IMG/VR virus record: IMGVR_UViG_3300003511_000001 | Span: 1 to 29,190 of that record | Origin: a virus | Direction: 5' to 3' (one strand) | Length of the DNA stretch: 29,190 nucleotides | In this document: positions 1 to 29,190 of the stretch, one piece after another | Position numbering within the stretch: the stretch's first letter is position 1 | Layout: each line of letters begins with the position of its first letter | Program-made: the position numbers and the translations under genes | The notes under the pieces: model-generated | Database searches by the model: none | Told to the model about the DNA's origin: nothing | Seen by the model: only the letters and a program-made list of their open reading frames with translations

Positions 1-35
1 TTAAAGCAATATAAGATAAAATAAGAAAATAAAAT

Positions 36-90
36 AAAGATTTTTTAAAATCTTTTTTTGTTTTTTTCTTTTTCTTTTTCTTTTTTTTTT
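36..90 (+). terminator. Rho-independent terminator with long T-rich tract
   Basis: AAAGATTTT (36-44) pairs with AAAATCTTT (47-55) and is followed by an almost uninterrupted T tract to base 90, broken only by single C or G bases. It would end a plus-strand transcript entering from outside the window. Bases 1-35 are A-rich and show no gene. Confidence 0.6.
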
Positions 91-138
91 ATAAAAACTA
101 CAAATAAGAAACGAACGTAGTGAAGTTTCTTATTTGTA
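91..138 (-). terminator. Minus-strand hairpin terminator
   Basis: A perfect 14-bp stem (99-112 with 125-138, 12-base loop) is followed, reading on the minus strand, by GTTTTTAT. This is the layout of an intrinsic terminator for a transcript coming leftwards through the ORF-less region 139-750. It lies back to back with the plus-strand terminator at 36-90. Confidence 0.6.
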
Positions 139-472
139 TTTCCTATAGAGGGAAAATTTAAAGCCAGGTCTAAGCTAACTAAGGCTATCTCTAAGGCTAA
201 GGGTAGGCTAAAGGTAAGCAAGGTGTAGGGACACACAAAGATAGACTAGTAGTCAAAACGACAGCTTTGCTGTCTTACCTTTAGTAGCTCGTGAGGAGTA
301 GAGATTCCCTTACCTCTAGCCGTAACTCTTAAGAACAATACCCTTAACCTCATAATTACTACTCCTACCCAAACCTACAGCAACTCCAAACCTACAGTAC
401 CCTCATAAACGAACAGAATGCCCTCTTAAATTAATAAACTACCCTGACCATTAGTCCTTTGTCGTTTTAACA

Positions 473-516
473 TAGTTCGTTTAATTTAGACCCCTTACAG
501 CTCATCTATGGGCTAT
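473..516. repeat. 44-base imperfect direct repeat, copy A
   Basis: Matches 667-710 without gaps at 36 of 44 positions by hand alignment. Shared cores include GTTTAA, ACCCCTTA and CTATGG. It lies inside the candidate minus-strand RNA, so it may be a duplicated structural domain. Confidence 0.65.
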
Positions 517-666
517 CCTTATTTCTAAGATATAATACCTACCTCCCTTAGTTTTATAGTAATTTATCTCACTATTTCTATATTTTATTAGATACCTACA
601 TAACAGTACCTAGCATCCATCACAATCAACAAACACCTATTACCCTAGTACTTACACCTTTTAGTC

Positions 667-710
667 TAGTTTGTTTAACCTATACCCCTTAGATCTCTCC
701 TATGGACTAT
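667..710. repeat. 44-base imperfect direct repeat, copy B
   Basis: Second copy of the element at 473-516, in the same orientation and 194 bases away. On the minus strand both copies contain a TAAGGGGT core followed by a TTAAAC core. Confidence 0.65.
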
Positions 711-755
711 ATAACCCCTACACTAATCCCACAACTTACACCTCTAATAAACTTT

Positions 756-772
756 TATAATAATGCTATATA
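756..772 (-). promoter_or_regulatory. Possible minus-strand copy of the phage promoter motif
   Basis: Read on the minus strand, the sequence matches TRTATATYATTAATRTG at 14 of 17 positions. It points into the noncoding interval. The match is weaker than the plus-strand copies and the area is A+T rich, so chance cannot be excluded. Confidence 0.35.
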
Positions 773-830
773 AACATAGACCTATTGATTTCACAATTCC
801 CTTGAATAAAAATAAGTAAAAGGATAATAT

Positions 831-1559
831 ATGGGTACCAAAGTTATAGAGAGTAGTGTATCGTCTACTGATAAGAAAAGAAGTATTATAAAGAATAAGG
901 AAGGATATTATAGAGTTACCTTTGGTAAGCTTAATACATATACTGATTCAGGCATATACTATAGAGTAACTGATGTAGACGAGGCTCTAGGTGCTAAGTC
1001 ATTAGTAGGTAAGAGAATAGACAAAGGCTTACTAAGAGGTGAGTATACCCATCCTGATGTAGAAGGGTTAACAGAAACTGAACTTAAAAGAAGAACAGTC
1101 TGGTTAGAGTTAGATAATGTAGCAGCACATATTCAGAAGATAGAGATTATAGATACTGGTAAAACTGAACCAGGATTTAAAAATAATATTTTAGAGATAT
1201 ATGGTTGGGTTAAACCAGAAGGTAGTAAGGGAGAACATCTTAAAGAGATGTTAGAGAATCCTGTTGCTAATGTAGCTTTCTCTATTAGGTCTTTAGTATA
1301 TCAGCATACTGTAGGGTCTATTACTATTAGAGAAGTAGTTATAATATCTACTTGGGATTTAGTACACGAGCCAGGAGTAGGTTCAGCTACCCAGTGGAAT
1401 AGTGTAGGTGTAGAATCTATGGATACTAATATTACTAAAGAAGAATTAGCTGACTTAAGATCAGGTTTTGAGAATTCAGATTTATGTAAAGATGGAGTCT
1501 GTATAGTAGAGTCTTTAGATACTGCTATTAAAAATAATAACCCATTACTAAATTGGTAA
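831..1559 (+). CDS. Prohead (capsid maturation) protease
   Basis: A 242-residue protein that looks like the T4 gp21/phiKZ gp175 type of prohead serine protease, which cleaves scaffold and capsid proteins during head maturation. Visible hallmarks: LLRGEYTHP at about 67-75, with His74 as likely catalytic histidine; NVAFSIRSL at about 147-155, with Ser151 in the position of the nucleophile; and STWDLVHEPG at about 173-182, matching the DLV-x-x-P segment that follows the serine strand in this family. Length is usual for the family. The tail from about residue 195 is acidic and low in structure, and GVE followed by S (193-196) fits the small-X-E cleavage rule known for phiKZ, so self-trimming is possible. 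The ATG follows AAAAGGATAATAT, a good ribosome binding site. The gene stands alone between the noncoding region and a strong terminator. The family call is fairly sure; the exact catalytic residues are inferred from pattern only. Confidence 0.8.
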   Translation: MGTKVIESSVSSTDKKRSIIKNKEGYYRVTFGKLNTYTDSGIYYRVTDVDEALGAKSLVGKRIDKGLLRGEYTHPDVEGLTETELKRRTVWLELDNVAAHIQKIEIIDTGKTEPGFKNNILEIYGWVKPEGSKGEHLKEMLENPVANVAFSIRSLVYQHTVGSITIREVVIISTWDLVHEPGVGSATQWNSVGVESMDTNITKEELADLRSGFENSDLCKDGVCIVESLDTAIKNNNPLLNW

Positions 1560-1591
1560 CATACAGATAGGGTGATTCCTATCTGTATGTT
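1558..1591 (+). terminator. Terminator after prohead protease
   Basis: Perfect 14-bp stem (1558-1571 with 1578-1591), 6-base loop, beginning within the stop codon. Followed by an A+T-rich stretch rather than a clean T run. Confidence 0.75.
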
Positions 1592-1612
1592 TAATCTTAA
1601 TTATTTTTTATC

Positions 1613-1629
1613 TATATATCATTCATATG
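1613..1629 (+). promoter_or_regulatory. Phage promoter motif P1 (beta-prime gene)
   Basis: TATATATCATTCATATG, a copy of the 17-base family motif TRTATATYATTAATRTG, 28 bases upstream of the RNA polymerase gene start. Confidence 0.6.
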
Positions 1630-1656
1630 TTAAAATAAAGTAAACAAAGGAGAATT

Positions 1657-3117
1657 ATGGCTTTAAGATTAGGACATAAGAATATAGATTCTCTATTTCA
1701 CGAAACTGAAAATAAGATATTATTAAATAACTTATCTCATTTTGAAGATTTAGAGTTAAGAGATAAGCTTTATACTACTTACTCAGACAGTATATCTATG
1801 ATACCCCAATGTGAATGCGGAGAAATGAAGGGTGGATGGTTACTTGGTAAGGTATGTCCATATTGTTCTACATCAGTCACTAAGAAGTTTGTACAGATTA
1901 AACCTCTACTATGGGTTAAGAGTTATAATAATATACAATTCTTTAATCCTCATTTCTGGGGACAGCTTAAAGTACTCTTTAAATCCAATGGAGATAAAGG
2001 TATGGATGCTATTAGATGGCTATGTGATACTGAGTATAGAGTACAGAATGTTAAACCAATATTAAGAAACTTAGAATCTATTATAGGGGGTAGAGGATAT
2101 TCTAATTTTATTAATAGCTTACCAAAGATATTTACTTATCTTAAAAACAACTCTACATTTAAAGCTAATGATAAAGCTACTAAGGTAGCTATGTTAGAAG
2201 AGTTATACTTTAGAGAGAAAGATGTATTGTTCTCTGACTATCTAGGTCTTATAAATAAAAGATTATTTGTAATGGAAGTTACTAACAAGGGTAAGTTTAC
2301 ATCTTCTATGTTAGGTGATATTATTAATATATCATTAGCAGCGATAAAACTTACCACTGTCACCGACCCTAGAAAGGTAGAGAATGGTATTGCTTATATT
2401 ATATCTTCTATAAATGAACTCTTTGAAACATATATGAGAACATACATAGCAGGTAAGAAAGGAAATGTTCGTAGACATATTTATGGTACTAGAGTTAACT
2501 TTACAGCTAGAGCTGTTATTACTGCATTACCGTTAAAGTATGATTATGATACAATACATGTTCCATGGACTATAGGTGTAGTGGTTATGAGACCACATCT
2601 AATAAATAAGTTATCTAAGTTAGGTATGAGATATAGAGACATAAATGAAATACTATATGAAGCTACTATGCGACACATACCTATTATAGAAAAACTGCTA
2701 AATGAGTTAATAGCAGAAGCTCCTGGTAAAGGGATACCAGTAATCATCCATAGGAATCCTAGCTTACTTCCTGGATCATCTCTCTTCGTACATATTTCTA
2801 AATTTAAAACTGACTTAGAAGATAAGTCTGTAGGGATAAGTGTTCTAGTAGTAAAGGCTCAGAATGGAGATTTCGATGGAGATGAAGAGAACTTAGGTTT
2901 TGCACTCGATGTGAAGATGGAGAATATGATGAAGAACTTCTCACCCCACTATAACATCGTAGACCTAGACTTATTTAAAATTAATAAGAATCTATACTTA
3001 CCACCTACTACTATGGTTACATTATCTAATTATGTAGTATCTACCGTAAATACAAAAGATAATAAGTCTTGTCCAGTATATAGTAAATTACTAGAGAAAG
3101 CACACGCACATCGTTAA
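1657..3117 (+). CDS. RNA polymerase beta-prime subunit, N-terminal half (phage multisubunit RNAP)
   Basis: A 486-residue protein matching the N-terminal half of bacterial beta-prime, as in the split RNA polymerases of phiKZ-like phages. Seen in order: a zinc-ribbon-like cluster Cys52, Cys54, Cys67, Cys70; RRHIYGTRVNFTARAVI at about 272-288, the equivalent of the GKRVDFSGRSVI segment; IIHRNPSLLPGSSLFVHI at about 363-380, equivalent to the NRAPTLHR region; and the absolutely conserved metal-binding loop as NGDFDGDEEN, with Asp405, Asp407 and Asp409. Canonical beta-prime continues for hundreds of residues after this point (bridge helix, trigger loop), but here the protein ends about 75 residues later, so the C-terminal part must be another gene, not seen in this window. 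It has its own promoter motif and terminator and a perfect AAAGGAGAATT ribosome binding site. Whether it belongs to the virion-packaged or the non-virion polymerase cannot be told from sequence alone. Confidence 0.93.
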   Translation: MALRLGHKNIDSLFHETENKILLNNLSHFEDLELRDKLYTTYSDSISMIPQCECGEMKGGWLLGKVCPYCSTSVTKKFVQIKPLLWVKSYNNIQFFNPHFWGQLKVLFKSNGDKGMDAIRWLCDTEYRVQNVKPILRNLESIIGGRGYSNFINSLPKIFTYLKNNSTFKANDKATKVAMLEELYFREKDVLFSDYLGLINKRLFVMEVTNKGKFTSSMLGDIINISLAAIKLTTVTDPRKVENGIAYIISSINELFETYMRTYIAGKKGNVRRHIYGTRVNFTARAVITALPLKYDYDTIHVPWTIGVVVMRPHLINKLSKLGMRYRDINEILYEATMRHIPIIEKLLNELIAEAPGKGIPVIIHRNPSLLPGSSLFVHISKFKTDLEDKSVGISVLVVKAQNGDFDGDEENLGFALDVKMENMMKNFSPHYNIVDLDLFKINKNLYLPPTTMVTLSNYVVSTVNTKDNKSCPVYSKLLEKAHAHR

Positions 3118-3118
3118 T

Positions 3119-3151
3119 ACATGAGGTACTCCTAATAAGAGTACCTTGTGT
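3119..3151 (+). terminator. Terminator after beta-prime fragment
   Basis: 13-bp stem (3119-3131 with 3139-3151) with two G-T wobbles and a 7-base loop, just after the stop codon at 3115-3117. Confidence 0.7.
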
Positions 3152-3169
3152 TTATAAATATTTTTTATT

Positions 3170-3186
3170 TGTATATTATTAATGTG
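3170..3186 (+). promoter_or_regulatory. Phage promoter motif P2 (small RNA)
   Basis: TGTATATTATTAATGTG, a full match to the family consensus. No ORF follows for 260 bases; instead a run of perfect hairpins begins within three bases of the motif end. Confidence 0.65.
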
Positions 3187-3392
3187 AAGAAGTCGGATTC
3201 CTATATTGATAGATCAATGATAAATCTACATATAGGGTATATAGGAATCAGGCTTCCTAGTATATAGAACAACACAAAGTATCTATATACATAATTATTA
3301 CCTACATTTTTGTTACTTTTAATGTAGGAATATAACACAACTTACGCCCCCAAATACCAACATAACTAGATATGGTTATGTTGGTATCTTTT
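3187..3392 (+). ncRNA. Candidate four-hairpin small RNA (about 205 nt)
   Basis: The interval between the beta-prime terminator and the dUTPase promoter has no gene but carries a complete transcription unit. Promoter P2 ends at 3186. Hairpin 1: 3189-3194 pairs with 3251-3256, then a single G-A mismatch, then 11 perfect pairs (3196-3206 with 3239-3249); its loop can form a further small hairpin (3205-3209 with 3214-3218). Hairpin 2: 9 pairs (3260-3268 with 3282-3290), 13-base loop. Hairpin 3: 8 pairs (3301-3308 with 3321-3328), 12-base loop. Hairpin 4: 13 pairs (3354-3366 with 3375-3387), then TCTTTTATTT, acting as terminator. Single-stranded linkers are short; one carries CTTACGCCCCCAAA (3341-3354), the most C-rich run nearby. 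Four consecutive near-perfect hairpins between a promoter and a terminator are hard to explain as spacer. Function is unknown. Confidence 0.65.
3354..3392 (+). terminator. Terminator of the small RNA
   Basis: Perfect 13-bp stem (3354-3366 with 3375-3387), which can extend by two more pairs to a GATA loop, followed by TCTTTTATTTATTTT. It insulates the small RNA from the dUTPase promoter. Confidence 0.75.
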
Positions 3393-3414
3393 ATTTATTT
3401 TAATTTTATTTATT

Positions 3415-3431
3415 CATGTATCATTAATGTG
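3415..3431 (+). promoter_or_regulatory. Phage promoter motif P3 (dUTPase)
   Basis: CATGTATCATTAATGTG, copy of the 17-base family motif ending 21 bases before the dUTPase ATG, with TATAAGGAGACAAT between. Confidence 0.6.
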
Positions 3432-3452
3432 TTAAAAATATAAGGAGACAAT

Positions 3453-4154
3453 ATGAAAGATCCAAAAGTATTACTAAGTGCTTTATTAGAAAAGCAAAAT
3501 GAGTTAAATAACTTAACAAATGGTGAAGAGTGGACAAGTGGGTTTACTAATATAGGTAAAGTCATTAATTGGGATAGATGTATGTATATGGAGTCTTGTG
3601 AGTTGATGGATAGCTTCCCTTGGAAACATTGGAAAGATGTAAGTAAAGCTCCAGATTTAGATAATGCTCGTATAGAGGTAGTAGACTTATGGCATTTCCT
3701 ATTATCTAAGACTATAACATTAGGAGCTGAAGACCAAGTATTACATGCTATAACTGGAATGAAAACTAATGCAGTAAGCACCCAAGTCCAAATAGGTTCA
3801 AACTTAATCTTAGAACTTAATGATTCTTTCCTACGTGCTATTAATGGTCCAGATGTTGTTGAGCTAATGAATAGGTTAGTAGAGTTACAAGCAGCATTAG
3901 GTATGTCTTTAGAAGAGGTTCATGATTTATATATGATTAAGAACTTCTTGAATAGATTCAGACAAGAGAACGGATATGCTGAAGGTACATATATAAAACA
4001 CTTTAATGTTACTGTTAACGGAGAACTAAGTACATGGGAAGATAATACTTTACTTGTTAAATATGTAGATAAAGAAAAAGATTTAGAATTAGGTATCACT
4101 AAGTTTAAAGAAGCTTATAAAGCTTATGACCCTAAAGTAGGTATTACCATATAA
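3453..4154 (+). CDS. Dimeric all-alpha dUTPase (MazG-like superfamily)
   Basis: A 233-residue protein matching the dimeric dUTP diphosphatase family, which hydrolyses dUTP to dUMP and pyrophosphate and keeps uracil out of DNA. The hallmark metal-binding motifs are present: Glu47-x-x-Glu50, followed by SFPWKHWK (about 54-61), then Asp68 and IEVVDLWHFLLS (74-85) with Glu75 and Asp78, the family's E-x-x-E and E-x-x-D pairs. The C-terminal half contains NFLNRFRQENGY (about 166-177), which fits the substrate-binding N-x-x-R-x-x-x-G-Y region of the family. Single-gene unit with its own promoter motif, strong AAGGAG site and strong terminator. A dUTPase argues that this phage uses thymine DNA, unlike its relatives PBS1/AR9 and phiR1-37, which carry uracil. 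Confidence 0.88.
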   Translation: MKDPKVLLSALLEKQNELNNLTNGEEWTSGFTNIGKVINWDRCMYMESCELMDSFPWKHWKDVSKAPDLDNARIEVVDLWHFLLSKTITLGAEDQVLHAITGMKTNAVSTQVQIGSNLILELNDSFLRAINGPDVVELMNRLVELQAALGMSLEEVHDLYMIKNFLNRFRQENGYAEGTYIKHFNVTVNGELSTWEDNTLLVKYVDKEKDLELGITKFKEAYKAYDPKVGITI

Positions 4155-4161
4155 CCAATAT

Positions 4162-4194
4162 AAAGAATAGACTGTATCTAGCAGTCTATTCTTT
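4162..4194 (+). terminator. Terminator after dUTPase
   Basis: Perfect 13-bp stem (4162-4174 with 4182-4194), 7-base loop, followed by A+T-rich sequence. Its 3' arm runs into the 57-base repeat shared with 12778-12834. Confidence 0.75.
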
Positions 4195-4245
4195 ATTAAT
4201 TTATTTCATCTATATATTATTAATATGTTTATAGAAAGTAACAAA
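4189..4245 (+). repeat. 57-base promoter-region repeat, copy 1
   Basis: Identical to 12778-12834 except for one A/G difference (4212 versus 12801). It spans the last bases of a terminator stem, a T-rich spacer, the promoter motif and the 5' leader TTATAGAAAGTAACAAA. Confidence 0.9.
4211..4227 (+). promoter_or_regulatory. Phage promoter motif P4
   Basis: TATATATTATTAATATG, a full match to the family consensus, 35 bases upstream of the next start codon. Confidence 0.65.
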
Positions 4246-4262
4246 ATAATAAAGGAGTAATA

Positions 4263-4871
4263 ATGCAAGGCACTATATTACGAACTAATGGGGCAGATGC
4301 TAATATGATGTTTAACTTTGCAACATCAGTAGCACCTACACCAGATGTAGTATCCCATCTAAGGGATAACCATCAGTCTTTTATAAATAATCTAGCAGTC
4401 AGTAACAGTAACTTTGCCGCTATATTACAGGAACAACATGATTATAATATCATTAACAATCAGCTAGATAAAGCTAGAGAAGTTATGTTCCAGACCAATA
4501 ATGTCCTTAACGACTATAGTATTCATAAGGTACCATATGATGGTCTTGCGGAGATGAATGCTACGATGCAGAGGTACACTATGGCACATCCAACTCTCTA
4601 TACCTTATACGAGAACAATAGATGTTCTGGTTTTGATGATAGTTGGCATGATAGTGATAAAGTATCTGCTAGATGGAGAGATGATTACATCCAAGTGATG
4701 GATGGGATGATGGAGTTTAAGGAGGATGGTGGTTTAGTAACTCACTACTATGCCGAGACACCTACACTTACCCTAGGCGAGAAGTCAGCTATACTAGATG
4801 TATGGAGACAGGTTGAAGGAATAGTAGCAGATGGGTATGACCCTACAGATTTAAATAAAGGAAAACTATGA
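4263..4871 (+). CDS. Unknown phage protein, 202 residues
   Basis: I do not recognise this protein. It is predicted mostly helical and soluble, with no signal peptide or membrane segment. Notable segments are an N-terminal alanine/asparagine-rich stretch, a Trp/Asp-rich centre (SGFDDSWHDSDKVSARWRDD, about 122-141) and an acidic C-terminus. G+C content is clearly higher than in neighbours (24 to 29 of 60 bases per line in the second half by hand count). It sits directly behind promoter P4 with an AAAGGAGTAATA ribosome binding site and overlaps the next gene by four bases (ATGA), so the two form a translationally coupled pair. Early-type promoter plus distinct composition is compatible with a host-takeover or counter-defence gene, but that is inference only. 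Confidence 0.8.
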   Translation: MQGTILRTNGADANMMFNFATSVAPTPDVVSHLRDNHQSFINNLAVSNSNFAAILQEQHDYNIINNQLDKAREVMFQTNNVLNDYSIHKVPYDGLAEMNATMQRYTMAHPTLYTLYENNRCSGFDDSWHDSDKVSARWRDDYIQVMDGMMEFKEDGGLVTHYYAETPTLTLGEKSAILDVWRQVEGIVADGYDPTDLNKGKL

Positions 4872-5116
4872 TAGACGAGTCACATTACGATAGAGTAGAT
4901 ATGTACATAACCCCAGATACTTTAAAGATAGAGTATAAGTGGTCGTTATTATATTACACACCTGCTTGGACTCCTGTAAAGGAAGCCAATAAGTTCAAAA
5001 ACTCTGACAATAGAGAGAACTATGAGTTTACTGGGGAGTTAAGAGTAATACTAGACCGTAGTATCAACAATTCCAAATTGAAAATAGAAGATTTCCAAAA
5101 TGCACGAGTACGTTAA
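4868..5116 (+). CDS. Unknown small phage protein, 82 residues
   Basis: Not recognised. It starts in the ATGA overlap with the preceding gene and has AAAGGAAAACT before the start, so it is co-translated. Composition is charged and aromatic (two Trp, several Tyr), with beta-strand-like stretches YITPDTLKIEYKWSLLYY (about 13-30) and GELRVILDRS (about 56-65). No membrane segment. The stop codon lies in the left arm of a 16-bp terminator shared with the convergent terminase gene. Confidence 0.75.
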   Translation: MIDESHYDRVDMYITPDTLKIEYKWSLLYYTPAWTPVKEANKFKNSDNRENYEFTGELRVILDRSINNSKLKIEDFQNARVR

Positions 5117-5150
5117 TACTACAGAGACAATCTAGTCTCTGTAGTATTAA
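5113..5150. terminator. Bidirectional terminator between convergent genes
   Basis: Perfect 16-bp stem (5113-5128 with 5135-5150), 6-base loop. The plus-strand stop (5114-5116) is in one arm and the minus-strand terminase stop (5147-5149) in the other, so one hairpin serves both genes. Confidence 0.85.
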
Positions 5151-7291
5151 TAATACTTAACTTTAGTATTTTCTAATTTAGTTATTCTTTTTATAATCTT
5201 AATCTCTTTAAGAAGACTATCTAAGTTAAAGTTCTTTATGATTCTTTTATTTATCTTAGCTTCTAGCATTCTAATCTTATTTAATATTCTTAAAGCTATA
5301 TGTTCATGAGTTTCACTCTTTAAACTATCTACTAATTGATTAATATTATGTCTAAGTAATTCTTGTTCTTTAATAACTTTTAAATCTTCACCCTCAACAC
5401 CTGCTAATAGTTCATTATCTATAACTGATTTAAGAACATGACCTTCAGTTATATTATAATACTTTTTACCATTACCAGATACTAAGAACCAATAAGCTAG
5501 TAACCAAGCTATAACCATATCATCGTGAGAACCCTTAGCATGGTCTATACGCCCATTTCTTATCTCTAGTGATAGTAACTGTTGTATTAATAAAGGATCT
5601 CTTGTAAGGTTACCTGCGTACTTTATAGAAGCATTGAATATATTACCATATAAGTTAGTACGACTAGTAGCTCCACCACCACTAGTAGCAAATCCTAAAT
5701 ACTTTCTACATTTAGTAAGCTCTTCCTGACTAGGTACCCTATTAGCAAATATCTCTTTAAATTTATCTTTATAGATATGCCCATCTTGGAATAGCCAGTT
5801 AAATATCTTCTTAAACGGATTAACTCCTTTAGTAGCTAAGATAGTTATTAGATTATCCATAATACCTACAGCACTACTTCTTCTCTCTGGTATGAATAGT
5901 ATACTATTATGATTTATTAATATCTCAGATAAGAAATCAGAGAACAATGTTAAGTTAGTTTCATTATAGTCACCCGCACCTACAACAGATGCATCCTCAC
6001 TAAACCTATAAACTAACCCCATACCATCCTGACCTACAGCGTCACTACTATCAAATCCTAGAATTAGAAAACCTTTCTGTTGCATCCTAACCTTATCTTG
6101 TTCAGATACATACCATCTAGTAATATAACCGTGCTCACTTATCTCTACCCTAGATGTCTTCTTTTCACTATCTTTAATAATAGCTACTAAATCTTTACTA
6201 ATAGGACTATTAGCTCCACTACCTACCCACTTATTAAGGAAGTCACTCTCTACATCATCTCCTTCTGATAACGCAGTAGCTATTCTTTTCTTTAACCATT
6301 GGTCGGTATAACCTAGTTGTCTATGATTAAACTCTACTAGTATAAGTTGGAAACCAGTACGACCACCATTCTTTTCTACTAAAGTTTCTAATGCTTCTCT
6401 GTTAGCTAAGTCAAAGAACTCCTCACTCCATCTAAGAGCAGCATCATACATCTTTTTAGCAAATCTACCACTCTCGCTGTATAATTTACCAGGAGTAGTT
6501 AAGAAGAAAGTACCATAAGGCACACCAGCTCTATCAGCAACCTCTCTAGCATCTGTAGTAGCTGCTAAGATAACAGGTAAGGTGATAGCAATATTAGGAA
6601 CATATGCAGTCTCATCTATCTCTACGATAGGAGTAGTCATACCCCGCCCAGTATTATCTGCTGCTTTCTTATCAGTCCTACCAACATATATATTTATCAT
6701 ATTCGATAATTTCTTAACTGTGATTCTTTCACTATTCTTAATATCTGATTTATGTATCATTTTTAAGTAAGATGGGAACAAATCCATTATCTCTCTTATC
6801 TGTATTGATGTTTTATTTCTTAATTTATCATCCTTAGTAAGTAGTGATATATCTGCATTAGTAATACCTATGCCAGCTAACCACGCATTTAATTCATTAG
6901 CAGTTAATGATTTACCAGTTTGTCTAATTTGTATTAGCATCTGTGTTATATGATTAAAGAATAACCAGAAGAAAGCCATGTTAGCCCTGTTAGCTCTAAA
7001 CTGAATAGGTTCATTACCAGCAGGAGGTGGTACTCTAGCTATTTCTCTAATATGGTACCAGAAGTTATCTCTAGCTTCTACTGCTATCATAGTTTGTATT
7101 TCTAAAGATAAATTATCATCGTGTGGATCTACATCTTTTAGAAGTGGATTGTGTAAAGCTAAACAGAACGCATGATTATCAATACCCATATACTTTAATA
7201 AACTTGCGTATCTTAAGAAGCTTTCATTCTTAGTGGTTACGTGAACTATTGCTCCTGGGTATTTAGCCCAGTCTTTTCTAAAAAGAATCAT
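5147..7291 (-). CDS. terL: Terminase large subunit (packaging ATPase/nuclease, phiKZ type)
   Basis: A 714-residue protein that powers DNA packaging into the prohead and cuts concatemers. The ATPase half shows Walker A IRQTGKS (122-128, Lys127), Walker B IVEIDE (222-227, Asp226/Glu227) and a coupling motif LTTP (264-267). The nuclease half has RNase H-fold acids: Asp414 in ILGFDSSD, Glu469 in LFIPERRSS, and Asp590/Asp591 in KGSHDDMVIAWLLAYWFL. The long N-terminal lead-in before Walker A (PFRANRANMAFFWLFFNHI-like region at about 95-115) and overall length are as in phiKZ-like terminases. The extra C-terminal 100 residues are helical and lysine-rich. Start chosen at the ATG after ACAGGAAATATAAAA; it is 16 bases downstream of the preceding gene of the same strand, so the two share a transcript. 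All catalytic residues are intact. Confidence 0.95.
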   Translation of the reverse strand: MILFRKDWAKYPGAIVHVTTKNESFLRYASLLKYMGIDNHAFCLALHNPLLKDVDPHDDNLSLEIQTMIAVEARDNFWYHIREIARVPPPAGNEPIQFRANRANMAFFWLFFNHITQMLIQIRQTGKSLTANELNAWLAGIGITNADISLLTKDDKLRNKTSIQIREIMDLFPSYLKMIHKSDIKNSERITVKKLSNMINIYVGRTDKKAADNTGRGMTTPIVEIDETAYVPNIAITLPVILAATTDAREVADRAGVPYGTFFLTTPGKLYSESGRFAKKMYDAALRWSEEFFDLANREALETLVEKNGGRTGFQLILVEFNHRQLGYTDQWLKKRIATALSEGDDVESDFLNKWVGSGANSPISKDLVAIIKDSEKKTSRVEISEHGYITRWYVSEQDKVRMQQKGFLILGFDSSDAVGQDGMGLVYRFSEDASVVGAGDYNETNLTLFSDFLSEILINHNSILFIPERRSSAVGIMDNLITILATKGVNPFKKIFNWLFQDGHIYKDKFKEIFANRVPSQEELTKCRKYLGFATSGGGATSRTNLYGNIFNASIKYAGNLTRDPLLIQQLLSLEIRNGRIDHAKGSHDDMVIAWLLAYWFLVSGNGKKYYNITEGHVLKSVIDNELLAGVEGEDLKVIKEQELLRHNINQLVDSLKSETHEHIALRILNKIRMLEAKINKRIIKNFNLDSLLKEIKIIKRITKLENTKVKYY

Positions 7292-7307
7292 TTTTATATT
7301 TCCTGTG

Positions 7308-8567
7308 TTATACTACATTACTCTTTATACTTCTCATATATATGTAGACTATATAAGCTGTAGTTAATCCTGTAATTAGCCATTTTGTTTTTCTTTTAGA
7401 AGATATAGTTATCTGTTTAGCTATATACTTCTTTATCTTCTCTACTCTAGGATCAGTACTTCTACCACTGTTCCAATAGTTCTTTAATAATGTTAATATT
7501 AAAGGTATGTTATTCCTATCAGTAATGTTAACCCCATATCTTTGTAGATATAGTATAGAGATACTTATGATAGCTTCTAATACTTCTTGATGTACATTAT
7601 TAGATTTAGGTAAACCTAACTTCTTTAAATCTTTAACATCTAAGTTATCAGCATTAGTCATATAGGATATGAATCCTTCTAACTCTTTCTCCTTAATAGA
7701 AGGATATAGAGATAATACTACCTTAGTAATGGTCGGGTCTATGAACTCATAATCTTTATTAGCTACACTTTTAATAGTATGTTTAATATTACTAGCATAT
7801 GAATCAATATCTCCTACTACCTTATCACCATCTACGTTAGATGATGTAGTACTTAATTGTTTTATTATTAAATCTTCTTCTAACACAATCATTAATAAAT
7901 TAAAAGCATGATTGATATGTGACCTTATCTTAGTCTGTATATCAGTTATGACTTTTAAACCATCGTCAGTAGTATAAGCTTGTAGCTTCCTATAGTTAAC
8001 ACCTTTCTTATCTATAATAGTTCCTATCATATTGATAAATACAGCCTGCCAAGAACCTAACTGTTTAATAAGAAACTTCTGACTCATCCTCTCATATACC
8101 GTAGTAGCTATATTATCTTTTACTAAGAAATTAAATCTTCTAACATATAAGGAAGTTATCATCATGTAACTCATAACTAACCCAGCTTCAGTCTTTACTC
8201 TATTCTTAACGGTGTCACTCTCAGAACTATGTTGTATTCTATACATAGCATATACTAATAAGTTATATAGTAAATTACTAGATACTTTATGAGACTTAGA
8301 AATACCTTTAACATCATACAGCTCTTTCTGCATTTTAGGGACATTAGTTATTCCAAATACATTCTCTGCTAATCTACTCTCATCTATGATACTAAATCTT
8401 ATCTGGTGTACTCCTAGTAGATTACTACCTAAGAAGTCTATATATTCATCACTTTTAGTAGACCATTCTATTCTAAACTTATGTAGTTTAGATAAGAAAT
8501 GAGTATTAAAATTAATATCTTTTAACTCTTCATCGAAGAATGATTTTAAATCTTTGTACTTATCCAT
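7308..8567 (-). CDS. Unknown phage protein with C-terminal membrane anchor, 419 residues
   Basis: Function not recognised. The protein is helical and charged throughout, with one hydrophobic stretch near the end (WLITGLTTAYIVYIYM, about 397-412) followed by a short basic tail, which fits a tail-anchored inner-membrane or virion-membrane protein. A central hydrophobic helix (INHAFNLLMIVLEEDLII, about 218-235) is amphipathic rather than membrane-spanning. It is the first gene of the minus-strand operon and lies immediately upstream of the large terminase, a position in which phiKZ-like phages often carry conserved virion or packaging genes. No similarity to a portal protein was evident to me. 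The AAAAGGACATAAG site supports the start. Confidence 0.8.
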   Translation of the reverse strand: MDKYKDLKSFFDEELKDINFNTHFLSKLHKFRIEWSTKSDEYIDFLGSNLLGVHQIRFSIIDESRLAENVFGITNVPKMQKELYDVKGISKSHKVSSNLLYNLLVYAMYRIQHSSESDTVKNRVKTEAGLVMSYMMITSLYVRRFNFLVKDNIATTVYERMSQKFLIKQLGSWQAVFINMIGTIIDKKGVNYRKLQAYTTDDGLKVITDIQTKIRSHINHAFNLLMIVLEEDLIIKQLSTTSSNVDGDKVVGDIDSYASNIKHTIKSVANKDYEFIDPTITKVVLSLYPSIKEKELEGFISYMTNADNLDVKDLKKLGLPKSNNVHQEVLEAIISISILYLQRYGVNITDRNNIPLILTLLKNYWNSGRSTDPRVEKIKKYIAKQITISSKRKTKWLITGLTTAYIVYIYMRSIKSNVV

Positions 8568-8628
8568 TCTTATGTCCTTTTATTTATCTTAGTTTAAATC
8601 ATTCTAAATATTTAGTACGCTAGAATAA

Positions 8629-8640
8629 TATGAGTATAAT
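8629..8640 (+). promoter_or_regulatory. Possible second-class promoter, TATGAGTATAAT
   Basis: Lies 21 bases upstream of the RecJ-like gene ATG (8662). A near copy, TATGATATAAT, lies 14 bases before the metalloprotease gene. Both contain TATG plus TATAAT; the resemblance may reflect either a phage late/middle promoter or a host-type -10 box. Confidence 0.3.
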
Positions 8641-8661
8641 ATTAAAGAAAAAGGGAACGTA

Positions 8662-10461
8662 ATGTTAAAGGATATTGATCTAGCCGTAGATAATATAAAA
8701 CTAAAAACTCCTAATAAAGATATAATGGATTTCTTTAAAACTAAGAAAACATTAATCAAAAGGATATATGCCACTAGGTATAATGATTTAACAGAATTTA
8801 AGAAAGTTAATGAATTACCATTTAGTAGAATATTAAGTTTAGAGTATTTAAAAGATTTAAAAGATATAGATGAGGCATCTGATATTATAGGTGCTGTTAT
8901 ATCTAGTAAGAAGAGGATAATGATATGTAGCGATTCTGATAGTGACGGTGTTACATCAGCAGCTATTGGACATTTAATGTTTAAGAATATATTTAAATAT
9001 AGTAATTTTGAAGTAGTAGTAAACAGAAGAGAGTTTGGTAACGGTATTAATAATACTACTACTGAGATACTTATGGATATACATAAAGAGAAACCATTTG
9101 ATTTACTAATTACTAGTGACCATGGTTCTCACGATTTAAAGAATCTAACTATTCTTAAGAAAGAGTTAGGTATACAGATTATAGTAACTGACCACCATTT
9201 AATAGAGGAGGCTACTTCTCCATTAAAGGTAGTGGACGCTTTTGTTAACCCCCAGAGAGACGATAGTACTTTCTCTAAGAAGATAACAGGTACAGTGGTA
9301 TTATATTTTGTATTAGTATATACCCTCATAAAACATTTTAATACTAACTATGAGAAAGGTATAGATTTAGTTTATAAATATATAGCATTTGCAGGACTAA
9401 CTACTATATCCGATGCTATGGATTTAAAAGAAGCTATAAACCGTAAACTAGTCATTAAGACTATAGAGTTACTTAATAGTAATCTACTAGATGATATATT
9501 ATTCTGGAGATTAGCTAAAGATAGGTTATCTAAAGGACCTATAATTGATACAACACAATTAAGTTTTGAATTAATACCTATGTTGAATACTCCTGGTAGA
9601 ATAGGTAATCCTAGATTAAGTTTTAATACACTAATAGCTACTAATGAGAATAAAGGATTAGACCTATATGATAGTTTAGATAATCTAAACAACGTAAGGA
9701 AAGAGAAACAGACTAAAGTACTAGCTGATGAAAACCATGTTACTTATAGTAACGGTACTGTATTAGTGATGTTAGCAGAGAACTCTAATAACATACAAGG
9801 TATCGTTGCTAATAATATTATCTTTAATGATGATTATAAGATAGGTTTTGTATTTGCAGTATCTCCTACAGATGACAAGATATTATTAGGTTCAGGTAGG
9901 ATGTTAGAAGATCCTAATAATCCTCAAAGCTTAGTAGATATTATAGATGAAGTAGCCAAAAATACTGGTATGGTAATAGCTCATGGTGGTCACGCTCTAG
10001 CTATGGGTCTTAAGATTAATAATAATCTGAAAGGTTTCTATACTGCTTTAGTTAAAGTATTGAATAAGAAGAAGATAAAGAAGAGTGAACCTATTACTTA
10101 TGTGGATGAAATTATATATAGTAACAAGAAACTACTTACTTCTATATTAGATATAAAAGAAGCAGCTCCTTACGGTATAGGTTTCCCTAAACCATTATTT
10201 GTATCTGAAGGAATATTACACGCATATAGAATAATAGATAAGGGTCCTAATATCTATATGTCTGGGTTTATAAAGTTATCAGAACAATCTACTTATAAGA
10301 TAGGTTTCTTTTATACTATTAAAAGAGAAGAGAAAGACGCTATGCTAGAAGCTATAAAGCACGCTACCCATATACGAATAGTGTACGAGTTTGCTACTAA
10401 TAGTTTTAGAGGATTAAAAGTACAGCTTAATATTAAGAAGTTGATACCTAAACGAATATAA
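8662..10461 (+). CDS. RecJ-like single-strand DNA exonuclease (DHH/DHHA1 family)
   Basis: A 599-residue DHH-family phosphoesterase, most like RecJ 5'-3' single-strand exonuclease. DHH domain motifs: CSDSDSDGVTSA (89-100) as motif I, ITSDHGSHD (150-158), VTDHHL (175-180) as the DHH triad, and GLTTISDAMDL (245-255) supplying the distal aspartate Asp251. A linker region then carries MLNTPGRIGNPR (307-318), the conserved P-x-x-N-x-x-GR segment of RecJ. The DHHA1 domain shows IAHGGHALAMGL (439-450), the GGH substrate-binding motif. Length and domain order match bacterial RecJ, including a C-terminal beta-rich region. First gene of the plus-strand group RecJ, metalloprotease, tubulin; likely acts in phage replication or recombination alongside the UvsX-like ATPase at 25821. 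AAAGGGAACGTA precedes the start. Confidence 0.9.
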   Translation: MLKDIDLAVDNIKLKTPNKDIMDFFKTKKTLIKRIYATRYNDLTEFKKVNELPFSRILSLEYLKDLKDIDEASDIIGAVISSKKRIMICSDSDSDGVTSAAIGHLMFKNIFKYSNFEVVVNRREFGNGINNTTTEILMDIHKEKPFDLLITSDHGSHDLKNLTILKKELGIQIIVTDHHLIEEATSPLKVVDAFVNPQRDDSTFSKKITGTVVLYFVLVYTLIKHFNTNYEKGIDLVYKYIAFAGLTTISDAMDLKEAINRKLVIKTIELLNSNLLDDILFWRLAKDRLSKGPIIDTTQLSFELIPMLNTPGRIGNPRLSFNTLIATNENKGLDLYDSLDNLNNVRKEKQTKVLADENHVTYSNGTVLVMLAENSNNIQGIVANNIIFNDDYKIGFVFAVSPTDDKILLGSGRMLEDPNNPQSLVDIIDEVAKNTGMVIAHGGHALAMGLKINNNLKGFYTALVKVLNKKKIKKSEPITYVDEIIYSNKKLLTSILDIKEAAPYGIGFPKPLFVSEGILHAYRIIDKGPNIYMSGFIKLSEQSTYKIGFFYTIKREEKDAMLEAIKHATHIRIVYEFATNSFRGLKVQLNIKKLIPKRI

Positions 10462-10477
10462 CGAATATTAAGTGAAT

Positions 10478-10488
10478 TATGATATAAT
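10478..10488 (+). promoter_or_regulatory. Possible second-class promoter, TATGATATAAT
   Basis: Lies between RecJ-like and metalloprotease genes with no terminator between them. One base shorter than the similar box at 8629-8640. Confidence 0.3.
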
Positions 10489-10502
10489 TAAAAGGAATAA
10501 AT

Positions 10503-11705
10503 ATGTTAGATATATTAACTGCAGGTTTTGAGAAAAACTCTCTAATATATAAGGAGTTTCACTCTGATATGGTATCAGTGTTAGCCATCTTAAAAGATCC
10601 TACCATTGATAAAACAACAGTAGCTATACAGTCTAGTAAGATGGAGAGAATAATATATAATAGGTTTGGGATATCTATTAATTTTAATATAAGTAATATA
10701 ACCGCTATATCGTTAGTGGTACCTACGAATAGTATTTATTCAGAAAATGGTAATGATGAAAATACAACAAAGGATTTAAAATATACTGTAGATTATGCTA
10801 GATTACATATAGATAATTTTAAACCAGATAATATACCTAATATTTATTTAGATACGGAACATATGAGTCAGCTAACTCCTAAGCAACTAGTAGCAGTTAT
10901 CTTACATGAAGTAGGTCACGCTTTCTACTTCTATGCTACCTTACAACGATTAGTTAAGAATAATAGTATGTTACTAGATGGGTTAACAAACTTTACTAAA
11001 GGTTCTAAGGATGATAAATCTGTAGTAAAAGAGATAGTTACTAGTTATGATGGTACCCTATCTAATAAAGGTTTAAACAGCCAAGCTTTCGAGATAGTAA
11101 CTAAAGATATTAGAAATATAATGTCCTTAGGTGGGTTCGGTAATCATAGTAGTGATTTTGAAGAACTAGCAGATGCCTTTGTTACTAAGTTAGGGTATGG
11201 TAAAGATTTAGCAGATGCTTTAGATAAGATAACAGATTATAAACCATTAATTATTTCAACTTCTATTATTAACCTTATTATAGTATTACTATTTCAAGTA
11301 ACTATGACTTTAAGTATATTAGCGATACCAATAGCAGAATTCTATACAGGATTCCTTATTGTGACTATGGTATTAATTATAGTTACTGATAACGGAGTTA
11401 CTAGTTATGAAAACTTCTATGAGAGATTAGAATCTATTAAATATAATAGTATCCGTATGATTAGAGTTAATAAATTAACAAAGACTGAGAAAAAGAATAT
11501 AATAAAAGATATAAAAGATATAGATGTTAAACTTAAAAAGTATAAGAATATTAGTAAACCTATCTTAGCTAGTTTAGTAGGAATGTTTGCTGCAAGCGAT
11601 GCTGATAAGTTATTTAATCCAGAGTACATAAGAAATAAACTATTACAAAGTTTACAAGATAATGAGTTATATCTTCATAGTGAAGAGATTTTACAAAAAA
11701 TATAA
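10503..11705 (+). CDS. Membrane-anchored zinc metalloprotease (HExxH)
   Basis: A 400-residue protein with a gluzincin-like active site: TPKQLVAVILHEVGHAFYFY (125-144), with His135, Glu136 and His139, and a downstream FEELADAF (219-226) that offers a third zinc ligand (Glu220 or Glu221) and the following Asp224, as in the M48-type glutamate helix. Two hydrophobic segments follow at about 249-275 and 282-296, placing the catalytic domain N-terminal of a membrane hairpin; the final 100 residues are basic and helical. No N-terminal signal peptide is visible, so the catalytic domain is probably cytoplasmic or inside the virion. Only 10 bases separate it from the tubulin gene, so they are co-transcribed. 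Substrate unknown; it is distinct from the prohead protease at 831. Confidence 0.85.
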   Translation: MLDILTAGFEKNSLIYKEFHSDMVSVLAILKDPTIDKTTVAIQSSKMERIIYNRFGISINFNISNITAISLVVPTNSIYSENGNDENTTKDLKYTVDYARLHIDNFKPDNIPNIYLDTEHMSQLTPKQLVAVILHEVGHAFYFYATLQRLVKNNSMLLDGLTNFTKGSKDDKSVVKEIVTSYDGTLSNKGLNSQAFEIVTKDIRNIMSLGGFGNHSSDFEELADAFVTKLGYGKDLADALDKITDYKPLIISTSIINLIIVLLFQVTMTLSILAIPIAEFYTGFLIVTMVLIIVTDNGVTSYENFYERLESIKYNSIRMIRVNKLTKTEKKNIIKDIKDIDVKLKKYKNISKPILASLVGMFAASDADKLFNPEYIRNKLLQSLQDNELYLHSEEILQKI

Positions 11706-11715
11706 GGAGAGTTAA

Positions 11716-12747
11716 ATGAAAGGTAAGTTAAATATATATGCTTGTGGAGGTATGGGTACCAACGCATTATCATTCTTTTTAAAGAATGGATTGTTAGATT
11801 TAGGAGAAGAGTTCTCTTCTATTAAATACCATACTATAGATACTACATCTAAGACTGTAGATAGTTATCCAGAACTTAAAGATACATTCTACCAAATCAA
11901 AAGTACATTACTATCGTCTGAAGCTTTAGATGGTATGGCTGGTGAGCGTAAGAATACAACAGTTGTTAAAGAAGTACTTAAAGGTGTTACTTCATTTATA
12001 GATGCTAATGTTACTTCTGCTAAAGGAGATTATCATGTAGTTATATTCTCAGGTAGTGGTGGTTCAGGTTCTATTGCAGGTTCATTATTGATTAATGAAT
12101 TAATTAAACAAGACCTAACAGTCATTCCTGTAGTAGCTGGTGATAGTAGTACTCTATTCTATGTTAATAATACTATTAATACTTTAGCTTCTTTAAATGG
12201 AATAGCTAAAGCTGCTAAAGTAGCTCTACCTGTTATCTACTTCGATAACAACTATGATGGTACTGCTACTACTTCTGCTGTTACTGCAGTCAACAATGAT
12301 TTATTAAGAATACTTAAAGTACTAGCTCTGTTTACTTCAGGTAGTGTAAGAGATATTGACCACCAAGATATGTATAACTTCTTAATGCCTAGTAGATATA
12401 CTACAATCGAAGTAGATCCTGGTGTTTATAACCTAACAGCACATATCAAGAAGTTAAATGATCCTAATATTTTATTAGCTAGAACATTATTATCTTCAGA
12501 TAGTCCAGAACCTATTATTGAAGTAAACCTTATGCAGAATAAGGAAGGTCATGTTACTGACACTCAAGCTACTAAAATATCAACAGAGTTATTTCCTTTA
12601 TTCCTAACATTAAAGAAGAATGTTCTTAATGAAGAAGTAATTAGATTACAAGCTAGATATGCTGAACTAGAAGGACTTAAGGTAGTTAACAATGAAACTA
12701 TTGATGGTGTCTCTGGTACTGTAGATGATACTGGTTTAATATTATAA
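11716..12747 (+). CDS. phuZ: PhuZ-like tubulin/FtsZ-family GTPase
   Basis: A 343-residue tubulin-superfamily protein. The N-terminus NIYACGGMGTNAL (6-18) is the first glycine-rich phosphate loop. VVIFSGSGGSGSIAGSLL (108-125) is the G-box, in the serine-rich SGSGGSGS form rather than GGGTGTG. VIPVVAG (137-143) is the next core strand. AVNNDLLRILK (191-201) fits the base-contacting asparagine helix, and SVRDIDHQDMYNFL (210-223) matches the T7 synergy loop with Asp215 and Asp218 in the place of the FtsZ catalytic aspartates, so GTP hydrolysis should be possible. The C-terminus is acidic. In phiKZ-like phages PhuZ filaments centre the phage nucleus and transport capsids; the same role is inferred here. 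Strong AAGGAG site; terminator follows directly. The family is sure, the PhuZ subfamily is probable from context and length. Confidence 0.87.
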   Translation: MKGKLNIYACGGMGTNALSFFLKNGLLDLGEEFSSIKYHTIDTTSKTVDSYPELKDTFYQIKSTLLSSEALDGMAGERKNTTVVKEVLKGVTSFIDANVTSAKGDYHVVIFSGSGGSGSIAGSLLINELIKQDLTVIPVVAGDSSTLFYVNNTINTLASLNGIAKAAKVALPVIYFDNNYDGTATTSAVTAVNNDLLRILKVLALFTSGSVRDIDHQDMYNFLMPSRYTTIEVDPGVYNLTAHIKKLNDPNILLARTLLSSDSPEPIIEVNLMQNKEGHVTDTQATKISTELFPLFLTLKKNVLNEEVIRLQARYAELEGLKVVNNETIDGVSGTVDDTGLIL

Positions 12748-12750
12748 CAT

Positions 12751-12783
12751 AAAGAACAAACTACTAAATGTAGTTTGTTCTTT
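12751..12783 (+). terminator. Terminator after tubulin gene
   Basis: Perfect 13-bp stem (12751-12763 with 12771-12783), extendable by one C-G pair into the 7-base loop. Stem ends in TTCTTT and runs into the second 57-base repeat, as at 4162-4194. Confidence 0.8.
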
Positions 12784-12834
12784 ATTAATTTATTTCATCT
12801 GTATATTATTAATATGTTTATAGAAAGTAACAAA
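12778..12834 (+). repeat. 57-base promoter-region repeat, copy 2
   Basis: Differs at one base from 4189-4245. Both copies sit between a terminator and the first gene of an unknown cluster, so a whole terminator-promoter-leader cassette has been duplicated or conserved. Confidence 0.9.
12800..12816 (+). promoter_or_regulatory. Phage promoter motif P5
   Basis: TGTATATTATTAATATG, a full match to the consensus, 28 bases upstream of the first gene of the small-gene cluster. Confidence 0.65.
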
Positions 12835-12844
12835 GAGGTAATAT

Positions 12845-13135
12845 ATGAAATCTAGAATATATATCTCCAGAGGAGTAATGACTAGAGTAGATGATGTGTT
12901 ATTAAAATATGTAGTGTTGAAAGAGATATCTTTACAGGCACCATATATAGATTTAGGTTATTATAGTAGATATATTAAATCACCTAATCCAGAAGTAGTC
13001 CTAGCTTATAATAATGTAGCAGACGGATACCAGAAAATAATAAAACATTTACTACGCAGCATACAAGGAGATGGAGTAATCCATTTAACAAATATGAAAT
13101 TATATAAATCATTTATAGTTTTTGAACTTAACTAA
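12845..13135 (+). CDS. Unknown small protein, 96 residues, first of small-gene cluster
   Basis: Not recognised. Predicted alpha/beta: strands near the N-terminus (SRIYISRGVMTRV, about 3-15, and LKYVVLKEISL, about 20-30), a helix around VADGYQKIIKHLLRSI (about 58-73), and a C-terminal strand pair ending KSFIVFELN. Gene follows promoter P5 with an AGAGGTAATAT site and leads a run of eight closely packed plus-strand genes. The C-terminal strand pair is reminiscent of the end of the 14480 product, which hints at distant relationship but is not proof. Confidence 0.75.
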   Translation: MKSRIYISRGVMTRVDDVLLKYVVLKEISLQAPYIDLGYYSRYIKSPNPEVVLAYNNVADGYQKIIKHLLRSIQGDGVIHLTNMKLYKSFIVFELN

Positions 13136-13144
13136 GGGGTAAGT

Positions 13145-13930
13145 ATGAATAAAAGATATAATATGGTAGTAGATGAACTACTAGATAATATTATAGAAAA
13201 GAAAGTAAAGAAAATACCTAGAATAATAGTATCTATGGAAAAGAATTATCTGCCAGATGCATATCCACATATATATAAACTAGGGGTATATACAGACGGG
13301 GTAGAACACCCAATAGTATGCAGTACTGTAGAGTACCAAGATCACTATGGTAACGCAATAACTATAACTACTACTGAAGAGTTAAAAGATTATTTTAATA
13401 CTAATAAGGTTCTATATAAGGATAGCTTACCTTATATGACCTTAGATGAATATAGGAGAATATCTAAAACACTATCTAACCAGTCAACAGTTAATATTAT
13501 AACATCTAAGTTTTTAAGTATAGTTAATTACATATATATGACCAGAGTTAATTCTGAACATAAAGCAGTAGTTAATGATGTGTTTGGGATATCCGACCAT
13601 ATAAGCTTATCGTCTAGTGAATGTTTATCGTGTACTAGGTTTGAAGATGTTTATAATCATCTACAGATGAATGAGATAGATGATAATTACCAGCTGTACA
13701 CTGAATATAATATATTTTATTTAGATGTAATGAAAGAACTTAGCGATCACAATCCTTATTCTACAATGATACGTTCTAGTATTAATAACTATGAAATAAT
13801 ATTCTTTAGTTCACCTACCAGTAGGAGATATAAGTTAAACAGTGGTATTTATTTAGAAGAGTTAAAGGCTAAAGAAGAAGAAGATATATTGAAAGGAAAG
13901 ACAGATAATGTATATCAATCACATACTTGA
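13145..13930 (+). CDS. Unknown phage protein, 261 residues
   Basis: Not recognised. Nine bases after the previous stop with a strong AAGGGGTAAGT site. Rich in Tyr, Ile, Asn and Asp, no membrane segment or signal peptide. A pair of cysteines occurs in SSSECLSCTRFED (about 156-168). The last 25 residues are a charged helix (EELKAKEEEDILKGK). The next gene begins inside its 3' end, 23 bases of overlap, so expression is coupled. Confidence 0.8.
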   Translation: MNKRYNMVVDELLDNIIEKKVKKIPRIIVSMEKNYLPDAYPHIYKLGVYTDGVEHPIVCSTVEYQDHYGNAITITTTEELKDYFNTNKVLYKDSLPYMTLDEYRRISKTLSNQSTVNIITSKFLSIVNYIYMTRVNSEHKAVVNDVFGISDHISLSSSECLSCTRFEDVYNHLQMNEIDDNYQLYTEYNIFYLDVMKELSDHNPYSTMIRSSINNYEIIFFSSPTSRRYKLNSGIYLEELKAKEEEDILKGKTDNVYQSHT

Positions 13931-14462
13931 CCCATACTTGATATCTGATTTTACTAAAGGTATACATACTAATGATGTATCAGAGTTAGTAAGAATAGAT
14001 TTAATATCTATACGGTTTTCTAAATATAATTTAATATTGAATACTAAAATATTCTCTGTTAATGAAGAGTTAGTTACACCTAAAGAGAAAATAGAGATAG
14101 AGAAGTTAACCCGTACTATTATTGAGGATAGTTTATTACATTCCTTTGTTATGTACTTTGATACCAGTGCTGGGTGTAGAGAAGAGATGTTATCTGATTT
14201 TAAAATTAGATTATATACTTCTATAGATGATCATTCATTAACTACATCTATAGATATAAATTCATTAAACTTACATACATTTTTTGATGAATGTATAAAT
14301 TTAATAATTAAAGACGTAAGTGGTAGGTTAGAGTTAAGCGATACTCCTTTAAAAGGATTAACCCATATGTATAGCTTATCTACTACCGACAGGTTAAACG
14401 TATACTTAATGTATAGTAGTGTGCGTGGGATAGTGCGTGTTATGAGATTTAAACCAAAATAA
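13908..14462 (+). CDS. Unknown phage protein, 184 residues
   Basis: Not recognised. The ATG at 13908 is preceded by GAAAGGAAAG inside the upstream gene and the reading frames overlap by 23 bases. The sequence alternates likely strands (LVRIDLISIRF, about 27-37; SFVMYFDTS, about 78-86) with an amphipathic helix near the middle and ends with two strands, LNVYLMYSSVRGIVRVMRF. No catalytic signature seen. Member of the small-gene cluster. Confidence 0.78.
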   Translation: MYINHILDPYLISDFTKGIHTNDVSELVRIDLISIRFSKYNLILNTKIFSVNEELVTPKEKIEIEKLTRTIIEDSLLHSFVMYFDTSAGCREEMLSDFKIRLYTSIDDHSLTTSIDINSLNLHTFFDECINLIIKDVSGRLELSDTPLKGLTHMYSLSTTDRLNVYLMYSSVRGIVRVMRFKPK

Positions 14463-14479
14463 TATTGAAAGAAGAGTAT

Positions 14480-14803
14480 ATGAAGAAGGTAGTTAAGGTA
14501 GATGTATCATTTTATGTAGCCGCTATAGGTACAATAATAAAACATGAAGCCACAGAGGTAACACTTTTAAGGAATTATAGATATCCTAATACTAGTGCAT
14601 TAGTAGATGGGTTTATAAAACATTTTACAGAACTAGGGTTTAATATCAATTATGATAACCTATTTAGTTTCCTTACAGAATTAGAGACTGCTATACTAGC
14701 CTCTATTCCTGAATTATATTCAGATGTGATTAGCTATAGAACCTTAGAAGTAACTAGATTCACCAACTTTCAATATTTAGTTTTAGAAGTAACTTATAAA
14801 TAA
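14480..14803 (+). CDS. Unknown small protein, 107 residues
   Basis: Not recognised. I prefer the ATG at 14480 over a TTG at 14465 because GAAAGAAGAG lies at the proper distance in front of it. Pattern is strand (KVVKVDVSFYVAAIGTIIK), helix (SALVDGFIKHFTELGF), helix (LFSFLTELETAILASI) and a final strand pair (RTLEVTRFTNFQYLVLEV), a compact beta-alpha-alpha-beta protein. The stop codon lies in the left arm of a 15-bp terminator, which divides the cluster into two transcription blocks unless read through. Confidence 0.75.
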   Translation: MKKVVKVDVSFYVAAIGTIIKHEATEVTLLRNYRYPNTSALVDGFIKHFTELGFNINYDNLFSFLTELETAILASIPELYSDVISYRTLEVTRFTNFQYLVLEVTYK

Positions 14804-14835
14804 GAGAAGTGCTTAGGTGTACTTCTCTTATTTAT
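14796..14835 (+). terminator. Terminator inside the small-gene cluster
   Basis: Perfect 15-bp stem (14796-14810 with 14821-14835), 10-base loop, followed by TTTAATAATAA. A start codon at 14809 would lie inside it, another reason to place the next gene start at 14857. Confidence 0.75.
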
Positions 14836-14856
14836 TTTAATAATAAAAGGATTACA

Positions 14857-15504
14857 ATGGTAAAAAATATACCTAATATCAATAGTTATATAAATTCAAC
14901 ATATCGTGGATTGATAGCGGATATAGACGATATAACCGAATTCAAATATGGTGACGAAACATATATACCTACGATGATATATTGTAGGAGGGACTTAACA
15001 GATATTATCTACAATGCTAAGATAAGTATTGGTGATAATTTAAATAAAACACATATAATACATACAGACCATGCATTAACTACCTTAGTAAGAGTTATAA
15101 CGGAGTTAATAATGTTTGTTATTAATATAAGAATAGACGATAGAACTACTAACGAAACAACATTGATAAATGACGATGATATCTTAATAGATATTATTAT
15201 TATGGTAGTAAATGATTTCTGTTTAAATTCACCTACACCAAATATACCAGAACTAGAGAGCTGTGAACATTATCACGAGATAGGTGGGTTACCAGAATTG
15301 ATTAATGTTATAATAGACTCGATAGGTGCTCCAATCACTGAGCTATTAGGACAGATGGCTTTAACTTCTAAGTTGGATACTAAGTTTATATCGTTTATAC
15401 CAACAGAGTGGTCAGAGTCTGATAATAGTTATAATTTATTAATAGCTGTAGTTGAGACTATGGAAGAAGTATATGCATTAGGATATAATGATGAACCTTA
15501 TTAA
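14857..15504 (+). CDS. Unknown phage protein, 215 residues
   Basis: Not recognised. Start placed at 14857 behind AAAAGGATTACA; the 16 codons upstream of it fall in the terminator hairpin and have no ribosome binding site. Strongly acidic, rich in Ile, Asp and Thr. Hydrophobic helices TTLVRVITELIMFVINIRI and DDILIDIIIMVVNDFCL (about 75-125) look buried rather than membrane-spanning because of interspersed charges. C-terminal part has strand pair FISFIPTEWSE and YNLLIAVVETME. Overlaps the next gene by 17 bases. Confidence 0.78.
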   Translation: MVKNIPNINSYINSTYRGLIADIDDITEFKYGDETYIPTMIYCRRDLTDIIYNAKISIGDNLNKTHIIHTDHALTTLVRVITELIMFVINIRIDDRTTNETTLINDDDILIDIIIMVVNDFCLNSPTPNIPELESCEHYHEIGGLPELINVIIDSIGAPITELLGQMALTSKLDTKFISFIPTEWSESDNSYNLLIAVVETMEEVYALGYNDEPY

Positions 15505-16093
15505 ACAGTTGTCCGATGAGTTTGCATTAACTAATGATTCGCTTTATACTTACCTAGATGAAATAGTATTTGATACAGTATCAAGTACCTCTACCAAGGT
15601 TTTCTATATAGATAATGTATATATAGATTTTACATATATGTTAGATGATTTAGATGTAAGACTTACAGAAACTATATTATCTTTAACCCCTAATACTATA
15701 ATAGATAATAATATTAAAGTATTAACAAATAAGTTAGTTAAAACTTACTTAGAAGATTATGTATTTAATAAGTTAACATCTGTAGACTCTGAGATATATA
15801 GTACTGTTGGAGTAAGAATATGCAGTTATCTCTGGTGTGAAGATGAAGCCGAGAAAGAATACATTCTAAATAAGTTAAATATATTTATGAATGAGATGTT
15901 CTCTAATTTAGATAAAGAACCTTATTACAATAGTGTCTTTTATAAATTTAAGAATAGTTTAAAGTGTGCTGCTAATGTATTAGAGGCTAAGCAGCTACAT
16001 CCGCATACTGATTTAGTAATACCTCTTAAATGGAGTGTTAGTAGAGATGGTGGTTCAATACTTAAAGTAGTAGTGATGGTGCCTGATAGGTAA
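15488..16093 (+). CDS. Unknown phage protein, 201 residues
   Basis: Not recognised. Begins with two consecutive ATG codons behind TTAGGATATA, inside the end of the previous gene. Acidic, helical middle (LVKTYLEDYVFNKLTS, EKEYILNKLNIFMNEMFSNL) and a C-terminal strand pair (LVIPLKWSVSRDGGSILKVVVMV), again the strand-pair ending seen in several cluster members. Stop codon is inside the terminator hairpin loop. Confidence 0.78.
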   Translation: MMNLIKQLSDEFALTNDSLYTYLDEIVFDTVSSTSTKVFYIDNVYIDFTYMLDDLDVRLTETILSLTPNTIIDNNIKVLTNKLVKTYLEDYVFNKLTSVDSEIYSTVGVRICSYLWCEDEAEKEYILNKLNIFMNEMFSNLDKEPYYNSVFYKFKNSLKCAANVLEAKQLHPHTDLVIPLKWSVSRDGGSILKVVVMVPDR

Positions 16094-16104
16094 CCATCAC
16101 TATT
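16069..16104 (+). terminator. Terminator overlapping gene end
   Basis: 10-bp perfect stem (16071-16080 with 16093-16102), extendable by G-T and A-T pairs to 16069/16104, loop of 12 bases, followed by CTTTCTATTTTTCTTT. The stop codon (16091-16093) sits at the loop edge. Confidence 0.65.
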
Positions 16105-16147
16105 CTTTCTATTTTTCTTTGAATATTAAAAATGCAGGAGACTATTA

Positions 16148-16678
16148 ATGAAGTTTATATGTTTAGATACTATGAATGGTAGGGTAACTGCCTTTATGAG
16201 CATAGAAGAAATGAATAGTTATCTAAAAACTGATATTATTAATAAACATGTTATCCACAAGGATCTATGGGTTCGTTTTAGATACAGTGATTGTTTAGTA
16301 GTTAAATATAATATAGGTGGCACCGCTAACCTTACAGAAGTACAGTTTATAGAACTATTAAAGATATCTAAGATATCTAATAAGAAGTTTAAATATAAAG
16401 GTTTTGTTATAAAGAATCCTTTATTAGAATATAATATTGCTGGTCGTAATATAATATCTATAGGTGAAAGCAGTAATGCAGTTATAGACGATGTAGATAC
16501 TAGTGATAAATTAATTCACGTAGGTCTTTATACCACTAAGAGTAGTAGAACTATAACTAATTTAGTTTTTTTAGATAAAATAGATACTGTTAAGAGTTGT
16601 TTAATAAAGTATGAGAACTATCATGTAGTTATAGACGCTAATGGAGATAGAATTAAAAGGGAGATAGAATGTTTATAA
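16148..16678 (+). CDS. Unknown phage protein, 176 residues
   Basis: Not recognised. GCAGGAGACTATTA precedes the ATG. Beta-rich with several short strands (FICLDTMNGRVTAFM at the N-terminus; SDCLVVKYNIG, about 47-57; NKKFKYKGFVIKN, about 77-89). No cysteine cluster, no membrane segment. Ten bases overlap with the next gene. Possibly virion-associated since a large structural gene follows, but this is only context. Confidence 0.77.
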   Translation: MKFICLDTMNGRVTAFMSIEEMNSYLKTDIINKHVIHKDLWVRFRYSDCLVVKYNIGGTANLTEVQFIELLKISKISNKKFKYKGFVIKNPLLEYNIAGRNIISIGESSNAVIDDVDTSDKLIHVGLYTTKSSRTITNLVFLDKIDTVKSCLIKYENYHVVIDANGDRIKREIECL

Positions 16679-17067
16679 TAGATAAAAGATATAACTTCAG
16701 TACTAAAGCACCAGTTACTTTAGGAGAGAATTATAAGAATATGAAAGCAGTAGCTAGAGTTAACTTTACATTTGCTACTAATTACCTAGATGTAATTACA
16801 GTACACGAAGCTATAGCTAATGAGATTAATAGTTCTCTTAATAACTATAGAGATGTTATGTATACTGTATTTGAATCAGATAGTGGTGATACTATAGTAA
16901 TCTCTGATGAATGGGTTATTCCTAGTTCAGTGTTAGCTATTAATAATATAGATTTAGAATTAATAATTTCAGATATAACTACTGAAGATATTACAACAAT
17001 AACGAATACTCTTAACTCTTTAAATTATCATAAGATAAAGAGTACAATACGGAATGCTGATGAGTAA
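16669..17067 (+). CDS. Unknown small phage protein, 132 residues
   Basis: Not recognised. Start inside the previous gene's last codons with AAAAGGGAGATAG in front. N-terminal strands (AVARVNFTFATNYLDVITV, about 26-44), a helix (HEAIANEINSSLNNY), further strands (DTIVISDEWVI, LELIISDITTED) and a Thr/Asn-rich C-terminus. Last of the small-gene run; no terminator before the structural gene 38 bases downstream, so both may share a transcript. Confidence 0.75.
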   Translation: MFIIDKRYNFSTKAPVTLGENYKNMKAVARVNFTFATNYLDVITVHEAIANEINSSLNNYRDVMYTVFESDSGDTIVISDEWVIPSSVLAINNIDLELIISDITTEDITTITNTLNSLNYHKIKSTIRNADE

Positions 17068-17104
17068 CAATAACATCACTGTTTACATTTAAAAAGGAAT
17101 ACTA

Positions 17105-19168
17105 ATGGATGAGTTAACAAAAGCTTTTACTATGTTTAGGAAAGTACCTACTCTTAATGAAGTAGAAGAGATTACTACTAGGACAGATAGTCAATGGTTA
17201 GTTAATAGATTTATGGTAAGGAGTACTGATTTAAGCGCTCCTGATGATCAGAATAGATATTGGTCTGTAGTAAATTATAAGTTTACCGATAGTTCATTAG
17301 GTGGTAATATATCTATTAACAGTGTACCTCAATTTACTAGGTATGCGGATATTCGTTCTAAAGGTAGAGTAAAAGGTAGAAGTAATGTTAGTGTAAATGA
17401 TTTAAATGGCGATATTGGTATGGGTAGATACTATGGTGAGTCTATAGACGATAATGCTGTTAATGTCTATTTAACATTTGGTGTACCTACTTTCAATAAC
17501 TTATTTAACTTCTTATTATCTTCTGTAGATTATAAGAAAGCTAAGATAGTAAATGAAGGAAGGTCTACAATACCTTATGATATAGCTAAGACTTTAGGTT
17601 CTTACGCTGTGTTTGCAGCATTCCCTTATATAGTACCTTTCATATGGCTGGCTAAAACAGCTTATAAATTTCTATTAGCTCCTGGTAGTTTAGATTATTA
17701 CTATATGAAAGAAACTATGCCTACATATTGGTCTTCGGTAAATACTATAGTAAACTTAATGTCTACAGAATTAGGTTTACTATCTCCTATGTTTACTAGT
17801 AAAGGTAAAGAACCTAATAAAGCAGGTACTCCTGTAAAGTTTGAACAAGATGATTTAAACTTCTTAAAAGAATATATGCCTAATATACTTACTGAGAATA
17901 ACGGTATAGATGTAGTATCTATAGCTCTTAAAGCTCAAAAGTCGGCCAATAGACAGTTTATGGCTGAGATGAAGATGTACGAAGACGGACAGCTTAGAGA
18001 AGATGATTTTTTAGGATTAATAAAAGATCCTAATGTAGATAATCATAGAATACCTCAAGCAGGACTAACAGCTAAAATTAATGCAGCTATGATGAAAGCA
18101 GATTATCATTTTGGTAAACGTGATCCTGATGCAGAAGAAGACGGTGAAGAGTATACTCCTGGTAGTGCAGGTACCTTTACTTCTAATAAAGATGGCACCC
18201 TACTACTACCTGATAGAGGAACCGATAAACCTACACGAGTAGCTTCTTTTAAGGAATATGTAGATGCTGAACTAAGAGAAGGTTCCAGATACCTAGTCCT
18301 TAAAGTAGATGAGCCAGGTTCTATTACCGAGAGTTTTACTAATACTGTTGGAGATATAGGTTTAGATAGTGGTCTTAAAGCCGCATCCTCTAAGGTTAGA
18401 GATGTTAAGTTTAACTTAGCTGGGGGTAATTTAGTTCCAGGTATGTCTAATGTATTAAGTTATGTTAGTGATACTATTGTTGGGTCATTAGATGGAGTTA
18501 CTATGGGTTTATCTAATGTGTTAACATATTTGTTAACTGATGCCAATCTAGAATTTGTTAAGAAATGGGAAGATAGCTCAGCTTCATTCCCTGAAACTAC
18601 TTTCAAAATGAAACTAATATCTCCTTATAAGAATCCTATGTCTGCTTTACATAACATATATATACCTATAGCTTGTTTACTAGCAGGTATGTTGCCTAGG
18701 TCAACTGGTGTTAACTCATATGGTAGCCCTTATTTAGCAAGTATGTTTCTAAGAGGACACCAGACTATAACATTAGGTATGATAACTTCCCTATCTATTA
18801 CTAGAGGAACTTCTAACTTAGCATTTGCTAGAGATAGACAACCTTTAGCTGTAGATGTATCTTTTACAGTTACTGACTTTAGTAAGATAATAACAGCACC
18901 TACTTCTGATTCATTATTAGATCCAGGTGGTGCTTTGTATAATGATTCAGCTCCTCTTAATAGATATATAGCTTCTCTATGTTCTAGGGACCTACATACT
19001 ACTAAACATATAGGACCTAAGATAAAGTTAAAGATTAGTAGATTTCTTAATGAGGTAGATCATGTTACTTCACCTGCATACTACGCTATGAAGATTGGTG
19101 GTATGACTCCTGATATATTTAAATCAATGATGGCTATCAAAGGTACTAATTACACCGATTATTATTAA
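17105..19168 (+). CDS. Large virion protein, possibly baseplate/tail-tube-end
   Basis: A 687-residue protein. I recognise no enzyme. The C-terminal segment PYLASMFLRGHQTITLGMITSLSI-type strands, followed by LAFARDRQPLAVDVSFTVTDFSKI (about 575-600), resembles the closing beta hairpin of contractile-tail baseplate and tube-end proteins, where a glycine-rich loop is followed by P-x-A-V-D-V-S-x-x-x-x-x-x. One hydrophobic stretch (AVFAAFPYIVPFIWLAKTAYKFLL, about 168-191) is long enough to cross a membrane, unusual for a tail protein. The middle is charged and acidic (DAEEDGEEYTPGSAG, about 341-355). The start follows AAAAAGGAATACTA. A virion role is likely; the baseplate call is weak. Confidence 0.6.
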   Translation: MDELTKAFTMFRKVPTLNEVEEITTRTDSQWLVNRFMVRSTDLSAPDDQNRYWSVVNYKFTDSSLGGNISINSVPQFTRYADIRSKGRVKGRSNVSVNDLNGDIGMGRYYGESIDDNAVNVYLTFGVPTFNNLFNFLLSSVDYKKAKIVNEGRSTIPYDIAKTLGSYAVFAAFPYIVPFIWLAKTAYKFLLAPGSLDYYYMKETMPTYWSSVNTIVNLMSTELGLLSPMFTSKGKEPNKAGTPVKFEQDDLNFLKEYMPNILTENNGIDVVSIALKAQKSANRQFMAEMKMYEDGQLREDDFLGLIKDPNVDNHRIPQAGLTAKINAAMMKADYHFGKRDPDAEEDGEEYTPGSAGTFTSNKDGTLLLPDRGTDKPTRVASFKEYVDAELREGSRYLVLKVDEPGSITESFTNTVGDIGLDSGLKAASSKVRDVKFNLAGGNLVPGMSNVLSYVSDTIVGSLDGVTMGLSNVLTYLLTDANLEFVKKWEDSSASFPETTFKMKLISPYKNPMSALHNIYIPIACLLAGMLPRSTGVNSYGSPYLASMFLRGHQTITLGMITSLSITRGTSNLAFARDRQPLAVDVSFTVTDFSKIITAPTSDSLLDPGGALYNDSAPLNRYIASLCSRDLHTTKHIGPKIKLKISRFLNEVDHVTSPAYYAMKIGGMTPDIFKSMMAIKGTNYTDYY

Positions 19169-19180
19169 ACAACAATAACC

Positions 19181-19213
19181 AGTAAGAGCATAGTTAAATA
19201 CTATGCTCTTACT
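19181..19213. terminator. Bidirectional terminator between convergent genes
   Basis: Perfect 14-bp stem (19181-19194 with 19200-19213), 5-base loop. The minus-strand gene's stop codon (19201-19203) lies in one arm. Confidence 0.85.
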
Positions 19214-20115
19214 AATCTGCTTTTAACTATATTTCTAGTATCCTTATCTATAGGAGCTACTAACTTACTCTTAAGTCTACTATTAGAGACATCTTCAATC
19301 ATATCATCTACTACTAATCTACTACTACCTTCTCTTCTAGTACTTATAAACTCATCATTATTATCACCTAATATTTCTAAGTATCTTTTCTTATCGGTAG
19401 TACCAAATCGTTTATTACTATTAGCAACATCATGAGTGAATGGTTTAATATCTACTAATCCATTCTTAATACCATCTTTAGTATTCTGTTTACCTAATAC
19501 TGATAGTCCACCTTTAGTAGATAACTTACCGCCACCAGCTACTGTGTTTAATGTTTTATTCTTAGCAACACTACTAACATCCATATCCATCATCTTAGTT
19601 ACTCTACCAGCAATAGTAGCATCATCACTCATACAGTTAAGTAAATCCATAAGAGCATCTAGTCCTAAACCTTTAATAAGTAAAGAAAGGTCTAAATCGA
19701 ACCCTAAGCCATTCTTATCACAAATGAACCCTAATGTCTTCTGAAGTATACTTTTGGTCTTTAAGGGTACTCCAGGCTCGTTTAAAGCACTAGTAATCTT
19801 ATCTACTACATTCTCTTTTACTTTCTTATTTAAATCTACTGTAGCGGTTATCTTATTCTTATCTCCTAACCCTTCTAATAAATCTTTACTAATACCATCA
19901 GTCATAGCACCTAATGAACTATCTATATGTTTCTTCATCAACCCTTTATTAGATTTTAATGTACTCTGTTTAACAGTAACTGTATCTGAAGCTAAACTAC
20001 CTATAGGACCAGAGGTACCAGTATCTCGTTCACTACTCTTAGTAGTAGTGTGGTTAGTACTTCCTTTTAACCAACTACAACTTACATCTTTTACTCCAGT
20101 ATTCTTAAGAGCCAT
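19201..20115 (-). CDS. Unknown, probably virion-associated protein, 304 residues
   Basis: Not recognised. Low-complexity N-terminus rich in Ser, Thr and Lys (about 1-60), then helical blocks with Gly/Asp/Leu (GLGFDLDLSLLIKGLGLDALMDLLN, about 136-160) and a basic, disordered C-terminus. Two cysteines flank the central block (CDK, about 132; CMS, about 161). Such polar, modular sequence is common in phage internal or tail-assembly proteins, but there is no diagnostic motif. Monocistronic minus-strand gene diverging from 20219, AAAGGAATAT in front of the start. Confidence 0.75.
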   Translation of the reverse strand: MALKNTGVKDVSCSWLKGSTNHTTTKSSERDTGTSGPIGSLASDTVTVKQSTLKSNKGLMKKHIDSSLGAMTDGISKDLLEGLGDKNKITATVDLNKKVKENVVDKITSALNEPGVPLKTKSILQKTLGFICDKNGLGFDLDLSLLIKGLGLDALMDLLNCMSDDATIAGRVTKMMDMDVSSVAKNKTLNTVAGGGKLSTKGGLSVLGKQNTKDGIKNGLVDIKPFTHDVANSNKRFGTTDKKRYLEILGDNNDEFISTRREGSSRLVVDDMIEDVSNSRLKSKLVAPIDKDTRNIVKSRLVRA

Positions 20116-20159
20116 TATATATTCCTTTATAGTTTTATTCAGTTTAAAATATTTTTAAG

Positions 20160-20176
20160 TATATATTACTAAGTTG
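20160..20176 (+). promoter_or_regulatory. Phage promoter motif P6
   Basis: TATATATTACTAAGTTG, 15 of 17 to the consensus and containing TATATTAC exactly. Starts 43 bases before the next start codon and lies in the divergent intergenic gap. Confidence 0.6.
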
Positions 20177-20218
20177 ACCAGTAAAGTAACTGGATTAAAT
20201 ATTCTATAGGAGATATAT

Positions 20219-20668
20219 ATGGCAACAGTAGTAGAACTACCTAAAGTAGGTATGCAAAAAGAAGTAGTCGGTAACACAGCTAAACTTACCGTTACAGAGG
20301 CTAAAGAAGATTTATTTATCACTGAGGCAGCAGATGTTGGTATTGATGTAGCTACTCTTAAGAAGGTAGCTGATTTTACGTCTAAGTATGCTGCAACAGT
20401 AGTAGCATTAGGTGTTGAAAAAGCAGGTGAGGAACTTAAAGCTCACAAATCATATACTGATGTTGAATTAACATACCCATTTGGTGTTAACAAAAATGAT
20501 AAGATTACGATTAAAGTAGATCGTGAGAAAACATATCGTAACCCATCTAATGGTGAAGCTAGTACTTCTCCTGGGATTAAAGTAGCAGTATCTAGTAAGT
20601 TTACTAATATTAGCAAGTCTTTTATTAGAAAAGAGAAACAGAAATTAACTGACTTTTTGGCTGGTTAA
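20219..20668 (+). CDS. Unknown, probably highly expressed early protein, 149 residues
   Basis: Not recognised. A compact soluble alpha/beta protein: N-terminal strands (KEVVGNTAKLTVTEA), a helix-rich alanine/valine block (LKKVADFTSKYAATVVALGVEKAGEELKA, about 47-75), a strand block with basic residues (KNDKITIKVDREKTYRN, about 91-107) and a lysine-rich C-terminus. It uses codons rare in neighbours (CGT for Arg, GCT/GCA for Ala, GGT) and has a near-ideal TAGGAGATATAT site, both typical of strong expression. Monocistronic, with its own P6 promoter and a 16-bp terminator, inserted between minus-strand structural genes. Function open. Confidence 0.78.
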   Translation: MATVVELPKVGMQKEVVGNTAKLTVTEAKEDLFITEAADVGIDVATLKKVADFTSKYAATVVALGVEKAGEELKAHKSYTDVELTYPFGVNKNDKITIKVDREKTYRNPSNGEASTSPGIKVAVSSKFTNISKSFIRKEKQKLTDFLAG

Positions 20669-20673
20669 AAATA

Positions 20674-20711
20674 ATAATACACTATATGGTTAATCCCATA
20701 TAGTGTATTAT
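20674..20711. terminator. Bidirectional terminator between convergent genes
   Basis: Perfect 16-bp stem (20674-20689 with 20696-20711), 6-base loop, just after the plus-strand stop (20666-20668). Followed by TTTATCTTTTTAT on the plus strand and AAATAAT-flanked on the minus strand. Confidence 0.85.
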
Positions 20712-20728
20712 GTTTATCTTTTTATATT

Positions 20729-21670
20729 TTATTCGTAAGCTGACTTCTCTTTACCTTCGTATAGTGAAGCACCATTACCTTCATAGTAGATTCCACTAGG
20801 ACTCTTACCTTTTAAGTAACTTGCTACATCAGTAGCTGGTAGAATAATATCATCAGGTGTTCTAGTATATAGTTTTAGATTATCTAATGTACTAGTAGCT
20901 AATTCCATTACTCTCTTATTAGTAGGTGGTATAGCAAACCCACCCATATCAAGACTGATGTCTTTAGTCTCTCTAGAACTATTCTTATCTTTACGACCAA
21001 GAATGTCTGGATTAGCGTGTGGGAACATATTAGATACGAACCAACCGTGAGTAGCTGATCTTAACAATACATCTGGCTCTACAAACAATACTGTACAAGT
21101 CCACCATTCAGGACCATAATGTCCAATATCTTCAGCACCAGGTAATGTAGTTACTAAAGGAGCTTTCATATCAGGATCCATAATACCATATCTAATCCAA
21201 GTATCTAATAGTATCTCAAATGGGATACCATACTTTTCATCAGTAGTGATATTAATCTTAGTACTCTCTCTTACAACATTTACGATGTCTTCAAAAGTAG
21301 CACCAGATAATCCTAGTTCTCGTTCAGTAGTCTCTACATTTAAAGAACTGTTTAAACCACTAATAGTCTTAGCGTGTACTTCAAACAATGCTTTAACACT
21401 ATTATGCCACATCTGACTATTAGGTAGTAAATCAAATACTCTAGGTGTCTCTAGGACAATAGGTATCACATCTCTCTTAACATAAGGTTGATTATACATC
21501 CACTCATGTACATTCTGATCACTGTCTATACCACCCACCATAGGTAGTAGTCCCCATTGACCACCCTTATCAAGGTTTACAGAAGAAATATCTTTAGCCC
21601 AGCTACCAGAGTTAGTAGCTTCTACGCCTTCAAATGTTCCTACTCTTACATTGTTAGAATTATTTATCAT
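20729..21670 (-). CDS. Tail tube protein candidate (phiKZ-like)
   Basis: A 313-residue protein encoded 13 bases downstream of the tail sheath on the same strand, where contractile-tailed phages place the tail tube. It is soluble and beta-rich (VPLVTTLPGA, WWTCTVLFVEPDVLL, about 192-206), contains a conserved-looking DTWIRYGIMDPDMKAP (about 155-170) and DISLDMGGFAIPP (about 238-250), the latter compatible with the closing strands of a tube monomer. Length is longer than T4 gp19 but in the range of phiKZ-like tube proteins. Start supported by AAAGGAGAATAG. Identification rests mainly on position; sheath-adjacent neck or chaperone proteins are alternatives. Confidence 0.65.
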   Translation of the reverse strand: MINNSNNVRVGTFEGVEATNSGSWAKDISSVNLDKGGQWGLLPMVGGIDSDQNVHEWMYNQPYVKRDVIPIVLETPRVFDLLPNSQMWHNSVKALFEVHAKTISGLNSSLNVETTERELGLSGATFEDIVNVVRESTKINITTDEKYGIPFEILLDTWIRYGIMDPDMKAPLVTTLPGAEDIGHYGPEWWTCTVLFVEPDVLLRSATHGWFVSNMFPHANPDILGRKDKNSSRETKDISLDMGGFAIPPTNKRVMELATSTLDNLKLYTRTPDDIILPATDVASYLKGKSPSGIYYEGNGASLYEGKEKSAYE

Positions 21671-21683
21671 CTATTCTCCTTTA

Positions 21684-23810
21684 TTATTTTAAGTCTTCTT
21701 CTCTTAGTGCAACGATGTAAGAAAGCATAACTGTCTTACTAACCTTACCACCCATCTTAAACACCATAGTCCAAGTATAACCAGCAGCTTCATCAAATGA
21801 TGTAATCATTGCTTTAGGTACTACAGTAACTACTCCAGCAAATACATCTCTTAATTCATTATTAGCCATATTCTCAGCATGATCTATTAATTCAGCAGGA
21901 CTATATTCTACACTACCAGTATAAGCTCTCCATATTCTAGAAGCTACCTTATTAATAATAGTAAGTGCCATAGCATTAAAGTAGTTATTAAGAACACTTG
22001 TATCATTATCATATACTGTTTGTAAAGCAGGAAAGTAGAATCTTTTAATATCATATGGTTGTGACCATACTAATCCACTATCCCATAATGCTGGTTTAAT
22101 ACCTTGTGGTATCTCATTAGGATATAAATCATACATACTCTTGATTATATTAGTTTCACCTCTAGCAAATAGTTTCTCACTTTTCCAAGTAGTTCCACCC
22201 ATCATACTAGCTGACTTAATAGCAATATCATATGTTTGAGGATAGTTAGCTTTACTGATAGAACCAGTAATCTTACCAAATCCCATAACAATCATACCTC
22301 TAGCAACAGGAGTACCAAAGTAGACACTTTCAGGAGCTAGTTGTAATCTTACTTTAAGAAGTATACCTAATGATCTTTGTTCTGATAAAGATAATCCTAC
22401 CTTACTACCATATGTATATGGACTTAATACTACTAGAGTATCTTTTCTTTTAACAATAAAGTTTATTAGTGCTAACTTAGTACTCATTCGATAACCAGCA
22501 TCATACATAACGTTCTCTACATTTACTGCTAAATCCATTACTGGACTATTCTCGTCTATGTAGTCGCCCATCTTAGCTTCTATTCTATCTTGTAAACTAT
22601 CAAAACTAGTATCACCATCCGTACCGCCAGATAAGAATATAGGTAGATTAGCTACCATATAGACTTCACTATGTTTAGGAGCATATGTTACAGTCTCTTG
22701 GTCTAGTGCTATTGAGAAATAGAATATTCTATTAGTAGAGTAAGCATTGAATGGGTTAATTAGATACTTATTATTATCTGCATCATCATCACTAATGAAA
22801 TCAAACCACGAACTAGTATTAACAATAGAACCATCATTAACAGTCATCATAGCGTTAATATAAGGCTTCTCTGTTTCATATAGTTTACCTAGTAAATCAT
22901 CTAGGTTTTCACTATAGATATAAGGAGCATCTATTACAGGTAATCTTTTATTTAAAGTTAAGTTAGTTAGATTACTATAGTTATCTAACATAGTAGTAGC
23001 ATCCATTACTGCTGTAGTATTTGGATTCTTAACACCTGATTTAAATACAAATGTATTCTTAGTAGCTCCAAATAAATCTTTAACGATAGTAGGAGAACCA
23101 TTAATATCTTTCTCATAAAGATATACTTCAAATGGTAAAGATTTAGTTTTCTCTAAAAATGTACTACCTAGTTCATTATTCTTTTTAAGATTAATACCGA
23201 AACCATACTTATTATAAGTACCACCTAAGTAAGAAGCATTAAATTCCATTATTGGAATCATCGTAGATTTAGTACCATCTAAAGCAGTCATATAACCAGT
23301 CTTACTTTGTCTAGTACCTAGACCAGTAGTTAAAGGGTCAGTGTTAACCTCTTGGATAACTTTAATACGGTAACCCTCAATAGGACTATCAGTATCTTCT
23401 ACTTTAGCACCAGTACTATCTTTAACAATAACGCCAGCATCTGTTCTCTTATATTTTTTTATCATATCTTTAACAACATCTAAGTATATAGTAGTATTAG
23501 ATTTAGTAGTAACATTAGAAGGAACTAATCGTTCAACTACTATTGCGTTACCTTTACCTAATATACCTTCCATATATTTCATAGCTGGGTTAAAGAATTT
23601 ACTTTCAGTATCAAAACTACCTACTCCATACATCTCCATCAAATCTCCGCCATCAACAAGTTGAGGACCACTAGGCCCTTTCTCGAAGAAGCTATAGAAT
23701 TTAGGACAATGTGTAGGAATGTCAATCGCTTTAACTGGAAGAGATCTAACTGATTGATCGTCTGCACCAAACATCACCACTTGTGGTGAAGCATTCTCAA
23801 AGTTCGTCAT
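21684..23810 (-). CDS. Contractile tail sheath protein (phiKZ gp29 type)
   Basis: A 708-residue protein, close to the roughly 700 residues of phiKZ sheath. The N-terminal region (DIPTHCPKFYSFFEKGPSG and GNAIVVERLVPSNV, about 30-105) fits the first sheath domain; the C-terminal domain carries the typical long helix and strand pattern ending with GYTWTMVFKMGGKVSKTVML and SYIVALREEDL, the strands that augment neighbouring subunits in the contracted and extended lattice. VARGMIVMGFGKITGSI and TTWKSEKLFARGETNIIKSMYD (about 500-560) are recognisably sheath-like. Central variable domain as in other jumbo phage sheaths. Start after AAAAAGGAAACTTAC. First gene of the sheath-tube operon; its promoter must lie within 23811-23893. 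Confidence 0.85.
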   Translation of the reverse strand: MTNFENASPQVVMFGADDQSVRSLPVKAIDIPTHCPKFYSFFEKGPSGPQLVDGGDLMEMYGVGSFDTESKFFNPAMKYMEGILGKGNAIVVERLVPSNVTTKSNTTIYLDVVKDMIKKYKRTDAGVIVKDSTGAKVEDTDSPIEGYRIKVIQEVNTDPLTTGLGTRQSKTGYMTALDGTKSTMIPIMEFNASYLGGTYNKYGFGINLKKNNELGSTFLEKTKSLPFEVYLYEKDINGSPTIVKDLFGATKNTFVFKSGVKNPNTTAVMDATTMLDNYSNLTNLTLNKRLPVIDAPYIYSENLDDLLGKLYETEKPYINAMMTVNDGSIVNTSSWFDFISDDDADNNKYLINPFNAYSTNRIFYFSIALDQETVTYAPKHSEVYMVANLPIFLSGGTDGDTSFDSLQDRIEAKMGDYIDENSPVMDLAVNVENVMYDAGYRMSTKLALINFIVKRKDTLVVLSPYTYGSKVGLSLSEQRSLGILLKVRLQLAPESVYFGTPVARGMIVMGFGKITGSISKANYPQTYDIAIKSASMMGGTTWKSEKLFARGETNIIKSMYDLYPNEIPQGIKPALWDSGLVWSQPYDIKRFYFPALQTVYDNDTSVLNNYFNAMALTIINKVASRIWRAYTGSVEYSPAELIDHAENMANNELRDVFAGVVTVVPKAMITSFDEAAGYTWTMVFKMGGKVSKTVMLSYIVALREEDLK

Positions 23811-23893
23811 GTAAGTTTCCTTTTTCTTTTATATAGTTGATTTTCATCAACTAAAAATTAAAATTAATATAATAGATACATTTAAAAAAGATT

Positions 23894-23924
23894 ATATACA
23901 GATAGCTTTAAACTATCTGTATAT
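23894..23924 (-). terminator. Minus-strand terminator before sheath gene
   Basis: Perfect 12-bp stem (23894-23905 with 23913-23924), 7-base loop. On the minus strand it is followed by AATCTTTTTT, a proper T tract, so it ends the 23930-25717 transcript. Confidence 0.85.
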
Positions 23925-23929
23925 TCTTA

Positions 23930-25717
23930 TTAATTATATCTTATTATTTTACCATCGTTATCTATAAAATCTATCTCACTACTTCTATAATTTATAGACC
24001 TACTTAAAGGGCTATCTATAGCGGCTAATCCTATGTGTTCAACCATGCTAGGAATGTCCTTATTAAACACCATAAACGTTCTTAATTTAGTAGTACCTTC
24101 TCTTTTGAAATATACTATATTGCCATTTAATAAATTATAACTAGATAATTGAATATGTCTAAAGTCTTCTAATATATTTATAGATTTCTCTAATGTGCCA
24201 TAAGTTATACTATAGTTAAACGCAGACATAGTTTCAGGAGAGTTAGGAACTATTAGAATATTATTACCACCTACAAGATTAGCACTAATACTAGTACAAG
24301 TAGTGATGTCGGTCATCTCTTTACTAAATAGAGTAATTAATTCACCAGTTATAAAATTAAACTGTTTATGAACAAAAGTATTATTATCATTAGTGAATAC
24401 TTCTATATGTGAACCATCTATATAAGTGAAGTTATCATTCTCTATATCTTTAATATTAAAAGAGACAACATGCTCAGTAACTTCTAAGTTATCTATTGTA
24501 CCGTGTTTATAATCTACTACTTGTACTTTATCAGTAGAGATTATAAGTAATCTATTTAACGGTAGGTATTTACAAACATAACTACCAGTAGGACCCACTA
24601 TATTTGTAGTGTGTAAGATATTGAATTTCTTAGTAGTATCGTTATATCTAGCAAATACTAAATTAGTATCTATGAAAGGTATGATACCTTCTAAGTTCTG
24701 TTCAGTGTTAAACTCTTGAGTACTAGCTATATTAAACTCACTATCTTCTACCTCTATTAACTTATTAATATAAGTAACATCTATATCTGTATATCTGCTA
24801 ACGATATTAGACATAGTAGATATATAGTAATCTCTACTTAATTCTTTAAGATTACCCGATTCATCAATATAGTCTACTCCTATAGTTAATTTATAAGTAG
24901 TATCTTTATCTAAGTAACCATCTGCGTTATTACCACTAGTAAACTTAAATTGGTTATTAATAGCATCAATAGTAGGAGTGAATACAATAACCCCATTTAA
25001 TGAAAATACTACAGCACTTCTTACTCTTACATTAGTATTACCAGTATTAACTATATCATACACTTCAGGTATGTATGGGTTTATATCGTGTAACTTACCT
25101 ATTACTTTAAATAAAGTAGCACCATATGAAGTATCTTCTGATAACATATATGACATTAATCCTGTGTTGTTAGTAAACATAACCTTAATAGTAACTTCTT
25201 CATACTCTTTAAAATTAGCTTCGATAGTAGGTATAGTAAAGTTAACAAGGTCAGCATCAGTATCTTTTAATAAAGTCTTTACAAACACTTCTTTATTATC
25301 TCCAAGTATAACTATCACAGTACTGGTATGTGTTCCAGTGCCTTCATAAGGAGATAGTTTAACATGTAGTCCTACATTATCTATAGTAATATCTTCTAGG
25401 AATGGTTTAGCTATATGGGTCTGTTCTATTAAGATACCTTCACCTATGCTATCACTTGTAAAAGCTACAGGTTCTAACCAATTAGTATAATTAACAGCAT
25501 CTCCGTGGATGTCTTCTAAATGTCTCAAGGCACTTATATAATAAGTCTCCCCTTCTGGTACTTCTATATTAACAGAATAAGATATAACATTAACAGCATC
25601 TTCAACAGACTCGGTGATGATGGAGGTCATATCTATAGTATTAGATATCTTCCAACTAGTGGCTACATGTTTAATATCTATATGTTCGTCCCAAGGCGGG
25701 ATGGTGAATAGTTTCAT
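23930..25717 (-). CDS. Large beta-rich virion protein (fibronectin-like plus propeller-like)
   Basis: A 595-residue protein with no enzymatic motif. The first 330 residues read as tandem immunoglobulin/fibronectin-type beta sandwiches (for example TYKLTIGVDYIDESGNLKEL, about 278-297, and several V-x-V-x-F pairs). From about 335 onward short repeated strand clusters (TNLVFARYNDTTKKFNILHTT, RLLIISTDKVQVVDYK, FTYIDGSHIEVFTN, NNILIVPNS) look like blades of a beta propeller. This architecture is common in tail fibre, collar or baseplate peripheral proteins that contact the host. N-terminus MKLFTIPPWDEH has no signal peptide. Single gene with its own terminator; divergent from the ATPase gene at 25821. 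Virion role likely, exact site unknown. Confidence 0.65.
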   Translation of the reverse strand: MKLFTIPPWDEHIDIKHVATSWKISNTIDMTSIITESVEDAVNVISYSVNIEVPEGETYYISALRHLEDIHGDAVNYTNWLEPVAFTSDSIGEGILIEQTHIAKPFLEDITIDNVGLHVKLSPYEGTGTHTSTVIVILGDNKEVFVKTLLKDTDADLVNFTIPTIEANFKEYEEVTIKVMFTNNTGLMSYMLSEDTSYGATLFKVIGKLHDINPYIPEVYDIVNTGNTNVRVRSAVVFSLNGVIVFTPTIDAINNQFKFTSGNNADGYLDKDTTYKLTIGVDYIDESGNLKELSRDYYISTMSNIVSRYTDIDVTYINKLIEVEDSEFNIASTQEFNTEQNLEGIIPFIDTNLVFARYNDTTKKFNILHTTNIVGPTGSYVCKYLPLNRLLIISTDKVQVVDYKHGTIDNLEVTEHVVSFNIKDIENDNFTYIDGSHIEVFTNDNNTFVHKQFNFITGELITLFSKEMTDITTCTSISANLVGGNNILIVPNSPETMSAFNYSITYGTLEKSINILEDFRHIQLSSYNLLNGNIVYFKREGTTKLRTFMVFNKDIPSMVEHIGLAAIDSPLSRSINYRSSEIDFIDNDGKIIRYN

Positions 25718-25820
25718 TTATTTATCCTTTTATTAATAAGTAATTATTTTCATTTTAAACTACTCTTAAAAGTTTTAACCTGTTATACTTCATATGACAA
25801 ATTAAGATAATGGAGATAAA

Positions 25821-27317
25821 ATGAGAAATAGAACTAAAGTAATTATGCCAAAGTTAAAACCTAGACCATTAATAAACGTAGGGGCTACTATAGACATACC
25901 AACATCTGCTTTATCTGTAGGTGCTAAAGGAGAAACTATACTAAATGGGGGACTATCCTCAGTAGTAGGAGTTATCGGTAGAGGTAATAACTTTAAAACA
26001 ACTATATTAAACTATATGATACTTACCGCTGCTGATAGAACAGAATCATCTTTACCAGAATACACACATATACTAACATATGATACTGAGAATAATATGG
26101 AGATAAACTTATCACATTTTAATAGTTCAGCTAACCATATTATAAATTACCTACCTAAAGACCCTATATATAATAAGGCTTGGGATGTTATATCTAAAGC
26201 TAGTATGAGTGCTAATGTATGGGTAAAAGATATATTATATAAGTTAGTATCTACTAAAGAAGAAGATAAGAGTGCAGTAGTATCGTATGATTGTTTTATG
26301 GACCCTATGACTAATAAGCCTTTAGAGTTGATGTATCCTACATTTATTACTATAGATAGTTTATCAGAGTTTGAACCAGAGTCTACTGTAGATGCTTTAG
26401 AAACTAAAGAAGCTGATAAGACTAATACTCTATTTATGCAACAAGGATTATTTAAAACTAAAGTATTAAAAGACTTACCTAGACTATCTAACAAAGGTAA
26501 TATATTCTTTGGACTAACTGCACATCTAGGTAATAAGATAGATATGTCTAGTAACCCATATTCTAAACCTACTAAGACTTTACAATATCTTAAACAAGAT
26601 GAGAATATAAAAGGAGTTACTGATAAGATTAACTTCTTAACTACTCATCTATGGAAAGCTTTCGGGTCTACTGCTTTATTGAATACATCTACTAAGACTC
26701 CATTGTATCCTTTATATAAGAATGATTCTAAGAATGATTTAAATATAGTTAAGTTACAACAGTTTAGATCTAAGACAGGTACATCTGGTTTTATATTAGA
26801 TTTAATAATATCTCAAACTGAAGGAGTTCAACCAGAGTTAACTGAACTTCATTATTGTAAAGCTAATAAGTTTGGTATTGGTGGTAACCCTCGTAATTAC
26901 TTTATGGACTTATTACCAGAAGTACCACTTACTAATAATACAGTTAGAGGTAAGTTAAAAGATAACCTTATGTTAAGAAGAGCTGTGACTATCACGGCAG
27001 AGTTACATCAGTTATCCGTATATAAACCATACCTTAAAGGATTGTTATGTAGTGCTAAAGTACTTCGTAAAGATTTAGAAGAGTTAGGTTATGATTGGGA
27101 TATGTTATTAAGGACTAGAGGATGGTGGGCTATTAAACAATACTCTACAGACATACCTCCATTCTTATCAGTAGTAGATTTACTAAAGATGAGAGAGGGT
27201 AGTTATAAACCATATTGGTTAAAAGATGATAAGAAGACATTAGTAGGTAAATATAAATTAGAAGATATGCCTATAATAAATAAAGAAGATAAAAAGGAAG
27301 ATGATGCCGAAGAATAA
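25821..27317 (+). CDS. UvsX/RecA-like recombinase ATPase
   Basis: A 498-residue RecA-fold ATPase. Walker A is VIGRGNNFKTT (51-61, Lys59), in which phenylalanine replaces the usual second glycine, as in the GPSKSFKS loop of T4 UvsX. THILTYDTENN (82-92) places a catalytic-type glutamate (Glu90) after the second core strand. PTFITIDSLSEF (173-184) is Walker B with Asp179, and GNIFFGLTAHLG (about 227-238) resembles the strand carrying the signal-sensing polar residue. The C-terminal tail is strongly acidic (KEDKKEDDAEE), as in RecA/UvsX, where it tunes DNA binding. It is longer than UvsX by about 100 residues. A DnaB-type helicase is an alternative, but no leader or primase-binding domain is seen. 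Start after ATGGAGATAAA. Overlaps the next gene by 17 bases. Confidence 0.75.
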   Translation: MRNRTKVIMPKLKPRPLINVGATIDIPTSALSVGAKGETILNGGLSSVVGVIGRGNNFKTTILNYMILTAADRTESSLPEYTHILTYDTENNMEINLSHFNSSANHIINYLPKDPIYNKAWDVISKASMSANVWVKDILYKLVSTKEEDKSAVVSYDCFMDPMTNKPLELMYPTFITIDSLSEFEPESTVDALETKEADKTNTLFMQQGLFKTKVLKDLPRLSNKGNIFFGLTAHLGNKIDMSSNPYSKPTKTLQYLKQDENIKGVTDKINFLTTHLWKAFGSTALLNTSTKTPLYPLYKNDSKNDLNIVKLQQFRSKTGTSGFILDLIISQTEGVQPELTELHYCKANKFGIGGNPRNYFMDLLPEVPLTNNTVRGKLKDNLMLRRAVTITAELHQLSVYKPYLKGLLCSAKVLRKDLEELGYDWDMLLRTRGWWAIKQYSTDIPPFLSVVDLLKMREGSYKPYWLKDDKKTLVGKYKLEDMPIINKEDKKEDDAEE

Positions 27318-27714
27318 GAAAGAGCTAGACCCAGTCGAAGAATTTAAAGAAGGTAATGATATTATTAATGATATTGTTATTAATGTTTATAATAAAGAAA
27401 GAACTAAAGATGAGCCTAACTTCTATGATATTATTGTAGATATATTAACACAACAGGATAAAGAAGTAGCTAATAGGTTTAAGAAACACGTTGATGCAGT
27501 AGACCCTACTATACCTACTCGTAACAGTATGGTACAAAGATTATCTCTTAGTAACTTATTCATTACTCATTTATACATAGTAAAGTCTATCAGACCTGAT
27601 ATTCAAATATTGGGATTAATGGCAATGATACCTTATAACGAGAGCGATGATGAATGGTTGAGATTAGTAACTAGAAACTTACTACCTCACCTAGTGCAGA
27701 ATAATTTAATATGA
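27301..27714 (+). CDS. Unknown small phage protein, 137 residues
   Basis: Not recognised. Two consecutive ATGs at 27301 and 27304 behind AAAAAGGAAG inside the previous gene; the second has the better spacing. Acidic N-terminus, helical throughout (FYDIIVDILTQQDKEVANRFKKHV, LSNLFITHLYIVKSI), no membrane segment, no cysteine motif. Translational coupling to the recombinase gene suggests a partner such as a mediator or assembly factor, which is inference only. Confidence 0.78.
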   Translation: MMPKNKKELDPVEEFKEGNDIINDIVINVYNKERTKDEPNFYDIIVDILTQQDKEVANRFKKHVDAVDPTIPTRNSMVQRLSLSNLFITHLYIVKSIRPDIQILGLMAMIPYNESDDEWLRLVTRNLLPHLVQNNLI

Positions 27715-27738
27715 TTAACTAATAAAAGGAAATAGATA

Positions 27739-28488
27739 ATGAAAGAAACAGACCTACAATTACAAAATAGAATCATGTCAGTCGCTAAAGAAGATGATAA
27801 GGTTAGTGTCAATATCCAGTTTGATATAGTACATGCTTTAATAACTATACCTGAAAAGGTATTAGAAACTTCTACAGTATTAAAAAAACCGATAGAGACT
27901 GATAAACCTAATAACGTTTATCAATATACTTACTTTAAAGATTCTGATTCTGCTGATACTCCACCTGAAGAAGTAGATGTAGAATTAGTGTTTCTAGGAA
28001 CAATATTTGTAGAAGGTACCGAACATAGTAAAGCAATATACTTAGACCCAGGTACTGATACAGTGATGATACTACCTAATCCTGATTTTATCGAACCTGA
28101 TTTATATCCTAATGCAGGATATACATTATATGGTGAATACATTGGTGTTCCAGCAAACACTTCTTTAAGAGAAGATGGTTTCTCATCAGGCGTTCATGAT
28201 GATAATTCAGTTCTTCGTTTTAAAGATGCTGTCGAACCACTAACTGTTAAAGTAGTTTATATTAGTTCTGTGGGTAGTTCTACTAGTAAGTTTAGTAAGA
28301 GAATATCTGATGATAATGATAATAAGTTAACTTATGGAATTAATACTGGTACATTCCTAGAAATAACTAAGGCGTCCTTATCACCAAAACCTATAGATAC
28401 CTTTCCTTTAATATCAAATCTTAATAAATATATTATAGGTTCAGGTGGTGTTACCGATACTGAAAAAATATATATTGCTCTACAGTAG
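27739..28488 (+). CDS. Unknown beta-rich phage protein, 249 residues
   Basis: Not recognised. Alternating strands with many Pro, Asp, Thr and Ser (VSVNIQFDIVHALITIP, about 22-38; EEVDVELVFLGTIFVEG, about 76-92; EPLTVKVVYISSVGS, about 165-179) suggest a beta-sandwich virion decoration or fibre-type protein. No signal peptide. TAAAAGGAAATAGATA precedes the start, 24 bases after the previous stop. It shares a transcript with the recombinase gene, which is an odd neighbour for a structural protein. Confidence 0.75.
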   Translation: MKETDLQLQNRIMSVAKEDDKVSVNIQFDIVHALITIPEKVLETSTVLKKPIETDKPNNVYQYTYFKDSDSADTPPEEVDVELVFLGTIFVEGTEHSKAIYLDPGTDTVMILPNPDFIEPDLYPNAGYTLYGEYIGVPANTSLREDGFSSGVHDDNSVLRFKDAVEPLTVKVVYISSVGSSTSKFSKRISDDNDNKLTYGINTGTFLEITKASLSPKPIDTFPLISNLNKYIIGSGGVTDTEKIYIALQ

Positions 28489-28494
28489 TAAACT

Positions 28495-29169
28495 ATGAAG
28501 AATCGTAAGAAAGCAGAAACCTATATCTTATCGGTAATAAAAGATATCACTAAGTCTGAACATAATGTAAAACTTTATAGAGATTTATTTAAAAGTATGT
28601 CAGATAAGCAGTTTGATGCATTTATGACTAGGTTAGATAATGAGGATGGTTATTTAGAAGTCATAGTACCTATAGATGACGATGTATTTGATGGTAAGAT
28701 AACCGTAGATAATAATATTAAAGTAGCTTCTAAACTTAATTATAACTTTGAACAAAGATTATTAATAGAAGCTACTGATTCTACACCTTCCCATTTAACT
28801 ACTAATAAGTATATTATATTAGATTTACCATTTAGAAGAACTAAACAGTTACTTACTAAGGGTATTAGAACAGCTAGTGATTCTAATAGCATTGATACAT
28901 TAACAGGACAAGTTAAGAATAACAGTAGTGCTAATATGATGACATATCCTGAACTACAGTTATTATCTAGTTATGGTTTAGACCAATCAGTGTTAGAAGT
29001 AATAAAGGATAGAGGTGGTGACCAAGATTCTTTAGTAGCTTTGTTAACTATGCTAAGAGAGAAAGGTACAGTTTCAAGAAATGAAGTAGAACAACACTCA
29101 GGTGGAGTAGGTTCTACTAAATCTTTAAAGAACTACTTTTCAGCAATGCACATAAAAAATAATATATAG
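28495..29169 (+). CDS. Possible RNA polymerase beta C-terminal-like protein, 224 residues
   Basis: Not securely recognised. The C-terminal half resembles the end of bacterial RNA polymerase beta: YIILDLPFRRTKQLLTKGIRTAS (106-128) lines up with the YMLKLNHLVDDKMHARSTG segment; TGQVKNN..MMTYPELQLLSSYGLDQSVLEVI (137-170) with the [23 protein letters not shown] segment and following helix; and TKSLKNYFSAMHIKNNI (208-224) with the ESFNVLLKEIRSLGINIEL terminus. Upstream catalytic beta motifs are absent; the first 100 residues are charged and helical (SVIKDITKSEHNVKLYRDLF). No Shine-Dalgarno sequence lies before the ATG and the previous stop is six bases away, so translation is probably coupled. Alternative: a virion or regulatory protein with coincidental likeness. 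Confidence 0.6.
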   Translation: MKNRKKAETYILSVIKDITKSEHNVKLYRDLFKSMSDKQFDAFMTRLDNEDGYLEVIVPIDDDVFDGKITVDNNIKVASKLNYNFEQRLLIEATDSTPSHLTTNKYIILDLPFRRTKQLLTKGIRTASDSNSIDTLTGQVKNNSSANMMTYPELQLLSSYGLDQSVLEVIKDRGGDQDSLVALLTMLREKGTVSRNEVEQHSGGVGSTKSLKNYFSAMHIKNNI

Positions 29170-29172
29170 ATA

Positions 29173-29190
29173 AGAGACTTAATTGTCTCT
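29173..29190 (+). terminator. Terminator cut by the window end
   Basis: AGAGAC (29173-29178) and GTCTCT (29185-29190) form a 6-bp stem with a TTAATT loop; the right arm touches the last base of the window, so the outer part of the stem is probably missing. Confidence 0.55.

Follow-up and report, generated by a model that had tools for sequence, protein, structure and literature searches.

Nucleotides 3187 to 3392 of a 29,190-base virus record (G000; the window, meaning the whole stretch analyzed) probably constitute a stand-alone early small-RNA gene. The fold, a promoter matrix, and the terminator lend good support to the original prediction of a compact gene for a non-coding RNA, with a promoter and a terminator of its own. 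At the sequence level, the locus is an independent transcription unit with both signals and no ORF.

The window is part of the genome of a phage akin to the nucleus-forming jumbo phages, and the families that its proteins match are those of jumbo phages that have multisubunit RNA polymerases. Besides two polymerase genes, it encodes a head maturation protease, a PhuZ tubulin, and a terminase. The best named relatives of its beta' protein come from Burkholderia phage FLC9 (33% identity) and from Pseudomonas phages of the phiKZ type (~30%). Two IMG/VR genomes of ~186 kb each (G001 and G002) have a gene order in common with most of the window at ~25 to 58% protein identity, and two fragments (G003 and G004) are somewhat more distant. 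The gene for the nuclear shell protein, chmA, is absent from the 29,190-base window itself and present in G001, G002, and G004; its presence there would therefore place the source phage in the neighborhood of nucleus-forming phages.

The locus between the beta' and dUTPase genes

The features of the locus, together with the second polymerase gene of the window, are as follows.

1657-3117, + strand: RNA polymerase beta' fragment, the upstream neighbor of the small RNA
3119-3151, + strand: beta' terminator hairpin (inverted repeat, fold)
3146-3186, + strand: early-type promoter of the small RNA, a T-rich stretch and TATATTATTAATGTG; matrix score 20.5
3187-3392, + strand: putative small non-coding RNA of ~206 nt; 5' end placed at 3186/3187 from the motif
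3189-3256, + strand: hairpin 1, 17 pairs with one G-A mismatch (3189-3206 with 3239-3256) and a weaker inner hairpin
3260-3290, + strand: hairpin 2, a perfect 9-bp stem (3260-3268/3282-3290)
3296-3332, + strand: hairpin 3, a perfect 8-bp stem (3301-3308/3321-3328) with a 4-bp extension (12 pairs)
3333-3353, + strand: unpaired linker with the C run ACGCCCCC; unpaired probabilities near 1
3354-3395, + strand: intrinsic-type terminator, a perfect 13-bp stem (3354-3366/3375-3387) followed by a T-rich tail
3391-3431, + strand: separate dUTPase promoter; score 19.2 with the matrix derived from relatives only
3453-4154, + strand: dUTPase gene (family PF08761)
28495-29169: another RNA polymerase subunit

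Folding and an inverted-repeat search both recovered the four hairpins that had been predicted at 3187-3392, at the same positions. The minimum free energy of the region is -61.0 kcal/mol, compared with a mean of -32.7 kcal/mol for dinucleotide shuffles (z -6.72, none of 200 as stable), and without the terminator hairpin it is -41.4 kcal/mol (z -4.74, again 0/200). A cruder Markov shuffle gave z -4.06 for the whole and -3.28 without the terminator hairpin, also with none of 200 shuffles as stable. In the predicted fold the 13-nt loop of hairpin 2, ACAACACAAAGTA, is partly closed and the terminator stem extends to 15 pairs; the loop of hairpin 3 comprises 12 nt (3309-3320, TTTGTTACTTTT). The C-rich run originally put at 3341-3354 exists, its position being corrected here to 3347-3351.

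The region holds no plausible reading frame, as had been claimed. The + strand frames comprise 16 codons from an ATG at 3218, a 39-codon GTG frame that starts upstream in the promoter region, and 23 codons within the terminator; no ribosome-binding site is visible for any of them, and alternative coding was rejected. An Rfam search, proposed together with the original prediction, matched no family, there being no meaningful match at gathering or relaxed thresholds, and a tRNA/tmRNA scan of the region found none.

A generic sigma-70 promoter scan was uninformative in the AT-rich DNA of the window, and a matrix was therefore derived from relatives, trained on G001 and G002 sites only and then applied to the window. 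The group motif is TATATTA(T/C)TAA(T/G)NTG, with a T-rich stretch centered near -23 and an A at -30, and precedes early-type genes in all five records. In the four relatives, 68 of 68 intergenic matches lie on one strand, nearly all of them 20 to 60 nt before a gene, and the chmA and beta' genes of the relatives carry the same promoter type. In the window, exactly six sites score above the threshold, every one of them on the + strand. A gene follows five of these at a distance of 21 to 42 nt (beta', dUTPase, orf4263, orf12845, and orf20219), and the sixth ends at 3186 and adjoins the hairpins. The promoter predicted to end there is thus borne out by the exact motif TATATTATTAATGTG at 3172-3186, and its score of 20.5 compares with a best score of 16.5 among 100 shuffled windows.

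In the phiKZ group, early promoters are described as having a conserved AT-rich block of ~10 nt near -10, and it is the virion polymerase that transcribes from them (PMC7598289); chmA belongs to the early genes of such phages (PMC12908238). Since the window motif fits the description of phiKZ-group early promoters, we infer that the small RNA would be expressed early.

The beta' terminator and the dUTPase promoter that were said to flank the unit also proved real, so that the locus runs from the beta' terminator through a promoter, four hairpins including a terminator, and a second promoter to the dUTPase gene. Most promoter-bearing genes in the window have a terminator hairpin of the same kind upstream, and the small RNA would fit as a further gene into this succession of short transcription units.

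Complementarity between loop 3 and early leaders

Each unpaired segment of the small RNA was compared with the leaders of the promoter-driven genes, a choice made after seeing the sequence. The candidate seed and its putative targets are the following.

3309-3319, + strand: candidate seed TTTGTTACTTT in the 12-nt loop of hairpin 3; opening cost 0.11 kcal/mol
4235-4245, + strand: putative target AAAGTAACAAA in the orf4263 leader, starting at +8; duplex -13.3, net -13.1 kcal/mol
12824-12834, + strand: putative target AAAGTAACAAA in the orf12845 leader, starting at +8; duplex -14.3, net -13.0 kcal/mol
20183-20190, + strand: weaker putative target AAAGTAAC in the orf20219 leader, an 8-nt match; net -3.0 kcal/mol
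1637-1648, + strand: weaker putative target AAAGTAAACAAA in the beta' leader at +8, 7 nt contiguous with one bulged base; net -4.9 kcal/mol

Eleven of the 12 bases of loop 3 (3309-3319) are a perfect complement of AAAGTAACAAA, giving an accessible seed of 11 nt in an open loop that matches leaders encoded elsewhere; the complementarity to the orf4263 leader reaches 12 nt if 4246 is counted. Loop 3 is unpaired and both best targets are accessible in the prediction, leaving a net energy of about -13 kcal/mol after opening costs. When the whole + strand was scanned with loop 3, the orf12845 leader ranked first (-14.3 kcal/mol) and the orf4263 leader second (-13.3 kcal/mol), with a coding-region site at 28992 close behind them in third place (-12.7 kcal/mol). 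None of the other unpaired segments of the small RNA had its best + strand site in a leader. The + strand of the 29 kb has only three copies of the shorter element AAAGTAAC, each at +7/+8 of an early leader; the copy in the orf20219 leader lies within a 5'-terminal hairpin, in its loop. The dUTPase leader is without the leader element. Loop 2 or the linker could pair with the tail of the beta' terminator (7 to 11 nt), but this was disfavored, as the sites lie inside a strong stem.

Matches of at least 11 nt to some leader arose in 112 of 5,000 shuffled small RNAs, and matches of that length to the small RNA in 168 of 5,000 sets of shuffled leaders; the chance of the 11-nt match by shuffling is thus about 0.02 to 0.03, for a test picked post hoc that covered several segments. 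The full set of matches (11, 8, and 7 nt in three independent leaders) was equaled in 3 of 5,000 shuffles, by a measure defined after the result, with the orf4263 and orf12845 leaders counted as one event because they are near-copies. In 53 leaders from relatives, phages without the small RNA, the loop 3 match was at most 6 nt, an imperfect control because leaders within one phage resemble each other.

Of the roles first suggested for the RNA, that of a regulator gains a moderately strong new lead from the antisense relation of loop 3 to the early-leader element, the pairing itself being a prediction. We tentatively consider a trans-acting antisense regulator of early phage mRNAs to be the most likely single mechanism, where both intracellular pairing and the direction of the regulation are our reading of the sequence. 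The phage polymerase that reads early-type promoters would start at ~3187 and stop at the 3354-3395 terminator, yielding an RNA of ~206 nt whose stems would protect it and keep the 12-nt loop of hairpin 3 open. This loop would pair with AAAGUAAC(AAA) at +8 of early phage leaders, with orf12845, whose site abuts the ribosome-binding site, and orf4263 as the best partners, and the accumulating small RNA would lower translation or stability of early mRNAs. Because the predicted pairing abuts and partly covers the Shine-Dalgarno sequence GAGG of orf12845, reduced translation would be the natural prediction. A more specific version, in which a single RNA made from the same early promoter serves as a shared antisense brake on a set of early mRNAs in trans through the common +8 leader element and thereby restrains the early programme, is conceivable and less likely.

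It is rather unlikely that the stand-alone small RNA has its targets in the host. The complementarity to leaders would then be chance, and the linker AACUUACGCCCCC or another loop would pair with host mRNAs or bind a host RNA-binding protein. An 11-nt leader match does turn up in 2 to 3% of shuffles; the linker is the longest unpaired stretch, and its C run is without a strong partner in the phage leaders. For known phage sRNAs such as PreS, VpdS, and 24B_1, too, the targets are mRNAs or RNA networks of the host (PMC12197685). However, no host target can be named, the leader match occupies the only 12-nt hairpin loop that is fully open, and the matched element repeats at a fixed place in early leaders.

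Two further observations concern the leaders of these phages. The intergenic regions at 4155-4262 and 12748-12844 of the window are near-copies, terminator, promoter, and leader included, and suggest that entire promoter-leader cassettes have been duplicated or have undergone gene conversion. Many early transcripts of the group start with a small hairpin at +1, such as GTACAGTGTAC in G003; examples are found in G003 (72355, 52190, and 32596), G001 (182148 and 175485), the window (20177-20193), and the distant jumbo phage L047 (4137-4164). In the orf20219 leader of the window and in L047, the loop of this hairpin holds AAAGTA(A). A scan for the promoter plus the AAAGTAA pattern returned three contigs, two of them with the same leader hairpin; none is a further piece of the source phage, and the longest belongs to another jumbo phage with 26% beta' identity.

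The locus and similar units in related phages

In G001 and G002 the beta' gene lies close to the orf4263 family, and the interval is filled by one protein, of 348 and 339 amino acids, respectively. Since neither the small RNA nor the dUTPase gene is found there, the two look like a lineage-specific insertion. A DNA search of phage records with 3050-3500 gave no match, the exact stem pattern was found in none of the viral contigs searched, and bacterial and archaeal genomes searched for the small RNA yielded nothing. Protein-led searches led only to relatives at ~41 to 58% protein identity or lower, none with the small RNA. Weak DNA matches in G002 (153785 and 153998) and G005 (147285 and 129652) are located within coding sequence or where a gene begins and were put down to chance.

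Units of a similar layout were found in the relatives, two of them upstream of chmA.

G001, 130360-130465 (130466 to 130359), - strand: tandem-promoter hairpin RNA upstream of chmA; z -4.4
G002, 52034-52143 (52144 to 52033), - strand: tandem-promoter hairpin RNA upstream of chmA; z -4.1
G001, 133918-133862: a further, very short promoter-hairpin-promoter unit; z -5.7

The two chmA-upstream units occupy the same place in G001 and G002, and each consists of two promoters of the same type around a hairpin RNA of 92 to 96 nt with three hairpins, G002 having a fourth with a 13-bp stem. They resemble the window unit in promoter type and in the succession of hairpins and a second promoter that belongs to a gene, but they differ in sequence, in length (~92 to 96 nt), in genome place, and in having no antisense match to leaders. 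They align neither with each other nor with the window unit. A rule that such hairpin RNAs are antisense to the leaders of their own phage does not hold, as the chmA-upstream RNAs of G001 and G002 match no leaders of their own genomes. Small hairpin RNAs before early genes may thus be a habit of this phage group, and the antisense seed, if real, would be particular to the source phage.

This recurrence of tandem promoters that enclose a hairpin RNA, with a common layout and no alignable sequence, would fit a role of structure. The RNA would then have no base-pairing targets and be a protein ligand or titrator, or transcription itself would matter, for instance as an insulator between beta' and dUTPase. 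We consider this unlikely. One terminator would suffice for a simple insulator, and the beta' gene comes with one already; the window unit is longer than the units of the relatives and ends in a terminator of the same type as those of genes. Nor does it have CsrA/Rsm-type GGA loops or match 6S or any other Rfam family.

The more specific structural candidates were rejected individually. The proposed protein decoy, if of the CsrA/Rsm type, fails for want of a GGA in any apical loop: as in the case against a CsrA/RsmA-titrating RNA like RsmY/Z or CsrB, the three GGA motifs (3195, 3244, and 3327) lie in or at stems. The suggestion of a polymerase-associated RNA is likewise not upheld, there being no 6S-like match; 6S RNA (RF00013) gave none at the gathering score or up to E = 5. 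As two relatives keep the beta' gene with neither small RNA nor dUTPase at that place, nothing about the neighborhood calls for linking the RNA with the polymerase gene. A phi29-type packaging RNA was set aside in the absence of any kind of Rfam match at the gathering score.

That transcription from 3187 runs into the dUTPase gene, the hairpins being a long structured 5' UTR or the remains of a decayed gene, is very unlikely: structured leaders do occur in relatives (G001 140624) and the locus is a gene-turnover site between beta' and the orf4263 family, but the unit ends with a perfect 13-bp hairpin and a T-rich tail, a second promoter of the same type precedes the dUTPase gene, no ORF remnant is present, and the arrangement as a series of short units makes read-through improbable.

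Known phage RNAs and other non-coding elements

Grad-seq of phiKZ identified two ncRNAs, one of ~100 nt from the 3' UTR of PHIKZ298 and one of ~180 nt from the 5' UTR of p40, each with two stems. The former is thought to be cut from an mRNA, no start site having been mapped, and the latter is part of the 5' UTR (PMC8545117). The window RNA is like them non-coding, hairpin-rich, and of similar size, and phiKZ too is a chmA-bearing phage with multisubunit RNA polymerases; the window RNA differs in its own promoter and terminator and in its four hairpins. A UTR-derived ncRNA of the phiKZ type was rejected because of the promoter ending at 3186.

The P22 sar RNA, which is encoded opposite its target, prevents the initiation of translation by pairing with a phage mRNA, and lambda PreS and VP882 VpdS depend on Hfq (PMC12197685). 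All three are small phage RNAs proposed or shown to pair near translation starts, as is proposed for the window RNA, which would join this broad kind of antisense and trans-acting phage RNAs. They come from temperate phages. The putative targets of the window RNA comprise several early leaders at other places in its own genome.

Jumbo phages have few known non-coding RNAs. According to the phiKZ study, none had been predicted by start-site mapping, and ~21 were then known in all phages (PMC8545117). An early RNA that stands alone and has a predicted seed and named targets would, if true, be a directly testable case of RNA control, one that would bear on the step from early to later expression, at which the genome leaves the early vesicle for the phage nucleus. 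Such RNAs could be sought in related phages with the promoter matrix and the tandem-promoter units.

Other elements were noted in these genomes. In both relatives the beta' gene is interrupted at the same place by intron-like sequence (L003 5357-7540; G002 99.5-101.7 kb), right at the catalytic motif after ...PNGD, and the insert holds an HNH-type reading frame; L003 gave no Rfam group I match at the gathering score. The beta' gene of the window is uninterrupted, with DFDGD intact. A GC-richer structured non-coding element (G001 124354-124756, +; G002 45303-45790, +; G002 5891-6153, +) shares the blocks GCCTC..TGAGGT... and TTAGCTGG..GGAATC..GGGGGAG.., and Rfam gave no match for any stretch scanned. 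The two G002 copies are 67 to 73% alike, the G001 copy being similar by eye only.

Positions 1 to 830 of the window, at the contig end, are a long pyrimidine-rich non-coding stretch that includes a polypyrimidine tract at 50-90. Upstream of the terminase gene, long non-coding stretches (G002 89795-91010; G001 169506-171143) contain several near-perfect inverted repeats, with arms of up to 54 nt at 96% and 42 nt at 100%, and a polypurine/polypyrimidine tract like that at 44-90 of the window; they are perhaps an origin or terminus region.

Follow-up and report, generated by a model that had tools for sequence, protein, structure and literature searches.

PhuZ, the tubulin of nucleus-forming phages, forms filaments. 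According to excerpts of four published accounts (PMC10299810, PMC12908238, PMC13282480, PMC12571901), these filaments position the phage nucleus, rotate it and bring in capsids from the inner membrane, and the protein is non-essential. A second, less conspicuous component of these phages is a head protein, known as gp84 in phiKZ and gp45 in SPN3US. According to excerpts of two papers (PMC5694885, PMC10052503), the prohead protease removes a 20-residue propeptide from SPN3US gp45; the excerpted discussion of PMC10052503 swaps the propeptide lengths of gp45 and gp225. Where the excerpted literature pairs PhuZ with a metalloprotease, it concerns an FtsH homologue of phage MIJ3 and JAMM-type proteases of Borgs. 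Our literature search, whose coverage of the relevant papers was incomplete, found no paper calling gp84 or gp45 a metalloprotease, and a 2025 survey of phages with chimallin and phuZ may already cover the clade described below.

Here we analyzed the IMG/VR virus record IMGVR_UViG_3300003511_000001, whose 29,190 bases we call the window and in which a phuZ gene directly follows a homologue of gp84.

Results

Gene content of the window

The window, with a GC content of 27-36% per kilobase, encodes a phiKZ-type head maturation protease, RNA polymerase beta subunit families, terminase, tail sheath and a UvsX-like recombinase. The PHROG families matched include phrog_2987 and phrog_3233 (RNA polymerase beta subunit), phrog_3014 (head protease) and phrog_3242 (sheath), as well as terminase. 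A multisubunit RNA polymerase together with phiKZ-type structural genes is one of the marks of Chimalliviridae, and the window has genes of both kinds. Searching a phage collection at E 0.001 returned no record for window DNA 8662-13930, nor for the PhuZ of the nearest relative (G001). A sigma-70 promoter scan was uninformative (61 sites found, 60.4 expected), and terminator-like sites numbered 3 against 1.3 expected.

A distant member of the PhuZ family

The first-pass annotation had read one open reading frame of the window as a PhuZ-like tubulin with a serine-rich G-box and intact T7-loop aspartates. The relevant features are as follows.

11716 to 12747, + strand: phuZ, phage tubulin of 343 amino acids, ATG start (phrog_4733, fold and PDB matches, trees)
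12049 to 12072, + strand: codons of the T4 G-box SGSGGSGS, residues 112-119 (alignments)
12358 to 12369, + strand: T7-loop codons, residues 215-218, with D215 and D218 (invariant in aligned PhuZ rows)
12721 to 12744, + strand: PhuZ-type C-terminal tail VDDTGLIL (alignments)

Residues 2-342 matched phrog_4733 ("tubulin PhuZ") at E 4.3e-39; the match to Pfam Tubulin was weak (25.3 bits, under the 33-bit cut-off). When a profile built from the window's clade only was searched against the PDB, it retrieved five chains of PhuZ (E 1e-18 to 2.4e-13), with the next tubulin-type entry at E 0.27. We then compared an AlphaFold2 model of the protein (pLDDT 91.5, pTM 0.90) with the PDB, and ranks 1-5 were all PhuZ (Goslar, 201phi2-1 and phiKZ; E 4.7e-23 to 1.1e-15), followed by CetZ, FtsZ and TubZ from E 7.3e-10 on, CetZ first. 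The annotation had proposed a phylogeny against PhuZ, TubZ and FtsZ as a check; in both trees that we built with E. coli FtsZ as the outgroup, one of 56 rows (12 near-duplicates among 68 rows dropped) and one of 63 rows (the split PhuZ of G019, described below, left out), the window fell inside phage PhuZ, and TubZ, which had no row in either tree, was compared by profile and by fold alone. A search of the phage collection at E 0.01 matched 40 records, with identities of 26-31%. The open reading frame is a genuine but distant member of the PhuZ family, and the annotation was right about its identity.

The two motif claims also held. SGSGGSGS is a form usual for PhuZ, since SxSGGSGS occurred in 8 of 23 aligned rows, the window among them, and D215 and D218 were invariant in two alignments of PhuZ rows (10/10 and 30/30). 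An acidic C-terminal tail is an important feature of PhuZ, and the VDDTGLIL of the window, which aligns with the tails of other PhuZ proteins, is such a tail. Judged by its family, the protein would be an ordinary spindle tubulin.

In a different record, IMGVR_UViG_3300048591_000242 (L246, genome G019; 125200-129000), PhuZ is split inside the G-box codons by about 2.3 kb. The insert holds two open reading frames of 226 and 426 amino acids, which by their motifs resemble homing endonucleases. It is intron-like, yet Rfam at gathering threshold gave no match in L246, nor any in the window.

A head-protein family with metalloprotease motifs

The gene upstream of phuZ had been annotated as a membrane protein with an HExxH protease motif. 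Its features are listed here.

10503 to 11705, + strand: homologue of phiKZ gp84 and SPN3US gp45, candidate M48-like membrane metalloprotease of 400 amino acids (phrog_2767, motifs)
10503 to 10532, + strand: predicted propeptide, residues 1-10, ending in GFE, a prohead-protease-like site (conserved glutamate, analogy with SPN3US gp45)
10905 to 10919, + strand: HEVGH codons, residues 135-139 (motif, alignments)
11160 to 11174, + strand: codons of the third-ligand motif E220-x-x-A-D224 (motif, alignments)
11238 to 11408, + strand: hydrophobic, probably membrane-spanning stretch, residues about 246-302 (hydropathy scan)

Residues 40-394 matched phrog_2767, a family of "unknown function," at E 1.6e-41. 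Each of the 24 records tested contained one copy of this family; the set includes four, L003, Goslar, SPN3US and Phabio, that had been selected beforehand for matching the protease. SPN3US, which had no match to PhuZ, carries the family too. The phiKZ member is gene 84, annotated as "structural head protein," and gene order and coordinates identify the SPN3US member as gp45 (gene 47 begins at 44887/44899). Residue 20 of SPN3US gp45 is the glutamate of ASE. The corresponding glutamate occurs in 41 of 42 aligned rows, including the window, and takes the form [AGS]xE in 37 of the 42; the site of the window is GFE-10. By sequence and by analogy with gp45, the window protein would likewise be trimmed and packaged in the head.

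The annotated protease character stands as a prediction, with the HEVGH at residues 135-139 and the hydrophobic stretch at about 246-302 both in place. In a profile search, two motifs, HExGH and a downstream E-x-x-[AS]-D, were invariant in all 24 family rows, the window row of this alignment starting at residue 47. The motifs were also found in 83/83 protease open reading frames from IMG/VR, a count that says less because the loci were found with patterns containing HExGH or the AD motif; for the same reason, the invariants of the 42-row alignment are partly built in. Of 24 homologues, 23 had a hydrophobic stretch above the threshold (SPN3US by a narrow margin); Phabio did not.

Several comparisons point toward the M48 peptidases. 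The family profile matched human ZMPSTE24 with a whole-sequence E of 1.3e-4 and Ste24p of S. mikatae with 0.0078; among the aligned pieces of ZMPSTE24, the E..AD stretch reached 0.0014 and the HExxH stretch was not significant alone. A distant relative (L221) matched both phrog_2767 (E 5.2e-22) and, above the cut-off, Pfam Peptidase_M48 (26.7 bits). Because the window protein itself fell under the curated cut-off of Pfam M48 (PF01435; 14.1 versus 20.3 bits), we use the label M48-like rather than M48; phiKZ gp84 had no Pfam match. A structural model of the window protease was of moderate quality (pLDDT 74.6), and Foldseek returned no significant match for it, the best being ZMPSTE24 at E 0.098. 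The top seven VIA neighbors, with Z of 7.1-8.9, comprised six entries of ZMPSTE24, Ste24p or BepA (Z 7.2-8.9) and one putative Zn peptidase, and the tool warns that Z of 7-9 may mean only a common arrangement. At least two relatives, among the best 60 of 162, are named "beta-barrel assembly-enhancing protease" in database records. Taken from sequence and model, the gp84 family is a candidate M48-like (Ste24/BepA type) membrane metalloprotease with predicted activity.

Linkage of the protease and PhuZ genes

The protease and PhuZ genes of the window are separated by exactly 10 bases, the distance given by the first-pass annotation, which had called such coupling unexpected. This judgment was borne out: in the 21 other PhuZ-bearing records (not counting the window and G001), the two genes lie 36.5-101 kb apart with a median of 46 kb, genomes being treated as circles where this gave the shorter distance. 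The gene of phrog_2921, the family of phiKZ gp32, lies within 25 kb of PhuZ in 20 of the 21 other records, the exception being Eowyn (115 kb), and 3-6 kb from PhuZ in the window and G001. PhuZ therefore occupies its normal position, and it is the protease that has moved in.

We surveyed gene neighbors of the protease in IMG/VR, as the annotation had suggested, keeping 80 of 102 pattern matches as protease loci and searching 50 of these, with near-duplicates left out, for tubulin. A PhuZ or tubulin match was present in 35 of the 50 records, and in five of them, representing four distinct loci, PhuZ lay within 3.1 kb of the protease (L172 and L173 represent a single locus present in two records, and G001 appears as both L155 and L002). 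The next closest tubulin was of a different type, at 5.9 kb (L221), and all others were at least 32 kb away; this minimum drops to 16 kb if one 62-kb contig forms a circle. Across all 80 loci, the examined flank held no PhuZ in 72. With G001 and the window included, the linkage is found in seven records, or six distinct loci, with the same order and strand throughout. Such recurrence is more than chance. Compared with the window, the linked loci have PhuZ proteins that are 34-45% identical and proteases that are 26-30% identical.

The linked PhuZ proteins formed one clade (support 100/99), recovered in 100% of 200 bootstrap trees. In the nearest PhuZ rows outside this clade, G012, G014 and G011, the protease is 32, 36 and 62 kb away, within a run that resembles phiKZ 84-90 in layout only, by gene sizes and strands. 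In the protease tree (103 rows cut to 74; one of the 83 open reading frames left out), the linked rows belonged to a supported set of 11 together with the relatives from G012, G014 and G011, but two changes are needed on this tree, in which the window row sits on a long branch. The linkage appears to have arisen by one relocation in one uncultured branch and to have been kept afterwards.

Two large contigs, L221 and L223 (G008 and G009), carry a gp84-type protease with a different tubulin nearby on the other strand. This tubulin is 376 amino acids long (Pfam Tubulin 73.9 bits for L221) and had no match in the phage collection, and neither contig had a chimallin match.

Arrangement of the gene run

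Four further features complete the run in the window.

7308 to 8567, - strand: phrog_2921 (phiKZ gp32) homologue, divergent, marking the usual place of phuZ (E 1.4e-61; positions in 24 records)
8662 to 10461, + strand: RecJ-like DHH exonuclease, first gene of the run (phrog_2484 E 2.3e-62; Pfam DHH and RecJ_OB over cut-off)
11704 to 11709, + strand: Shine-Dalgarno sequence of phuZ, AAGGAG, which overlaps the stop codon of the protease gene (direct reading)
12749 to 12785, + strand: perfect 16-bp hairpin directly 3' of phuZ, terminator-like (z -7.6)

All six loci share the order phrog_2921 (-), RecJ (+), protease (+), PhuZ (+) and then small open reading frames; this gene order, joined to PhuZ proteins of a single clade, is new here. 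The RecJ family occurred in 3 of the 24 records (the window, G001 and LucasX, the last being the sole one of 21 named phages). After the small open reading frames, a phrog_3181 homologue follows in five of the six loci and was not seen in L163.

Spacing is less uniform than order. RecJ and protease are 41 bases apart in the window and protease and PhuZ 10, and the corresponding gaps in the other five loci are 31-1163 and 224-2190 bases. One of them, L158, has an open reading frame of 274 amino acids on the opposite strand between RecJ and protease, so a single transcript is not general, and stable hairpins occur 3' of PhuZ in four of the six loci. We rejected the close coupling as an old trait: the 10-base gap is peculiar to the window, which makes the tight coupling a local compaction of an arrangement that is older and shared.

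The proteases of the other five linked loci (L002 6915-8930, L158 9797-11908, L163 9830-11887, L173 9626-11650 and L196 9806-11896) are 671-703 amino acids long and carry an additional C-terminal domain with a DxHxxN...DP motif. This domain had no Pfam match, and of the five copies two, those of L002 (3.8e-4) and L173 (2.1e-6), weakly matched families of phage kinases; a search of all six frames of the window did not find it.

Two observations concern the downstream genes. Eight small open reading frames lie 3' of PhuZ at window positions 12845-17067; three of them were searched against PHROG, with no match, and three of the eight (at 13145, 14465 and 16669) had matches in similar places of other linked loci. 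In L158 (16817-18900), the phrog_3181 homologue is present as two overlapping open reading frames in different frames, due to a frameshift or a sequencing error.

Chimallin in the linked records

The annotation had taken the tubulin as a sign of a nucleus-forming phage and had proposed a search for the nuclear shell protein, chimallin. This search succeeded in the relatives and came up empty in the window: chimallin was found in four of the seven linked records (G001, G003, G006 and G007), 26-36 kb downstream of PhuZ in each, and was not found in the three others, which are fragments of 29 kb (the window), 26 kb and 55 kb. In the window, 16.4 kb of sequence follow PhuZ. The chimallin row of G002 was unusable. 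With an independent model, the chimallin of G001 scored E 2.9e-36 (a value of 6.7e-137 is a self-match), and those of G003, G006 and G007 scored E 6.9e-28, 6.6e-50 and 1.3e-57 with a profile that included G001. Since chimallin is present in four of the seven linked records and the others are fragments, the window is likely, or very likely, from a nucleus-forming lineage, as the annotation had proposed.

SPN3US had no match to the chimallin family model at E 10. The PhuZ-less phage Asesino forms a nucleus, according to an excerpt of its description (PMC11724907), so the model may miss some chimallins. For SPN3US, either the model misses or the phage has no chimallin.

Discussion

We propose, with a probability of roughly 70%, that the window represents a deep chimallivirus clade with a PhuZ spindle and a head-packaged, M48-like protease, whose genes were joined once by relocation of gene 84. 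The clade is known here only from metagenome contigs, and we found no isolate. Its run of RecJ, gp84-type protease and PhuZ reads away from the phiKZ gp32 homologue; in the window, the three genes are packed closely and PhuZ is followed by a hairpin. Judged by family, PhuZ would build filaments, driven by GTP, for positioning the phage nucleus and transporting capsids. The protease would be a head-packaged, membrane-anchored, M48-like zinc metalloprotease from which the prohead protease would cut about 10 N-terminal residues. It would go into the head together with the DNA and probably be ejected from there into the next host; its targets may be proteins at that cell's inner membrane or at the early-infection vesicle. 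Gene 84 would have left the head-gene block once, landing between the gp32 homologue and PhuZ, and the two genes would have stayed together, probably through shared expression, with proteins that mostly act at different stages. Early-infection vesicles contain injected virion proteins, as stated in an excerpt of PMC12908238, and our literature search found nothing placing gp84 in these vesicles. JADA, an immune trigger, was considered and dropped; the excerpted report (PMC12931631) places it directly downstream of an nvRNAP subunit gene.

The strongest competitor to shared expression is that the adjacency is an accident of rearrangement, carrying no functional or regulatory meaning. Such an accident would sit well with the single origin seen in the PhuZ tree and with the variable gaps and inserted open reading frames, one of them on the opposite strand, but it would have had to survive deep divergence in six loci with order and strand constant, and the window has tight spacing, a Shine-Dalgarno sequence and a closing hairpin. 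We therefore regard it as unlikely.

The first-pass annotation had gone further in the other direction, suggesting that the protease and the tubulin act together. In its most specific form, this would mean that in this clade a membrane-anchored head protease marks or anchors sites of capsid assembly, or filament ends, at the inner membrane, and that the spindle collects new capsids there. What makes a joint role possible is the behavior of capsids, which form on the inner membrane and are transported along PhuZ, as excerpts of two papers describe (PMC12908238, PMC13282480), and the linkage has been kept in six loci despite the low identities of both proteins to those of the window. Yet the protease is present in the PhuZ-less SPN3US, all 21 other records that bear PhuZ have it 36-101 kb away, and the order of the neighboring genes in the block has likewise been conserved, so the kept order is not special to this pair. 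We lowered the standing of a dedicated PhuZ partner on these grounds, namely that the family occurs in 24/24 records and usually far from PhuZ, and with the 10-base gap confined to the window, the suggested partnership is unsupported; cooperation of the kind described seems to us quite improbable.

A host-like FtsZ or plasmid-type TubZ in a phage that forms no nucleus is scarcely credible and was rejected: the weak Pfam Tubulin match, the lack of chimallin in the window fragment and the lack of a TubZ row in the trees would allow it, but PHROG, PDB profile and fold all put PhuZ first by a wide gap, the protein falls inside PhuZ in the trees, and the relatives encode chimallin.

The membrane-protease character of the gp84 family is, in our view, a more interesting lead than its adjacency to a tubulin. 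A head-protein family present in 24/24 records, with the catalytic residues of an M48-like membrane metalloprotease, may be an overlooked enzyme, and an ejected membrane protease would be a candidate for forming the early-infection vesicle from the inner membrane. At its boldest, and as a long shot, the idea would be that nucleus-forming phages package in their heads a Ste24/HtpX-like zinc protease able to insert into membranes, which would arrive with the DNA and help to make or remodel this vesicle. In the present clade it would have come under joint control with the spindle since it would also link the assembly of capsids at the membrane to their transport by PhuZ.

Comparison with known systems

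The M48 membrane metalloproteases ZMPSTE24/Ste24p and BepA share the HExxH and E..AD motifs and a membrane-type hydrophobic stretch with the window protein and are its top structural neighbors; unlike them, the window protein comes from a phage head-protein family, scores under the Pfam cut-off and has an activity that is only predicted. The PhuZ proteins of Goslar, phiKZ (gp39) and 201phi2-1 are alike to that of the window in fold, family, G-box, T7 aspartates and acidic tail. They differ from it in sequence (about 18-20% identity in structural alignments) and in phylogeny, the window belonging to a separate clade whose relatives are known here only from IMG/VR contigs, and only the window PhuZ has a protease gene beside it. 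The closest counterparts of the protease are phiKZ gp84 and SPN3US gp45, which it resembles in family match, catalytic motifs, N-terminal cleavage-like site and hydrophobic stretch, although its identity to the 41 other aligned family rows is about 17-25%. Its five linked relatives bear an extra C-terminal domain, whereas the window protease does not, and whereas the phiKZ gp84 / SPN3US gp45 type sits in the head-gene block, the protease of the window adjoins PhuZ.
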